From Gemmatimonadota bacterium (GTDB lineage Bacteria > Gemmatimonadota > Gemmatimonadetes > Gemmatimonadales > Gemmatimonadaceae), in NCBI GenBank assembly GCA_027622655.1, contig JAQBYI010000016.1, positions 1-61,124 on the forward strand: DNA of 61,124 nt, written 5' to 3'. Every line of letters begins with the position of its first letter. The first letter of the stretch is position 1. Position numbers and translations under genes: made by a program. A model generated the notes under the pieces. It saw nothing but the letters and a program-made list of their open reading frames with translations. It ran no database searches and was not told the DNA's origin. This document shows positions 1 through 61,124 of this stretch, in pieces.

Positions 1-36
1 ACGGCCGGGAATCCCCGGCCGTCGCCTGTTTTTTTG
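1..36 (+). terminator. Rho-independent terminator at the window edge
   Basis: A perfect 9-bp stem (1-9 with 14-22, loop AATC) is followed by seven T residues at 29-35. The bases just after the stem suggest that it extends further left, outside the window. The T-run orientation fits a plus-strand transcript arriving from the left. It may also stop the tatA transcript if an A-run lies further left, which cannot be seen here. Confidence 0.7.
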
Positions 37-51
37 GGCCTTCGGGGAGCG

Positions 52-285
52 CTACAGCAGCCGTTTCGGCTCGCTGGGAGAGGCTTTCTCCCGCTGCTCA
101 ACCGGCGGCAGTGTATCCGTCTGCGACGGCGCCTGAATCTCCTTCTGCACGTCGCTCATGTTGCGCTTGAACTCTTTGATGCCCTTGCCGAACGACCCGG
201 CAATCTCGGGGATGCGCTTCGCTCCGAAGAGCAGCAGCACCACGACGAGCGCCAGAAACATCTCCATCGGACCCATGCCAAACAT
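52..285 (-). CDS. tatA: Sec-independent protein translocase subunit TatA/E
   Basis: Small single-span subunit of the twin-arginine translocase, which exports folded proteins across the inner membrane. The 77-residue product has a short N-terminus, one hydrophobic helix (about residues 6-21), the FGAKRIPEIAGSFGKGIKEF hinge and amphipathic helix typical of TatA, then a charged, Pro-rich tail. The ATG at 285 is chosen because AAGGAGG lies just upstream; a GTG at 303 would put that ribosome site inside the gene. The tatC gene lies about 13 kb away on the same strand. TatA and TatE cannot be told apart from sequence alone. Confidence 0.93.
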   Translation of the reverse strand: MFGMGPMEMFLALVVVLLLFGAKRIPEIAGSFGKGIKEFKRNMSDVQKEIQAPSQTDTLPPVEQREKASPSEPKRLL

Positions 286-358
286 GTTGCCTCCTTGACC
301 CACTTCGACTCCGCGCCGGACGGCGCGAGAGCGACTTCACCACTGCGCAAGCACCAAC

Positions 359-640
359 CTAGAACAGCGTCCGCGCAATTAGATACGCCACCAGAACTCC
401 AACCAGGCTCAACAGCGACACGTCCATCGCCAACGGCCCGATCCCGAACTTGAAGATAACCAGATCCAGATCGATATGTCCCAAAGACGGGGTTACGCCC
501 GTTGTCAGAAACTCCTTCACGGCACCGCTTGGGAGCCACTTACGGGCCGCAGCATTAAACAAGCCACCGGCTACGAAGCCCGCGGCCAGAACGGCCACAT
601 GGTACCCCGGGCGGTGTTTTGACGATCCCACTGGCCGCAT
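359..640 (-). CDS. DUF4321 family small membrane protein
   Basis: A 93-residue protein with two hydrophobic segments (about residues 15-31 and 70-91). Between them is a loop containing FLTTGVTPSLGHIDLDLVIFKF, which resembles the DUF4321 family as I recall it. No biochemical role is known to me. It starts at an ATG 2 nt beyond the polyprenyl synthase stop, with GGAGGT 7 nt upstream, so the two genes are probably co-translated. Its place between an isoprenoid synthase and tatA suggests an envelope role, but this is only context. Confidence 0.75.
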   Translation of the reverse strand: MRPVGSSKHRPGYHVAVLAAGFVAGGLFNAAARKWLPSGAVKEFLTTGVTPSLGHIDLDLVIFKFGIGPLAMDVSLLSLVGVLVAYLIARTLF

Positions 641-642
641 AG

Positions 643-1647
643 TTACGACCTCCGGTCGACCACGTAGGTCAGCGCGGCGCTCAGGGCGTCGCGTGCAGCA
701 GACGGCGGCACCGGCTCAAGGGCCGCCTCCGCCGCTTCGGCAAAGTCCTGTCCGTGGCGGCGCGCGTACTCAATGCCACCGCGTTCCGTAACGATCGCCA
801 CCACCTCGGCAATCTCGGTGTCGTCCGGCGTCGGGTTGGCGAACAGGCTGTCTACCCTCGCCCGCTCGGCGTCCGACATCTCGGCGAGCGCGGCGATCAG
901 CGGAAGCGTCACCTTGTGCTCGCGGAGGTCGTTTCCGCTGGGCTTGCCGGTGACGCTCTCGACCTCGGTGTAGTCCAGCAGGTCATCGGCCACCTGAAAC
1001 GCCATTCCGAGCTGAACGCCGTAACGCCGCATCGCATCGCGATACTCAGGCGCTCCGCAGAGCGCGCCAACCTCGCACGACGAGCCGAGCAATGACGCGG
1101 TCTTGGCGCGAATGAGCTGGAAGTAGTCGGCCTCGGAGAAGCTCAACGCATCGTACGACGCCAGCTGTCGCATTTCACCTAGCGTCATGTCGTTGGAGGC
1201 GGCGGTGAATGCCCGCAGCGGATCCAGGTCACCAAGTCGCACCAGCTCGGCGAGCGCCTTGGAGTAGAGATAATCGCCCAGGATAACGGCGATCTGATGT
1301 GAGAAAAACGCGTTGATCGTGGGCTGACCGCGCCGGACGTTGGAATGATCGACGGCGTCATCATGCACGACACTTGCGAGATGCACCAGCTCGGCGACGG
1401 CGGCGAGTCCCGTTTCGCGCCCATCGGGCGACCCGTCGAGCTCGCTCGCGAGCAGTAGCAAGGTCGGGCGAAACATCTTGCCCTTCATGCTGCGGAGGTG
1501 GGCATTGGCCGCATCAATAATCGGGGCATCGGCCTTGACGATTCGCCACATCTCGTCGGGAACCAGATCAAGCCTGTCTCGCACCGGCTCCTGAATATCG
1601 AGGAGCGCCGTCGCCACGGAGCCCGACACGCGGGCATCTGTGGTCAC
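643..1647 (-). CDS. Polyprenyl diphosphate synthase (trans-type, long chain)
   Basis: Condenses isopentenyl diphosphate with allylic diphosphates to make a long prenyl chain, probably the menaquinone or ubiquinone side chain. The 334-residue product has the first Asp-rich motif in VHDDAVDHSN and the second in VADDLLDYTE, plus the upstream KMFRPTLLLL segment typical of the family. Its length matches octaprenyl and heptaprenyl synthases, but the chain length cannot be read with confidence. A GTG start overlaps the stop of the TPR gene by 4 nt (GTGA), which implies translational coupling. Confidence 0.9.
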   Translation of the reverse strand: MTTDARVSGSVATALLDIQEPVRDRLDLVPDEMWRIVKADAPIIDAANAHLRSMKGKMFRPTLLLLASELDGSPDGRETGLAAVAELVHLASVVHDDAVDHSNVRRGQPTINAFFSHQIAVILGDYLYSKALAELVRLGDLDPLRAFTAASNDMTLGEMRQLASYDALSFSEADYFQLIRAKTASLLGSSCEVGALCGAPEYRDAMRRYGVQLGMAFQVADDLLDYTEVESVTGKPSGNDLREHKVTLPLIAALAEMSDAERARVDSLFANPTPDDTEIAEVVAIVTERGGIEYARRHGQDFAEAAEAALEPVPPSAARDALSAALTYVVDRRS

Positions 1648-3374
1648 TTCAAGTCCTTGTCCACGGCGTTCAACCGGTCGCCGACGTCACGGAACTGAAT
1701 GTCAACTCCAAACACACGTTCGTAGTAGGTTTTCGCTTCCTTGGGATTGCCGAGCGATTGGTGGATGTATCCCAGCAGGTACAGCACGCCGACCAGTTGC
1801 TCATCACCGATTCCCGGTTCGTTCAGCGCACGAGAGAGAATCGTCGTGGCAACCGGAAGCTGCTTCTTCTCGATGAAACACTGGCCGAGCGCTTCAAACG
1901 TGCGCGCGCGACGCTGGGTTCCCCGAAGGGCCTTTTGGAACTCGGAGATAGCCTCGTCAATCAGCCCCATCTCCTTGAACGCGACGCCGAGGTCGTAATG
2001 AGATTCGTGATCTTCTTCCTCGACATTCTCGGAGATGCCCTGCTTGAACTTCTTGAGCATGTCGGCGAAGTCGGCCTGCTCGTCGCCGGTTGGTTCTTTC
2101 TCGGCGACAACCATTCGCGTGGACTTCGGGCCCTCATCTTCCCGGAGCCAGTCCCCCAGCGACACGAACTCGTCATCGTCGCTGGCGCCCGAGTCGGCAG
2201 TCTTGGTCACCTCAACCGTGTCGACCGATCCTGTGTAGCGCTTTGCTTTGGCCGGCGTTGCACGACTACCGGCCGCCGGAGTCGCCGCACGAACTGGCGC
2301 AGCGGGGAGGAAGGTCTCGAGCGCCGACGTGGCCTCGGCGTCGCCAGGCCGAATCTCGAGTACGCGCTCGTATACGCTTCGCGCCCGCTCAGACTGTCCG
2401 TCGCGCAAGAGCGCGTCGGCGAGCGATAGATACGCTTTGGCGGTGCGCCCCTTGTCGTTAGCGCGGAACGCATACTCCACGCGCTTCTGGTGATACCTCA
2501 CTGACAGCGGATTGACGCGCACGATCTCATCGGCCACCGACGACGCGCTGTCGATGTCATTGGCCTTGTCGAAACCGGCCAGCGCGGCCTCGAGCTCACG
2601 AAACCCTTCATCGCGCTCGCCATCTTCGAGAAGCGCTTCACCCAGCTGGCGCCGGAGGGCCCAGTTCTCCTGGTCGTCCTCCACCTTGACGCGGAGCGTC
2701 AGCACCGAGTTGGCAGCGAGCATCGACGACGAACGCCGCACCGGCGGTGCTGGCTCTTCCGTTGCCTCGGCCGATCGGTCGCCATACATCGTGACCTCGT
2801 CAGGCGTAACCGCCTCAATCTCGCCCGTGCTCTTCACCGGGCGTTTGTCGTCGTCCAAGTCGAGAAGCGGCAGGTCAACGGGCGATTGATCGTCGAGCGC
2901 AGTTGGCTCCACGTCGATATCAAGGAGCGTTACTTCGCCCGTTCCGGCGGACACATCATCGAGATCGATCTCGACGAGCGAACCGCTGGCGCGGGGCGCC
3001 GCATCGATCATCGGGAGGTCGCCGCCCAGTGCCAGATCTCGCACACTCTCATCGCGCGACGGCCGTGCTTCGGCAATACTTGCGAGGTTGATTTCGGCGA
3101 ACTCTTCGGCGTCGAGCAGTTCGGATTCTTCCTCAGGTGCGTCGGACGCGAATGAGGTTGGCTCGAGACCAAGCAGCGTGCCAGAATCAGCTGGCGGAGA
3201 CGCGTTCGAACCGGCCAACGCCGCAGTCGTGAGCTCCAAGGCACCGGGCGCCTCGTCCGGCTGCGTCGAGACGTCCGGCGCAGCGGGTGGTGGCGCGGCT
3301 TCCGTCGGCGACGACACCTGCGTGGTGGCCCGTGTCGGCCGCCGGGCTGGTGCGTCGAGGTCGAGGAAGACCAA
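1644..3374 (-). CDS. TPR protein, 3' part of a frameshifted gene
   Basis: Downstream piece of a large tetratricopeptide protein. It opens with about 190 residues of acidic, Pro/Ala-rich linker with repeated short blocks such as LVFLDLD, LVEIDLDD and VTLLDIDVE. TPR-type helices follow in the middle and at the C-terminus (for example HYDLGVAFKEMGLIDEAISE). The nominal TTG start at 3374 is artificial: the same frame continues sensibly upstream to about 3410, where it joins the other TPR frame after a 1-base shift. The rebuilt product would be about 798 residues. It is coupled by GTGA to the polyprenyl synthase gene. Function unknown; TPRs usually mediate protein contacts. Confidence 0.75.
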   Translation of the reverse strand: MVFLDLDAPARRPTRATTQVSSPTEAAPPPAAPDVSTQPDEAPGALELTTAALAGSNASPPADSGTLLGLEPTSFASDAPEEESELLDAEEFAEINLASIAEARPSRDESVRDLALGGDLPMIDAAPRASGSLVEIDLDDVSAGTGEVTLLDIDVEPTALDDQSPVDLPLLDLDDDKRPVKSTGEIEAVTPDEVTMYGDRSAEATEEPAPPVRRSSSMLAANSVLTLRVKVEDDQENWALRRQLGEALLEDGERDEGFRELEAALAGFDKANDIDSASSVADEIVRVNPLSVRYHQKRVEYAFRANDKGRTAKAYLSLADALLRDGQSERARSVYERVLEIRPGDAEATSALETFLPAAPVRAATPAAGSRATPAKAKRYTGSVDTVEVTKTADSGASDDDEFVSLGDWLREDEGPKSTRMVVAEKEPTGDEQADFADMLKKFKQGISENVEEEDHESHYDLGVAFKEMGLIDEAISEFQKALRGTQRRARTFEALGQCFIEKKQLPVATTILSRALNEPGIGDEQLVGVLYLLGYIHQSLGNPKEAKTYYERVFGVDIQFRDVGDRLNAVDKDLK

Positions 3375-4039
3375 TGAGTCGGTTTCTGCCGACTTGCTGG
3401 TCGCGCGGCCCCGGCCTTGGGCTCAAAGGACGGGTCAATCGCCTTCATGCGCGCGGCAGTTGCCTGAGCCTCGGCTGTGCGACCGCCTGCCTCATGGCGT
3501 CCGTAGAGCACCTGCAACTGCTCCAGCGCTTCGGACTCCTTCCCTGCCTTCGTCAGCTGCTCGGCGAGCATCAGGCGCACGTCGTCCTGATCAGGGACAA
3601 GATCGGCGAACTCTTTCAGCGCGCGAAAGGCCTCGTCGATCTTGCCGCTCTTTTGCATTCGGTCCGCGTACTCAAGGAAGTTTTGCTTTGCTTCGCCCTT
3701 GAAGCCCTTGGACGCACTGATCTTGCCCAGTTTGTAGTAGACCGACGCTCGTCCCGGCGACGTACGGAGCACCTTGTTGCAGAGTGCGATGGCGTTGTTG
3801 AAGAAACCGCCTTCCGTGTACAGGTCCACGGCCTGCTCATACAGGGCCACGGCCTCCGCCGTGTTGCCTTGCCGAGCGTTGAGGTCACCGAGTCGGTTGT
3901 ACAGCGCGATCTCGGGTTCAGACTCCTCGCCGCTATCGTAGGCATCGAGCACCTCTCGATAGGCGCTGATCGCCTTGTCGATCTGTTTCTTGGCCTCGTA
4001 TTCCGCGGCCTTCTTTTTCAGTGCAACTACGTTCGACAT
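3008..4039 (-). CDS. TPR protein, 5' part of a frameshifted gene
   Basis: Upstream piece of the same TPR protein. Residues 1-210 form helical repeats (for example KQIDKAISAYREVLDAYDSG and ALYNRLGDLNARQGNTAEAV). After about residue 212 the frame turns into Arg/Pro/Ser-rich nonsense, while the neighbouring frame carries the acidic linker. Only about 3408-4039 is therefore likely to be real coding in this frame. The start ATG at 4039 follows hutI by 40 nt. Either the assembly has lost one base in a GC run near 3400-3415 or the gene is broken. Confidence 0.75.
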   Translation of the reverse strand: MSNVVALKKKAAEYEAKKQIDKAISAYREVLDAYDSGEESEPEIALYNRLGDLNARQGNTAEAVALYEQAVDLYTEGGFFNNAIALCNKVLRTSPGRASVYYKLGKISASKGFKGEAKQNFLEYADRMQKSGKIDEAFRALKEFADLVPDQDDVRLMLAEQLTKAGKESEALEQLQVLYGRHEAGGRTAEAQATAARMKAIDPSFEPKAGAARPASRQKPTHWSSSTSTHQPGGRHGPPRRCRRRRKPRHHPLRRTSRRSRTRRPVPWSSRLRRWPVRTRLRQLILARCLVSSQPHSRPTHLRKNPNCSTPKSSPKSTSQVLPKHGRRAMRVCEIWHWAATSR

Positions 4040-4066
4040 GGCGGGCGGCGACTGGCCAGAGGGACA

Positions 4067-4094
4067 GACCGGTCACTCATCAGAGTGAGCGGTC
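4067..4094 (-). other. Inverted repeat across the hutI stop codon
   Basis: Twelve-base arms (4067-4078 and 4083-4094) pair at 11 of 12 positions around an ATCA loop. The hutI stop codon lies at the loop. No T-run follows, so this is not a classic terminator. It may protect the 3' end of the message or reduce read-through into the TPR gene. Confidence 0.5.
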
Positions 4095-5378
4095 GCGCAA
4101 CGAATTGGGAAAGGTATCGCCGCCGTTGGCGTCATGACAAGCGATTCCGCGCGCCCAGGTCCGAAGGCACCTCCGGTCTCCGTACCAGTATGGCAGCTCC
4201 CGAACGTCCTCCATCTCGAAGAGGGCGATATCGGCCGACATTCCGGGCGCGAGCTGGCCGGTCTCAGCGGAAATCCCGAGAGCCGCAGCGCCGTTCACAG
4301 TGGCGGCGACGACGGCCTCCGCTACGGTTAGCCGAAGCTGGCTCACAGCGAGCGTCAGAATGAGCGGAAAATTGACGGTGGGAGACGTTCCCGGATTGAA
4401 ATCCGTCGCCAGGGCTATCGCCGCCCCAGCATCCAGCAGAGTCCTGGCTGGTGCCTGTTTGACACGCCCCAGGAACAACATCGTGCCTGGGAGGAGAGTA
4501 GCGACCGTCCCCGAAGCAGCGAGTGCGGCGATTCCGGCATCGGAGATCGCGGCAAGATGGTCGGCGCTGACGGCGCCGATTTCCGCCGCAAGTTCGGCGG
4601 CCCCGCTCGTCTCGAGTTCGTCAGCATGCAGCTTGATCGCGAGCCCGGCTGCGCGGGCCGCGCCGAGAATCCGTCGCGACTCGTCGGTGGTATACACGCC
4701 CGGCTCACAGAACACATCGGCGAATCGTGCCAGTTTTCCGGCGACGACCTGCGGAAGCATCTCGTTGATGACGAGCCCGATGTACTCCTCTCTCGTGCGC
4801 GGCGCGGAGCGATACTCGAGCGGAATCTCGTGTGCGCCGAGAAAGGTGGGCACAACCCGGAGCGGAACGGCGTCCGCCAACCGACGAATCACGCGCAACG
4901 ATTTCAGTTCGTCCTCTACGGTGAGGCCGTACCCGCTCTTGAGCTCAACGGTCGTGGTGCCGTACGAAGCGAGGCGGCGCAGCCGCGGGATCGCGAGTTC
5001 GAGAAGCTCGTCTTCGCTTCGGGTGCGCAAATCGCGCACCGAACCGTGGATTCCACCGCCTTGCTTTGCGATTTCCATGTAGCCTACGCCCGACGCCCGC
5101 AGCTCCTGCTCCTCGTGTCGCGGTTTTCCAAAGATCCCGTGCGTATGCGAGTCTACGAGACCGGGGGTCAGCACCGCGCCGGCGCAGTCCACTTCCTCGG
5201 CGTTTGGATAAGTGCGACAGATTTCGTCCTGTGGGCCGACGGCGACTATGGTTGCGCCGTCAACTGCAACGGCCGCGTTCCTGAGAACGCCCATGTCGCG
5301 CATTTCGGCACCGCGACGCGCCCGCGCCGGTCCGGCGCAGGTGACGACCTGGGTGGCATTGAGGAAAAGCGTCGGCAT
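4080..5378 (-). CDS. hutI: Imidazolonepropionase
   Basis: Third enzyme of histidine degradation: hydrolyses 4-imidazolone-5-propanoate to N-formimino-L-glutamate. The 432-residue product belongs to the amidohydrolase superfamily. It has the metal-binding HxH in DSHTHGIFG (His78 and His80), the substrate segment YGTTTVELKSGYGL, KLHADEL with another metal ligand, and LATDFNPGTSPT near residue 325. It is slightly longer than usual because of a polar insert near residues 16-30. The ATG at 5378 is the only convincing start. hutH and hutU lie upstream on the same strand, separated by two other genes. No hutG or hutF is visible. Confidence 0.95.
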   Translation of the reverse strand: MPTLFLNATQVVTCAGPARARRGAEMRDMGVLRNAAVAVDGATIVAVGPQDEICRTYPNAEEVDCAGAVLTPGLVDSHTHGIFGKPRHEEQELRASGVGYMEIAKQGGGIHGSVRDLRTRSEDELLELAIPRLRRLASYGTTTVELKSGYGLTVEDELKSLRVIRRLADAVPLRVVPTFLGAHEIPLEYRSAPRTREEYIGLVINEMLPQVVAGKLARFADVFCEPGVYTTDESRRILGAARAAGLAIKLHADELETSGAAELAAEIGAVSADHLAAISDAGIAALAASGTVATLLPGTMLFLGRVKQAPARTLLDAGAAIALATDFNPGTSPTVNFPLILTLAVSQLRLTVAEAVVAATVNGAAALGISAETGQLAPGMSADIALFEMEDVRELPYWYGDRRCLRTWARGIACHDANGGDTFPNSLRDRSL

Positions 5379-5428
5379 CCGGCGTTCAATTTACGCCGGA
5401 CAACAGGGGGTCCGCTTGCTCGATGCCC

Positions 5429-6130
5429 CTATCGCCCTCGCGCGACCTCAACTGGCTCGCCGCGCGGAACTGCGACGGGCTGCGCGCCTCCGCGCCCCGC
5501 CGATATGGCCGGTGCGGCACCTTCGCCCAGGACCTTGGTCACGAACCGCTGACCCTCGGAAATTCGCTCGACCTCTATCGCGATCGCATCGATTCCCTCT
5601 TCCATCCGGTCGAGGCGCTGTATGAGATGCGCCGACGGTTGCTCGGCAGCGTGCTTCCCGCGGCGAAATATCGCGCGCGCCCACGCAATCGAGAGGGGCA
5701 TGAGCACCGCGAGCGTGAAGACGATCGCGATGCCGGTAATCTGGTCGTCGTTTGGCATACTGGTTTGGGGTCCGGGAGGATCTTGACTGGTTCCGGCGGC
5801 GTTACCTCGCGCGTCGGCGAGTTGACGGCCGGTGACGTTCAGGTCGGTTTCCAGCTCGGCGATCCGGCTGTCGAGCAGTACGAGGCGGCCGGCAAGCCCA
5901 GCCTGATCGGCTCCGGGCGTGGCCGCTCGCAGCTGCGAAGCAATCTCGTCGCGGCGGTCGGTGATGTTGCCAATCTGGCTGCTGATCTCGGACCGCCTCG
6001 CGCGAAGCTCGGCCACGGTCAGCGGCGCCGGGGCGGCGCCGGCGCCCTGGACAGCCGACGTCGGCGTCGCAACGCCCGGTGCTGGAGCCTGCACATCCGT
6101 GAGTACGGCAAGTCCCGAAGTTCCTTGCAT
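5429..6130 (-). CDS. Hypothetical membrane-anchored coiled-coil protein
   Basis: I do not recognise this 233-residue protein. It has an Ala/Pro-rich N-terminus, a heptad-like stretch at about residues 38-108 that looks coiled-coil, one membrane span at about 130-152 (ITGIAIVFTLAVLMPLSIAW), then a second amphipathic helix at about 168-200. The open frame extends upstream, but the ATG at 6130 has AGGAG 5 nt before it and lies 9 nt beyond the radical SAM stop. That places it in one operon with the radical SAM and hut genes. No enzyme motif is seen. Confidence 0.7.
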   Translation of the reverse strand: MQGTSGLAVLTDVQAPAPGVATPTSAVQGAGAAPAPLTVAELRARRSEISSQIGNITDRRDEIASQLRAATPGADQAGLAGRLVLLDSRIAELETDLNVTGRQLADARGNAAGTSQDPPGPQTSMPNDDQITGIAIVFTLAVLMPLSIAWARAIFRRGKHAAEQPSAHLIQRLDRMEEGIDAIAIEVERISEGQRFVTKVLGEGAAPAISAGRGGAQPVAVPRGEPVEVARGR

Positions 6131-6138
6131 ATCCACTC

Positions 6139-7167
6139 CTACGTCAGAATGACGGGCGCAGTTTCGGGAGCCGGTGCGTGCGCCGTTCCTCGCCCTGTCG
6201 ATCCCGCCAGATCTCGAAACCGGGTGATCGTCAGCGGAGCCTGCGCTTCGCCCCGGCACGCATAGTAACAGGCATTGCAGTTGATCGGTTCGTAGCCCTT
6301 GTACTCGGACCAGTGCCCGTCGGCCGGAAAATCGGGGCAGCGGCGAACCATGCCGACCGGATCGATGTGAATCGTGGTTTCGCCGGAACGGCACAAACCC
6401 ACGAGCGTGCTGCGAAGATATGCAGGCAGCTGCGAGAGGTACCAGTCCGAATTGCTGATTACGCCGCGATTCCGCCGTTTGAATTCGAGCAGGTCTGCCA
6501 CGAGCCGGTCAACACGCGCGTGCTCGGCTTCGCCCAAGAGGTGCTCTCGGTTGCCGTTCTTGAAGTCTGTGTACACCGAGAGGTTCACCCCGGCCCCAAG
6601 CGCCTGCGCGCGACGCACGATTGGGATGATGTCGTCGATGTTCTCGCGCTTGATCACGGTGTTGAAACGCACCGTCATACCACGCGCGACGAGTTCCGGC
6701 ACCGTGCGCAGAATCTTCTGCGCGAGCCCCGGAATGCCGCGCGCCTCGTCGTGGCGCTCATCCAGATAGTCGAGCGATATGCAGAACTGCGCCATGCCCG
6801 CATTCCACAGGGACTGCGCCCGGTCAAGCGAGAGCATCGCACCGTGTGTGATTACCGACATCCATGTAATGGGCGCCGCACGCCCCACTTCGGCGACGAT
6901 GTGTTCGAGGTCCGGACGGAGCAGCGGCTCGCCACCGGTGAACGTGATCATCATAGGCCGAAAATGGCGCGCGGCATCGGCGAACGACTTCAACTCGGTG
7001 TCGCGCGCAGCGGCGTCGGTTTTCCAGTAGTCGCAGAAGTCGCAGCGCGCATTGCATCGCATCGTGACTTCGAAATGCACGAGGACAGGACGCCTGGTCG
7101 CCCGTAGCTTCGCATAGCGGATCGCGAAGGGAACGAGGTGCCACGGTTTGAAGCGTTTGGAAAGCAT
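6139..7167 (-). CDS. Radical SAM protein with C-terminal Cys cluster
   Basis: A 342-residue radical SAM protein. The 4Fe-4S/SAM motif is CNARCDFC (Cys38, 42, 45), followed by the glycine-rich FTGGEPLLRPD. The C-terminal region has further cysteines (LCRSG, RRCPDF and CNACYYAC at 297-304), which suggests a SPASM/twitch-like auxiliary cluster site. Such proteins modify peptides or cofactors, but the substrate cannot be inferred. It sits between hutU and hutI, 123 nt after hutU, with a hypothetical membrane protein next to it. There is no evidence that it belongs to histidine breakdown. Confidence 0.85.
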   Translation of the reverse strand: MLSKRFKPWHLVPFAIRYAKLRATRRPVLVHFEVTMRCNARCDFCDYWKTDAAARDTELKSFADAARHFRPMMITFTGGEPLLRPDLEHIVAEVGRAAPITWMSVITHGAMLSLDRAQSLWNAGMAQFCISLDYLDERHDEARGIPGLAQKILRTVPELVARGMTVRFNTVIKRENIDDIIPIVRRAQALGAGVNLSVYTDFKNGNREHLLGEAEHARVDRLVADLLEFKRRNRGVISNSDWYLSQLPAYLRSTLVGLCRSGETTIHIDPVGMVRRCPDFPADGHWSEYKGYEPINCNACYYACRGEAQAPLTITRFRDLAGSTGRGTAHAPAPETAPVILT

Positions 7168-7232
7168 GGGTGCGATCGATGTTAACCACAGAACAGACAG
7201 ATCACACAGAGAACGTCGCCGAGCCCGGAATG

Positions 7233-7286
7233 TGTGGTCCGTGTGGTCCGTGTGGTCTGTGTGGTCTGTGTGGTCTGTGTGGTCTG
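7233..7286 (-). repeat. 9-bp tandem repeat after the hutU stop
   Basis: Six head-to-tail copies of a 9-bp unit (plus strand TGTGGTCYG; the first two copies have C and the last four T at the variable base). The array begins 4 nt after the hutU stop codon (7291-7293) and lies in the 123-nt spacer before the radical SAM gene. No T-run or large inverted repeat accompanies it. Confidence 0.95.
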
Positions 7287-7290
7287 TGGC

Positions 7291-8949
7291 TCACATCTCG
7301 CGCATCGGGATCCGGATCCCGGTGCGATCCGCCGTGGCCACTGCCGCGTCGTATCCTGCGTCTGCATGCCGCGCCACACCGATACCAGGATCGTTCGTGA
7401 GCACGCGTTCGAGCCGGACTCGCATCTCCGGCGTGCCGTCGGCCACGATCACCTGCCCCGCGTGCAGCGAGTTGCCAATGCCGGTGCCACCGCCGTGATG
7501 GAAGCTCACCCAGCTCGCCCCGCCAGCCACGTTCAGCAAGGCATTCAGAATGGGCCAGTCCGCAATTGCGTCGCTCCCGTCCTTCATGCCCTCCGTCTCG
7601 CGGAACGGCGACGCCACGCTCCCGGTGTCGAGATGGTCGCGGCCGATGACAATCGGTGCGCTCACTGCTCCGCTCGCCACCAAGTCGTTGATCGCTACAC
7701 CGAACCGTGCACGTTCGCCCTGCCCGAGCCAGCAGATGCGCGCCGGAAGCCCCTGGAAGCTGATCTTTTCGCGCGCCTGCTCAATCCACGTCCGCAAATG
7801 TGCGTCCTCGGGAAAGAGCGACAGCACGAGTTCATCGAGCCGGGCGATGTCGTTGGGATCACCGGAGAGCGCCGCCCAACGAAACGGTCCCTTGCCTTCG
7901 CAAAAGAGCGGACGGACGTACTCGGGAACGAAACCGGGAATCTTGAATGCGTCGGCAAGTCCGCCGTCCAGCGCCACAGTGCGGATGTTGTTGCCGTAGT
8001 CCACTGCCCTCGCTCCGCGATCCTGCATCGCGCGCATCGCACGCACATGTTCTACCGCCGACGCCGTGGCGCGAGCGATGTACTCCATCGGATTCGAGAC
8101 ACGAAGCTCAGCGGCAGCTTCGAGCGTCATGCCAGCAGGCACATAGCCATTCAGCATGTCGTGCGCGCTCGTCTGGTCCGTCACGATGTCAGGCGTTACG
8201 CCGCGCCGCACAAGTTCCGGCAGCACCGTGGCAGCGTTGCCAAGGAGGGCGACGGAAAGCGCGCGCTTTTCGCTCCGCGCAGCGTCAAGCCACGACAGCG
8301 CTTCATCGAGCGACGCCGTGGATTTGTCGCAGTACTTGGTGGCCAGTCGCTTCTCGATGCGCGCCGGATCCACTTCCACGGCGAGAATCGCTGCCCCCTG
8401 CATCGTGGCCGCGAGCGGCTGCGCGCCACCCATGCCTCCGAGACCGGCGGTGACGATCAGCCGCCCGGCAAGTGTGCCGCCAAAATGCTGGCGCGCCATC
8501 GAACCGAAAGTCTCGTACGTGCCCTGGATGATTCCCTGCGACCCGATGTATATCCACGAGCCGGCCGTCATCTGTCCGTACATCGTGAGGCCCAGTCGCT
8601 CGAGTTCGCGGAATGCGTCCCACGTGGCCCATCGCCCGACGAGATTCGAGTTCGCGATCAGCACGCGCGGAGCGTGCGCAAAAGTCCTGAACACGGCGAC
8701 CGGCTTCCCGCTCTGCACCAGCAACGTCTCGTCGGCCTCGAGTGACCGGAGCGCCGCTACGATCGCGTCGAAGCACTCCCAGTTGCGCGCCGCCTTTCCA
8801 GTACCGCCGTAAACCACAAGATCGTCTGGACGCTCAGCGACATCAGGATCGAGGTTGTTCATCAGCATCCGCAGCGCAGCTTCCTGCTGCCAGCCTTTGC
8901 AGGAGAGTTCGGTACCTCTGGGGGACCGAACTACGCGAGGAGCGCTCAT
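7291..8949 (-). CDS. hutU: Urocanate hydratase
   Basis: Second enzyme of histidine degradation: adds water to urocanate to give imidazolonepropionate, with tightly bound NAD. The 552-residue product shows the N-terminal [17 protein letters not shown] block, [15 protein letters not shown] (the nucleotide-binding segment; most family members have Ser where this has the second-last Gly), and the urocanase signature [17 protein letters not shown] near the C-terminus. I chose the ATG at 8949, 4 nt after the hutH stop. A longer frame to 9006 would overlap hutH and add an unconserved extension. Confidence 0.95.
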
Positions 8950-8953
8950 CGCT

Positions 8954-10465
8954 TCAAACCAGGAATGTGCCGAGCGAAACTGCGTTGGCAAGGGCTGCAA
9001 TGTCACCGGCTATTACGCGGTCGGCTTCGAGTCGGGGTACGAGCCTCCGCACGCGAGTGACTGCCTCTTCGATTCGCGCTGACGAGCGGAGCGGGCGCCT
9101 GAACTCGAGGCCCTGAGCCGCACACATCAGCTCGATCGCGATGACGTTCGACACATTCTGAACCACGCGCCGCAGCTTGATGGCTGCACCCATCGCCATC
9201 GGGACCACGTCTTCCTTGCCGCCGTCCGTGGGAATCGTATCTACGCTCGCCGGATGGCAAAGGACCTTGCACTCGCTCGCGAGCGCTGCAGCGGCCACCT
9301 GCGCCATCATGTAGCCCGAATGGAGCCCTCGTTCGTGTGCCAGAAACGCCGGAAGCCCTTCGTTGAGATCCGGGTTGACGAGCCGGTCGATCCGCCGCTC
9401 CGACATCGTTACGAGATTCGTAAGCGCGATCGCGAGAAAGTCGGCGGCCATCGCGCCGGCCTGGCCGTGGAAGTTCCCGCCCGAGAGGAGCGTGCCATCG
9501 GCGAACACCAACGGGTTGTCCGTCGCCGCGTTGATCTCCCGCGCAAGCAGTCCTTCGCAAAACCGAATGGCATCGAGCGCCGGGCCGTGCACCTGCGGCA
9601 TGCACCGAAGCGCGTAGGCGTCCTGCACCCGCGGATCGCCGGTACGGTGCGACTCCCGGATGGCGCTCCCTTCGCCCAACGCGCGAAGCCCGGCCGCCGC
9701 CTCCAACTGCCCGACCTGCCCGCGCGCCGCATGAATCCGCTCGTCGAACGCCGCAGGCGTGCCGAGCAGTGCGTCGAGCGTCGCAGCTCCAGCCACCTGC
9801 GCCGTGCCCCACAGAATGAGCGCATCGCCAACGGCGAGCGCAGTCACCCCTGCATGCGCCTGCGTGCCGTTGATGAGCGCCAGTCCCTCTTTCGATTCGA
9901 GCGTCACCGGCTTCAGTCCGGCGGCGGCCAGCGCCTTCGCTGCCGGCATGGAATGATCACCGACAAACAGGTCACCCTCGCCAATCAGCGAGAGCGCGAG
10001 GTGTGCGAGTGGAGCCAGGTCTCCGCTCGCTCCGACGCTCCCCTGCTCCGGAACAGCTGGCCAGAGGTCGGCGTTGAGCATTCCAAGCAGCAACTCCGCG
10101 AGGGCGGCGCGAGCGCCCGAATAGCCGGCCGCCAGCACATTCGCCCGCAGAACCATCATCGCGCGCACCTCGCGTTTCGGCAGCAGCGGCCCAACACCCG
10201 TCACATGCGACCGAACGAGGTTGATCTGCAGCTCCGCGAGCTTGTCGGCGGGAATGCGCACGTCGGACATTTTGCCAAAGCCCGTCGTGACGCCGTACAC
10301 GGCCGCGCCCGACGCAACAATCGCATTCACCACGCCGCGGCTCGCCTGCATCCGGTCCCGCGCGGCATCGTCGAGCACGACCCGCGACGTGCCGTTCGCA
10401 ACTGCCCGCAACGCGTCGAGCGTGAGCGACCTGCCGTCTATCGTGATGGTCTGCGATCCACTCAT
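8954..10465 (-). CDS. hutH: Histidine ammonia-lyase
   Basis: First enzyme of histidine degradation: non-oxidative deamination of L-histidine to trans-urocanate. The 503-residue product has the Ala146-Ser147-Gly148 triad, in [14 protein letters not shown], that cyclises into the MIO electrophile. It also has the catalytic Tyr57 in YGVTTGFGK and the conserved [12 protein letters not shown]-type segment. The start ATG overlaps the lptD stop by 4 nt (ATGA), so its translation is probably coupled to that outer-membrane gene, an unexpected partner. Confidence 0.96.
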
Positions 10466-13410
10466 GGTCGGCTCTGTGGGATACCGTAGCTCGACCGGTT
10501 GTAGTCGAACTTGATGTCAGGTTGGGCCTTCAGCGATACGAAGAAAGTAAACGTGAAGTTGCCGTTGGGCGCCTGCGTGAAGCCGAACACCGCATTCCAG
10601 TCGTGCAGCTCGCGTTGCAGCGTCACCGCCTGGAGGCCGAACTCGCTTCGCTGAAAATCGTAGTTCGTGGACCAGCTCGCGGACCACTTCGGCGTGAGGC
10701 TGAAGCTGGTCCGCAACTGCACGTTCATCTGCGGTGGAACCCGGAAGAACGTTCCGCCCGCGGTCGTCTGGTTCGCATTGACATCGATTGGCGGCGCGGC
10801 GAGGGCGTTGCGCACGCAGATGTCGTACTGAAGTGGATTGATGTCCCTGTACACCGCGCACTGCAGGGTTGCATCGTACTCGATCACATTGCCGCCGACT
10901 GGCGGACGCTGCTGACTCAACGAGAACGACACCTGTGCCTGGAACGCTCCGCCGCTCGGCAGCTCCAACCCACTCCCTCGAATCGATTGCCCCGCCATCC
11001 CGGCGGCGGGCGTTCGCAACGCCGCGGTGGGTTGCTCGACTCTCGCTGTGGTATCGCGAGGTTCATCGGTGTTCGGACCGCCAAAGAGCCTGCCCAACAG
11101 TCCTCCGATGCCCGACCCTGCGCCGATACTGAAACCCGCGCGTAACGACTCGAGATACGGACTGAAAACGGCCGAGTCGGCGAGAATGCTGCCCTGGAAG
11201 AGCGAGTAGGTGACGCCGGCATCGAAGCCCGGCAGGAGATCAGACCGCATTGACATGTCGAACCGGTCGGTCGCGAAACCGGACTTGCCGGTTGCGCGCG
11301 CGCGTTCGAAATCCCAGGTGAGCGACGAAAATTGCAGCGCCAGCAGCTTGACCTTGCGGCCGGCCTCGGGGTTGAGCGAATCCGCGTCGGACGTCAGCTT
11401 GGCCTCGAACACATGCTGCATTGAGAGCGTCACGCGGTTCTGCGCGAGTGAACCGAGGAATCCGGCCTGGGTCAGGCCGAGCGCGGCCAGGTAGTCGGAA
11501 GAAATAGCCTTCGCGGGCGAATACGAATACGAAAGCGACGTAGTGATCGAGTGCCGGATTCGCGAGACCGGCCCCAATCCGCCGTACAGCGCATAGAACG
11601 TCGGCGAGACGCCGAGCCCATAGTTGAAGCGTTTCCCCTGCGCGACCCAGTTGGCACCCGTGCGCTCGCTTCGAACGAGGAACGCGCCCGACCCCACGTT
11701 CGCCATGGAGATCGTCGGGACGATGTTCCACGTGCCACCGAAGAACTGCGGCAGGTTGACGCCGAGATCAAAGTCGAGCTCGCTCAGCCATGTCCGCTCG
11801 TAGACACGCGTGCTCTTGCGACTCGTGTCCGCCTGGTCGATGACCGTTCGCAGCTCCGGGTAGTCATTGCCGCGATCGGATGCGCGCAGCGACGCGTTGA
11901 CCTGAAAGTCGAACACCTTGAACGGCGACGTGAACGTCAGCGACGACGAGTGCGTCCCACGATCGACCTTGGTGCTGTCAAGCGTCCCGTCGGACCGCTG
12001 GATCAGGCGCTGAGAAAAATCGCCTTGCGAATCAAGGTGGCTGCTCCGCGAAGTGTTGATGCTCAGGCCGGGCGTCCACGTGAACCACTCCGCAACATCC
12101 AGCGGGCGCGACGTCAGGTTGATGTTCGGGTAACTCTCGTCGACCTGGGAACGTCCGGGGTACTGCCGGCGTGTGCCACCGATGCTGAGCTGCATCGGAC
12201 CGACGGTGCGTTGATAGTTCGCCTGCGACGCAATCGTGGCCAGCGCCGCGAGCGGCGCCAACGCCGTCTGGCGCTGGACGCTCGTACTCGTCGCAAAGTT
12301 CATGTTCGTGGTGAGGTGCGAGCGGATCGAAAAGTCCTGCGTGTGCGACCACGACAGCTGCGTGTTTGACGCGCCGCTGCTTAACGAGTGCACACTCGCG
12401 CCAACTCGCCCCGACGCAAAGCGGTCGAGCCAGCGGTATCGCACGTCGGCATTCCATCGCGTCCAGCCCGGATCCTGCAACGTGGCGCTCGCGCTGGACC
12501 GCCAGTCCATCGACGTGGAAAAGTCCACGTAGTCGCTGAAGGCGAAATAGTACCCGACGTTTTCGATCGTCCGTCGATAGAACGGACTGTTTCGAACCAG
12601 TTCCGTCATTCCGAATCGCGGCGTCAGGATGCCGCTGCGGCGGCCGGAGCGCGCGTCCTGGAATATGAACGGAAGCCAGAACACCGGAACGCCCTGAATG
12701 TGCATTACGACATTGCGCGCCACTACCATGTCGTTCGAGATGCGCTTGATCTCAGCCGCGGAGAAATGATAGTGCGGAATGCTGTCCGTGCACGACGTGA
12801 TCGTACCGTCGGCGCCGTAGAACACATTGTCGCGCCGCGCCGCCGAGTCAGCCGCCGAAAACGCCGCGCGGTGAGCCTCCACGTACCACGTTTCGCCACT
12901 TCGCGTAGCCGTGGAGACGTTGGATGCACTTCCTGCGCGCTTCACGAGATCGTAGTCAAGTATCCCGAGCGCGAGCATGTCGTCGCCTCGGGCCGGATCG
13001 TGGATGACGATCGTATCGCCCCGGGCCCGGACGCTGTCGGATTTCTGGTGATAGACGATCGTGTCGGCAATAAGCGATGTGAGCTCACGCTCCACCATTG
13101 CGCGTGCGCCCTTCACACCGATCAGGGTCATCACGCCTTCAACGGCGCGGTACTCGACAGTGTCGCCCTGATACCGGACCGTAGTCGCTCCAGGTCGCGA
13201 CATCAGTTCGAGCGCCACGGAATCGAGGGGAGCAAATTCCGCCTTTGGCGTGGCGCGGGCGGAGTCCTGCCTCTGCGGCGCCGTCACGGCTTCACGCCGC
13301 GGCCTCGTGGGAACTACCTGCGCTGAGGCAGGTGTCGCGCAGACAACCCATCCGAGCAACGCGAGCGCCGGCAGCCATGCCCGGCGCAGCACACGGGCCG
13401 TAAGGCGCAT
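10462..13410 (-). CDS. lptD: LptD-like outer-membrane LPS assembly protein
   Basis: A 982-residue protein resembling LptD, the outer-membrane barrel that inserts lipopolysaccharide. It begins with a signal peptide (residues 1-30, ending ATPASA). A periplasmic OstA-like region with repeated strands follows (for example GDTVEYRAVEGVMTLIGVKG). Then comes a long beta-strand-rich region with the LptD-type VPVFWLPFIFQD segment near its start. Few cysteines are present. The ATG at 13410 is chosen because it overlaps the tatC stop (TGATG) and starts the signal peptide; the frame upstream of it is antisense-like noise. Divergent from proteobacterial LptD. Confidence 0.85.
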   Translation of the reverse strand: MRLTARVLRRAWLPALALLGWVVCATPASAQVVPTRPRREAVTAPQRQDSARATPKAEFAPLDSVALELMSRPGATTVRYQGDTVEYRAVEGVMTLIGVKGARAMVERELTSLIADTIVYHQKSDSVRARGDTIVIHDPARGDDMLALGILDYDLVKRAGSASNVSTATRSGETWYVEAHRAAFSAADSAARRDNVFYGADGTITSCTDSIPHYHFSAAEIKRISNDMVVARNVVMHIQGVPVFWLPFIFQDARSGRRSGILTPRFGMTELVRNSPFYRRTIENVGYYFAFSDYVDFSTSMDWRSSASATLQDPGWTRWNADVRYRWLDRFASGRVGASVHSLSSGASNTQLSWSHTQDFSIRSHLTTNMNFATSTSVQRQTALAPLAALATIASQANYQRTVGPMQLSIGGTRRQYPGRSQVDESYPNINLTSRPLDVAEWFTWTPGLSINTSRSSHLDSQGDFSQRLIQRSDGTLDSTKVDRGTHSSSLTFTSPFKVFDFQVNASLRASDRGNDYPELRTVIDQADTSRKSTRVYERTWLSELDFDLGVNLPQFFGGTWNIVPTISMANVGSGAFLVRSERTGANWVAQGKRFNYGLGVSPTFYALYGGLGPVSRIRHSITTSLSYSYSPAKAISSDYLAALGLTQAGFLGSLAQNRVTLSMQHVFEAKLTSDADSLNPEAGRKVKLLALQFSSLTWDFERARATGKSGFATDRFDMSMRSDLLPGFDAGVTYSLFQGSILADSAVFSPYLESLRAGFSIGAGSGIGGLLGRLFGGPNTDEPRDTTARVEQPTAALRTPAAGMAGQSIRGSGLELPSGGAFQAQVSFSLSQQRPPVGGNVIEYDATLQCAVYRDINPLQYDICVRNALAAPPIDVNANQTTAGGTFFRVPPQMNVQLRTSFSLTPKWSASWSTNYDFQRSEFGLQAVTLQRELHDWNAVFGFTQAPNGNFTFTFFVSLKAQPDIKFDYNRSSYGIPQSRP

Positions 13411-14207
13411 CAGCCCTCCGCCCCGGACCCGATCGATTCGGCCTGCGCCTCCCGCTTTCTCCGCGCCCGGTAAACGAACCACGAGACGACAATGCTTAGC
13501 TCGTAGAGGCCGTAGATCGGCACCCAAAGAGCCAGCGTTGCGACCACGACATCGCCCGGCGTGATGATCATGGCAGCGACCAGAGAGAGGGCGGCTGCCC
13601 ACCGCCGCCCCTTCGTAAGCATGCTCGGCGTCACCAGCCCGAGCGCCGTCAGGATCAGCACGAGGATCGGCATCTCGAAAATCGCGCCAAACGCCAGCGA
13701 GATGATTGTGATGAAGCCGAAATACTCTTTGGCCGTGATCAGCGGGGTGAGCGACTCGACCGAAATGCTCATCCCCAGCTTCACCGTCATCGGGACAAAC
13801 ACAAGCACTGCGAGTGCGACGCCCACCAGAAATAGAAGCGCTCCAAAGGCCAACACCGGAACGATGACCTTGCGCTCCCGGGCCGAGAGCGCAGGCGAGA
13901 GAAACGCCCATACTTGATAGCCAACTACGGGACTGGCGACCACCAATGCCAGCAACCCGGCCACCTGCATGATGATCGTGTATATGCCCATTGGATGCGT
14001 ATACACGAGCCCGCCAGACGGAAGCATCGGTCGAATCGGGTCAATCAGAACCTTCATGACCGGTTCGAGGTACCTCCACGCCACCCAGAACGAGGCCGAA
14101 AACGCGATCCCGAGCGCGGCGAGGCTCTTCACGATGCGCCAACGCAGTTCCTCGAGGTGATCGAGGAACGGCATCTCAGCGCTTACTACTGGCTGGTCTA
14201 AGGGCAC
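13410..14207 (-). CDS. tatC: Sec-independent protein translocase subunit TatC
   Basis: Multi-span core receptor of the twin-arginine export system; it binds the twin-arginine signal peptide. The 265-residue product carries the family N-terminal signature FLDHLEELRWRIVKS and about six hydrophobic segments, with the conserved YQVWAFLSPALSARER and KEYFGF elements. A basic tail follows the last helix. The start is GTG at 14207; an internal ATG at 14174 directly before FLDHLEEL is a possible alternative. It is followed by lptD with a 1-nt stop/start overlap. Confidence 0.93.
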   Translation of the reverse strand: MPLDQPVVSAEMPFLDHLEELRWRIVKSLAALGIAFSASFWVAWRYLEPVMKVLIDPIRPMLPSGGLVYTHPMGIYTIIMQVAGLLALVVASPVVGYQVWAFLSPALSARERKVIVPVLAFGALLFLVGVALAVLVFVPMTVKLGMSISVESLTPLITAKEYFGFITIISLAFGAIFEMPILVLILTALGLVTPSMLTKGRRWAAALSLVAAMIITPGDVVVATLALWVPIYGLYELSIVVSWFVYRARRKREAQAESIGSGAEG

Positions 14208-14231
14208 GAACGTCCTGTGCCGACGATGCGG

Positions 14232-15068
14232 CTAGGGCTGCTTCAGCGTACGCAGCATTTCCACCGCGAGCTCGTACTCGTTCGAGCGCGGGTACTTGTC
14301 GACGAGTTCCTGGAACAACGTCGTCGCGCGCTCCTTGTCGGACGCTTCAACCGCGAGATTCGCGCGCTTCCAAAGCGAGCGCGATGCGGCTTCGGTTCCA
14401 GGATACTTCTGCACCACCAGCGCGTAGACCGAGTCGGCGGCTGGGCGGTTTCGTTCCTGGTAATACGTCTCGGCGATATACATCTGCGATTCCGGCGCGC
14501 GTTCGTGGGCCGGATACTCCGTAACGAGCGTCTGAAAACCGTTCCGCGCGGCGCCGGTGGCCCCTGTTGTCAGCTGCTGCCGCGCCAACGTGAAGAGTGT
14601 CGCCGCCGGTGGTGCATTGGACGCCTGCGGCCTGCCGGCCGAATCGCCGGTCGCGACAGGCGGTGGAGCTGGCGGCGCCACGGCAGTCGCCTCGACCGTC
14701 GTGCGCAATTCCTGGATCCGCCGTTGGCTCATGCCGATTCCTTCCTGCACCGCAACCATGTCGCGTCGCAGTTCCGCCATGGACAACGTCACATCACCCT
14801 GCAGGCGCTGCAGACCTGCGGTCACGCCGCGCACCGAATCGCTCATGGCCGCAAACTCGCGGTCGAACTGCTGCCCGAGCTGCTGCGATACCGACCGCAA
14901 GAGAGCTCGTGTAATCGAATCGGACCGCACCTGCTCGGCGCGCACCGATTCCTGCATCGCCGTAATGCTTAACTGAAGTCTCTCGACGTCGCTGCGGGTC
15001 GCGAGGCACCCGCCGGTCGCCAAGAGGGCGACCGGCAGATACACCCGAAAGCGACGCCGTCGGTTCAT
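14232..15068 (-). CDS. cpoB: Tol-Pal system protein CpoB/YbgF
   Basis: Periplasmic TPR protein of the Tol-Pal system, which in enterobacteria links outer-membrane constriction with peptidoglycan synthesis. The 278-residue product begins with a lipoprotein-like signal (LLATGGC, Cys21; the lipobox is imperfect). It has a coiled-coil region at about residues 28-110 and three TPR-like repeats from about 155 (for example FQTLVTEYPAHERAPESQMY). It is last in the tolQ-tolR-tolA-tolB-pal-cpoB order and overlaps the pal stop by 4 nt. Confidence 0.9.
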   Translation of the reverse strand: MNRRRRFRVYLPVALLATGGCLATRSDVERLQLSITAMQESVRAEQVRSDSITRALLRSVSQQLGQQFDREFAAMSDSVRGVTAGLQRLQGDVTLSMAELRRDMVAVQEGIGMSQRRIQELRTTVEATAVAPPAPPPVATGDSAGRPQASNAPPAATLFTLARQQLTTGATGAARNGFQTLVTEYPAHERAPESQMYIAETYYQERNRPAADSVYALVVQKYPGTEAASRSLWKRANLAVEASDKERATTLFQELVDKYPRSNEYELAVEMLRTLKQP

Positions 15069-15670
15069 GGAACCCGGATCGGGTTGCCGCCGGCCGTGAG
15101 CGTGAACTCGGCGCGTCGGTTTCTCGACCAGGCAGACTCATCCATTCCCTGCATGGCCGGGCGCTGCTCACCGAAACTCTCGACTTCCATACGAGCCTCG
15201 GAGACTCCACGCGCCACGAGATAGCGCCGGACGGCCGCAGCACGACGCTGGCCGAGCGCGATGTTGTACTCGTCAGACCCGCGCTCGTCGGTATGGCCCG
15301 AGATGCGGAGACGAATATCCGCGTTGGCATTCAGAACGGGAACCTTGGCATCGAGGGTCGCGGCCTGGTCGGCGCGGATCTCGTCCATGTCGTAGTCGAA
15401 GTAGACAGCGGCATCCAGCTTGCGTCGCGCATCGGCGCGGGCCGCCTCCATCCGGCTGGCCTCGGCAGCGGCAGCGGCAGCTGCTGCGGCGGCGGCCTCG
15501 CGGGCGCGCGTAGCTGCTGCCTCAGCGGCACGGCGCGCGGCATCAATCGAGTCCTGATTGACAGTCGGCGCGGGCGCAGGTGCCGGCGGCGGAGCCGGCG
15601 GCGGCTTCTTAGAGCACGCGGCGACTACCGCGACGAGCATGATCAGTCGGGAAATATGGAACCGGCGCAT
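15065..15670 (-). CDS. pal: Peptidoglycan-associated lipoprotein Pal
   Basis: Outer-membrane lipoprotein that binds diaminopimelate-containing peptidoglycan and TolB. The 201-residue product has a signal peptide with lipobox VAAC (Cys19), a Pro-rich then Ala-rich helical linker (about 22-85), and an OmpA-like domain with VYFDYD and the SGHTDERGSDEYNIALGQRR peptidoglycan-binding segment. The ATG at 15670 is chosen because GAGGAGG lies 6-7 nt upstream. A TTG at 15685 lies across that site. Confidence 0.95.
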   Translation of the reverse strand: MRRFHISRLIMLVAVVAACSKKPPPAPPPAPAPAPTVNQDSIDAARRAAEAAATRAREAAAAAAAAAAAEASRMEAARADARRKLDAAVYFDYDMDEIRADQAATLDAKVPVLNANADIRLRISGHTDERGSDEYNIALGQRRAAAVRRYLVARGVSEARMEVESFGEQRPAMQGMDESAWSRNRRAEFTLTAGGNPIRVP

Positions 15671-15697
15671 CGTGATCCTCCTCAAGAGGTGGGGCCT

Positions 15698-17071
15698 TTA
15701 GTACTGCCTTGAAAAATCGAGTCGTGGAGACCAGGCCGGATTCTGCACCTTGCCACCGTGGGTAAGCTGTCTGGCACGTGAACTCTCCATGTCCATCACC
15801 CAGAGTTGCTTCGTGCCGGTCCTGGTACTGACGAACACAAGGTGCCTTCCGTCCGCCGCCCAACTCGGGTCTTCGTTTTCACCCTCGCTGGTCAGCTGGC
15901 GGGCCGACTTGTCACGCACCGAAATCGTGAACAGCTGAAACTTTCCGTTGATCCTCGACTGGAAGGCAACTAGCCGTCCATCCGGCGACCACGACGGGTT
16001 GGACCGGTAAAGCTGATCGCCAAACCCGCTGCTGGTAAGGAGATCGGCATTCGAGCCATCCGCATCAACAATATAAACCTCCGGATGCCCAAGGATTCCA
16101 GAAGTGTACGCAATCTTGCGGCCGTCCGGACTGAAGGTGGGGCTCGAATTGAGACTTCCCTTGCGCGCTGTCAGTCGCTTGGGCTCGTCGGACGTGAACG
16201 GCGCAACAGAATAGAGGTCGAAACCGTCTGTGCCGGCTGCAAAGACCAGCTGACCGCCGTCGGGCGAAAACGCCGGGTTCATATTGGTCGCCGCCGCACG
16301 CGTGGACCAGCTTCGCCCGGTGAGGACGTCGCGAACAACGATCTTCGACGGTCCGCCGGCACCGGGGAGGGTGTTGTACGCAATCATGTTGCCAGCAGCA
16401 CTCCAGGCCGGCGACAGACCATCGACCGTTCCCGGCACAACGCGCAGGCCTTCGCCATCCGCGTCCACGCTCCATATCTCGTTGCCGCGAACAAACATCA
16501 CACGGCTACTCGAAATACCACGCTGCCCAAGCACCGCCAGTTCGATTGAATCAGAAACCACATGAACCGCATGCCGCCAATCGGGCGAGAGCGCCGGCTC
16601 CGGCAACGGAACGTCAATGACGGAAATGACCCGCTTGCCGGCGACGTCATGCACGGACACATGCAGCCCGCCCGACGGCGTTACCGCTGCCTGCACAACC
16701 GCTACTGCGTTCATCCTGGCATACAACACGTAGTTGAGCCCGCCCACCGGAGCATCGCCGCTGTCGGGAGCGATGACGGTCAGGCGATCGCTGAAATCGA
16801 GATCGCGTCCAAGTATCAGGCGCACGGAATCGGCATTTGCACCGACCACAGGCGTAAGTGCGACGCCCGGCTTGCCGCTGCGGTCGTATGTGAGCCCGAT
16901 GCGGACGCCGCTGGCGACAGGGTCCTGCGCCGGCAAAACAGAGGGACGCAGTCCCCAGAGCACGCAAACCAACCAGAAGGACGTGAGCGCGGCGCTGTAC
17001 GACCGCACCGCGACCGCACGGCCATCATCCAATCCGCGCGGCTGGCCTCGCGTGAAACTCCCTGCAATCAT
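15698..17071 (-). CDS. tolB: TolB-like beta-propeller protein of the Tol-Pal system
   Basis: Periplasmic six-bladed propeller protein that bridges Pal and TolA. The 457-residue product has a hydrophobic N-terminal signal (about residues 29-48), an N-terminal alpha/beta domain, then WD40-like PD40 repeats each with a SPDG or AADG turn (for example PAFSPDGGQLVFAAG, PTFSPDGRKIAYTSG). The ATG at 17071 overlaps the stop of the TolA-like gene (ATGA). Position between the tolA-like gene and pal fits the canonical order. Confidence 0.93.
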   Translation of the reverse strand: MIAGSFTRGQPRGLDDGRAVAVRSYSAALTSFWLVCVLWGLRPSVLPAQDPVASGVRIGLTYDRSGKPGVALTPVVGANADSVRLILGRDLDFSDRLTVIAPDSGDAPVGGLNYVLYARMNAVAVVQAAVTPSGGLHVSVHDVAGKRVISVIDVPLPEPALSPDWRHAVHVVSDSIELAVLGQRGISSSRVMFVRGNEIWSVDADGEGLRVVPGTVDGLSPAWSAAGNMIAYNTLPGAGGPSKIVVRDVLTGRSWSTRAAATNMNPAFSPDGGQLVFAAGTDGFDLYSVAPFTSDEPKRLTARKGSLNSSPTFSPDGRKIAYTSGILGHPEVYIVDADGSNADLLTSSGFGDQLYRSNPSWSPDGRLVAFQSRINGKFQLFTISVRDKSARQLTSEGENEDPSWAADGRHLVFVSTRTGTKQLWVMDMESSRARQLTHGGKVQNPAWSPRLDFSRQY

Positions 17072-17775
17072 CGCATCCTCTTTGGGTCGAAACTGAAAAT
17101 TATCGGAAGCACGTCGTCGGAGAACGCCTGTGGCAGAGGTCCGAAGCGACCGTTCGTGCCCGCTGCCTCCACCGCACCGAGGGCCGACTGGTCGAACACG
17201 TACGACCCGCTATTCGTGATCAGTCGCAGCCCGGTCACGCTCCCGTCGCGGTGGATCAAGAACGTGACCTCAGCCTTGAGTGACGCCGCATTCTGCGGTA
17301 TGTCAAACTGCAATGTGATTTGTCGTACGATGTTGGTGAGATACCCCGGAAACGGGAACTCGATACCGACCGTGTTCACATTCGCGACGTCGGATCCAGT
17401 ACCACCTTCCGGGCCACCGCCGGCTTTGGGCGGGGACTTGGTTTGAACGGCTTTCGTTGTTTTCGTGATGTTTGGCGTTGCCGCCTTTGACGGGCTTTGC
17501 GCACGCTTGGTAACGGCCTTGGCGGGAGCCGGGCCCGCCTTCTCAGGAGCGGCCGGCGCCGCAGTTGGCGTCTCTGTGGCCGGGCGCTGCGTTACCACGC
17601 CTTCGGAACGCGGACCGGCCGGCGCGGCGACAAGATTCACGCGGTACATCGGCGGCAGCACCGGCGGAGCGGCCGCGCCGCGAATGATGATTGCCGCGAC
17701 GACGAGCAAGTGCAGCACGGCCGACGAAACGATCGGGACCTTCAGCGACGCCGGAAGAGGCCGGGCTGCGGTCAC
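17068..17775 (-). CDS. TolA/TonB-type energy-transducing protein
   Basis: A 235-residue inner-membrane protein. It has one N-terminal span (about residues 14-34), a Pro/Ala/Lys-rich periplasmic spacer (about 50-125), and a C-terminal TonB/TolA-like domain (about 140-230, including GIEFPFPGYLTNIVRQI and LKAEVTFLIHRDGSV). From gene order (tolQ, tolR, this, tolB, pal) it should act as TolA. The C-terminal domain looks TonB-like, so I leave the symbol blank. The GTG start overlaps the tolR stop by 4 nt. Confidence 0.85.
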   Translation of the reverse strand: MTAARPLPASLKVPIVSSAVLHLLVVAAIIIRGAAAPPVLPPMYRVNLVAAPAGPRSEGVVTQRPATETPTAAPAAPEKAGPAPAKAVTKRAQSPSKAATPNITKTTKAVQTKSPPKAGGGPEGGTGSDVANVNTVGIEFPFPGYLTNIVRQITLQFDIPQNAASLKAEVTFLIHRDGSVTGLRLITNSGSYVFDQSALGAVEAAGTNGRFGPLPQAFSDDVLPIIFSFDPKRMR

Positions 17776-18188
17776 CGCGAGATGTCCTCCGGCTCAGTCA
17801 CGAGCGCCACGTTGGTCACCCCTGCGTTCTTCACGATGTCGAGCACCTGGGCGATGACCCCGTAGGGCGCGTTCCGATCACCCCGGATGTATACGCCTTG
17901 ATCGGCCTTGCGCGAAACGATTGCGCGGAAACTGGCGCGAAAATCACCTAACGAAATCGGATCGCTATCGACGAGAATCGTTCCGTCCCGCGTGATGCTG
18001 ATCGTCATGCCACCCTTTGAGTCCACTGCCAGCCCTTCGGTCTTGGGCAGGCTCAAGTCTATGCCGCCCTGCATGATGGGTGCGGTAATCATGAAGATCA
18101 CCATCAACAGCATCATCAGGTCAACGAGCGACACGACGTTGACCTCCGCGTACAGCGGAGTGCGGTCCCCGCGGCTCCCCCGCCTCAA
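17772..18188 (-). CDS. tolR: ExbD/TolR family biopolymer transporter
   Basis: A 138-residue proton-motive-force stator subunit. The single membrane span (about residues 19-39) lies in VVSLVDLMMLLMVIFMITAP and contains the functional Asp of the family. The periplasmic part has the ExbD/TolR fold with LSLPKTEG and YIRGDRNAPYG motifs. The TTG start overlaps the tolQ stop (TTGA), so production in step with TolQ is likely. Confidence 0.93.
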   Translation of the reverse strand: MRRGSRGDRTPLYAEVNVVSLVDLMMLLMVIFMITAPIMQGGIDLSLPKTEGLAVDSKGGMTISITRDGTILVDSDPISLGDFRASFRAIVSRKADQGVYIRGDRNAPYGVIAQVLDIVKNAGVTNVALVTEPEDISR

Positions 18189-18892
18189 ATCTTCCCGTCC
18201 CGCGCGAGCAGCGCGATGAGTTCGGCGCCAAAGCCGTCCAACTGTCCGTCAAACCGGTTGAGCCGCGCGGCAAAGATGTTGTACGCGAAAACCGCCGGGA
18301 CGGCCACGGCGAGTGCAGCGGCCGTGGCGACCAACGCCTCGGCAACTCCGGGGGCCACGGCGCTGAGGTTTCCTGAACCTTCCCGTGCGATTCCGAGAAA
18401 CGCGTCTATTACGCCGAGTACGGTTCCGAGAAGGCCGAGGAGTGGGCTCGCCGATCCGATGATCGCAAGCGTCGGCACATAAGCGCCAAGCCGGTCGCGT
18501 TCCGCCGTGAACTCAGCGTTGAGCACAAAGTGAAACGCCTCGACCTGCGCCGCATTCATTCGCGTGCGCACTTCGCCGCCGTCGAGTGCGAGCGGACGAA
18601 TCTCCTTCAGGAACTGCGTCGCGCGCGCGATGACTCGCGTGTGCGGGCCCGGTTCGAGTCGCTTGGCCAGAGCGGCAGCCTCATCGAGTTTGCTTACGCG
18701 CCCGAACTCGACCATGAACGCCGCGGTGCGCGTCGCGAGCCTTCGGAACTCGAGCCACTTGGCGAACATTACCGCCCATGAAAGGAGCGAGAGAAACGCA
18801 AGAATTGCGAGCACGATCTGCGCCGGAAGCGTCGCATTCACGACGAGTTCGACCGCAGTGCTCGGTATCGCGCTACCCGTTTGCAGAATCAT
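18185..18892 (-). CDS. tolQ: MotA/TolQ/ExbB family proton channel protein
   Basis: A 235-residue three-span inner-membrane protein that forms the proton channel with TolR. Spans are at about residues 25-45, 140-162 and 185-208. The conserved block between the second and third spans is PTLAIIGSASPLLGLLGTVL and VAEALVATAAALAVAVPAV. The ATG at 18892 lies 24 nt beyond the epimerase stop. It is the first gene of the tol-pal set in transcription order, but the epimerase and LysM genes run directly into it. Confidence 0.94.
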   Translation of the reverse strand: MILQTGSAIPSTAVELVVNATLPAQIVLAILAFLSLLSWAVMFAKWLEFRRLATRTAAFMVEFGRVSKLDEAAALAKRLEPGPHTRVIARATQFLKEIRPLALDGGEVRTRMNAAQVEAFHFVLNAEFTAERDRLGAYVPTLAIIGSASPLLGLLGTVLGVIDAFLGIAREGSGNLSAVAPGVAEALVATAAALAVAVPAVFAYNIFAARLNRFDGQLDGFGAELIALLARDGKI

Positions 18893-18916
18893 AGATGGCT
18901 GTGTCGTTTCAGGTGG

Positions 18917-19876
18917 TCAGCTCGCGCGCCGGGCGCGGAACCAGTCAAAGGTCGCACGAAGACCTGCATCGAGGTCGACTTGGGGAACCCACGCGAGTTG
19001 GTCGGCGGCCTTTCGGATACGGACAAACGAGCGTTGCTGCTCGCCCGCACGCGCAGGTGCATGGACAACAGTGCCCTGTTGGCCGGCAGACTTCTGGAGC
19101 GCCGCGGCAAGTTCGAGCACCGAAGTGGGCACGCCTGTTCCCACGTTGAACGCGCGCTCGTCGAGCCGCCCCGCCGCCGGGAGCTTCGCGCGCGCCGCAC
19201 ACACGTTGGCGCGAGCCACGTCACCGACGTAGACGTAGTCGCGCGTCTGAAGCCCATCACCAAACACGGTCAACGGCTCTCCTGCGAGCAGTCGTTCACA
19301 AAATATCGCTACGACGCCGGCCTCTCCGTGCGGGTCCTGCCGGGGGCCATACACGTTTGCGTAGCGCAGCGCGGCGATTTCGAGACCATGCACGCGTCCG
19401 TAGTACGACATGTAGTACTCCGCAGCGAGCTTCGCGATCCCGTACGGCGATTCTGGATTCTTGGCTTGCGACTCCTCGCTCGGCGGATCTTCGAAGTCGC
19501 CGTATACTGCCCCGCCGGTCGACGAAAAGACGAAACGCGGCGGACGCGAAGCGCGTCGCGCACCCTCGAGGAGGTTGAGCGTACCGAGCACGTTCCGATC
19601 GGCATCAGCGACTGGATCGGCAACGCTCTTGCGGACGTCGATCTGCGCGGCGAGATGGCACACCACGTGAAACGCGCCGGTGCGGACCAAGTCGGCAGCA
19701 TCCGTGCTGCGTATATCGCCCTCGACGAATTCGGAGTCCGCACGAACGTTCGCGCTATCGCCAGTTGACAGGTCGTCCAGCACGGTCACGGAATAGCCGG
19801 CCGCCGCGAGTGCGTCGGCCACGTGCGAGCCGATGAATCCGGCGCCACCTGTAACGAGAACCCGTTCTGCGCTCAC
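18917..19876 (-). CDS. NAD-dependent epimerase/dehydratase (GalE-like)
   Basis: Extended short-chain dehydrogenase acting on nucleotide sugars. The 319-residue product has the NAD-binding TGGAGFIGSH at residues 9-18, LDDLSTG, the catalytic SSTGGAVYG and PYGIAKLAAEYY (Tyr-x-x-x-Lys), and GDGLQTRDYVYVGDVARAN. It resembles UDP-glucose 4-epimerases, but this superfamily has many substrates, so none is assigned. The GTG start is 97 nt after the LysM gene stop. A short Arg-rich reading frame with a GTGA overlap lies between them. Confidence 0.85.
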   Translation of the reverse strand: MSAERVLVTGGAGFIGSHVADALAAAGYSVTVLDDLSTGDSANVRADSEFVEGDIRSTDAADLVRTGAFHVVCHLAAQIDVRKSVADPVADADRNVLGTLNLLEGARRASRPPRFVFSSTGGAVYGDFEDPPSEESQAKNPESPYGIAKLAAEYYMSYYGRVHGLEIAALRYANVYGPRQDPHGEAGVVAIFCERLLAGEPLTVFGDGLQTRDYVYVGDVARANVCAARAKLPAAGRLDERAFNVGTGVPTSVLELAAALQKSAGQQGTVVHAPARAGEQQRSFVRIRKAADQLAWVPQVDLDAGLRATFDWFRARRAS

Positions 19877-19975
19877 TCCCGCCGCCGCTCCCGCTGCCGC
19901 TCGCGCCGCCGCTCGCGGCGCGCCTCGGAGGTCCGTCGCTTCCGCCGCGCCACCTCGATCATCACGCCGGCATTC

Positions 19976-21061
19976 TCACGGCATCTTGGCTGAAACCTGG
20001 GCACGCATCCCAGCGATAATTCCGCTCTCGCGGACTTCGAGGAGCACCGCGGACGTCCCCCACTGCGTAACCCGGGTGATTTGCGCGACGCCCAACTCGA
20101 GATCAAGCAGCTCGCCGTTCGCGTCCACCGGAGCCGCGCGGAGCGAAACCTGATCGCCCGCAACCAGCCCGGCGTCCGCACCTGCCGCAAGAATCAACTT
20201 GTGTCCACCCGAGGGGAGCGCCGGATGGTTCAACACCCACGCCACTCGCGTTGCCATTCCGAACTCGACGTGCGTCGGGAAGACACCGATCGGCATTTCG
20301 AGAGTATCAAGTCCGATTACGCCATGCCCGACGAAGATGCCTTCGTATTTTCGCAGCACGAACGCGTTCGCGTGGCCTGCATCCAGCGGTGCGATCACCT
20401 GCACGACGCCAGTCGGCACCACGACTTGGCCCTGTCCCTTGATGATGGCGCCCAGACGGTAGGTCAGCAGATTCAGACCTGAGACCGCCTCCACGCCGCG
20501 CGGCATCGTGACCACGACCTGTTCGCGAATCTGCATTGGCCGAGTCGCCATCGAGAGCGGAATCCCCATCGGTTCCGCCGATCCGTCGATAGATCCGGCA
20601 TCCTGCGGACCACCCACGTCCCACATGAACGGAGAGGACTCGAAGTCGCCGGAGCGCACGGCCGTACGAGGCGTAGCGAGGAGGAGCGATTCGCGCGAAC
20701 GGTTCTCGGTGCGGCGTGCCGCGGCGTTGAAAACCGTGAGCGACATGTTGCGCGTGGGGCCAGAGTTTGCCGAACCTCTGGAACCCGTCGGCGCCGCGGC
20801 AAGCGTGCCGCCGGGCAGTGCGAGTTCCTGCCCCGGGTAGATCCAATGCGGATCCTGGATGATCGCTGTGTTGAGCTGGTAGATCTGCTGCCACTGAAAC
20901 GGGTCGCCGAGGTACTGCTGGGCGAGGTCCCAAAGCGTATCGCCCGTCCTTACGGTATGCGTCGCCGGCCGCTCGACCGGCTCCTGAGCCGTCGCCGCGG
21001 ATGGCGTCACCGCCAGAGCGGAAACAAGCGCAATGAGTATGCGGGAACGGAGCTGTCGCAT
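19976..21061 (-). CDS. LysM domain exported protein
   Basis: A 361-residue secreted protein. The signal peptide covers residues 1-25 (ending SAATA). One LysM peptidoglycan-binding domain lies at about 35-85 (HTVRTGDTLWDLAQQYLGDP, then IYPGQELALP). A long beta-rich C-terminal part follows that I do not recognise. It includes a VVVPTGVVQVIAPLDAG segment and may act like periplasmic scaffolding proteins. The frame stays open upstream, but residues before the ATG at 21061 are low-complexity and come from a tandem repeat. It probably acts at the cell wall. Confidence 0.85.
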   Translation of the reverse strand: MRQLRSRILIALVSALAVTPSAATAQEPVERPATHTVRTGDTLWDLAQQYLGDPFQWQQIYQLNTAIIQDPHWIYPGQELALPGGTLAAAPTGSRGSANSGPTRNMSLTVFNAAARRTENRSRESLLLATPRTAVRSGDFESSPFMWDVGGPQDAGSIDGSAEPMGIPLSMATRPMQIREQVVVTMPRGVEAVSGLNLLTYRLGAIIKGQGQVVVPTGVVQVIAPLDAGHANAFVLRKYEGIFVGHGVIGLDTLEMPIGVFPTHVEFGMATRVAWVLNHPALPSGGHKLILAAGADAGLVAGDQVSLRAAPVDANGELLDLELGVAQITRVTQWGTSAVLLEVRESGIIAGMRAQVSAKMP

Positions 21062-21180
21062 GCGATCGTTATTGAGGTAACGGGTCAGAAACGCGCTCCC
21101 GAACGGGTCGAGGGCGCAGCTACGAATAAAGACGAGTGTATTGCTTCCGGGGAAACATGGGCGGGCAGGTTTCGGAGCGA

Positions 21181-21212
21181 CAGAGGGCGGCCGCAGCTGC
21201 GGCCACCCTCTG
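21181..21212 (-). other. 16-bp hairpin between ssb and the LysM gene
   Basis: An almost perfect 32-base inverted repeat. As minus-strand RNA all sixteen base pairs form, one of them G-U, around the central CAGCTG. No T-run follows, so a simple terminator is unlikely. It lies just downstream of the ssb tandem repeat and 120 nt before the LysM start; an RNA-stability, processing or attenuation role is possible. Confidence 0.75.
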
Positions 21213-21230
21213 TGCCCAAGCCATAGCACC

Positions 21231-21314
21231 GCTTGCCGGCTCGCTTGCCGGCTCGCTTGCCGGTTCGCTTGCCGGTTCGCTTGCCGGTTCGCTTGCCGGT
21301 TCGCTTGCCGGTTC
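21231..21314 (-). repeat. 12-bp tandem repeat after the ssb stop
   Basis: Seven head-to-tail copies of a 12-bp unit (plus strand GCTTGCCGGYTC; the first two copies have C at the variable base, the other five T). A degenerate eighth copy at 21315-21326 reaches the ssb stop codon. The 262-nt spacer also holds a 16-bp hairpin. Unlike the Gly/Ser codon repeats inside ssb, these copies are outside any supported gene. Confidence 0.95.
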
Positions 21315-21323
21315 GCTGGCCGA

Positions 21324-21839
21324 CTAGAACGGGAGGTCGTCGTCCGATGGTTCCAGCGCGTTCGGAAACTCCTCGAAATCCCCACCCTTGCCCTGGTCGG
21401 CGCTTTTGGCGCGGGGCGACGAGCCACCGTCCGAGTCTCCACCGCCGCTACCACCGCTACCACCGCTACCACCGCCAGAACCGCCCCGACCGCCACCAAG
21501 TAGCAGGATTTCGCGAACGTTCACCTCGGTGACGTAGCGCGTCTGGTTCTCCTTGTCCTGGTACTGTCGGTACTCGATGCGCCCTTCGACGTAGAGCTTG
21601 TCGCCCTTCTTCACGTAGCGCTCGATAATGTCGGCGAGGCCGGTGCCTCGCGAACCCTGATTCCAGGCCACGCACTTGTGCCACTCCGTCTTCTCCTGCT
21701 TCTCGCCTGACGCCGAGTTCCACTGGCGGCCCGTGGCCAGCGAAAACTGCGCCACCTTGTTGCCACCCGTCGTCGTACGGATTTCGGGATCGTTCCCGAG
21801 GTTTCCGATCAACGTCACCTTGTTCAAGCTCCGGCTCAC
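21324..21839 (-). CDS. ssb: Single-stranded DNA-binding protein
   Basis: Binds and protects single-stranded DNA in replication, repair and recombination. The 171-residue product has the OB-fold N-terminal domain (MSRSLNKVTLIGNLGNDPEI, then GDKLYVEGRIEYRQYQDKEN), a Gly/Ser-rich disordered linker encoded by tandem Gly-Gly-Ser codons (about residues 117-140), and the acidic C-terminal tail EPSDDDLPF that recruits partner proteins. The GTG start has a strong AGGAGGAG a few bases upstream. Confidence 0.97.
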   Translation of the reverse strand: MSRSLNKVTLIGNLGNDPEIRTTTGGNKVAQFSLATGRQWNSASGEKQEKTEWHKCVAWNQGSRGTGLADIIERYVKKGDKLYVEGRIEYRQYQDKENQTRYVTEVNVREILLLGGGRGGSGGGSGGSGGSGGGDSDGGSSPRAKSADQGKGGDFEEFPNALEPSDDDLPF

Positions 21840-21875
21840 AACTCCTCCTGGTAGGGATACAGCGTCAATCTGAAT

Positions 21876-22382
21876 CTACTCTCCGCGCGGAACGTCACCA
21901 ATCGCTTGCACGCGGTGCCACCCCGCTGCAACTGCATGGCGCATCACGACGGCGTCTTCGTCGGGACCGTGGTAATACGCGCGCCGCCGGCCCACTTCTG
22001 CAAATCCGTAAGCGGCGTACAAATCGCGCGCCGCAGCGTTGGATTCGCGTACTTCGAGAAACACCGCGCCGACGCCGGCCGCTTCGGCAACGGCGAGCGT
22101 ATGTCTGACGAGGTCGCGGGCCACTCCACGCCGCCGTGCGGCGGGCGCCACGGCGAGATTCGCCAGTTCCGCTTCGTCCGCAGCGAGCAGGAGCACCACG
22201 AATCCGGCCACACCGCCGTTCGCCTCGACGGCGACCATCAGGCGGGCAGAACCGTCGAGCACATAGTTTCGAAAGCTCTCGCGGCGCCACGGTGCCGGAA
22301 AAGACTGCACTTCGATCGCGTGCACGGCGGGCACGTCGGCCGCGACTGCGTCGCGGATCACAAGAGTCGGGGGCGCGTTCAT
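21876..22382 (-). CDS. rimI: RimI-like ribosomal-protein alanine N-acetyltransferase
   Basis: GNAT acetyltransferase of 168 residues, likely acetylating the N-terminus of ribosomal protein S18. It shows the acetyl-CoA-binding LAVAPAARRRGVARDLV segment (RRxGxA), the FLEVRESNAAARDLYAAYGF block typical of RimI, and YYHGPDEDAVVM at the end. The start ATG overlaps the tsaB stop (ATGA). The tsaB-rimI pairing is common in bacteria and supports the name over a generic GNAT. Confidence 0.9.
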   Translation of the reverse strand: MNAPPTLVIRDAVAADVPAVHAIEVQSFPAPWRRESFRNYVLDGSARLMVAVEANGGVAGFVVLLLAADEAELANLAVAPAARRRGVARDLVRHTLAVAEAAGVGAVFLEVRESNAAARDLYAAYGFAEVGRRRAYYHGPDEDAVVMRHAVAAGWHRVQAIGDVPRGE

Positions 22383-23047
22383 GCGCCGAGCGCGCGGCCG
22401 TGCGCCGCTTCCCACTTGATCTGTGCTTCCGCGAGCCGTCCGTACGAAGGCTCCCACGCGTCAACGGAGACAGCGCCAGCGGAAATGATGGCATCGAGCA
22501 TTGGTGCGACACCGAACGCACGCGGCGAGTGCCTGAGCGCCTCGAGCGGGCCGATCGGCGTGGCACCGGTGCGCAGCGCCTCGCTCGCCACGCTGGCCTT
22601 CGGCAAACGCGCCGGCTCCCCGAGCGAAACCACTGAGCCATCGGCCCCCTTCCGGAACGGCGCGACAAATCGCTCTTCGCGCATCGCGTCGAGTACGGCG
22701 AGATAGATGCCGGACGGTGCGTCCCGCGCACCCGATACTATGAGGGCGAGCGATGATACGGCGAACAGAGGTACCGCGTTCCCGACCGCGATTCCCTTTG
22801 CAATGGCCGCCGCGATACGAAGCGACGTGAAACTGCCCGGCCCACTGCCGCAGACCACCTGTTCCACATCGCGGACCGACACGCCGGCCGAGGCGATGGC
22901 CGCCAGCACCGCCGGCATCAGTCGCTCCTCGGTTTCTCCGCGCATGGCAACAACGCCGTCCGCAAGGACGGCACCATCGCGAACGATGGCGACGCTCCCT
23001 TCGTAGGTCGCGGCATCAATCGCGAGCGTCACGCCAATCGTGCGCAT
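22379..23047 (-). CDS. tsaB: tRNA threonylcarbamoyladenosine biosynthesis protein TsaB
   Basis: Partner of TsaD and TsaE in making the t6A modification at position 37 of ANN-decoding tRNAs. The 222-residue product has the ASKHA-type N-terminus LAIDAATYEGSVAI, the VVCGSGPGSFTSLRIAAAIAKGIA signature segment (first 20 residues given by position about 63-86) and the DAMREERFVAPF block. The ATG at 23047 begins at the conserved N-terminus; the upstream open frame is antisense-like. tsaE precedes it and rimI overlaps its stop. tsaD is not in this window. Confidence 0.93.
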   Translation of the reverse strand: MRTIGVTLAIDAATYEGSVAIVRDGAVLADGVVAMRGETEERLMPAVLAAIASAGVSVRDVEQVVCGSGPGSFTSLRIAAAIAKGIAVGNAVPLFAVSSLALIVSGARDAPSGIYLAVLDAMREERFVAPFRKGADGSVVSLGEPARLPKASVASEALRTGATPIGPLEALRHSPRAFGVAPMLDAIISAGAVSVDAWEPSYGRLAEAQIKWEAAHGRALGA

Positions 23048-23093
23048 CACGACGCCGCCAGCCACACATCGGCCGCTATCAGCCGACACGCCT

Positions 23094-23531
23094 TCACCAT
23101 GTGACTCGGCGCAGTTCCGGCGCCCCCGGCACGTGCCCAAGGCCGATCCACACCGACGACGGCGGCAGTGTTCCATCGGCACGCTCGGGCCACTCCACAA
23201 GTACGATGGCGTTCGAGTCCAGCAATTCGTCCCAGCCCAGATTCTCCAGCTCGACCGCTGAATTGACTCGATAGAGGTCCAGATGAAACACCATCGCACG
23301 GCCGCCGCGGTACTCATGGACCAGCGCAAAAGTCGGGCTCGTAACCGGGTCGATGACACCGAGCCCAGCACAGATAGACTGGGCGAGCGTCGTCTTTCCG
23401 GCACCGAGTTCCCCCGAAAGGGCGATCACAGCCGGCGCGACGAGAGCGGTCCCGAACTGCACTCCCCACGCGGCAAGCTCGCTCCGGGCAAGTTCCGCCG
23501 TGCCATGCTCGGCGCGCGCGCCAGCCGTCAT
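23094..23531 (-). CDS. tsaE: tRNA threonylcarbamoyladenosine biosynthesis ATPase TsaE
   Basis: P-loop ATPase that drives turnover of the TsaB-TsaD complex. The 145-residue product has Walker [10 protein letters not shown] at residues 40-48, [18 protein letters not shown] and the [10 protein letters not shown] block typical of the family. Its stop lies 47 nt before tsaB, and its start overlaps the uvrB coding region by 4 nt at 23528-23531, with uvrB being upstream or downstream partner in one transcript. Length matches the family. Confidence 0.94.
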
Positions 23532-25594
23532 CGCCGAGCTCCCGCGCGCCGCGACTGACGCTTTTTGCCGTCCATCGCGGCGCGAACGTCAAAGAGCTCG
23601 TCGCGGAGGCGAGCGGCGGTCTCGAAATCGAGATTCTTCGCGGCGTCGCGCATCTCGTCCTCCAGCCGCTTCACGAGGCCCGGCAGGTCGTCCGTTCCGT
23701 AGTGGGCTGAAGCCTCGGCGACACGCTTTTGCTTCTTGCGGTCACCGCGGTCGGATTCACGCGCCTCGCGCTCGTCACGCGCATCGGCCACGCGGGTCAC
23801 GAAGCGCACCTCAGCAATGCTCTTGGTGACGCCCGTTGGCGTAATGCCCCGCTCGGTGTTGTATGCCTGCTGGATGGTGCGCCGACGCCCCGTTTCATCC
23901 ATCGCCCGCTGCATCGACCCGGTGATCCGATCGGCGTAGAAGATGGCCCTGCCATTCACGTGCCGCGCGGCACGCCCGATGGTCTGGATCAGTGATCGTT
24001 CGCTGCGCAGGAATCCTTCCTGGTCGGCATCGAGCACCGCCACGAGTGACACTTCCGGCAGGTCCAGCCCTTCGCGCAGCAGATTGATGCCGATCAGGAC
24101 ATCGAACTCGCCCAGCCGCAGCCCGCGCACGATTTCCATTCGCTCGATCGCGTCGATATCCGAATGCATGTAGCGGACACGTACGCCCACCTGCTGCAGA
24201 TAGTCGGCCAGGTCCTCAGACATGCGCTTCGTTAGCGTCGTAACGAGCACACGCTCGCCTTTCCGCTCGCGCAGACGGATCTCGTGCAACAGGTCGTCCA
24301 CCTGACCGCGCACCGGCCGGATGTCGATTGGCGGATCGATGAGAAACGTTGGCCGAATGATCTGCTCAACGACGACACCCTGCGAAAGCTTCAGTTCGAG
24401 GTCACCGGGCGTCGCTGATATGAGCAGCGCCTTAGGGGCCATCGCGAGAAACTCATCGAACATCAACGGACGATTGTCGAGCGCGCTCGGAAGCCGAAAC
24501 CCGTAGTCCACGAGCGTCTGTTTGCGCGAGCGGTCGCCGTTGAACATCGCGCCGACCTGCGAGAGCGTCACATGCGACTCGTCAACCACGACGAGAAAAT
24601 CGTCCGGGAAGTAGTCGAGGAGCACGGCTGGCCGCTCGCCGGCCGCTCGGTTCGCGATAAGGCGCGAATAGTTCTCAATGCCCGGACACGTGCCGATCTC
24701 GAGCAGCATCTCAATATCGAAATTGGTTCGCGACTCGATGCGCTGCGCCTCGAGCAGCTTGTTCGCGGTGCGAAGTTCGACCAGGCGCGCGGCAAGCTCG
24801 GTTCGGATTTCGCCGATGGCCCGCTCGAGAGAAGGGCGCGTGGTCACAAAGTGCTTGGCCGGGTAGATGGCCGCACGCTTCAGCGGCGCGATGACCTCCC
24901 CGGTCAGAGCGTTCACTTTCGAGATCTTCTCGATCTCGTCTCCGAACATCTCAATCCGCACGGCCTGCTCTTCGTACGCAGGAAAGATCTCGACCGTATC
25001 GCCGCGCACGCGAAAGGTGCCCCGGTCGAACGCGACGTCGTTTCGCCCGTACTGAATCTTCACGAGCGCGCGGAGAATGTCGTCGCGAGCGATCTTCTGC
25101 CCGCTGTGCAACGTCACCATCGTCGCCCGGTACGTCTCCGGATCGCCGAGGCCGTAGATGGCCGAGACCGTCGCGACGATGACGACGTCGTCGCGCTCCA
25201 TCAACGACGACGTCGCTCGCAGCCGCAGCCGATCGATGTCGTCATTGATTGACGCATCCTTCTCGATGTACGTGTCGCTCGACGGGACGTACGCTTCCGG
25301 CTGGTAGTAGTCGTAGTACGAGATGAAGTACTCGACTGCGTTGTTCGGGAAGAACGACTTGAGTTCGCCGTAAAGCTGTGCAGCCAGTGTTTTGTTGTGC
25401 GACAGCACCAGCGTGGGCCGGCCCCAGTCCCTGATGACGTTCGCCACGGTCATGGTTTTGCCAGAGCCAGTCACGCCGAGCAGCGTCTGGAACCTGTCAC
25501 CCCGCTCGAGGCCCGCGCTCAGCTCGGCGATCGCACGAGGCTGATCACCAGCCGGCGTGAATGGCGAGCGGAGGTCGAAGGCTGCTTTCGGCAC
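23528..25594 (-). CDS. uvrB: UvrABC excision nuclease subunit B
   Basis: Damage-verification helicase of nucleotide excision repair. The 688-residue product has Walker A GVTGSGKT (40-47), the beta-hairpin block [20 protein letters not shown] that inserts at lesions, helicase motifs including LVVVDESHV and [19 protein letters not shown], and a C-terminal UVR domain (about 632-667) for UvrC contact. The GTG start at 25594 directly precedes the conserved [14 protein letters not shown]. Its stop overlaps the tsaE start by 4 nt. Confidence 0.97.
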
Positions 25595-25637
25595 GCGCGA
25601 AAGCTAAGCTATCGGTATTTATTCGGGTAGATCGAAA

Positions 25638-27824
25638 TCAACTTTCGGTGGTGATTCGTTCGCGCCGCGCCACTTCGCTCACTCCTTTCACCTTGCGAAT
25701 AGCCTTCAGGATCTTCTCCAGCTGCGCGAGGTTCTCGACTTCGACGAGCACCGCGCCGGCGACACGCCAATCCGTGGTCTTCAGCTCCAGAGACCGGATC
25801 TCAGTACCCGATTCGCTGACGGCGGTCGCCAGGTCGGCATAGAGTCCGCGCCGGTCGGTGGCCTCAATCGCCAGACGAATGAGGAACCGCTCGCCGTCGG
25901 ATTTCTGCCAGTCGATGTCGAGCCGACGTTCGGGTTCGTGAGCCAGTTGCAGAAGGTTCGGGCAGTCACCGCGATGCACGCTCACGCCACGACCTCGCGT
26001 CACGTACCCAACGACCTTGTCGCCCGGCACTGGCTGGCAGCACTGCGCATAGCGGACCATGAGCCCGTCCACGCCCTGAACACGAAGACTTCGTGGCGAC
26101 GGCGCGATGCTGCGCACTCTGTCGAGCAGCCGTTCGAGTGGACTCGCCTTCAGCGCGGAATCGTCGCGCTCGTCGAAATCCGGGTAGAGCGCGCGCAAAA
26201 CCTGTGTTACCGTCACGTCGCCCTGAGCGATCGACGCACAGAGGTGGTTCAAATCGTTGAGCTTGAGGGCCTGGGCCGCGCTCCGAAGCTGGTCCTCGCT
26301 GAGTTTCGGGTGTCGGCGGCGTTTGATCTCGCGGTCGAGAATCTCCTGCCCCACGGAAACCGCCGCCTTCGTTTCCTCGATACGCAGCCACTGACGGATC
26401 TTGTGGCGAGCGCGGCCGGTTCGCACATGCGCGAGCCAGTCCCGACTCGGGCGCGAATTCGGCGATCTCACGATCTCGACCGTCTCGGAATTCCGCAGCT
26501 CGCGCGACAGCGGCACGAGCCGACCGTTCACCTTCGCCCCCTTGGTGTGAATGCCGACCTCCGTGTGCACGGCAAACGCGAAGTCCAGCGGCGTAGCGCC
26601 ACGAGGCAGCTGAATCACGTCGCCGGCGGGAGTGAAGACGAAGATCTCGTCCTGATAGAGATCGAGCTTGAGGAATTCGAGGAACTGGGCCGGCGTTTCG
26701 GCGTCGAGCTGCATCTCGAGCACCTGACGGAACCACTGAAGCGCCTTGTCGAGTTCATCGCTGTCCGGATCGCCCGACTTGTAGAGCCAGTGGGCCGCGA
26801 TACCGAACTCGGCCGTGCGGTGCATCGTCGCTGTGCGAATCTGGATTTCGAACAGTGTGTGCCGCGGCCCGAAAATCGTAGTGTGCAGCGACTGGTACCC
26901 GTTCGACTTCGGGCTCGCGATGTAGTCCTTGATCCGTTCCTGCAGCGGCGTCCAGTCACCGTGAATCACGCCGAGCGAGTGGTAGCAGCCCTGCACGCTG
27001 TCGACGAGAACGCGAATGGCCAGGAGGTCGTAGATCTCCTCATACGGCTTCTCGCGCTTCAGCATCTTTTTCCAGATGGACCAGAGGTTCTTCGGCCGCC
27101 CGCTCACTTCGAACACCGTGATTCCGGCGTCGGCAAGGCGTTTCCGGAGCGGCTCTACCATCTCGAGCACCAGCTTCTCGCGGTCCGCCCGCTTCTTCAC
27201 GACCTGCTTGGCGAGCGAGCGGTACTCGTCGGGCTCAAGGAACTTGAACGCGAGATCTTCCAGTTCGGCCTTGAGTTTCGCCAATCCGAACCGGTGGGCA
27301 AGCGGAGCGTACAGGTCACGCGTCTCCTGCGCGATGTGCGTCCGTTTTTCGGGCGCGAGATGCTCGAGCGTCCGCATGTTGTGCAGCCGATCGGCCAGCT
27401 TGATCAGGATGACGCGTACGTCCTTCGCGATCGACAGCAGCAGCTTCCGGTAGTTCCCCACCTGCCGGTCCTGCGTGGACGTCATCGGCAAGTGGCCGAT
27501 CTTGGTCAGCCCATCCACGATTTGCGCGACTTCGCGTCCGAATTCGCGCTCGACATCTTCGATCGTCGTCGCAGTATCCTCGACCACGTCATGGATCAAC
27601 CCGCTCGCGACGGTTACCGAATCGAGCTGCAGGTCGGCGAGGATCTTGGCGACTTCAATGCAGTGCGTGACGAACGGATCACCGTTCTTCCGCCGCTGGC
27701 CGGTGTGCGCCCGGTCGCTGAAGTGATACGCGCGCGCCAGCAGCTCGGCATCGAGACGATCGGCGTTGGCATCAGCCGACAGCTCCCAGCCGGGAATGAC
27801 GTCTTGAAGCGCGGTAGTCGCCAT
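25638..27824 (-). CDS. rel: Bifunctional (p)ppGpp synthetase/hydrolase (RelA/SpoT)
   Basis: Makes and degrades the stringent-response alarmone. The 728-residue product has an HD hydrolase domain (about 40-190) with an intact HDVVEDT motif. The synthetase domain (about 230-370) has KSNGYQSLHT and EIQIRT. It also has a TGS domain (about 395-455, DVIQLPRGATPLDFAFAVHT), a zinc-finger-like CCQP region and a C-terminal ACT domain (about 645-725). Intact motifs in both catalytic domains point to a dual-function enzyme. The start ATG lies 49 nt beyond the radC stop, and uvrB follows. Confidence 0.95.
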   Translation of the reverse strand: MATTALQDVIPGWELSADANADRLDAELLARAYHFSDRAHTGQRRKNGDPFVTHCIEVAKILADLQLDSVTVASGLIHDVVEDTATTIEDVEREFGREVAQIVDGLTKIGHLPMTSTQDRQVGNYRKLLLSIAKDVRVILIKLADRLHNMRTLEHLAPEKRTHIAQETRDLYAPLAHRFGLAKLKAELEDLAFKFLEPDEYRSLAKQVVKKRADREKLVLEMVEPLRKRLADAGITVFEVSGRPKNLWSIWKKMLKREKPYEEIYDLLAIRVLVDSVQGCYHSLGVIHGDWTPLQERIKDYIASPKSNGYQSLHTTIFGPRHTLFEIQIRTATMHRTAEFGIAAHWLYKSGDPDSDELDKALQWFRQVLEMQLDAETPAQFLEFLKLDLYQDEIFVFTPAGDVIQLPRGATPLDFAFAVHTEVGIHTKGAKVNGRLVPLSRELRNSETVEIVRSPNSRPSRDWLAHVRTGRARHKIRQWLRIEETKAAVSVGQEILDREIKRRRHPKLSEDQLRSAAQALKLNDLNHLCASIAQGDVTVTQVLRALYPDFDERDDSALKASPLERLLDRVRSIAPSPRSLRVQGVDGLMVRYAQCCQPVPGDKVVGYVTRGRGVSVHRGDCPNLLQLAHEPERRLDIDWQKSDGERFLIRLAIEATDRRGLYADLATAVSESGTEIRSLELKTTDWRVAGAVLVEVENLAQLEKILKAIRKVKGVSEVARRERITTES

Positions 27825-27872
27825 GCCGCAAACTACCGGAAGCGGGCTTGGGGAGGGAGCGGGAGCGCTCGC

Positions 27873-28622
27873 TCAGAGCATTCCGGCCTCTGAAAAGCTG
27901 AGGTACCTCCCCTTCCCTATGATCACGTGGTCTGCGACCGGAATGTCGAGCAGCTTGCCGGCGGCCACCATCTGGCCAGTGATTGCGCGGTCGTCGGGGC
28001 TGGGAGTCGGGTCGCCGCTCGGATGGTTGTGCACAAGGACGATTGCAGCCGCGCGTTCTGCAATCGCCTCTCGGAAAACCTCACGCGGGTGGACGAGAGA
28101 GGAATTGAGGATTCCGCGCGTCACCAGAATGTCGCGGTCCAGCCGGTGCTGTGCATCGAGCACGGCGACGTGAAACTCTTCGACAGGAAGGTCTTCGAGG
28201 CGCGGCGCGTAGGCCATCCACACGTCACGCGGAGCCCGGAGCGGCGTTCCGGCGTCGAATGACTCGGCGGACATTCGCCGCCCCAGTTCGAGCGCCGCGT
28301 GAATTGCGAGCGCCTTGGCCGAGCCGAGACCGGCCACCCGGGTCAGTGTGGCCGGTGGCTGCGCACCCAGGCGTCGTAGCGAAGCATCGGCGCCCGCCAG
28401 CAGGTCGTGCGCCACCATGAGCGCTGACCGCCGCGCCGTGCCCGACCCGATGACCAGGGCCAGCAACTCGGTTAGTGAGAGCGAGCGTGGACCGTGCTCG
28501 CGAAACCGCTCTCGCGGCCGCTCGGTCGATGGCAGTTCGTTGATCCGAAGGGCGGGCCGGCCAGCGTCGGTTTTTGCGGCCGCGTCGCCAACGACGGTGC
28601 CGCGAATGCGGAATGGAGGCAT
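27873..28622 (-). CDS. radC: RadC family protein (JAMM domain)
   Basis: A 249-residue RadC-type protein with a helix-hairpin-helix-like N-terminal region (RVAGLGSAKALAIHAALELG) and a JAMM metal-binding domain with His198, His200 and Asp211 in VLVHNHPSGDPTPSPDD. Despite the name, a role in DNA repair has not been firmly shown for the family. The N-terminus may be shorter than annotated, because the first 25 residues are not conserved. It is separated from secA by a 154-nt spacer with no clear feature apart from a 6-bp stem near 28690. Confidence 0.92.
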   Translation of the reverse strand: MPPFRIRGTVVGDAAAKTDAGRPALRINELPSTERPRERFREHGPRSLSLTELLALVIGSGTARRSALMVAHDLLAGADASLRRLGAQPPATLTRVAGLGSAKALAIHAALELGRRMSAESFDAGTPLRAPRDVWMAYAPRLEDLPVEEFHVAVLDAQHRLDRDILVTRGILNSSLVHPREVFREAIAERAAAIVLVHNHPSGDPTPSPDDRAITGQMVAAGKLLDIPVADHVIIGKGRYLSFSEAGML

Positions 28623-28776
28623 GGCGCACCATTCACCAGTGTACGGCCCGCCCCGTTATCGAATCCGCGGCACTGTGTAGCGCCGTTCCGCCACTTCAAA
28701 TGGCGGTTCAAGACCGTCCGGCCGCCAGGCACGTCGCGCACGTCGCGCGGCGAAGTCCGGCATGCTCGTCAGACGG

Positions 28777-31700
28777 CTAAGCAGTTCCGTGACATTTCTT
28801 GAACTTCTTTCCGCTTCCGCACGGACACGGGTCGTTTCGCCCGACGCCACTAAAATCGATTCCGGAGTCAGGCGCACCGCCCTGCGACAGCTTCTCCGCT
28901 GCCCGTCCGGCACCGACCACTTTCGGCTTCGGCCGTTCCGCAGTTGGCACGGCCGATCCGGCGGCGGCGGCCGCGAGCGGGTCAATGGCGACTCCGAACT
29001 CATCGACGCTCGCGTGCGTTGCCATCAGCTTTTCAGGCGGCTGCGGCTTCGCCGGCGCGATGAAGCTGCGGTCACCCTCGAACTGCACCTGCACGCGCAA
29101 GAATCGCTCAGCGAACGTGTGATGGACGTCGTGCATCAGGTCGACGAACATCGTGTACGCCTCGTGCTTGTACTCGATCAGCGGATCCTTTTGGCCCCAC
29201 GACCGATAGTGAATCGCGTTACGCAGCTGATCGAGATCGTAGAGATGGTCCTTCCACTTCTCGTCGAGTACGGTCAGCATCACGAGCGCGAGCACCTGGC
29301 CGCCGTATTCGCCGAGCGCCTGCAGCTTCCGCTGGAACGCCTCGTGTCCTGCGCCACCCCCCTGACTCTCGGCTTCAGCGGCGGTCCGTGGCCGGGTGCC
29401 GTCATCGTCAAAGCACGGAACCGTGAGGATGTAATGCATCAGGAGATCCTGCCGGATCAACGCGACGTCCCATTCCACCGGATCTTCGATTCCGGTGATA
29501 GAGACGGCGATTCGCCGCGCCACCGCCTGCTCAACCATCTTTGCCGCCTCGCCCCGCAGCTCTTCTGCGCCATCGAGCGCGAACGATCGCAGCGAATAAA
29601 TCACTTCGCGCTGCTGGTTCATCACGTCATCGTATTCGAGCAGCCGTTTCCGACTCTGGAAGTTCTGCAGCTCGACGCGCTTTTGTGCCTGTTCGATGGA
29701 ACGCGTGATGAGGGGGTGCGTGAGTACGTCGCCCTCCTGCGCACCCATGCGGTCCATCAGGCTCGCGATGCGCTCCGACCCGAAGAGCCGCATCAGGTCG
29801 TCTTCGAGCGCCAGAAAGAACTGCGTGGCGCCGGGATCGCCCTGACGTCCGGAGCGGCCGCGCAGCTGGCGGTCAATTCGGCGTGACTCGTGCCGCTCGG
29901 ACCCGATGATATGCAGCCCGCCGCACTCCTCGATGTCGACGTCCTTGCCGTCGAGGTCCTTGATCGTAGACGGTCTCGCGATCGTGACGCCGGCTCCGAG
30001 CTTGATGTCCGTGCCGCGCCCTGCCATGTTCGTCGCGATCGTGACCGAACCCGGCTGGCCGGCAAGCGCAACAATCTCGGCTTCGCGCTGATGGTACTTC
30101 GCGTTCAGCACATTGTGCGGCACCGACGCGCGCTGAAAGAGCCGCGAAAGCGTCTCAGACGCTTCGACGCTCGTCGTGCCAACCAGCACCGGATATCCGA
30201 GACCGTGGAGTCGGCGCGTTTCTCCAACGATGGCGTTGTACTTCTCGCGCCGCGTCTTGTACACGAGGTCGTGGCGGTCATCGCGGATGATCGGCCGATT
30301 GGTCGGGATTACGGACACTTCGAGCTTGTAGATCTGGTAGAACTCCGTTTCCTCGGTCTCGGCGGTGCCGGTCATTCCCGACAGCTTTTCGTACATGCGG
30401 AAGTAGTTCTGGATCGTGATCGTGGCGAGCGTCTGCGTCTCGCCCTTGACCTGAACGTGCTCTTTCGCCTCAACCGCCTGATGCAAGCCCTCGCTCCATC
30501 GGCGGCCAGGCATGGTTCGGCCGGTAAACTCGTCCACGATCAGAACCTGACCGTCCTGTACGACGTAGTTGACATCGAGCTCGTACAGCGCGTGCGCCTT
30601 CAGCAACTGATGCACAATGTTGAGCTTTTCGCTCTTTACAGCGTACTCAGTCTCGATCTTGCGCTTGGCTTCGAGTTTTTCCGCTGGTTCAAGTTCGTCG
30701 GACTTGTCGATGCTCCCGATTTCGATGGAGATGTCGGGTAGCACGAACGCCTCGCGGTCGTCCGGCGCCATGAAGTCCGCGCCCCGGTCGGTGAGATGGA
30801 CCGTGTGGCCCTTCTCGTCGAGGACGTACAGCAAGTCGTTCTCGAGATCGCGGTACGATTGCTTGGCCGAAGGGAGCTTGCGGTCGGCAATGTGCTCCAG
30901 CTCCATTTTCGTCACGAGCTGCTTGACGCCCTGCTCCTGCATTGCCTTCATCAACTGCTTGTTCTTTGGCGATCCAAGCCGCGCCTGGTAGAGCGCGAGC
31001 CCCGCGTTCTGTTCGTCGCCCTTTTCCAGCGCCGCTTCGCCCTGCGCCACGAGCGTGCTCGCGAGTTCCGTCTGCTTGCGCACGAGTCGCGCGACCGCCG
31101 AGTTGAATTCCGCGTACGCTACGTCACCCTCATTCCCGACCGGTCCGGAGATGATCAGTGGGGTCCGAGCCTCGTCGATGAGCACCGAGTCAACTTCGTC
31201 GACGATCGCGTACACGTGCCCTCGCTGCGTGCGCTGCTCCGGCGACACGACCATGTTGTCGCGCAGGTAGTCAAAGCCGAACTCGTTGTTCGTGCCGTAC
31301 GTGATGTCGCACTCGTACGCGGCGCGGCGCTCCGGCGTGCCGGGTTCGGTATCGTCCAGACACCCGATGGTGAGGCCGAGGTACCGATACAGGTGCCCCA
31401 TCCACTGTGAGTCGCGGCGGGAGAGGTAGGGATTGACCGTCACCAGATGTGCGCCGCGTCCCGGCAGGGCGTTGAGGTATAGCGGGAGCGTAGCGACGAG
31501 CGTCTTGCCTTCGCCGGTCGCCATTTCTGCGATGCGCCCGAGGTGCAGCTGGATTCCGCCAATCAGCTGAACATCGTAGTGCACCATGTCCCACGTCATG
31601 TCGTGGCCGGTGACCGGAACCTTCGATCCCAATAGGCGGCGCGCAGCCTCACGCACCGCGGCAAACGCCTGGGGAAGAATGTCATCGAGCGTTTCGCTCA

Positions 31701-32013
31701 GCGTCTTGCGGTATCCGGTCTCCAAACCGCTCTTCCCGTCGGGTCCGTTGAGTTCACGGTCGATGGCATCGCGCGCGTCCAGGTCAGCCGCCGTTCGCTT
31801 CTGTTCCTTGAGCTCGGCAATTCGTTCGAGAAGAGGCTTGGTCCGTTCGTCGATGATCGCACGGAAGTGTGCCGTCTTCGCCAGGAGTTCCGCGTCGCTG
31901 ACCGACTGGAGCCGCGCGTACTCCTCATTGATTTCGTCCACGATCGGCTGCACGCGACGCCGCTCGCGTTCGTGCCGCGTCCCGAACAACCGACCTGTCA
32001 GCGCCTTCAACAT
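28777..32013 (-). CDS. secA: Preprotein translocase ATPase SecA
   Basis: Motor ATPase of the Sec export pathway. The 1078-residue product is longer than the usual 800-900 because of inserts, notably in the first half (about 330-400). It has Walker A MATGEGKTLVATL, DEVDSVLIDEARTPLIISG, the preprotein cross-linking region, the helicase block TIATNMAGRGTDIKLG and the C-terminal zinc-binding tail CPCGSGKKFKKCHG for SecB or lipid contact. The start at 32013 gives the standard MLKALTGRLFGTRHER beginning. Confidence 0.97.
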   Translation of the reverse strand: MLKALTGRLFGTRHERERRRVQPIVDEINEEYARLQSVSDAELLAKTAHFRAIIDERTKPLLERIAELKEQKRTAADLDARDAIDRELNGPDGKSGLETGYRKTLSETLDDILPQAFAAVREAARRLLGSKVPVTGHDMTWDMVHYDVQLIGGIQLHLGRIAEMATGEGKTLVATLPLYLNALPGRGAHLVTVNPYLSRRDSQWMGHLYRYLGLTIGCLDDTEPGTPERRAAYECDITYGTNNEFGFDYLRDNMVVSPEQRTQRGHVYAIVDEVDSVLIDEARTPLIISGPVGNEGDVAYAEFNSAVARLVRKQTELASTLVAQGEAALEKGDEQNAGLALYQARLGSPKNKQLMKAMQEQGVKQLVTKMELEHIADRKLPSAKQSYRDLENDLLYVLDEKGHTVHLTDRGADFMAPDDREAFVLPDISIEIGSIDKSDELEPAEKLEAKRKIETEYAVKSEKLNIVHQLLKAHALYELDVNYVVQDGQVLIVDEFTGRTMPGRRWSEGLHQAVEAKEHVQVKGETQTLATITIQNYFRMYEKLSGMTGTAETEETEFYQIYKLEVSVIPTNRPIIRDDRHDLVYKTRREKYNAIVGETRRLHGLGYPVLVGTTSVEASETLSRLFQRASVPHNVLNAKYHQREAEIVALAGQPGSVTIATNMAGRGTDIKLGAGVTIARPSTIKDLDGKDVDIEECGGLHIIGSERHESRRIDRQLRGRSGRQGDPGATQFFLALEDDLMRLFGSERIASLMDRMGAQEGDVLTHPLITRSIEQAQKRVELQNFQSRKRLLEYDDVMNQQREVIYSLRSFALDGAEELRGEAAKMVEQAVARRIAVSITGIEDPVEWDVALIRQDLLMHYILTVPCFDDDGTRPRTAAEAESQGGGAGHEAFQRKLQALGEYGGQVLALVMLTVLDEKWKDHLYDLDQLRNAIHYRSWGQKDPLIEYKHEAYTMFVDLMHDVHHTFAERFLRVQVQFEGDRSFIAPAKPQPPEKLMATHASVDEFGVAIDPLAAAAAGSAVPTAERPKPKVVGAGRAAEKLSQGGAPDSGIDFSGVGRNDPCPCGSGKKFKKCHGTA

Positions 32014-32028
32014 TCCGTTCGCGCTCCG

Positions 32029-32610
32029 TTAGTGATACAGCCCGTGCTGGGCGATGTAGTCAACGACCGTGTCGGGGACGAGGCCGCGAATCGGCTTGCC
32101 CGTGCGCACACGCTCCCGCACTTCTGTCGACGTCACGTCGACCCTTCGCGTCGCCAGCTGTTCGAGCCCTGCTTCCTGACCCGGCGAAGCACCGGCGCTT
32201 TCATCCAGCCGTGTCAGAACGACGACACGCGCCAGGGACTGAATGATTCCGGGATCCTTCCATCGCGGGAACTGTGCCGCCGCATCTGTGCCAAGAAGGA
32301 GTACCAGTTCAGCCGTTCCGGCAGGCCAGCGCTGCCGAAGGGCCAGTAGCGTGTCAGCCGTGTAAGATAACCCGCCCCGATCCATCTCAAGCCGGTCAAC
32401 CGAGAATCTCACATCGGCAGCAGCAAGAAGTTCAACCATGGCGGTCCGATGCTCCGTCGTCGCGGCCTCGGTGCGCCCCTTCAGCGGCTGGGCGGCGGCC
32501 GGAATGAAAATGAGGCGGTCAAGCTCCAATGCATCGCAGGCGCCGAGCGCAGCCAGGAGGTGGCCGACGTGCGGGGGGTCAAACGTCCCGCCGAAAATGC
32601 CGATACGCAC
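32029..32610 (-). CDS. nadD: Nicotinate-nucleotide adenylyltransferase
   Basis: Converts nicotinate mononucleotide to deamido-NAD in NAD synthesis. The 193-residue product has GIFGGTFDPPHVGH (the HxGH nucleotidyltransferase motif, His14 to His17), DRLIFIPAAAQPLK, and the C-terminal TSTEVRERV in place of the usual ISST-type motif. The start is GTG, immediately followed by RIGIFGG. It lies 30 nt beyond the bamD stop and 15 nt before secA. Confidence 0.95.
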   Translation of the reverse strand: MRIGIFGGTFDPPHVGHLLAALGACDALELDRLIFIPAAAQPLKGRTEAATTEHRTAMVELLAAADVRFSVDRLEMDRGGLSYTADTLLALRQRWPAGTAELVLLLGTDAAAQFPRWKDPGIIQSLARVVVLTRLDESAGASPGQEAGLEQLATRRVDVTSTEVRERVRTGKPIRGLVPDTVVDYIAQHGLYH

Positions 32611-32640
32611 GGTGGGCGCCAGTTCCGCGGAACGCCGCGA

Positions 32641-33462
32641 TCACCGCGACGCCGGGCGCAAATTGCGCTCGGCATCCACCGAAAGCGGCGGGGTTTCCGG
32701 CGAGGTCGCCGAATCCGCCGCCACCGGGCACAACAGCAGTACTTCAGGGTCGCCGGCGTACGCGGCCCGCAGCGTCGCGCACGTCTCAGCGGCTTCCTCT
32801 TTGTAATTCATCTGCGGGCGCCGATACACCTCGACCATTCGCAGGAGCGCCATCCGTGCATGGTTCGTGTTCGGGTAATCTTTTACGACGTCCTTGAAGT
32901 AGATGATCGCGGAGTCAAACGCCCGCCGCCTCACGTAGAACTGGCCGTTGCGGTAGTCCTTGGACGCGAACAGGTCGTCGATCGTGACCATCCGCTGGTC
33001 GGCCTCTACCGCGAGCGGCGAATCCGGATAGATCCCGAGCAGCTGGCGAAACTGAAGTTGGGCGAGCGTTCCGTACTGCGGATCGAGCTCGGGGCTCCGC
33101 CAGAGCTTCAGGTACGACTCACCCGACTGGAACAGCGCGTCATCGGCCAGCGTATCGTCGGGAAACGACTCGGAAACCCGTGAAAATCCCGTGGCCGCAA
33201 TGAGGAATTCCTTGCGCCGCGTGTGCGCCTCGGCGAGGTACCAGTGTGCACGCGGCAACAACGTGTCGCGGGCCGCCAGGTCGAGCGTCAGTCGCTCGAA
33301 CCCGGTGATCGCGCGATCCCATTTCCCTTTCTCGAACTCAGCCATCGAGGCCGCGTACAACTCAACGGGTGTAGGGAACCTGGCGACGTTGAATCCGCGC
33401 GAACACGCGGCAGTCGCGGTGGCCGCGAACAAGACGGCTACGAGCCAGCGGCGTTTGCGCAT
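32641..33462 (-). CDS. bamD: Outer-membrane assembly lipoprotein BamD
   Basis: Lipoprotein component of the beta-barrel assembly machine. The 273-residue product has a signal peptide with lipobox TAAC (Cys20), then TPR-type repeats at about residues 33-225 (for example YAASMAEFEKGKWDRAITGF and FQSGESYLKLWRSPELDPQY). The spacing of FRQLLGIYPDSPLAVEADQRM resembles BamD/YfiO. The ATG at 33462 is chosen because it starts the signal peptide; the 16 residues before it are not signal-like. Confidence 0.88.
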   Translation of the reverse strand: MRKRRWLVAVLFAATATAACSRGFNVARFPTPVELYAASMAEFEKGKWDRAITGFERLTLDLAARDTLLPRAHWYLAEAHTRRKEFLIAATGFSRVSESFPDDTLADDALFQSGESYLKLWRSPELDPQYGTLAQLQFRQLLGIYPDSPLAVEADQRMVTIDDLFASKDYRNGQFYVRRRAFDSAIIYFKDVVKDYPNTNHARMALLRMVEVYRRPQMNYKEEAAETCATLRAAYAGDPEVLLLCPVAADSATSPETPPLSVDAERNLRPASR

Positions 33463-33506
33463 GAGACGCTTCTTACCCCGGTACAACGCAACGGTTCGCG
33501 TCCCCG

Positions 33507-34460
33507 TCATTCGCTCACCATTCTGTCGGTTCCCATCAAGCCTCGAAAGTAGTCGATCGTTCGTCCGACGCCCGTCGGCAGGTCAATCGCAGGTTCCCAT
33601 TTCAGTATTTTCCGCGCTCGCGATATGTCCGGCTGGCGCACCTTCGGGTCGTCTTCCGGCAACGGCTTGGACACGACGCTGCTTTTCGTACCCGTCAGCT
33701 CAATGACGATGTCGGCAAGCTGGCGCACCGAGAACTCGACAGGATTGCCGACATTCATCGGGTTGGAGTCGCCCTTCATGAAGAGTTGATAAATCCCTTC
33801 GATCTCGTCGTCGACGTAGCAAAACGACCTGGTCTGCGAACCATCGCCATACATCGTGATCGGCTCATTGTTGAGCGCCTGCACGATGAAGTTCGATACA
33901 ACGCGACCGTCCCGCGGACGCATCCGCGGACCGTACGTATTGAAGATGCGAACAATGCGCGTATCCACGCCGTGAAACCGGTGATACGCCATCGTGATCG
34001 CTTCTGCGAAGCGCTTGGCCTCGTCATAGACGCCACGCGGACCGACTGGATTCACGTTGCCCCAGTACGTCTCTGGCTGCGGATGCACGAGCGGATCTCC
34101 ATACACCTCACTCGTCGACGCAAGAAAGAAGCGCGCCTTCTTCGCCAGGGCTATACCGAGAGCGTTGTGCGTTCCGAGCGACCCCACCTTCAACGTCTGG
34201 ATCGGCAGCTGGAGGTAGTCGATCGGACTCGCAGGACTGGCAAAGTGCAGCACCCCGTCGAGTGCGCCGGCCACGTAGGTGAAGTCGGAGATGTTGTGCC
34301 TCAGAAAGCTGAACCGCTCGTGACCCATCAGATGCGCGATGTTGTCTGGATGGCCGGTAACGAAGTTGTCGAGGCCCACAACGGTGTGACCGTCGGCCAG
34401 AAAGCGGTCGGCGAGGTGAGATCCGAGGAAACCGGCGGCTCCGGTGATCAGGACCCTCAC
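33507..34460 (-). CDS. UDP-glucuronate decarboxylase (UDP-xylose synthase)
   Basis: Extended SDR of 317 residues. It has [15 protein letters not shown] at the N-terminus, [27 protein letters not shown], the diagnostic [14 protein letters not shown] (Tyr-x-x-x-Lys), and [20 protein letters not shown]. These blocks match UDP-glucuronate decarboxylases, which make UDP-xylose. The GTG start overlaps the ugd stop (GTGA), consistent with consecutive steps UDP-Glc to UDP-GlcA to UDP-Xyl. Confidence 0.93.
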
Positions 34461-35761
34461 TCGGAGCCCCGACCAATCGAGCGGTACGTGAATCCGAGCT
34501 GCTCCATCTTGGCCGGATCGTACAGGTTGCGCCCGTCGACCACTACCGGCCGCTTCAGGGCCGCCTTGATCCGGGCAAAGTCAGGGAAACGATACTCGTT
34601 CCAGTCCGTGACTACGACGAGTGCGTCGGCGTCCGTGAGCGAATCGTAACTCGTTTTCCCATAGGAAATCCGCGAACCGATTCGCCGTTGCGCCTCGTGC
34701 ATGGCGGCGGGATCGTGAGCGGAAACCGCCGCGCCGGCCTTGAGCAACGCGTCGATGAGCGTCAGCGACGGTGACTCGCGCATGTCGTCCGTCTGAGCCT
34801 TGAACGCGAGGCCCCACACCGCGATCCGTGTGCCGCGGAGTTCTCCCAGCGCGCTGTGCAGCTTTTCGAACAGGCGTTCCTTCTGGCGATCATTCGCGTC
34901 TTCCACCGCCCGCAGCACACGCATGGGCGCGCCCATCTCCTCCGACGTCTTCAGCAGTGCCTTGACGTCCTTCGGGAAGCACGACCCACCATACCCCGGA
35001 CCTGGAAAGAGAAAACTCGAACCAATGCGCGAATCGCTGCCGATCCCCTTTCGCACGAGGTCGACATTCGCGCCCACGGTTTCGCACAGATTCGCGATCT
35101 CGTTCATGAAGGAGATCCGCGTGGCGAGCATTGCATTGGCCGCGTATTTCGTCATCTCGGCCGACGGAATGTCCATGAAGATCACCGGCTTGCCCGTGCG
35201 CACGAACGGCGCGTAGAGCTCCGCCATCACGGTGCGGGCGAAATCGCTGTCCACACCAAGCACGACACGATCGGGCTTGAGGAAGTCGTCAACGGCAGCG
35301 CCTTCCTTGAGAAACTCGGGGTTCGACACGACGTGAAACGGGAATTTCGCGTGCGTCGCCACGGCATCACTCACCTTGTCGGCCGTGCCGACCGGAACTG
35401 TCGACTTCGTGACAATCACGGTTTCGCGCGCGAGGTTCTTGCCGATCGTCTCCGCGACTGACAACACGTGGCGGAGATCGGCCGAGCCGTCTTCGTCCGG
35501 CGGAGTTCCAACAGCAATGAAAATCACGTCCGCCGATTTCACTGCCGCCGCGACGTCTGTCGTGAAGGACAGGCGCCCCTGCGCCTGATTCCGTTCGACG
35601 AGCGCGTCGAGCCCCGGCTCGTAAATCGGAAGCACGTTCTTGCGGAGCCCGTCGATTTTTGCCGAATCCACGTCAGCACACACCACCGCGCTGCCGGTTT
35701 CGGCGAAGCATGCGCCGGCGACGAGGCCGACGTATCCGGTTCCGATTACGGTGATTTGCAC
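34457..35761 (-). CDS. ugd: UDP-glucose 6-dehydrogenase
   Basis: Oxidises UDP-glucose to UDP-glucuronate with NAD. The 434-residue product has [17 protein letters not shown] at the N-terminus, [32 protein letters not shown] and the catalytic cysteine in [14 protein letters not shown] chose the GTG at 35761, which begins at the conserved N-terminus; a longer frame to 35809 adds unconserved residues. No good ribosome-binding site precedes it. The next gene, coupled by overlap, uses its product. Confidence 0.95.
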
Positions 35762-35821
35762 GTTAGAGCGAGGAGGGCAAGTGAGGCGTGAAGTGGCAGC
35801 GCTCGGCAAGTCGGCGCGGCA

Positions 35822-37213
35822 TCAGCGCGATCGGCGGCGCTTGGCGGGTTTCACCCGCCGCTGTGAACCGGCCACCGACGGAGCCCGCGGCGTCAGCGCC
35901 ACGACCCGCGCCTTGGTCGGACCGGAACGGCCCAGCGCGTTGCGGGTGTCCACAATCAGCGACGCAGTTCTGGCCACGCGCGGAAAATCAATCGCCGAAT
36001 GGTCGGTGATGACGACCACAGCGTCGGCGCGCTTCAACACGCCGTCGGTCAGTGCCACGCTGCGGCGATCGTGCCCGTTCTCACGGTACGACGCGACGTG
36101 CGGATCGTGGTACGCAACGTCTGCACCGCGTTCTTCGAGAAGACGGATCACATCGAGCGCCGGGCTCTCGCGCATATCGTCAATGTCTTTCTTGTACGAC
36201 ACGCCAAGCACGAGAATCCGACTCCCGCGTACCGGCTTGCGCTCGTCGTTCAGCGCATCGGCCACCTTGCGGACCACCACATCCGGCATCGAGCTGTTCA
36301 CTTCGCTGGCGAGGTCGATGAAGCGGGTCTTGTAGTTCAGCGTGCGCATCTTCCAGGCCAGATAGTGCGGGTCGAGCGGAATGCAGTGTCCGCCGATGCC
36401 CGGGCCCGGGGAAAACCGCATGAACCCGAACGGCTTCGTGGAGGCCGCGTCAATGACCTCAAACACGTCCACCCCCAGCCTGTCGCAGATGATCGCCATT
36501 TCGTTCACCATGGCGATGTTTACTGAGCGGAACGTGTTCTCGAGCAACTTGACGAGTTCGGCAGCCTCAGGCGAGGACACCGGCACCACGCGATCGATGC
36601 ACGACTCATAGAGCGCCGTCGCGACCTCAGTGCACGCCGGCGTAATGCCGCCGAGCACCTTCGGAGTGTTCTTCGTATGCCACGTCGGGTTGCCCGGATC
36701 CACGCGCTCCGGCGAGAACACAAGGAAAACGTCGCTGCCGATCACCAGTCCGCGTTCTTCCAGCCGTGGTTGAAGCACGTCGCGAGTCGTTCCGGGATAC
36801 GTGGTGCTTTCGAGCACGACCAGCATCCCCGAACGCGCGCGCCGGGTGACCGCTTCGGCAGCCGCGATAACGTACGACATGTCCGGATCGCTGGTCTTGG
36901 CCAACGGCGTCGGAACGGCGATCGAAATCGCGTCGGCATCGGCGAGGCGCGCTTCGTCAGTCGTCGCAATGAAGCGGCCCGATTTGACGTGTTTGGCGAC
37001 CTGCTTCGCCGGCACATCCTGGATGTGCGACTCGCCCCGCATGAGCGAGCGCACGACGCGTTCGCTGACGTCATATCCAATAACGTGGAAGCCGGCCTCG
37101 GCGAACTCCATCGCCAGCGGCAGGCCGACGTAGCCGAGTCCGATCACGCCAGTGGTGGCGGTTCGGTCCGTGAGCTTGGCGAGGAGGCGATCCTTCACGA
37201 GTGTCTGCGGCAT
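35822..37213 (-). CDS. wbpA: UDP-N-acetylglucosamine 6-dehydrogenase (WbpA-like)
   Basis: A 463-residue nucleotide-sugar dehydrogenase. It has VIGLGYVGLPLAMEFAE, STTYPGTT, the FSPERVDPGN segment and the catalytic Cys in GPGIGGHCIPLDPHYLAWK. This pattern fits WbpA/WecC-type enzymes acting on UDP-HexNAc rather than UDP-glucose. The last 35 residues are an unusually basic tail (about a third Arg or Lys). With the next three upstream genes (wbpE, wbpB, wbpD) it makes the UDP-diacetamido-glucuronate pathway. Specificity is inferred from similarity and context. Confidence 0.9.
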   Translation of the reverse strand: MPQTLVKDRLLAKLTDRTATTGVIGLGYVGLPLAMEFAEAGFHVIGYDVSERVVRSLMRGESHIQDVPAKQVAKHVKSGRFIATTDEARLADADAISIAVPTPLAKTSDPDMSYVIAAAEAVTRRARSGMLVVLESTTYPGTTRDVLQPRLEERGLVIGSDVFLVFSPERVDPGNPTWHTKNTPKVLGGITPACTEVATALYESCIDRVVPVSSPEAAELVKLLENTFRSVNIAMVNEMAIICDRLGVDVFEVIDAASTKPFGFMRFSPGPGIGGHCIPLDPHYLAWKMRTLNYKTRFIDLASEVNSSMPDVVVRKVADALNDERKPVRGSRILVLGVSYKKDIDDMRESPALDVIRLLEERGADVAYHDPHVASYRENGHDRRSVALTDGVLKRADAVVVITDHSAIDFPRVARTASLIVDTRNALGRSGPTKARVVALTPRAPSVAGSQRRVKPAKRRRSR

Positions 37214-37219
37214 CGCAGC

Positions 37220-38332
37220 TCAGCTACCGAAGAATCCACGCACGGCCGCGACAACTTCGTCGAGCTGAGCTCGGGTGAGTTCCGGGTATACCGGAAGCGA
37301 AAGGACTTCCGCGGCAGCGCGCTCGGATTCTGGACACGCTCCCTTCTTGTATCCGAGGTATCTAAAGCACGGCTGAAGGTGCAGCGGAAGCGGATAGTAG
37401 ACGGAGTGGCCGATTCCCTTGGCCGCGAGATGCACCTTGAGCGCGTCTCGACGCGGAACGCGGATTGTGTACTGGTTGAATATCGACTCGTTCGCCGGGT
37501 CGATGAACGGCGTGACGATATCGCTCACGTCCTTGAAGGCCGCGTCGTAGAACGCAGCGTTTTCGCGGCGCTTGGCCGACCACCCCGCCAGGTGCGGCAG
37601 CTTGGCGCGGAGCACGGCGGCTTGTAGCGCGTCGAGCCGCGAATTGAATCCTACTTCCTCATGGAAGTACGTCTTGACGCTGCCGTGCGTCCGGAGACGC
37701 ATTAGCCGCTCGAAAATCGCCTGGTCCTGGGTGACCATCATGCCACCATCGCCGTACCCGCCGAGATTCTTGGACGGGAAGAACGAAAAAGTACCGATGG
37801 TCGCCATCTCCCCAGCCATGCGCCACGTTCCGTCCACCGACCGGCGCGCGCCGATCGACTGCGCTGCGTCTTCGATGACAGGAATTCTTGGCATGAGGCG
37901 CTGAATCTCCTCAATCGGCGCGATCTGACCGAAGAGATCAACCGGAATGACGGCCTTGGTCTTCGAGTTCACCGCGGCGGCAGCCAGCTCGGGGCGGATG
38001 TTGTACGTCTTCGGGTCAATGTCCACGAACACCGGGCGGGCGCCGACGTTGTGAATCGTTCCTGCCGTGGCGAAGAACGTAAATGGCGTCGTCACGACTT
38101 CGTCGCCATGACCCACGCCGAGCGCCTTGAGCGCCAGCAACAGCGCATCCGTACCATTTGCGCAGCCAACGGCGTACTTCGTGTGAGACAGCGCCGTGAC
38201 GTCGGATTCGAGGTCGCTCACCGGCTTGCCGAGAATGAACGCCTGATCGTCAACGACCTGCATTACGGCTTCCACGACTGCGTCGCGGATACCGGCATGT
38301 TGGGCACGAAGGTCAAGGAGCGGAACCGACAT
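37220..38332 (-). CDS. wbpE: DegT-family aminotransferase (WbpE-like)
   Basis: PLP enzyme of 370 residues. It begins PLLDLRAQH, has GCANGTDALLLALKALG, TTPFTFFATAGTI, EDAAQSIGA, and the PLP-lysine block SFFPSKNLGGYGDGGM. This fits WbpE/WlbC, which aminates the 3-keto sugar made by WbpB. The ATG at 38332 has AGG about 5 nt upstream and begins at the conserved N-terminus. Its gene is separated from wbpB by a 247-nt spacer with a terminator and a possible promoter, so it may start a separate transcript. Confidence 0.9.
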   Translation of the reverse strand: MSVPLLDLRAQHAGIRDAVVEAVMQVVDDQAFILGKPVSDLESDVTALSHTKYAVGCANGTDALLLALKALGVGHGDEVVTTPFTFFATAGTIHNVGARPVFVDIDPKTYNIRPELAAAAVNSKTKAVIPVDLFGQIAPIEEIQRLMPRIPVIEDAAQSIGARRSVDGTWRMAGEMATIGTFSFFPSKNLGGYGDGGMMVTQDQAIFERLMRLRTHGSVKTYFHEEVGFNSRLDALQAAVLRAKLPHLAGWSAKRRENAAFYDAAFKDVSDIVTPFIDPANESIFNQYTIRVPRRDALKVHLAAKGIGHSVYYPLPLHLQPCFRYLGYKKGACPESERAAAEVLSLPVYPELTRAQLDEVVAAVRGFFGS

Positions 38333-38390
38333 TTCGCCTGCTATCACCTTTGTGATATTGAGAAGCGTAAGTTGTTGTGCAGAACTAGTA

Positions 38391-38419
38391 AAATTCGCCT
38401 TCCGCGAGAGCGAAGTCAA
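38391..38419 (-). promoter_or_regulatory. Possible sigma-70-type promoter upstream of wbpE
   Basis: On the minus strand TTGACT (38414-38419) is followed 17 nt later by GAATTT (38391-38396) in a locally AT-rich stretch. The -35 is a good match and the -10 a poor one. It lies immediately after a hairpin terminator and about 55 nt before the wbpE start, which makes a promoter here plausible. Confidence 0.35.
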
Positions 38420-38447
38420 CGAAAAGGCACGGCTCAGTGGCCGTGCC
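38420..38447 (-). terminator. Hairpin terminator after wbpB
   Basis: A perfect 8-bp stem (GGCACGGC with GCCGTGCC, 6-nt loop) at 38426-38447. As minus-strand RNA it is followed by TTTTCGTT. The T-run is short, so termination may be partial. It lies between the wbpB repeat and the possible wbpE promoter. Confidence 0.55.
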
Positions 38448-38502
38448 CAGAGGTCAACGCGACTGCGGCCTGCGAAGCGGTGCGCGCCGTCGGCGTGGCA
38501 TA

Positions 38503-38546
38503 CACGCCACGGGCACGCCACGGGCACGCCACGGGCACCCCACGGG
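38503..38546 (-). repeat. 11-bp tandem repeat after wbpB
   Basis: Four head-to-tail copies of an 11-bp unit (plus strand CACGCCACGGG; the fourth has one change). The array begins 33 nt after the wbpB stop codon and lies before the hairpin terminator in the 247-nt spacer. Confidence 0.9.
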
Positions 38547-38579
38547 CGTCCGATTATCCGCTGAATCCGTCGTTTTGGC

Positions 38580-39605
38580 CTACTTGAGCGGCAGCGCGAC
38601 CTCGCGGCCCGATTTTGCCGATTCGTAGATCGCGAGAATGAGCTCGAGCGACTTTCGGCCGCCGCGACCGTCGGTGTCCGCGCGCATTTCACCGCGCAAT
38701 GCCGCCAGCACGTTCCGGTAGTACCCGGCGTGCCCGAATCCATACACGCTTTGCGGCGCGGTGCTCGCCTGTTCGACCTGCTTGTCATCGTCGTCGTAGT
38801 CGGCGAACGACCAATGCTCCACCTTGTTCACGGCCGTACCACCAATCTTCGCCGATCCCTTCTCGCCGAGAATCGTGAGCGAACCTTCGAGGTTCTTCGG
38901 GTGCGTGAGCATCGTCACCTGGATCGATCCGAGGGCGCCGCTCCGGAACTTGAGCACAGCGATTCCGGTGTCCTCTGCTTCGATCCGACGTGCAAGGGTA
39001 GCCGTCTTCGCCATTACGCTTTCTACCGGGCCGACGAGCCACTGCATGAGGTCGACGTAATGCGACGCCTGATTCAGGATTGCACCACCGTCGAATTCCC
39101 ACGTGCCACGCCACGGCGCCTGATCGTAGTACTCCTGGGGCCGTGACCACCACACCGTAGTATTCGCGACGTAGATCCGGCCGAACCGTCCCTTGTCTAT
39201 CGCACGGCGCAGCAGTTGGATCGCCGGATTGAGCCGATTCTGCTTGACGACAAAGAGCTGAACCTTCGCATCGTCACAGGCGCGCACGAGGTCGTCGGCG
39301 CCGGCAAGCGACGTGGCCATCGGCTTCTCGCAGATGACGTGCTTCCCTGCCCGCGCTGCGGCGATGCCGTGCGCAGGATGAAGACCGCTGGGCGTAGCCA
39401 CAACGACGGCGTCGCACTCCGCATCGGCGAGCATCTTTGCGAAATCTGTGAACCACGGCACGTCGAGCGAGGCGCCGGCCTCGCGGGCGCGCGATTCAAC
39501 CTCATCGCAGACCGCCACGAGCGAGAGACCGTCAACGTTGGCAATCGCGTCGAAGTGCGTGCGGGCGATCCGCCCGCATCCGACCAATGCGATCCGAATC
39601 GGCAT
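38580..39605 (-). CDS. wbpB: UDP-HexNAcA 3-dehydrogenase (WbpB-like, Gfo/Idh/MocA)
   Basis: A 341-residue NAD-dependent oxidoreductase. It has the N-terminal ALVGCGRIARTHFDAI, the conserved CEKPMA, then VVKQNRLNPAIQLLRRAI, EYYDQAPWRGTWEFDGGAI and LNQASHYVDLMQWLVGP, which match WbpB/WlbA enzymes as I recall them. It would oxidise C3 of UDP-GlcNAcA. The ATG at 39605 lies 2 nt after the wbpD stop. The longer frame upstream adds residues that lie inside wbpD. Confidence 0.92.
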   Translation of the reverse strand: MPIRIALVGCGRIARTHFDAIANVDGLSLVAVCDEVESRAREAGASLDVPWFTDFAKMLADAECDAVVVATPSGLHPAHGIAAARAGKHVICEKPMATSLAGADDLVRACDDAKVQLFVVKQNRLNPAIQLLRRAIDKGRFGRIYVANTTVWWSRPQEYYDQAPWRGTWEFDGGAILNQASHYVDLMQWLVGPVESVMAKTATLARRIEAEDTGIAVLKFRSGALGSIQVTMLTHPKNLEGSLTILGEKGSAKIGGTAVNKVEHWSFADYDDDDKQVEQASTAPQSVYGFGHAGYYRNVLAALRGEMRADTDGRGGRKSLELILAIYESAKSGREVALPLK

Positions 39606-39607
39606 AC

Positions 39608-40198
39608 TCACTCGAAGTCCGCCTCGACGCGAGTGAGCGACTGACTCTTCCGCGCGTAGCTCTTGCCGCACCCCTTGCACGAAATATCAAGGATGTCTTC
39701 CGAGAGCTTGACGCCGCACTCACACATCCAGCCCGTGAGCTTGGCCGGCACGCCGGTCATAAGGGCGTGCGGGGGAACGTCGCGTGTGACGACCGCGCCG
39801 GCGCCAATGAAGCAGTATTCCCCAAGTGTCACGCCGCACACGACGGTCGCGTTCGCACCGATTGTGGCACCACGCTTCACAAGCGTGCGCTGGTACTCGT
39901 TCTTCCGGGAAACGTGGCTCCGTGGATTGACCACGTTCGTGAACACCATCGACGGCCCGCAAAACACGTCGTCCTCGAGTTCCACACCCTCATAGATCGA
40001 CACATTGTTCTGGATTTTCACATTGTCACCGATCTTCGTGCCGTTCATCACCACGACGTTCTGCCCGAGTGAGCACCGCTCACCGATTACGGCGCCCGGC
40101 ATGACGTGGCAGAAGTGCCATATCTTCGTTCCGTTTCCCACGGCGGCGCCCGAGTCAACGAACGCACTCTCATGGATGAACGGTTTGTCTGTGCTCAT
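39608..40198 (-). CDS. wbpD: N-acetyltransferase (WbpD-like, left-handed beta-helix)
   Basis: A 196-residue hexapeptide-repeat acetyltransferase. Repeats such as [16 protein letters not shown] and [16 protein letters not shown] form the beta-helix, with [18 protein letters not shown] and [20 protein letters not shown] typical of WbpD/WlbB. The C-terminus adds two cysteine pairs (WMCECG and SCKGCG), a possible zinc site. It acetylates the 3-amino group made by WbpE. The ATG overlaps the carB stop (ATGA). Confidence 0.92.
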
Positions 40199-43100
40199 GT
40201 GATCTCCTGCTGCCACTCTTGAATGGATTTCACTCCGGCTGTGTTCGCGATGAGGCTTTCAATGGCATCGCAAGCGGCGCCGGCAGCCGATAACGTCGTC
40301 GTGTAGGGTACCCGTCTGGCGATCGCGGCCTGGCGCAGCGTATCATCGTCGCGCAAAGCCCGCATTCCAAGTGGCGTGTTGATAAGGAGTTGTACGGCGT
40401 CGTTCTTGATCAGGTCCACGGCGTGCGGCCTCGCCACGCTCACCTTGTGCACCACGTCGCTTGGCACGCCGCGCTCACGAAGATACCGCGAAGTTCCCTC
40501 GGTGGCGACCAGCTTGAAACCCATCGCGTGAAACCGCTTGGCAATCGGCAGCATTGCCGGTTTGTCACTGTCGTTGACCGTTACAAATACGGTCCCCTCG
40601 AGCGGGAGGCCGTTGCCGGCCGCCACCTGCGCCTTCGCAAACGCCGGCCCGAACTTGTGGTCCACCCCCATCACCTCGCCCGTCGACCGCATCTCGGGAC
40701 CCAGGATCGGATCGAACTCGCGGAATTTGGCAAACGGAAAGACGGCTTCCTTGACCGCCACGAACGGTGCGATGATCTCTTCGGTAAAGCCGATGTCCAC
40801 GAGCATTTCGCCGGTCATGACCCGCGCCGCCAATGAGGCGAGCGGAACACCAATCGTCTTGGAGACGAACGGGATCGTCCGGCTCGCCCGCGGATTGACC
40901 TCGATCACGTAGACGACCCCGTTCTTCGCGGCGTACTGCACGTTGATGAGGCCAACCACCTTGAGGGCCTTGGCGAACGCAACCGTATGAGCGCGCATCA
41001 CTCGCTGATCCTCGGCAGAAATCAGGAACGGCGGCAACACGCACGCCGAGTCGCCCGAGTGAATGCCGGCCTGTTCGATGTGCTGCATCACGCCGCCAAT
41101 CACCACCGTCGTTCCGTCGCTGATGGCGTCCACGTCGGCCTCGATCGCGTTCTCCAGGAACGAGTCGATAAGCACCGGACGGTCTTCGGACACCCGAAAG
41201 GCGCGGGTGAAGTAGTCGCGCAGCGTCGTCTCGTCATAGACGATCTCCATCGCCCGACCGCCCAACACATAGCTCGGCCGCACCAGCACGGGATATCCGA
41301 TCCGATTCGCCGCCTCAACCGCACCATCAACGCTCGTCGCGGTACCGTTCGGCGGTTGTTCCACGCCAAGCTCGCGCGCGATCTTCTCGAATCGGCGCCG
41401 GTCTTCCGCAATGTCAATCGAGTCAGGGCTCGTTCCCAGAATGCGCACGCCCGCGTCTTCCAGCGGCCGCGTGAGCTTGAGCGGCGTCTGGCCGCCGAGC
41501 TGCACGATCACGCCTTCGGGTTGTTCGCGCTCCACGATTTCGAGCACGTGCTCGAGCGTCAGCGGTTCGAAGTAGAGCTTGTCGCTCGTATCGTAGTCCG
41601 TGGAGACGGTCTCTGGGTTGGAGTTCACCATGATCGTCTCGATACCCTGATCGCGCAGCGCCATCGCGGCGCGCACGCAGCAGTAGTCGAACTCCACGCC
41701 CTGCCCGATCCGGTTTGGTCCGCTGCCCAGAATGACCACAGAGCGCTTGCCCGTGCGCGGCGCCTCCGACTCCTCGTCGTACGTTGAATAGAGGTACGGC
41801 GTGTTGGACGGGAATTCACCAGCGCACGTGTCCACCATCTTGTAAACCGGGCGAATCTTCATCGCCCACCGGCTCTCACGCACGGCCTTCTCCGACTCAC
41901 CGCGCAACTTCGCCAGCTGGACATCGGCGAAGCCGAGTCGCTTCATGGCGAGCATCGCGTCGGCGGTCACGGTATCCAGCGCCGCGTACTCAACTTCTGC
42001 ATCGAGCAACTCGCGAAGCTGCGCGAGAAACCAGGGGTCGATCCACGTTCGGGCAAACAGTTCAGCATCTGTCATGCCAAGCTGCATCGCGCGCTTGACC
42101 TGGAATAGCCTCTCGGGAGTTGGAGTCGCGAGGGCCGCCGTGACGGCCTCCAGCGAGTCATCCGCAACGCGGTCGTCGATCGGTCGATCCGATGTATCCC
42201 AACCAGTACGACCGCTCTCCAGTGCGCGAAGGCCCTTCTGCAACGCTTCCTTGAACGTCCGGCCGATGGCCATCGACTCGCCGACCGATTTCATCTGTGT
42301 AGTCAGCACGGGGTTCGCCCCGGGGAACTTCTCGAACGCGAACCGCGGACACTTCACCACCACGTAGTCGAGCACGGGCTCGAAGCAACTCGGCGTCATC
42401 TTGGTGATGTCGTTCGGGATTTCGTCGAGCCTGTAGCCCACCGCCAGTTTCGCACTGATGCGAGCAATGGCAAATCCCGTCGCCTTGGATGCGAGCGCAG
42501 ACGACCGCGATACGCGCGGGTTCATCTCGATCACGACCATGTCGCCGTCGGCGGGGTTGACGGCGAACTGGATGTTGCAGCCTCCCGCGTCCACTCCGAT
42601 TTCGCGGATCACCGCGATCGCCGCGTCGCGCATCGTCTGATATTCGCGGTCGGTGAGCGTCATGGCCGGCGCAACGGTGATTGAGTCGCCCGTATGCACT
42701 CCCATGGGATCCAGATTCTCGATCGAGCACACAATGACGACGTTGTCTTCGCAATCGCGCATCACCTCGAGCTCGAACTCCTTCCAGCCAAGCAGTGATC
42801 TCTCGATCAGAACCTGTGAGATCGGCGACTCCGCCAGACCCTGGCGCACGATCTGCTCGTATTCCTCGCGATTGAACGCTACGCCACCGCCAGACCCGCC
42901 GAGCGTGAAGGCGGGTCGGATGATCGCGGGGAAGCCGCTGAACTCTGAGATCTCGAGCGCCTCATTCCACGTCGTGGCGATGCGCCCTTCAGGACACTTG
43001 AGCCCGATCTTGACCATCGCCTCACCGAACAGCTTTCGGTCCTCGGCGACCGCGATCGCCCGGGCGTTGGCGCCGATCAGCTCCACGCCGTGCTTTTCGA

Positions 43101-43422
43101 GCACGCCGGAGTTATGAAGATCCATCGCCACGTTGAGCGCCGTCTGACCACCCATGGTGGCCAGCAACGCATCGGGTTTCTCCCGCTCGATGATCCGCTC
43201 CACGAACTCCGGCGTCACCGGCTCGATGTATGTCCGGGTCGCGATCTCGGGGTCGGTCATGATCGTCGCGGGATTCGAGTTCACGAGGATCACTTCGAAG
43301 CCTTCGTCGCGCAGCGCTTTGGCGGCCTGCGTACCCGAATAGTCGAACTCGGCGCCCTGTCCGATGACGATCGGACCGGAGCCGATGAGCAGAATGCGGT
43401 GGATGTCAGTGCGGCGGGGCAT
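40195..43422 (-). CDS. carB: Carbamoyl-phosphate synthase large subunit
   Basis: Makes carbamoyl phosphate for pyrimidine and arginine synthesis. The 1075-residue product has the two homologous ATP-grasp halves, each opening with a [17 protein letters not shown] or [16 protein letters not shown] block, MGGQTALN and LGGQTPLK, then the C-terminal MGS-like allosteric domain. The partner carA is not in this window. Its end is coupled to the sugar gene wbpD by 4 nt, an odd partner. The 119-nt region upstream has no clear promoter. Confidence 0.97.
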
Positions 43423-43541
43423 TGTGCGCGGGCGAGTAGGGCGAGGGATGAGTGAGAATGAGAAGAGCGCGCGGCGCGATGGTGATGCGCGAGGACGCCA
43501 TCGTTCGGCGCGCAGCCGCCAGCGCGAAAACTACCGCATGG

Positions 43542-44510
43542 TCAGAGTGTTTCGGACGCGATAACGTCGCGAATAATGTCGGCAAGGCCAAGCCGAGCGA
43601 TCCACCCGGTGTCATCGCGAATGCGGTTGTTCCGCCCTGACAGATGCGGAACATCAACGGCACGCTGCAGCCCGCTGTCCGGAACGAACTCGATGTCTAC
43701 ACCCACCGCAGCGGCCACCTGCGCGGCAACTTGCGCAATGGTCACGGCTTTCCCGCCCGACACGTTGTACACCTCGCCCGCGAGACCGTCTTCCACCAGC
43801 GCGAGGTAGGCGCGGACGACGTCTTCGACGTGGAGGAAGTCACGCGCCACAGACGTGTTGCCGATCGTCGTGGTTCCCTCGCCGGCAGCTTTGGCCGCAA
43901 GCACACGTTTGATCAGCCCGGGAATCACGAAGTTGGGTGATTGGCCAGGACCGCTGTGATTGAACGACCTCGTGCACACGACGCGAACTCCCGCCCGGCG
44001 AAACGCGGCCAGCGCGAATTGCTCCTGGGCCAGCTTGCTCGCGGCGTAGGGCGAGGCCGGCCGGCACTCCGCATCTTCGGGAAGGGGAAGCGACGAAATG
44101 TCGTGACGCCCGTACTGCTCTCCGCTGCCGACCACCAGCACGACGGGGTCGAGCGTTCCCGACGAGCGGCGCTCTTCGATCACGGCAAGCAACCGCACAG
44201 CGATCCCGACATTGGTGTCGAGCGCAAGCGCAGGATCGCGGCCAGCCGCCGGAACGAAGGCGACTCCGGCAAGGTGAAACACAGCATCGGGTTGGGCGTC
44301 GTCGATGGTGCTGCGCACGGCATCCGCGTGCAAGAGATCGTCGCGGCGCCATCGAACCAGAGCATGATCTTCTGCAGACAGGACGCCGTGCGGCGGCGCC
44401 CCGATGAGCGACGACCCTACGACCTCCCAGCCTTCCCGTACGAGTTCGCGGCAGAGCCACTGGCCGACGAAGCCGCCGGCCCCGGTGACGAGCGCGCGCC
44501 TGACAGCCAC
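43542..44510 (-). CDS. rmd: GDP-6-deoxy-D-mannose reductase (Rmd-like)
   Basis: Extended SDR of 322 residues. It has TGAGGFVGQWLCREL, VFHLAGVAF, SGEQYG, PYAASKLAQEQFA (Tyr-x-x-x-Lys) and ARDFLHVEDVVRAY. It would reduce the 4-keto intermediate from Gmd to GDP-D-rhamnose. I chose the GTG at 44510, which is 1 nt after the gmd stop and begins at the conserved N-terminus; the longer frame starts with a TTG inside gmd. Placed after gmd, the Rmd role is likely, though GDP-fucose synthase cannot be fully excluded. Confidence 0.82.
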   Translation of the reverse strand: MAVRRALVTGAGGFVGQWLCRELVREGWEVVGSSLIGAPPHGVLSAEDHALVRWRRDDLLHADAVRSTIDDAQPDAVFHLAGVAFVPAAGRDPALALDTNVGIAVRLLAVIEERRSSGTLDPVVLVVGSGEQYGRHDISSLPLPEDAECRPASPYAASKLAQEQFALAAFRRAGVRVVCTRSFNHSGPGQSPNFVIPGLIKRVLAAKAAGEGTTTIGNTSVARDFLHVEDVVRAYLALVEDGLAGEVYNVSGGKAVTIAQVAAQVAAAVGVDIEFVPDSGLQRAVDVPHLSGRNNRIRDDTGWIARLGLADIIRDVIASETL

Positions 44511-44511
44511 G

Positions 44512-45486
44512 TCAGCCGGCCGCGCGGGTTGCTGCGTGCCGCGCGACGTCGGCGTCAACCATCATCATGACGAGACTCTTGAAGTCTACGGTCGCTTCCC
44601 AACCTAGCATCGTCTTGGCCCGCGATGCGTCGGCAACCAGGAGATCGACTTCCGCCGGACGCACGTGCTTGTCCGAGAACCGGACATAATCGTGGTAGTC
44701 CAGGCCTTTGTGCTCGAACGCCGCCTCGCACAACTGGCGGACACTCCAAGTGTGCCCCGTACCGATCACAAAATCCTCCGGCTCGGGCTGCTGCAACATC
44801 CGCCACATCGCGTCCACGTAGTCACCGGCGTAACCCCAGTCACGCCGCGCGTCGAGATTTCCGAGGTCAACGTGGTCGCCAAGTCCAAGTGAAATGCGCG
44901 CGACGGCGTCTGTGACCTTGCGGGTCACAAACTCGAGTCCCCGGCGCGGACTTTCGTGGTTGAACAGGATGCCGCTCACGGCGTACAGCCCGAACGACTC
45001 ACGATAGTTCACCGTGATCCAGTGAGCGTACACCTTGGCGACGCCATACGGTGAGCGCGGATAGAACGGCGTGTCTTCCTTTTGCGGCGTTTCGACTACC
45101 TTGCCGAACATTTCGCTCGAACTTGCCTGATACAGACGGGCCTTTGGCGCCGCCCGTTTCATCGCCTCGAGGAGCCTCGTCACGCCGATCGCCGTGAACT
45201 CACCGGTGAGTACCGGTTGGGTCCACGAGGTCGCTACGAAACTCTGCGCGGCCAGATTGTAGATCTCGTCCGGTGCGGTCTCCTCGATGGCGTCCATGAG
45301 CGACGTCTGGTCGAGGAGATCGGCCGACACCAGTTCGATGCGGTCAATCAGGTGGGCGATACGGTCGTACGGCGTCGTGGAGCTGCGCCGCACGATTCCA
45401 ACCACGCGATATCCCTTTTCGAGCAGAAGCTCAGCGAGGTAGGATCCGTCCTGGCCGGTAATACCGGTGATCAGTGCTGTTGGCAC
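44512..45486 (-). CDS. gmd: GDP-mannose 4,6-dehydratase
   Basis: Converts GDP-D-mannose to GDP-4-keto-6-deoxy-mannose. The 324-residue product has [19 protein letters not shown] at the N-terminus, [13 protein letters not shown], the catalytic [17 protein letters not shown] and [16 protein letters not shown], all typical of Gmd. The GTG at 45486 is chosen because upstream residues of the longer frame are not conserved. A TTGACG at 45561-45566 might be a -35 element, but its -10 is poor. Confidence 0.94.
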
Positions 45487-45669
45487 GGGACTGGGGAAGG
45501 AATGGGTGCCGGTACGGCGAAGGATGTACGGGGAACGGAAAGCGACTCTGCAACCATGTTCGTCAAAAAGTGCGTACCGGAAATGTGCATCGTGCGTGCC
45601 CAAGTCCGCACCATGTGAACGGTTCGGGAGTGGCAATCCGAACCAAAGGGCGCCTCAGGTACCGACAAG

Positions 45670-45693
45670 AAAAAAGGGAGCCTCACGGCTCCC
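45670..45693 (-). terminator. Rho-independent terminator after rpmB
   Basis: A 7-bp stem (GGGAGCC with GGCTCCC, 4-nt loop) at 45676-45693 is followed on the minus strand by TTTTTT. It lies 20 nt after the rpmB stop. This is the clearest terminator in the window and ends the ribosomal cluster before the gmd leader. Confidence 0.93.
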
Positions 45694-45712
45694 TCGATTC
45701 CTTCAGACACGG

Positions 45713-45940
45713 TCACTTCGCGGCCGCGAGGCCGGTGCCGCGCGGAGCTCGGCGGATCTTGTTCGCGTGGAGGCAGCGCGTGCAGACCTTGATGCGGATC
45801 ACCTTGCCGTCGGACAGGATCCGAGCGACCTGAAGATTCGGCTTCCAGGTGCGGCGTGTCTTGTTGTTCGCGTGCGAAACGGCGTTACCGAAGGTGACGC
45901 CCTTGTCGCATACGTAACATTTATGACGGTCAATGGCCAT
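45713..45940 (-). CDS. rpmB: 50S ribosomal protein L28
   Basis: A 75-residue ribosomal protein. It has the CYVCDKG pair (Cys8 and Cys11) and the later CTRC pair, a zinc-binding form of L28, with [20 protein letters not shown] as the conserved core. It follows rplQ by 3 nt and precedes the terminator at 45670-45693. L28 is more often linked to rpmG, so its place at the end of the alpha operon is noteworthy. Confidence 0.96.
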
Positions 45941-45943
45941 CGC

Positions 45944-46300
45944 TTAACCCTCGATCAGCTCAATGCGCGCCATTTCCGCCGCGTCACCCTTGCGGTGACC
46001 GGTCTTGATGATGCGCGTATACCCACCTTTTCGCGTCGCGTACTTCGGACCGAGTTCCTGAAAGAGCTTGTCCGCCGCGGCTCGCTTCTGGACGTGCCGA
46101 CCAGCGAGCCGGCGGGCATGCAGCGTGCCCGTCTTGGCCTTGGTGATCAGCTTCTCGACGAACGGCCGCAGCTCCTTGGCCTTGGCTTCCGTCGTGACGA
46201 TACCGCCGCTCTCGATAAGCGAAGTCGCGAGATTGCGAAGCAACGCCAGGCGCTGTTCGCTCGTTCGGCGCAGTGAGCGCCCTGCCTTGCGGTGACGCAT
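45944..46300 (-). CDS. rplQ: 50S ribosomal protein L17
   Basis: A 118-residue L17 with the standard MRHRKAGRSLRRTSEQRLAL opening, LIESGGIVTTEAKAKELRPF, and the C-terminal GGYTRIIKTGHRKGDAAEMA. It follows rpoA by 3 nt, as in most bacteria, so it is in the same operon. Confidence 0.98.
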   Translation of the reverse strand: MRHRKAGRSLRRTSEQRLALLRNLATSLIESGGIVTTEAKAKELRPFVEKLITKAKTGTLHARRLAGRHVQKRAAADKLFQELGPKYATRKGGYTRIIKTGHRKGDAAEMARIELIEG

Positions 46301-46303
46301 TTG

Positions 46304-47365
46304 CTATTCCTCGCCCTCGTCATCGGGCGCGTTGGCCGCGGCACGGCTGGGCGGCGTGCCCCAGTCGGTGACGCGAATACCGTCTTCGACTTCTTCGAAG
46401 CGCATGCCGAAGTTGAGCCCTTCGCGCTCGAGGAGATCGGCGATTTCCTGCAGCGACTTCTTGCCGAAGTTCTTGACGTCGAGAATCTGCTGCTCCGTGA
46501 GCCGTACAAGGTCGCCAAGCGTACGTACGCTGGAGTTCTTGAGTGAGTTCACCGAGCGAACCGACAGCTCGAGCGTGTCAATCGACATCGCGAGCAGCAT
46601 CGACAGCCGCGCCGCATTCGACGTCGCTTCACCGACGCTCGCGGCAGCGTGTGTGCCGAAGCCGGCGAAGTACTGAAAGTGCGTCTGAGCCAAAGCGGCT
46701 GCATAGCTTACCGCTTCTTCAGGCGTCAGCGTGCCATTGGTCTCGACCGTCATCACGAGACGGTCATAATCGGTACGCTGCCCGACACGCGTTTCGCTGA
46801 CCGAGAAGTTCACGCGACGAACCGGCGAATAGAGCGAATCGACGCGCACCAGATCAACGGGCAGCGAGCGATCGGACGGGTGCTGCTCCGCCTCGACATA
46901 CCCGCGCCCCTTGTTCACATACAGTTCGACAGAGAGATCCTTGTCGTCCTGAAGCGTGAAGAGGTGGTGCTTGGGATTCACGACAGTCACGCCGTTCTGG
47001 TTCTCGACGGCGGCGGCAGTCACCGCGCCGGCGCGCGAGACGTTGATGCGGAGGATCGTGTCCTCTACGTCGTCGTCGAGCTGCAGGGTGAGCGTCTTGA
47101 GGTTACCGATGATCTGGTGAACGTCTTCGACGACGCCCGTGATCGTCTGGTGCTCATGGAGTACGCCGTCGATACGAAACGCCCAGACGGCCGACCCGCG
47201 CAGCGACGAAAGCAGCATGCGCCGCATCGCGTTGCCCAGCGTGTGACCGAAGCCGCGTTCCAGCGGCTGTAGGCGAAACTCGCCGATATTCGGACTGTCG
47301 TCGCGCTTTGTCGCTTCTACGAGCGCCGGGCGAACGAGCCCGCGCAGATCAATTGCCTGTGCCAT
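46304..47365 (-). CDS. rpoA: DNA-directed RNA polymerase subunit alpha
   Basis: A 353-residue alpha subunit. The N-terminal domain (about 1-235) carries ERGFGHTLGNAMRRMLLSSL, the dimerisation block. The C-terminal domain (about 275-335) has LELSVRSVNSLKNSSVRTLG and VKNFGKKSLQEI, which contact promoter UP elements and activators. AAGGA lies 9 nt before the ATG at 47365. It is separated from rpsD by 199 nt holding a tandem repeat and a hairpin. Confidence 0.98.
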   Translation of the reverse strand: MAQAIDLRGLVRPALVEATKRDDSPNIGEFRLQPLERGFGHTLGNAMRRMLLSSLRGSAVWAFRIDGVLHEHQTITGVVEDVHQIIGNLKTLTLQLDDDVEDTILRINVSRAGAVTAAAVENQNGVTVVNPKHHLFTLQDDKDLSVELYVNKGRGYVEAEQHPSDRSLPVDLVRVDSLYSPVRRVNFSVSETRVGQRTDYDRLVMTVETNGTLTPEEAVSYAAALAQTHFQYFAGFGTHAAASVGEATSNAARLSMLLAMSIDTLELSVRSVNSLKNSSVRTLGDLVRLTEQQILDVKNFGKKSLQEIADLLEREGLNFGMRFEEVEDGIRVTDWGTPPSRAAANAPDDEGEE

Positions 47366-47388
47366 TTGAATGCATCCTTGATGTGGTC

Positions 47389-47410
47389 AGGCGCCGCTCG
47401 CGCGGCGCCT
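47389..47410 (-). other. Perfect 9-bp hairpin in the rpsD-rpoA spacer
   Basis: AGGCGCCGC pairs fully with GCGGCGCCT around a 4-nt loop, 23 nt before the rpoA start. It has no T-run. It may slow transcription, protect the message after processing, or take part in autoregulation; none of these can be shown from sequence. Confidence 0.7.
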
Positions 47411-47474
47411 ACGCCCTGCCCCGCCCCTGACGCGCGGCAGGCCCGTCGGAATGTCAGGGATCCGACCGTTCCAG

Positions 47475-47564
47475 CGTGCTGTTGCGTGCTGTTGCGTGCT
47501 GTTGCGTGCTGTTGCGTGCTGTTGCGTGCTGTTGCGTGTTGCTGCGTGTTGCTGCGTGTTGTTG
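47475..47564 (-). repeat. 10-bp tandem repeat after the rpsD stop
   Basis: Nine head-to-tail copies of a 10-bp unit (plus strand GTGCTGTTGC). The six copies furthest from the gene are identical and the three next to it are diverged. The array abuts the rpsD stop codon with no gap and fills nearly half of the 199-nt spacer to rpoA. Confidence 0.96.
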
Positions 47565-48197
47565 CTACTTCGAATACAACTCGACGACCAACTGCTCCTG
47601 CGCCGCAATCGGAATCGACTGCCGCGTCGGGCGCTCCAGCATACGACCCGTGAACGACTCCTTGTCCACGGCAAGCCATGTGAGCGCTCCACCGCGCGCT
47701 GACTGCTCGAGCGAGGCGAGCACGGCCACGAGCCCGCGCGAGCTTTCGCGCATTCTCACGGCCATTCCCGGATCCACAACGAAACTCGCCACGTCCACAG
47801 TCTTGCCGTTCACTTCGATGTGGCGATGACGGATGAGTTGACGCGCAGCGCGACAGCTTGCCGCAAAACCCATGCGGTAGACCATGTTGTCCAGCCGGCT
47901 CTCAAGTGCCGCGAGCAGGTTGTGGCCCGTGAGGCCCGGCAGCGCGCTGACCTTCTCGAACGTGTTGCGGAACTGACGTTCCGTCAGCCCGTACGTGCGC
48001 TTGATTTTCTGCTTCTCGCGCAACTGCTTGGCGTATTCCGACACTTTGCGGCGCCGCGCGGTGCTCTGGCCGTGCTGGCCTGGCGCGTACGGCCGACGTT
48101 CAACCGGGCACTTCTCTGTGAAGCATTTCGTGCCCTTTAGAAACAGCTTGGTGCCTTCGCGACGGCACATGCGGCATGCGGGTCCGGTGTAACGCAT
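47565..48197 (-). CDS. rpsD: 30S ribosomal protein S4
   Basis: Primary 16S rRNA-binding protein. The 210-residue product has the zinc-binding Cys8, Cys11, Cys25 and Cys30 pattern near the N-terminus and the S4 RNA-binding domain (about 98-160) with LESRLDNMVYRMGFA and ARQLIRHRHIEVNGKTVDV. S4 is the translational repressor of the alpha operon in some bacteria. It follows rpsK by 3 nt. Confidence 0.98.
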   Translation of the reverse strand: MRYTGPACRMCRREGTKLFLKGTKCFTEKCPVERRPYAPGQHGQSTARRRKVSEYAKQLREKQKIKRTYGLTERQFRNTFEKVSALPGLTGHNLLAALESRLDNMVYRMGFAASCRAARQLIRHRHIEVNGKTVDVASFVVDPGMAVRMRESSRGLVAVLASLEQSARGGALTWLAVDKESFTGRMLERPTRQSIPIAAQEQLVVELYSK

Positions 48198-48200
48198 GGA

Positions 48201-48578
48201 TCAGACCCTCCGCCGCTTGGGTGGGCGGCAACCGTTGTGCGGAATCGGCGTCACGTCCTTGATGGACTTCACGACGAGCCCGGCCGACGCCAGCGCCTGG
48301 ATGGCGCTTTCGCGCCCAGATCCCGGTCCCTGCACCTTCACGTGCACGCGGCGGACACCAAGGGTCAGGGCCTCGCGCGCGCACTGTTCGGCGGCGACAG
48401 TCGCGGCAAACGGCGTGGACTTCTTCGAACCCTTGAAGCCAGCCTTGCCCGACGAACCCCACGACACGGCGTTGCCGTGCGCGTCGGTGATCGTGATTAT
48501 CGTGTTGTTGAACGTCGCGCTGACGTGGGCGATTCCTTCCGCCTCGATGACGCGCTTTGTCTTCTTTCCAATAGCCAT
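48201..48578 (-). CDS. rpsK: 30S ribosomal protein S11
   Basis: A 125-residue platform protein of the small subunit. It has [35 protein letters not shown] and the C-terminal [19 protein letters not shown] block. Its start overlaps the rpsM stop by 1 nt. The order rpmJ-rpsM-rpsK-rpsD is standard. Confidence 0.98.
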
Positions 48579-48955
48579 TACTTGGTCACCTTCTTCTTGC
48601 CGGCGATGGCGCGACGCGGCCCCTTCTTGGTGCGCGCGTTCGTATGCGTCCGCTGTCCGCGAACCGGCAACCCCTTCCGGTGACGTCCACCGCGGTACGT
48701 GCCGATGTCCATCAGGCGCTTGATGTTCATCGCGATCTCGGTGCGCAGCGCACCCTCGACGCGATAGGTCTTTTCAATTTCCTGGCGAAGCTTGTTGATG
48801 TCCGCGTCGGTAAGATCCTTGACGCGCTGGTCCGGACTCACGCCCGAGGCTTCGATGATACGGCGGGCGACGACGTGGCCGATACCGTAGATGTAGGTGA
48901 GTCCGACTTCGACGCGCTTTTCGCGCGGAAGGTCGACTCCTGAGATTCGTGCCAT
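48578..48955 (-). CDS. rpsM: 30S ribosomal protein S13
   Basis: A 125-residue small-subunit head protein that contacts the P-site tRNA and the large subunit. It has the opening [20 protein letters not shown], a helix-hairpin-helix-like [14 protein letters not shown] and the basic tail [20 protein letters not shown]. It lies 6 nt after rpmJ. Confidence 0.98.
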
Positions 48956-48961
48956 GTTTGA

Positions 48962-49078
48962 TTAGCCCTGACGCTGCTTGTGCTTGGGATTGCGCGAGCA
49001 AATGATGCGAACCACTCCGCGGCGGGTGACCACCTTGCAGTGCTCGCAAATCGGCTTGACGCTGGTACGAACTTTCAC
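48962..49078 (-). CDS. rpmJ: 50S ribosomal protein L36
   Basis: A 38-residue zinc-ribbon protein with Cys11, Cys14, Cys27 and His33 ([10 protein letters not shown] and [13 protein letters not shown]). The GTG at 49078 is chosen because it begins at the universal KVRTSVKP and has GGAG 6 nt upstream; the open frame runs 26 codons further but is not L36-like. It begins the ribosomal cluster here: no infA, map or secY precedes it. Confidence 0.97.
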
Positions 49079-49108
49079 GCTGAACTCCGACTCGAACGGC
49101 CGAGACAC

Positions 49109-49138
49109 GTTATCACACCCCGATTTGGGGCAAGTCAC
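49109..49138 (-). promoter_or_regulatory. Possible promoter of the rpmJ-rpmB cluster
   Basis: On the minus strand GTGACT (49133-49138) and GATAAC (49109-49114) are 18 nt apart, each a 4-of-6 match to the sigma-70 consensus. The -10 lies 31 nt before the rpmJ start. The 225-nt spacer and absence of an upstream ribosomal gene make a promoter in this region likely, but this exact site is a guess. Confidence 0.35.
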
Positions 49139-49303
49139 GAAGGATACCCGGGACACACCCTTGACACAAGGGGGATGACTGACGTGTACCCGAAGCGCAC
49201 CGGGCTCTCGGTGGCGTCATCAATAATGAAATCGCGCGCGTAGCCCGAACCGGTTGCGGGGCGTCGTACGAGGTTGGGGAAGCAACCGTCCCTGCCGCCG
49301 ACG

Positions 49304-50038
49304 CTATCCGCCGAGCTCGGCGACGATGTCTGCGTACGCCCGGGCCGGATCGGCGGCGGAGGTCACTGCACGCCCGAGAATGACCCACGTGGCACCTATT
49401 CCCCGCGCAACTGCAGGCGTCACGACGCGAGACTGATCATGAGCGTCGCCGCCCGGCATGCGGATTCCCGGGACGAGCGTTCCAAGGGCGTCGCCGTACG
49501 CCGCGCGCACGGCCGCAGCTTCAGCGCCGGCGCAGACCACTCCACGGGCCCCACATTCTACTGCCCGACCTGCGAATCGTAGAACCGCACCGTGGGTCGT
49601 TTCTGCAGTACTTCCGACCGCCGCGGCGTAACCGACATCGTCGAAGGACGTCAGGACAGTCACGGCCAGCACGCCCGTTCGCGCCCCCGGTCCGCCCGCG
49701 CCTTCGACGGCCGCGCGCTGCATTGCTTCGCCCCCGATCGCGTGCACCGTGACGAGATCAACACCGAGCGCCGCCGCGGACTGCGTCGCACCACGGACCG
49801 TGTTCGGAATGTCGTGCAGCTTGAGATCGAGGAACACGCGCTTGGACTGAGCAATGAGCCACTCGACCACGGCCGGACCTTCACGGGTGAACAGCTGGAG
49901 CCCGACTTTGTAGAAATCCGCTCTCGGGCCGACCCTGTCGACGAGCGACTGCGCGTCGCGCATCGTCGGCACGTCGAGTGCCACGATCGGCGTCGGAAAC
50001 GCCGATGGGCTAGCGCCGCTCGCTGAACCCGACGTCAC
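49304..50038 (-). CDS. pyrF: Orotidine 5'-phosphate decarboxylase
   Basis: Last step of UMP synthesis. The 244-residue product has PIVALDVPTMRDAQSLVDRV, the catalytic FLDLKLHDIPNTV (Asp-x-Lys-x-x-Asp), and GIRMPGGDAHDQSRVVTP near the C-terminus. The GTG at 50038 overlaps the pyrD stop by 4 nt, so the two enzymes are translationally coupled. The longer frame to 50098 lies within pyrD. Confidence 0.95.
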   Translation of the reverse strand: MTSGSASGASPSAFPTPIVALDVPTMRDAQSLVDRVGPRADFYKVGLQLFTREGPAVVEWLIAQSKRVFLDLKLHDIPNTVRGATQSAAALGVDLVTVHAIGGEAMQRAAVEGAGGPGARTGVLAVTVLTSFDDVGYAAAVGSTAETTHGAVLRFAGRAVECGARGVVCAGAEAAAVRAAYGDALGTLVPGIRMPGGDAHDQSRVVTPAVARGIGATWVILGRAVTSAADPARAYADIVAELGG

Positions 50039-50973
50039 GCCGGCCACGCGAGCGAGCCGATGATCTCGGCGATGGATCGCACACCGTGATGGGCGCACCA
50101 GCGCTCGAGATCGGCAACGACGCGCTCAGGAAGGCGCGGATCGGCGAGCGCAGCTGTCCCAACTCCGACGAGTGTTGCTCCTGCCATCAAATACTGAAGG
50201 GCGTCGTCCGCCGACCCGACGCCTCCGACACCGAGAATCGGCAATGACACCGCGGACCGGACCCGCCAAGTGGCTAGTACGCCGACCGGCCGAAGCCCTG
50301 GACCGCTCACTCCGCCGGACCCGAACCCGAGCGCGGGACGCCGCGTGGCGGTCTCGATCACGAGGCCGGGAATCGTGTTGACGACGGTGATGCCGTCTGC
50401 GCCGGCGTCGGCTGCGCACCGCGCGACGTCCGCAATATTTCCAAGCGTCGGTGAAAGCTTCACAAAGAGCGGTCGCTTCGTGGCGGTGCGCGCAAGGCGG
50501 ACGAGTTGTGCCAGCGCGTCCGCGTCGGCCCCGAACTCGAGGCCGCCTTGCCGTGTATTCGGGCAGCTGACGTTGAGCTCGTAGCCGTGATGACCATCCG
50601 CGTCATCGAGGAGCCTGATGACTTCGGCGAAATCCTCAACGACGCGCCCAACGACGTTCACAATCACGCGAGCGTGATGAAGTTCGCGGGCGAGCCACGG
50701 CAGATCGTCCCGGCGAACTGCCGCGGCGCCGGGATTCGCGAGTCCCACAGCGTTGATCATCCCGTCGCCGCAGTCGGCAACCCTCGGCGCCGGCGCACCG
50801 GGGCGAGGTTCGACACTCACGGCCTTTGTCACGAGGCCGCCCAGCCGGTCGAGGCGCATCACCCCCGCGAGCTCGCGCCCGTAGGCTGCGGTTCCCGCAG
50901 CGAGCATCAGCGGATTCTGGAATTGGATGCCTGCCGCCGCGACCGCGAGCACCGGCCGCGGCGATTGGTTCAC
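50035..50973 (-). CDS. pyrD: Dihydroorotate dehydrogenase (class 1B type)
   Basis: Oxidises dihydroorotate to orotate with bound FMN. The 312-residue product has NPLMLAAGTAAYGRELAGVM, the catalytic cysteine in LNVSCPNTRQGG, FVKLSPTLGNI, NTIPGL and GVGGVGSADDALQYLMAGA. Class 1B enzymes use a PyrK subunit; none is seen here. The GTG at 50973 overlaps the stop of the amidase gene (GTGA). Length fits the class. Confidence 0.94.
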   Translation of the reverse strand: MNQSPRPVLAVAAAGIQFQNPLMLAAGTAAYGRELAGVMRLDRLGGLVTKAVSVEPRPGAPAPRVADCGDGMINAVGLANPGAAAVRRDDLPWLARELHHARVIVNVVGRVVEDFAEVIRLLDDADGHHGYELNVSCPNTRQGGLEFGADADALAQLVRLARTATKRPLFVKLSPTLGNIADVARCAADAGADGITVVNTIPGLVIETATRRPALGFGSGGVSGPGLRPVGVLATWRVRSAVSLPILGVGGVGSADDALQYLMAGATLVGVGTAALADPRLPERVVADLERWCAHHGVRSIAEIIGSLAWPA

Positions 50974-51887
50974 TTGCCCGGGCCTGATGTACCGCCCGAA
51001 ACGCGTCGCTCGAAGCGCGCGAGGTATTCGAGTGCGGAATCCGCTATTGCGAGGCCAGCCTCGGCCTGCCCGGCGGTGCTCGACATCCAATCGGCTTCGG
51101 GACCGTTGGTTCCGAATCCGATCTCCACCAGAACGGCTGGCATATAGGCGGTCACAAGGACGCGAAACCCAGCCTGCTTGACGCCGCGGCTCGGCCCCGG
51201 GTGCGTGCCCCGAAGGCCGGCCTGCATGATGGACGCAAGTTCACTCGATTCGCGCAAATGCTGGTTCTGCAGCATGTCGTTGAACATGAAGTCGACGGCA
51301 CTATCCGATGTCCGCTCACCGCCGTCATCGAATCGACTGACTTCATTTTCCATATCGGCGACGCGCCGTTCGTCCTCGGTCTTTGCCTCGGCAAGGAAGT
51401 ACGTTTCGAATCCGCGGGTGGCGCCCGGCGATTTCCACTTCGGGTTCGCCGCGTTCACGTGCACGGAAATGAAGAGGTCGCCATTTTCGCGGTTCGCGAT
51501 CCGCCCCCGGTCGCCGAGCGCGATGAGCGTGTCTGCCGTGCGGGTCATTACCACTTTGACGCCAGCAGCCTCAAGGCGTGCCTGGACTTGTTTCGCGACT
51601 GCGAGCACGACGTCTTTTTCATAAAGCCGACGCCTCGCCGAAGTCATTCCCGTCATCCCGGGGTCGCGACCGCCGTGGCCGGCGTCAATGATGACGGTTC
51701 GACGCCGCGGCACCTCGGTCGCAGAAGGCGGTTTCGTTGTGGCCGTCGTAGAGCGCTCCGCGGCAGCGGCGGGCACTTTCGCTGCGCCGGATTGCGCCGA
51801 TGCTGCAGCGGCGCCCAACATCGCGACGCAAGCGGCCATAGCGAATGAACCGCCGCGCACCAGCGCGAACGACTTCAAGCGATTCAT
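50970..51887 (-). CDS. N-acetylmuramoyl-L-alanine amidase
   Basis: A 305-residue exported peptidoglycan hydrolase. It has a signal peptide (about residues 1-31, ending AAASA), a Thr/Pro-rich linker, and an Amidase_3 domain with the zinc-binding IIDAGHGGRDPGM, LFISVHVNAA and a C-terminal PAVLVEIGFGTNGPE. It cuts the bond between N-acetylmuramate and L-Ala. Its start is coupled to the smpB stop (ATGA). No cell-wall-targeting domain is visible. Confidence 0.93.
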   Translation of the reverse strand: MNRLKSFALVRGGSFAMAACVAMLGAAAASAQSGAAKVPAAAAERSTTATTKPPSATEVPRRRTVIIDAGHGGRDPGMTGMTSARRRLYEKDVVLAVAKQVQARLEAAGVKVVMTRTADTLIALGDRGRIANRENGDLFISVHVNAANPKWKSPGATRGFETYFLAEAKTEDERRVADMENEVSRFDDGGERTSDSAVDFMFNDMLQNQHLRESSELASIMQAGLRGTHPGPSRGVKQAGFRVLVTAYMPAVLVEIGFGTNGPEADWMSSTAGQAEAGLAIADSALEYLARFERRVSGGTSGPGK

Positions 51888-52366
51888 CGCACTTTCAGGG
51901 CGCGCGCGATTTCACGCTCACCCTCCCGCTGCTTGATGGTGGCGCGCTTGTCGTGGATTTTCTTTCCTTTGCCTAGACCAAGTTTCACTTTGGCGTGTGA
52001 CCCTTTGAAGTACACCTCGAGTGCAATCAGGGTGAGGCCCTGTCGCTCGACGGCGCCGATCAGCCGACGGATTTCCCGCTGGTGCAGCAAAAGCTTTCGC
52101 GTTCGTGCCGGTTCGTGATTGAACTGGTTCCCCATCTCGTACGGCGGGATGTGCATGTTCAGCAACCACACCTCTCCGTCCTTGACTATACCGAACGCGT
52201 CGTTGAGCGTGGCGCGGCCAGCGCGCAACGACTTGACCTCCGTACCCGTGAGCATCACGCCCGCTTCCCAGTGGTCGAGAATCTCATAATCGAACCTCGC
52301 CCGCTTGTTGCGCGCGATAACCCGCGTTGGATCGTCCCCGGACGGTTTTTCGGACGGCTTTGGCAT
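51884..52366 (-). CDS. smpB: SsrA-binding protein SmpB
   Basis: Partner of tmRNA in rescue of stalled ribosomes. The 160-residue product has NKRARFDYEILDHWEAGVML, TGTEVKSLRAGRATL, HIPPYEMGNQFNHEP and the basic C-terminal tail KGKKIHDKRATIKQREGERE. The ATG at 52366 gives the normal length; the longer frame adds unconserved residues. No tmRNA gene was found next to it. Confidence 0.96.
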   Translation of the reverse strand: MPKPSEKPSGDDPTRVIARNKRARFDYEILDHWEAGVMLTGTEVKSLRAGRATLNDAFGIVKDGEVWLLNMHIPPYEMGNQFNHEPARTRKLLLHQREIRRLIGAVERQGLTLIALEVYFKGSHAKVKLGLGKGKKIHDKRATIKQREGEREIARALKVR

Positions 52367-52479
52367 TGGGCAACTCGTCGCGGGCCCGCACATGCCCGCC
52401 TCACCCCTGCGGCAGGACCCATTGCTGGACGAAACTACGGGTGGCAACATCCCTCGACAACTGACGATTCGGCCCACCC

Positions 52480-52507
52480 TTGGGTATCAGTCGGGAAGCC
52501 GTTAGCT
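52480..52507 (+). promoter_or_regulatory. Possible promoter of tRNA-Leu
   Basis: TTGGGT (52480-52485) and TTAGCT (52502-52507) are 16 nt apart, 12 nt before the tRNA 5' end. The spacing and closeness suit a tRNA promoter, but both boxes match the consensus only partly. Confidence 0.35.
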
Positions 52508-52519
52508 TGCTCCCTCCTC

Positions 52520-52604
<85 letters not shown>

Positions 52605-52720
52605 ACTTCAAAAGCAAACACAGGTAGAAGCAGACGGTTCACGGTTGACGGCCATTGTGCTGCCGCCTGTGGACCGTCGGCGTTTTGGGGACCACGAAGT
52701 GCCTTGGCCAGCGGCCGCCT

Positions 52721-53284
52721 TCAGCGCTTGGCGCCCACTTCGGAAGGCGGGAGGTGCTCCGGCAGCGACGCCGTGCCATATGCGTCACGCAGAGCGGCGT
52801 TTGCCTCGAGCACGTAGCCGCCGAGCAGTGCCGCCGCACGAACCAATGGAGTGCCGGCACTGCGGGTGCCGTCGGACGCAAACGAAAGCAGCACACGTCC
52901 GAGCTTCTCGGCGGCACCGGCCGGGCCTCCGGTCGCAAAGAACGCCTCCCGATATCCCTGGCGACGGTCGGCAAACTGCCGCTCGGCCAGCTCACGCATG
53001 TCCGCCGCAATCCGCTCGTCGGCAGCAAGCGCCGCGCTCAGGGCCGCCGAGACCTGCGAGCTCGTGCGGTCGTCGAGCGCGTCGCGTTCGGCGACGAATA
53101 CGGCGATCGCCATCCGGGCGTAGCGCAGCTCCCACCGCGCATGATCCTCGTCACCGGCCGCCGCCGCCTTTGCGAGCCACTCAACGTCGTCTGAGTCGGG
53201 ATCGACGAGCGCGACTCCGACATACTTGCGCGCCTGCTGCTGGCGGACCCGCGCCGCCCGCCACTCAGGAGTGAACGGAATCAC
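52721..53284 (-). CDS. Hypothetical helical protein
   Basis: I do not recognise this 187-residue protein. It is rich in Ala, Arg, Glu and Asp and is predicted by eye to be almost all helical, with no signal peptide or membrane span. Short blocks such as GDEDHARWELRYARMAIAVF and FADRRQGYREAFFATG may be conserved. The GTG start lies 27 nt after the Rrf2 regulator stop, so the two may be co-transcribed. The plus-strand tRNA ends about 120 nt beyond its stop. Confidence 0.65.
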   Translation of the reverse strand: MIPFTPEWRAARVRQQQARKYVGVALVDPDSDDVEWLAKAAAAGDEDHARWELRYARMAIAVFVAERDALDDRTSSQVSAALSAALAADERIAADMRELAERQFADRRQGYREAFFATGGPAGAAEKLGRVLLSFASDGTRSAGTPLVRAAALLGGYVLEANAALRDAYGTASLPEHLPPSEVGAKR

Positions 53285-53311
53285 GCGGTCACCGGAGCTT
53301 CGCGGCAGCGT

Positions 53312-53767
53312 TCACGCGTGCAGAACGGGGAGCCCGACGCGAAGACGAACCGCCGGTTCTGGTTGCAGCAGGTCGGCAAGGAATACGCCGTCGAGCACTT
53401 CGTCGATGCGACGCTGGAGCATCAGCCACACCGGTCGAATGCTGCACTCGTGCGCGCTCGAGCACCGAACCTCGTCAACCGGATGAGTTTCACAATGCAG
53501 ATCGAACGTGACCAGTTCGGCAGCCGCGATGATTTCACGAACCGTGATTTCAGTCGCCGGCCGCGCCAGCGCGTACCCACCTCGGGCCCCGCGCGTGCTT
53601 GTGACGATATCTGCGCGTCGCAACCGGAGCAGAATCTGCTCGATGTAATCGGCGGGGAGACCTTCTCGCGTAGCGATCTCCCGGCCGTTCACGGCCCCGT
53701 CATCCGATCGCTTGGCGAGGTGCAGCGCGCAGATCACGCCATACTCGGCCCACGTGGTGATGCGCAT
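53312..53767 (-). CDS. Rrf2 family transcriptional regulator
   Basis: A 151-residue winged-helix regulator. It has MRITTWAEYGVICALHLAKR, the recognition segment GLPADYIEQILLRLRRADIV, TSTRGARGGYALARP and then three cysteines (DLHCETHPVDEVRCSSAHEC) in the position where IscR-type members bind an iron-sulfur cluster. It probably senses Fe-S status, redox or nitric oxide. No isc or suf genes are nearby, so the target is unknown. It is followed by an unknown helical protein. Confidence 0.9.
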   Translation of the reverse strand: MRITTWAEYGVICALHLAKRSDDGAVNGREIATREGLPADYIEQILLRLRRADIVTSTRGARGGYALARPATEITVREIIAAAELVTFDLHCETHPVDEVRCSSAHECSIRPVWLMLQRRIDEVLDGVFLADLLQPEPAVRLRVGLPVLHA

Positions 53768-53822
53768 ACCGAATAGTGGTCGCGAAAGCGGGCGACGACA
53801 AGAGCGCCGAGCCCATGGACGA

Positions 53823-55271
53823 CTACGGGTCGCGGCCGGGAACGCCGATGTCCGTCATCCGGCCGAGGTCGAGCACCTTGTCGAGCTGATCGGGCGGGAG
53901 CACGCCGAGTCGCGTTGCGAGGGCGCGAATCGACTCGCCTGTCTTGACCGATTCTTTGGCCAGTTCCGCCGCGCGTGCGTAGCCGATGTGCGGGGCCAGC
54001 GCCGTCGCGAGCGCGGCCGAACGCTCTACCCAGTAGGCAGCCTGCGCCTCATTCGCCTCGATTCCCGCGACACATCGGTCTGTAAACACGGTAACTGCGC
54101 GCGACAGTATCCCGATCGACATCAGCACATTGTGGCCCATCACCGGCATCATGACATTCAGCTCGAGCTGGCCATGCTCCGCGGAGAGCGCGACCGTCGT
54201 GTCGTTTCCGATCACCTGAAAGCAGACCTGATTGACCATCTCCGCGATCGATGGATTGACCTTTCCCGGCATGATACTCGAGCCCGGCTGCACCGCCGGG
54301 AGACGCAGTTCGTCAAAGCCCGTGCGGGGTCCGCTCGTGAGAAGCCGCAGATCACTCGCGATCCGCGAGAGCTCGATCGCGAGGCCGCGGAGCGCGCCGC
54401 TCACGCCTACGATGTCTCCCATCGACTGCATCAATTCGATGCGATTGGCGCCGAGCCGAAGATCCAGAGCCGTCGCGGTGCGCAAATGTGAGACGATCTG
54501 CTCCGGGTACTCAGCCTCCACGTTGACGCCGGTCCCGACAGCGCTCCCGCCGATTCCGAGGTCGCGCAAGTAGTCGGCAGCCTCGTCCACCCGACGCCCG
54601 CACCGCGCGATCGTGGCTGCCCATCCGGTGAATTCCTGGCCGAGCCGAATGGGCATCGCGTCCTGAAGATGCGTGCGACCAGCCTTCACGACATGGTTGA
54701 ACTCGACGCCCTTGCCCGCGAGCGCGGCGCAAAAATCGTCGAGTGCCACGCGAAGCAGCGCGAGCTCTGCAAGCGATGCCAACCGAATAGCCGTCGGAAT
54801 GACGTCGTTGGTCGACTGCGCCATGTTGACGTGATCATTCGGATGCACCGGCGCATACGCCCCGCGCGCGGCGCCGAGCAGTTCGTTCGCCCTGTTCGCA
54901 ATGACCTCGTTGACGTTCATGTTGAGCGAGGTCCCGGCACCGGCCTGAAATACGTCGACTACGAAGTGGTCGTCGAGCGACCCAGCGACAACTTCGTCGG
55001 CGGCGCGAACGATCGCATCTGCACGCAACGCGTCCAGTCGCCCCGTGGTGCGATGCGTGAGCGCGGCGGCCCGCTTGATCTGGGCGATCGCTCGAACGAA
55101 CACCCGCAGAGGACGCAACCCCGATATCGGAAAGTTCTCGACGGCACGTTGGGTCTGGGCCCCGTACAATGCGCCAGCAGGCACGACGACCTTTCCGAGG
55201 GGGTCGTGCTCAACACGATCCGCCGACTCGGCAGGCGCGGCCGAACGGCCGCTCGCGTCGGGCTCAGTCAC
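53823..55271 (-). CDS. aspA: Class II fumarase/aspartase family lyase, probably aspartate ammonia-lyase
   Basis: A 482-residue lyase. The superfamily signature GSSIMPGKVNPSIAEMVNQV is present. FQAGAGTSLNMNVNEVIANR, ENFPISGL and NQVCFQVIGND are closer to aspartases as I recall them; fumarases usually have QTGSGTQSNMN and ALTMVCAQVMGND. It therefore probably interconverts aspartate with fumarate and ammonia, but fumarase is not excluded. The GTG start at 55271 lies inside a tandem repeat; the other repeat GTGs are not in a usable frame. Confidence 0.85.
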   Translation of the reverse strand: MTEPDASGRSAAPAESADRVEHDPLGKVVVPAGALYGAQTQRAVENFPISGLRPLRVFVRAIAQIKRAAALTHRTTGRLDALRADAIVRAADEVVAGSLDDHFVVDVFQAGAGTSLNMNVNEVIANRANELLGAARGAYAPVHPNDHVNMAQSTNDVIPTAIRLASLAELALLRVALDDFCAALAGKGVEFNHVVKAGRTHLQDAMPIRLGQEFTGWAATIARCGRRVDEAADYLRDLGIGGSAVGTGVNVEAEYPEQIVSHLRTATALDLRLGANRIELMQSMGDIVGVSGALRGLAIELSRIASDLRLLTSGPRTGFDELRLPAVQPGSSIMPGKVNPSIAEMVNQVCFQVIGNDTTVALSAEHGQLELNVMMPVMGHNVLMSIGILSRAVTVFTDRCVAGIEANEAQAAYWVERSAALATALAPHIGYARAAELAKESVKTGESIRALATRLGVLPPDQLDKVLDLGRMTDIGVPGRDP

Positions 55272-55299
55272 GGCGCTGTCACGGCGCTGTCACGGCGAA
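55267..55299 (-). repeat. 11-bp tandem repeat across a stop and a start codon
   Basis: Three head-to-tail copies of an 11-bp unit (plus strand GTCACGGCGCT; the third differs at its end). The first copy contains the aspA GTG start and the third contains the stop codon (55290-55292) of the upstream lipoprotein gene. The repeat spans the whole 18-nt junction. Confidence 0.9.
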
Positions 55300-56093
55300 G
55301 CGGGCGGCACGTATGTGAATGCCGTGACGAGATTCATGAACGAGCGCGGGATCGGGACTTCCTCGAAGATCGTGCGAACGCGCTGGGCCTGGACCCTTCG
55401 GTTCGTGGCACCAAGCCAGAGCGAGGCCTCGTTGTCCGGTACGGCGTTACCGCCGTCATCCACGAACGTGCAGGCGATCTGCCGATCGAGCGTAGACGAC
55501 GCCGCGGTGGAGTACTGGAATGAGACCAACATTGCGGCGCCGACACCACCGGGAGGATTCCAACTCGCGACGAGCTGGGCGCCAGGCCCGGGGATGACGA
55601 CGTCGTCGAGAACGAAGGGCTCTGCGGTGCGACCGCTGAACGAGCTGGTCGGAAACCCGCTGGGGTCCCCGGCGACGTTGATCACAATCGAATCACCTGG
55701 CGTGTACGGAATCCCAGATGAACCCACCAACGTGTATTCGGGGTCGTTGCCGGTCGTCGAGCGCCTCAGCGTGTCGGAGCGCGAGCCGAGACGAATTTCG
55801 ATGAACGGCCCGGCAGTGACGGGCGTCTGGAATGGCGGCGTCGCAACTGGCGTATCGGAGTAAGGGGCTTGAAAGCACGTATCGATCACGGCTACCGATG
55901 TAAGGAAAGCGGCGCCGCTGAGCCGATAGAACCCGATGCTAGGGCTGGTCGTATACGCCGCTCCCGCGGCGGTGGACGTCAACGTACCGAGCCCGACCGG
56001 ATTGCCGGATGCGCCCGGCGTCGGGAAGTTGCAAGCGGCGGTTACCGTCGTCGCCAGCAGCGCTGCGAGCGCGAGCGGCTTTGTGATTTTCAT
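55290..56093 (-). CDS. Hypothetical lipoprotein
   Basis: I do not recognise this 267-residue protein. It has a lipoprotein signal with lipobox TAAC (Cys21), then a Thr/Ser/Pro/Gly-rich, probably beta-stranded body with no known motif. It is likely attached to the outer or inner membrane on the periplasmic side. The upstream 116-nt region shows no confident promoter. Its stop codon lies in a tandem repeat shared with the next gene's start. Confidence 0.75.
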   Translation of the reverse strand: MKITKPLALAALLATTVTAACNFPTPGASGNPVGLGTLTSTAAGAAYTTSPSIGFYRLSGAAFLTSVAVIDTCFQAPYSDTPVATPPFQTPVTAGPFIEIRLGSRSDTLRRSTTGNDPEYTLVGSSGIPYTPGDSIVINVAGDPSGFPTSSFSGRTAEPFVLDDVVIPGPGAQLVASWNPPGGVGAAMLVSFQYSTAASSTLDRQIACTFVDDGGNAVPDNEASLWLGATNRRVQAQRVRTIFEEVPIPRSFMNLVTAFTYVPPASP

Positions 56094-56209
56094 TTAGTGG
56101 TGTGTGCAGAGAAGTGGAGTGTGCGCGGGAGCCGGAAAACCGGTCACGCTGTTATGAGTAGCGCCTTCGATACCCTAGTACCCCGGATCCACAGAAAACG
56201 TTACGCAGA

Positions 56210-56887
56210 TCATTGGCCAAGTGGAACGGGTGCCACCGCGCGCGCCGTTCCGGGCACACGCAGCTCGCCGGTAAGGAACGGATTTGAAGTACGTTCGCGG
56301 CCGATGGTCGTCGGCGGACCGTGTCCCGGACGCACGACGGTCGCGTCGGCGAGGCCAAGCAGGCGCTCAAGCGAACGAACAAAGTCCCCAGGACTGCACA
56401 ACGGCAGGTCGGTGCGCCCAACTGAGCCTGCGAAAATACAGTCGCCGCCGAACACGACGCCGTCTGTCATAAATGCCACATGCCCCGGTGCGTGCCCCGG
56501 TACGTGCCAGACCGTGAACTGCGAAACACCCAGCGTCAAAACGTCGCCTTCGGCCAAGGTGCGATCGGCTGCGTCCGGTTGCTCGAACGGAATGCCGTAT
56601 TTCTTGGCTGCGACGGCCGCGAAAGAGTAGACAGGTGCGTCAAGCGGGTGCAGAAATACGGGTATTCCGGGCCACTCCCGGCGCACAGCAGATACAGCCC
56701 CGATGTGGTCAAGGTGCGCGTGCGTGAGCCAGACAGCCGTCGGTGTCACGCCGTGCCGAGCAACGAGCGCGACGATGCGATCGCCATCGTCGCCTGGATC
56801 GATCAGCACGGCGTCACGTGACCGTTCATCGACGATGAGGTAGCAGTTCTCCTCGAAGGGACCTACCGTAACGGAGTCTACGATCAT
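56210..56887 (-). CDS. MBL-fold metallo-hydrolase (glyoxalase II-like)
   Basis: A 225-residue metallo-beta-lactamase-fold enzyme. It has GPFEENCYLIVDE at the N-terminus, the metal motif THAHLDHIGA, HVPGHAPGHVAF, GGDCIFAGSVGRTDLP and VRPGHGPPT, which fit the glyoxalase II/YcbL-like subgroup. The substrate is unknown; thioesters are common in the group. The ATG at 56887 begins at the conserved N-terminus and lies 25 nt after the trxB stop. Confidence 0.9.
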   Translation of the reverse strand: MIVDSVTVGPFEENCYLIVDERSRDAVLIDPGDDGDRIVALVARHGVTPTAVWLTHAHLDHIGAVSAVRREWPGIPVFLHPLDAPVYSFAAVAAKKYGIPFEQPDAADRTLAEGDVLTLGVSQFTVWHVPGHAPGHVAFMTDGVVFGGDCIFAGSVGRTDLPLCSPGDFVRSLERLLGLADATVVRPGHGPPTTIGRERTSNPFLTGELRVPGTARAVAPVPLGQ

Positions 56888-56912
56888 CAAACGATGCTGC
56901 GCGTACGGCGCC

Positions 56913-58010
56913 TCACGTCGCGCCGCCCTTGGCGAGCATCGGCATCGGTGCTGGCGCCGGATTGCCATTCTTACGCGCGGTCAGGTACTTCTCCACCGCT
57001 ATGGCGGCCGTGGTCGCGTCGCCCACCGCAGTCGTAACCTGACGCGTAAGTTGCGCGCGAATATCTCCGGCCGCAAACAGGCCCCTCATGGATGTTTCCA
57101 TGTTCGCGTCGGTGACCAAATAACCGCCGGCGTCGTGGTCAACGTGCCCTTCAATGAACCCAGTGTTGGGGTTGAACCCGATAAAAATGAAAATTCCGGT
57201 ACTGATCAGATCGCGTTTTTCGCCGGACTTGAGATTCCGAATTTTCGCGTGCGTCATCAGTCCGTCGGTTCCGGCAATTTCTTCCACGACCGTGTCCCAG
57301 ATGACTTCGATCTTGGGGTTTTTGAATACGCGCTGCTGAACGATCTTCGACGCCCGGAACTCATCGCGCCGGTGCACGATGTACACCTTCGCGGCATACC
57401 GCGTCAGGAAATCGGCTTCTTCGCACGCGGCATCGCCGCCGCCGGCAACCATGATGGTATGCTCTTTGAAGAAAGCGCCGTCACAGATGGCACAATACGA
57501 GACACCCTTGCCGGCGTATTCGATCTCGCCCGGCACACCCAGCTTCACCGGCGTGCCACCGGCTGTGATGATCACGGTTGGCGACCGGAAGACGTCACCG
57601 TTCTCGACCGCCGTCTCGAACGTACCGTCCGGAACGCGCCGAACCTTCTCCACGCGATGGTACGTTCGAACCTCTGTGCCGAACTTTATCGCGTGTGCGT
57701 TGAATTTTTCGGCGAGGTCGTAGCCGAGGATGTGCTCGAACCCGATGTAGTCCTCGATCACCTCGGTGTTGAGCAGTTCGCCGCCGGGGAGCCCCTGCTC
57801 GAGCACCGCACTCTTGAGCATTGAACGCCCGGCGTACATGCCGGCGCAGAGGCCGGCAGGCCCCGCGCCAATGATTACAACATCAAGATCGTGTGTGGCC
57901 AATTCTCGTCCGTGTCCAAAAAAGTACCCGCGCCTGTTGGCGCGCAGCGTCCCGTAAATCTCGCCACTGGGAGTAGTGCGCGAAACGCCCCCCACGAGGT
58001 ATACGCCCAT
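56913..58010 (-). CDS. trxB: Thioredoxin-disulfide reductase
   Basis: NADPH-dependent flavoenzyme that reduces thioredoxin. It has VVIIGAGPAGLCAGMYAGR (FAD), the redox-active CAICD in SYCAICDGAFF, VAGGGDAACEEADFLTRYA (NADPH) and the C-terminal GLFAAGDIRA. The annotated ATG at 58010 gives 365 residues, with about 36 extra at the N-terminus that look unconserved. A TTG at 57902, just before VVIIGAGPAG, may be the real start. SDR and PHP genes lie upstream. Confidence 0.92.
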   Translation of the reverse strand: MGVYLVGGVSRTTPSGEIYGTLRANRRGYFFGHGRELATHDLDVVIIGAGPAGLCAGMYAGRSMLKSAVLEQGLPGGELLNTEVIEDYIGFEHILGYDLAEKFNAHAIKFGTEVRTYHRVEKVRRVPDGTFETAVENGDVFRSPTVIITAGGTPVKLGVPGEIEYAGKGVSYCAICDGAFFKEHTIMVAGGGDAACEEADFLTRYAAKVYIVHRRDEFRASKIVQQRVFKNPKIEVIWDTVVEEIAGTDGLMTHAKIRNLKSGEKRDLISTGIFIFIGFNPNTGFIEGHVDHDAGGYLVTDANMETSMRGLFAAGDIRAQLTRQVTTAVGDATTAAIAVEKYLTARKNGNPAPAPMPMLAKGGAT

Positions 58011-58116
58011 GACGGCGGAGCGGCAGTGTCACGCGGGTGCCACACCAGATAGACGCAGCACCGGCCGATCGTTCCGCACGATTGCTTCACGCGCGCCAAG
58101 CGTCCAGCCGTTCACT

Positions 58117-58151
58117 GTGTACTGTGTACGGTGTACGGTGTACGGTGTACG
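58117..58151 (-). repeat. 7-bp tandem repeat after the SDR stop
   Basis: Five head-to-tail copies of a 7-bp unit (plus strand GTGTACG; one copy has a final T). The array begins 5 nt after the SDR stop codon and lies in the 146-nt spacer before trxB. Confidence 0.92.
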
Positions 58152-58156
58152 GCAGC

Positions 58157-58987
58157 TCATCCCGTCGCGTGGCGACCGCCATCTACAAAATGCACTTCTC
58201 CCGTGACGTACGGCGCGGTGGCGAGGTACACGACTGCTGCGGCCACGTCGCGGGGTGTGCCGATGCGGCGCAGTGGCGTTGCGCGCGCAAATGCACGCCG
58301 CTTGGCCGCGCTGTAGCCCTCTGGCGCAAGCACGAATCCGGGCGCGACCGCGTTCACCCGTATTCGGGGAGCGAGCGCGGCCGCCAACGCCCGTGTCATG
58401 GCGGCCACGGCGGATTTACTCACGCCGTGCGGTACGAAATCGGGCCACGACTCGAATCCCATGTGGTCGGAGATGTTGACGATCGCGCCGCCACGGCGTC
58501 CCATTGCGCGGACGGCGGCCATCGAGCAAAAGAACGGCGCCCTGAGATTGAGCGCGAACACTTCGTCCCAATCACGTTCGCGGACGCGTGCCAGCGGCGT
58601 ACGCCGCATCGACGCGGCCGAGTTGACGAGGACATCGAGGCGCCCGAAATGAGTCGCGACATCGCTGACCAGACGCATCGGCTCACCGACACACGACAGG
58701 TCGGCGCGAAACGAATGGGCATCACCGCCGGCCGCGCGAATCGCGCGAATCGTCTCGCGAGCTTCCGCAGCCGACCGATGATAGTGCACTCCAACGCGGG
58801 CTCCAGCTTCAGCCAGTGCCAAGGCAATGGCGCGCCCGACTCGTTTTCCAGCTCCGGTTACCAGCGCGACTTTGCCGTCGAGCGTGACGCGCGGAGTCCG
58901 CGCGGCGGTAGCTCCCGGCCCCTTGTCGCGGCGTGGCCGTGGAGCAGCAGGCTGCGGTTGCCCCGCGCGCGGCACAGCCGCCTTCAT
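58157..58987 (-). CDS. SDR family protein, pteridine reductase-like, catalytic Tyr replaced
   Basis: A 276-residue short-chain dehydrogenase. ALVTGAGKRVGRAIALALAE and VHYHRSAAEA strongly recall PTR1/FolM pteridine reductases. NISDHMG has Asp174 where PTR1 has its catalytic Asp. At the usual Tyr-x-x-x-Lys position it has His187-Gly-Val-Ser-Lys191, so the catalytic Tyr is His. The 13-residue Asp-to-Tyr spacing is preserved. A Pro/Arg-rich N-terminal extension of about 35 residues precedes the domain. Start overlaps the PHP gene stop (ATGA). It may act on another substrate or be inactive. Confidence 0.85.
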   Translation of the reverse strand: MKAAVPRAGQPQPAAPRPRRDKGPGATAARTPRVTLDGKVALVTGAGKRVGRAIALALAEAGARVGVHYHRSAAEARETIRAIRAAGGDAHSFRADLSCVGEPMRLVSDVATHFGRLDVLVNSAASMRRTPLARVRERDWDEVFALNLRAPFFCSMAAVRAMGRRGGAIVNISDHMGFESWPDFVPHGVSKSAVAAMTRALAAALAPRIRVNAVAPGFVLAPEGYSAAKRRAFARATPLRRIGTPRDVAAAVVYLATAPYVTGEVHFVDGGRHATG

Positions 58988-59859
58988 CCCCCGACGCGCG
59001 CGGCGATTCGCTCGCGCTGCGCGTCGAGCCATTCCGGAGCGACGTTCATGCAGCCGAGCACACGCAGCCCACCCATCGCGCCATGCCAGTCAGAACCGCC
59101 GCTGGGCACGAGTCCGAACGTCTTCACCAGCGCGCGAATGTGCTTGATGTCTTTGGCTCCGTGGCTCGGATGCCGCACTTCGATTCCGTCGAGGCCGCCA
59201 TCGACGAGACCGGCGATACGCTCTCGGGTCGCCTCTCCCCCGGGATGCGCGTACACGGCGATTCCTCCTGCACGGTGCACGAGATCGATACCGTCCGCGA
59301 TCGAGAGTCGCTGTTTGTCGACGTACGCAGGTTTACCGGCTCCAATCCATCGGTCGAACACCTGCTGGAGCGTGGTGGCGTGACCAGCCTTGAGCAGCGC
59401 TCGCGCAATGTGCGGGCGGCCGACGGCACCGCCGGCAGCTTCGGCAAGCACCGCGTCCATCTGCACAGTCACTCCAATCGCATTGAGCTTCTCGACGATC
59501 GACTCGGCCCTTGATCGACGTGCGTCGCGCACGGACTCGAGCGCGGCATCGACCATGGCTGTGTCGGCCAGATGCAGACCGAGTACATGCAACTCCCGAC
59601 CAGCATCGTCGTGCAACGAGAGCTCGACACCGGCCACGACATCGAGTCCGTGTTCCTTGGCAAGACGCGAGACGGCCGGCACAGCCCCGACCGTGTCGTG
59701 ATCAGTCACCGCAATCGCTGAAAGCTCCGCCGCTACCGCCGCCGCGACGAACTCTTCGGGCGACGCTGTTCCGTCGGAGGCCGTCGTGTGCGCGTGCAGG
59801 TCCACACAACCGCGACTGGGTGCTGCGGGGGAATTTTCGACTCCACTAGGAACGGTCAC
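58984..59859 (-). CDS. PHP domain phosphoesterase
   Basis: A 291-residue PHP-type metal-dependent phosphoesterase. It has DLHAHTTASDGTASPEEFV, AVTDHDTVGAVPAV, GVELSLHD, YAHPGGE and the late GGSDWHG metal motif. Family members in this subgroup include nucleoside 3',5'-bisphosphatases, but the substrate is not certain here. The GTG at 59859 overlaps the next upstream gene's stop (GTGA). The longer upstream frame is Arg-rich noise. Confidence 0.9.
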   Translation of the reverse strand: MTVPSGVENSPAAPSRGCVDLHAHTTASDGTASPEEFVAAAVAAELSAIAVTDHDTVGAVPAVSRLAKEHGLDVVAGVELSLHDDAGRELHVLGLHLADTAMVDAALESVRDARRSRAESIVEKLNAIGVTVQMDAVLAEAAGGAVGRPHIARALLKAGHATTLQQVFDRWIGAGKPAYVDKQRLSIADGIDLVHRAGGIAVYAHPGGEATRERIAGLVDGGLDGIEVRHPSHGAKDIKHIRALVKTFGLVPSGGSDWHGAMGGLRVLGCMNVAPEWLDAQRERIAARVGG

Positions 59860-60122
59860 GGTGCGTAGCCGCCCTCCGGCGACATCGCGCTGGGCTGCGA
59901 TCGTTCGAACAGCTCGACGAGCGCCGCGTCGCTGCACGCGGCGAGCGACGCTTCGCGAGCCCGTGCGCCGGACGGACAGTATCGAGACACGCGCAACTCG
60001 CGATCGGCGCCGGATCCGCGGACGAACAGCACTCCGAACTCGTCGGCGGCAGATTGCGTTACGAAACCCGAGGGAAGCACTTCCCACGCTGTACCGTTCA
60101 CATCCACGGTGCGACTTGGCAT
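59856..60122 (-). CDS. Small hypothetical protein, 88 residues
   Basis: I do not recognise it. It opens PSRTVDVNGTAWEVLPSGFV and has FGVLFVRGSGADRELRVSRY, then an Ala/Ser/Glu-rich helix with SLAACSDAALVELFERS; no signal or span. The ATG at 60122 lies 1 nt after the upstream gene's stop and its own stop overlaps the PHP start by 4 nt, so real translation is likely. Confidence 0.65.
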   Translation of the reverse strand: MPSRTVDVNGTAWEVLPSGFVTQSAADEFGVLFVRGSGADRELRVSRYCPSGARAREASLAACSDAALVELFERSQPSAMSPEGGYAP

Positions 60123-60123
60123 T

Positions 60124-60384
60124 TCAGTCGAGCTCCACTTCGAGGTAGACGCGGGCTGCGTCGAGCGGCGGATCAGCCGAACTGGCATGTGCGGCCGAAA
60201 GCGCAGCAGCGCTGTCGGCCTCGACGAATTCGAGAAACGCGCCGTGAACGGCAGCCTCTTCGAACAGCCAGTACCGGCACTGCATGCCGAGATAGTGATC
60301 GCGCTTGGCCCGCAGGCGCTTCAGCTGACGGCTGCGGTCGGCCGCCGGGATGATTGATCTCTGAATCGTGAGCGCTCGCGGCAT
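60124..60384 (-). CDS. Small hypothetical protein, 86 residues
   Basis: I do not recognise it. It is helical, basic in the first third (DRSRQLKRLRAKRDHYLG), with a central QCRYWLFEEAAVHGAFLEFV and an acidic end. Its ATG overlaps the stop of the E2 gene by 1 nt (TGATG) and its stop lies 1 nt before the next gene. The packing supports it as a real gene in this operon. Confidence 0.65.
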   Translation of the reverse strand: MPRALTIQRSIIPAADRSRQLKRLRAKRDHYLGMQCRYWLFEEAAVHGAFLEFVEADSAAALSAAHASSADPPLDAARVYLEVELD

Positions 60385-61124
60385 CAGAACCCCTCGTCTG
60401 GGACAGACTCGAGCGTTCGCTTGAGGTCGGCCATGAAGCGATCGGCGTCCGCTCCGTCCACCAACCGATGGTCAAACGAAAGCGAGAAGTACGCACACGT
60501 GCGGACGGCAATGACGTCGGAGCCATCGGTGCCGGCCACGACCTTCGGCCGTTTCTCGATGGCACCGAGCCCGAGGATCGCCGTGGTACCAACGGGTATG
60601 ATCGGCGTCCCCATGATCGAGCCGAACGTACCAAAGTTCGTGATCGTAAATGTCGCATCGGACGTGTCGGCTGGGCCGAGTTTTCTGGATCGGGCACGTC
60701 CGGCGAGGTCGTTGGCCGCCTTGGTAAGGCCTGAGAGCGAGAGATCTTCGGCGTGCTTTATCACCGGCACAATCAAGCCGGTGGGCTCGAGCGCAACGGC
60801 GAGGCCCAGGTTGTATCGCTTGCGGTAGATTATGTCCGTGCCGGTGGTCGCGGCGTTGAGCGAAGGGTGCCGTTTCAGGTTCTGGACAACCGCATGCATG
60901 ATGAACGGCATGTAGGTGAGCTTCTGCCCGTTAGCCGCTTCGAAGTGCGCGCGTGTGGCCGCGCGAACGCGTGCAACGCGTGTGAGGTCAATCTCCCAAA
61001 CCGTGGTCACGTGGGCGGCGACGCGCTTCGCGATGGCCATGTGTTCGAACGTCAGCCGCCGCAACTTCGACATCGGCTCGACGATGTCACCCGGCCACGG
61101 CGCAGCCGCCGGTCCGTGCGCCTC
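60384..61124 (-). CDS. 2-oxoacid dehydrogenase E2 acyltransferase, 3' part
   Basis: C-terminal catalytic domain of a lipoamide acyltransferase, cut by the window edge. The visible 246 residues include RRLTFEHMAIAKRVAAHVTT, a KRYNLGLAVALEPTGLIVPV substrate-channel block, TFTITNFGTFGS and the catalytic SFDHRLVDGADADRF (His-x-x-x-Asp-Gly). The frame stays open through 61124, so the lipoyl and subunit-binding domains lie further right. Which complex (pyruvate, branched-chain or oxoglutarate) cannot be told from this part. Confidence 0.92.
   Translation of the reverse strand, partial: EAHGPAAAPWPGDIVEPMSKLRRLTFEHMAIAKRVAAHVTTVWEIDLTRVARVRAATRAHFEAANGQKLTYMPFIMHAVVQNLKRHPSLNAATTGTDIIYRKRYNLGLAVALEPTGLIVPVIKHAEDLSLSGLTKAANDLAGRARSRKLGPADTSDATFTITNFGTFGSIMGTPIIPVGTTAILGLGAIEKRPKVVAGTDGSDVIAVRTCAYFSLSFDHRLVDGADADRFMADLKRTLESVPDEGF

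Follow-up and report, generated by a model that had tools for sequence, protein, structure and literature searches.

What does the 199-nt spacer between rpsD and rpoA do in a gene cluster that is packed tightly everywhere else? The question touches on an unsettled problem, namely how the right amount of the RNA polymerase alpha subunit is made from an mRNA shared with ribosomal proteins, and it is raised here by a locus of the Gemmatimonadaceae, a family of bacteria of soil and water. In the window (the whole stretch of 61,124 nucleotides that was analysed), the operon reads rpmJ-rpsM-rpsK-rpsD, then an RNA described below, then rpoA-rplQ-rpmB; rpsD, rpoA and the other members were named from their protein sequences and are presumably these genes. 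The landmarks of the locus are the following:

47565..48197, minus strand: rpsD, ribosomal protein S4, an open reading frame matched in 59 of 61 genomes
46304..47365, minus strand: rpoA, RNA polymerase alpha subunit, an open reading frame aligned in relatives
49079-49200, minus strand: promoter-like stretch 5' of rpmJ (TTGTGT, 17 nt, TATCCT), with its core CTTGTGTCAAG at 49160-49170 and, upstream, GTACACGTCAGT
45674-45695, minus strand: hairpin behind rpmB that resembles a terminator and has a T run, the sole such site in a scan of 45000-50000

The spacer singled out in the initial annotation lies at 47366-47564, rpsD ending at 47565 and rpoA starting at 47365, both on the minus strand. The tight packing of the other genes, on which the annotation had remarked, is equally real: 6 nt separate rpmJ from rpsM (the rpmJ start being placed separately from the ORF table), 3 nt each rpsK from rpsD, rpoA from rplQ and rplQ from rpmB, and rpsM and rpsK overlap by 1 nt in the ORF table. 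Between rpmJ and rpmB, the kissing-loop RNA is here the sole long non-coding stretch. The promoter-like stretch before rpmJ, kept in most of the genus and with a similar one in sister families, is likely the start of the ribosomal protein operon, and the hairpin behind rpmB is likely its end. A sub-threshold match to the Rfam family BTnc231 at 45664-45708 covers this terminator-like hairpin and is probably nothing else. In several sister-family genomes (L231, L235, L237, L241, L242), rpsM and rpsK seem to stand some 100 nt apart, as judged from gene ends extrapolated from alignments; the same pair overlaps in the window.

A conserved kissing-loop RNA before rpoA

One conserved RNA, which had escaped the initial annotation, spans the 60 nt between a 10-bp tandem array behind rpsD and a hairpin close to rpoA, as well as the hairpin itself. 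Its parts in the window are:

47384..47467, minus strand: the whole kissing-loop RNA, about 84 nt (match of model R1, E 1.3e-12; alignments A1 and A2)
47385..47467, minus strand: closing helix P1, GGUC (47464-47467) with GACC (47385-47388); 93.8% of cells paired for 3 pairs in A1
47449..47463, minus strand: hairpin P2 (helix a), with its 7-nt loop L2, CCCUGAC, at 47453-47459 (pair counts in A1 and A2)
47411..47446, minus strand: hairpin P3 (helices c and d), with its 7-nt loop L3, GUCAGGG, at 47425-47431 (pair counts in A1 and A2)
47435/47421, minus strand: a purine-purine mismatch within P3, which also has a basal ACG/CGU helix (pair counts)
47425..47459, minus strand: kissing helix b, 47453-47459 with 47425-47431, 7 bp (pair counts, tree)
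47389..47410, minus strand: hairpin P4, a 9-bp perfect stem, variable and lacking in some genera; 72.5% of cells paired in A1
47375..47379, minus strand: AAGGA, the likely rpoA Shine-Dalgarno sequence as read from the letters, 9 nt before the ATG and directly after the RNA

The core of the RNA consists of hairpins P2 and P3; the 7-nt loop of one is complementary to that of the other over its full length, which makes an intramolecular kissing loop. Conserved unpaired letters are few. The 9-bp perfect stem that the initial annotation had reported (47389-47397 with 47402-47410, a 4-nt loop, ending 23 nt before rpoA) does exist, but it is only P4, the variable stem of a larger RNA whose core had been missed. 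P4 is present in most genera and missing in L032, L207, L212-L214, L217-L219 and others; P1 is displaced yet retained in L027 and L034. We had initially drawn the fold as a series of linked H-type pseudoknots, a picture replaced after RNAalifold gave invariant CGC/GCG pairs, which make the second half a hairpin and thus the long-range helix a loop-loop contact.

Evidence for the pairing comes from two alignments: A1 holds 34 copies, with the fold taken from RNAalifold, and A2 holds 100 further copies, both gathered and aligned with a covariance model without helix b; all covariation tests depend on these alignments, which were built in this analysis. In A1, 22 of the 31 pairs changed on both sides, and sliding the partner by 1-3 columns left 39.9-52.3% of cells paired. 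Helix b is paired in 99.6% of cells in A1 and in 98.4% of the 671 cells in A2, where 82 cells were changed on both sides and slid partners gave 17.3-62.6%. Helix c reaches 99.0% in A1 and 98.6% in A2, helix a 82.2% in A1 (4/5 pairs changed on both sides) and 87.0% in A2 (5/5); the basal helix of P3 is paired in 93/93 cells, with both-side changes in two of its three pairs, and P4 shows such changes in 6/7 pairs of A1. The two loops occur in 19 combinations, including CCCTGAC/GTCAGGG, CCCTAAC/GTTAGGG, CCCGAAC/GTTCGGG and CCGCGAC/GTCGCGG, and all seven b pairs are kept in 124 of 134 rows, eight of the remaining ten having a gap in one loop. Cell counts are made per sequence, and counts on a tree guard against shared descent: a tree built from the ends of rpsD and rpoA (118 rows, quick method) requires a minimum of 39 pair-state changes in helix b, 50 in helix a and 59 in helix c. 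Across these three helices, G-U fills 72 cells and A-C 3, and the pairing is therefore that of an RNA of the rpoA sense strand.

The RNA is found throughout the family. In the first set, all 34 Gemmatimonadaceae loci with both genes hold it, with arms that vary and stay complementary; the motif is absent from the 14 parsed loci of two sister families, where the spacer measures -4 to 44 nt (L045 and L047, with rpoA missing or unparsed, were left out of these spacer counts). Model R1 matched 156 of 179 Gemmatimonadaceae genomes, among them 103 of the 105 of good quality, with one match per genome except for two genomes (G124 and G137) with two copies on different contigs, which are likely mixed bins. 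The 23 family genomes with no match comprise 17 without rpoA, 5 whose rpoA is truncated at the end of a contig and 1 with a contig that stops inside the motif (3 of the 23 were identified by elimination); since all 23 are without a complete locus, no intact family locus lacking the RNA was seen. Assembly breaks in the RNA or inside rpoA were noted in L220 (G128) and at contig ends of G064, G100, G118, G120 and G196. Among the 100 further copies, rpoA follows in all 100 and rpsD precedes in 92, the other stretches being short or cut; 13 of the 100 stretches were left out of the spacer counts.

Beyond the family, R1 matched 101 of 298 genomes in a sample of the phylum, all of them Gemmatimonadaceae, and, at E up to 1, 51 of 198 in a sample of the class: 45 of these are family members (E no higher than 1.6e-4), and the six outside it we take as chance (E 0.37-0.92). 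Scanning 84,980 species for an exact pattern yielded 34 stretches. Of these, 32 are from Gemmatimonadota (including Gemmatimonas and Roseisolibacter); all 32 contain rpoA, and 31 contain rpsD as well. The other two, from Streptomyces and Hymenobacter, were rejected as chance, having neither rpsD/rpoA nor a model match. A credible match outside Gemmatimonadaceae was thus not found with R1 in the phylum and class samples or with the pattern in the 84,980 species. At the level of the genomes compared, these data establish a conserved RNA with a covarying fold, on the sense strand, at one place and across the family.

Its place is defined with respect to rpoA. The distance from the end of the core to the rpoA ATG is 15-20 nt in the rows without P4 (18 of 121) and 36-60 nt in those with it (103 rows), and of the 101 rows where our script located the closing GACC, 77 have it 16-22 nt ahead of the ATG. 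Between the rpsD stop and the RNA lie 0-199 nt, apart from one outlier of 690 (L122, a 787-nt spacer, probably with a mis-parsed stop). Judged by these spacings, the RNA is fixed near the rpoA start and not at the rpsD stop. An older leader moved from the operon start was considered as a source and rejected, nothing motif-like being found in the 160 nt before rpmJ in 17 sister-family genomes; in these genomes, which represent two such families, rpmJ is the first gene of the operon and the leader before it is short.

The repeat-prone stretch behind rpsD

Upstream of the RNA, the spacer is filled by the tandem repeat:

47474..47565, minus strand: 10-bp tandem array, sense unit AACAGCACGC, 9.2 copies, 96% match, score 149 (Tandem Repeats Finder)

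Nine such units abutting the rpsD stop had been reported, with diverged copies next to the gene and identical ones further away; both descriptions agree with our results, and the copy pattern fits growth of the array from one side. Searched as two adjacent copies of the unit, the array occurs in 1 of 37 genomes, this one, and in none of the 36 relatives; all five overlapping matches to the doubled unit lie in the rpsD-rpoA spacer of this genome. Its fold is no better than that of shuffled sequences (z = 0.70). As the array is found in one genome only and shows no excess fold, we do not regard it as a functional part of the spacer. With its tandem copies of a short unit, it is a species-specific minisatellite lying outside the conserved RNA. 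It shares with bacterial minisatellites the head-to-tail 10-bp units and the diverged copies at one side, and is an ordinary case; nor is it unusual for the genome, since the window holds other minisatellites, one of which scores above it. Five further ones, each overlapping an ORF of at least 90 aa, were noted at 7231-7288 (unit 9 bp), 21230-21322 (12 bp), 38503-38547 (11 bp), 55267-55297 (11 bp) and 58117-58152 (7 bp); some of these ORFs may not be genes.

The whole segment from the rpsD stop to the RNA (47468-47564 here) is a hot spot, with unrelated inverted and tandem repeats in relatives. Of 86 rows in which this segment measures 30 nt or more, 53 contain an inverted repeat that exceeds the longest from any of 20 shuffles; other relatives have tandem runs of 7, 8, 27 or 34 bp, or nothing (repeat-rich examples are L008, L027, L029, L154, L031 and L219). 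The array, sitting in a stretch that changes freely, is probably neutral.

One has to separate two ideas at this point. The initial annotation had suggested that the spacer elements may alter the ratio of ribosomal proteins to polymerase, and such an effect is plausible, given the conserved RNA that the spacer carries next to the rpoA start; the 10-bp array is the wrong agent for it. That the array itself changes this ratio, as first read, would gain from its having added some 70-85 nt to the spacer relative to the nearest relatives, which are without it; restricted to one genome, devoid of excess fold, and replaced in other lineages by unrelated repeats or by nothing at the same place, it is an extremely improbable regulator. 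The observation named beforehand as speaking against it, related species with a spacer of the same length but no repeats, is provided in part by family spacers of 82-298 nt that lack the 10-bp repeat.

Candidate roles of the RNA

From its fold and its place, the RNA probably acts in cis to control rpoA expression at translation; we infer the translational action, the direction of the effect and the ligand. P1 would gather P2 and P3, with their loops kissing, and, in most genera, P4. The RNA ends directly before the rpoA ribosome-binding site, where it could control the initiation of rpoA translation, and rplQ would be controlled too through its coupling to rpoA. A ligand would hold the kissed form and thereby reduce 30S loading on rpoA; the RNA would then be an operon-internal operator of the ribosomal-leader type, with the control of rpoA separate from that of the upstream ribosomal protein genes. 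S4 is our first guess for the ligand, because its gene lies just upstream and because S4 regulates this operon in E. coli, and we put it forward tentatively; L17 and alpha come next.

Several observations count against translational control. A Shine-Dalgarno-like string is missing from the stretch searched in 34 of 121 rows, and a conserved switch hiding the ribosome-binding site was not found among these 121 rows. A clear likeness to the 530 region of 16S rRNA, the S4 site, was not seen in a comparison by eye; such a likeness is not claimed here, as the letters concerned vary in step with those they pair with. The position of known S4 leaders weighs on the same side: in PMC7247131 and PMC10931766, they stand at the operon start/before rpsM or before rpsD, not behind rpsD. 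Separately, a switch of L3 with the CCUGAC next to the ribosome-binding site, which is present in this genome, was rejected, as its 6-nt match recurs in only 13 of 121 rows (a count for which the loop anchor of the script is approximate).

The RNA could instead mark a boundary of mRNA processing or decay, its fold protecting or cutting the transcript and giving rpmJ-rpsD and rpoA-rplQ-rpmB different lifetimes. Its position inside the operon would suit this, as would the inverted repeats added in many relatives between the rpsD stop and the RNA (the 53 of 86 rows above) and the precedent of an element in a ribosomal protein operon regulating both upstream and downstream genes (PMC2864571); by extension, a bound ribosomal protein could act back on rpsM-rpsK-rpsD, like S8 from within the spc operon of E. 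coli. We consider this reading unlikely: the RNA keeps its distance to the beginning of rpoA and not to the end of rpsD, and the inverted repeats upstream lack conservation and do not occur in this genome. Somewhat less likely again is a constitutive element whose ligand-free fold spaces or insulates the rpoA start (a standby site, or a block to coupling): the near-fixed distance to rpoA and the scarcity of conserved unpaired letters are what one would expect of it, but a spacer seems not to need a 7-bp loop-loop helix that has been maintained over 39 or more changes.

Autogenous control, with the kissing loop bound by free alpha or by polymerase on the nascent RNA so as to restrict how much alpha is made, is a sub-case of translational control with another ligand. 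It would agree with the presence of rpoA directly downstream in every copy seen and with E. coli, where S4 regulates the alpha operon and alpha is regulated independently of the ribosomal proteins (PMC10931766); alpha would here be a putative RNA binder and ribosomal proteins are the usual ligands, so we consider it rather improbable. If true, it would mean a dedicated RNA operator for polymerase assembly across a bacterial family, with alpha set apart from the ribosomal proteins. As for a transcription signal (attenuator, terminator or promoter within the spacer), strong GC-rich stems do adjoin the gene start, but the scan found in the spacer no promoter-like site and no terminator or attenuator of the GC stem plus U run type, the pairs are conserved on the RNA sense strand, and the promoter-like stretch stands before rpmJ instead; we regard this candidate as very improbable and have rejected it. 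Control of rpoA translation stays our preferred reading, and one that lends itself to experiment in cultured Gemmatimonas: a whole family carries a compact RNA exactly at the junction of ribosomal protein and alpha genes, and exchanges of loop letters can disrupt its fold and re-form it.

Comparison with known regulatory RNAs

In the region 45400-50200 and in six loci, no family of Rfam 15, Alpha_RBS included, overlaps the RNA at E up to 1, and the Rfam models of the purine and guanidine-II riboswitches gave no match in the same sequences at the same threshold. Both riboswitches rely on loop-loop pairing of two hairpins, and the purine type also has a closing P1; the present RNA differs from them in that both of its 7-nt loops pair fully and co-vary. 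Fully complementary 7-nt loops are known from the kissing complex of ColE1 RNA I and RNA II, which forms between two molecules, whereas the kissing described here is within one.

The S8 site of E. coli has its position within the spc operon. It is, like our candidate, a ribosomal protein operator inside a long ribosomal protein operon, but its ligand and its retroregulation are proven, while the RNA before rpoA is only a putative operator (S8 is cited as a precedent in PMC2864571). The L17 leader before rplQ and the L17 downstream element are likewise RNA motifs associated with the final part of the alpha operon; they flank rplQ (PMC7247131; PMC2864571), whereas our RNA precedes rpoA, the structures being compared via Rfam scans alone.

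A close parallel is with the S4 leaders, i.e., the E. coli alpha-operon pseudoknot and those of Firmicutes, Clostridia, Bacteroidia, Flavobacteria and Fusobacteriales, which are likewise covarying cis RNAs of an operon with rpsD, rpoA and rplQ and have unrelated folds in different lineages. It stands apart from them by its place behind rpsD and directly before rpoA, its 7-bp kissing loop and its lack of an Rfam match. In the available text of PMC7247131, no S4 leader is listed for the phylum Gemmatimonadota and the string "Gemmatimon" does not occur. The literature searched held nothing on this RNA, which may have an earlier mention among the 224 RNAs of Weinberg 2017. By Rfam and that literature, no cis-regulatory RNA is on record at this place in the phylum, and the present one would be a new structural class. 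It has in common with ribosomal leaders a conserved structure backed by covariation; ribosomal leaders are 5' UTR elements upstream of their ligand's gene, whereas here rpsD (S4) precedes the RNA and rpoA, rplQ (L17) and rpmB follow it. Because it lies inside the operon, before rpoA, we do not file it as a canonical ribosomal leader; it may be a cis-regulatory RNA that works like one from a different position.
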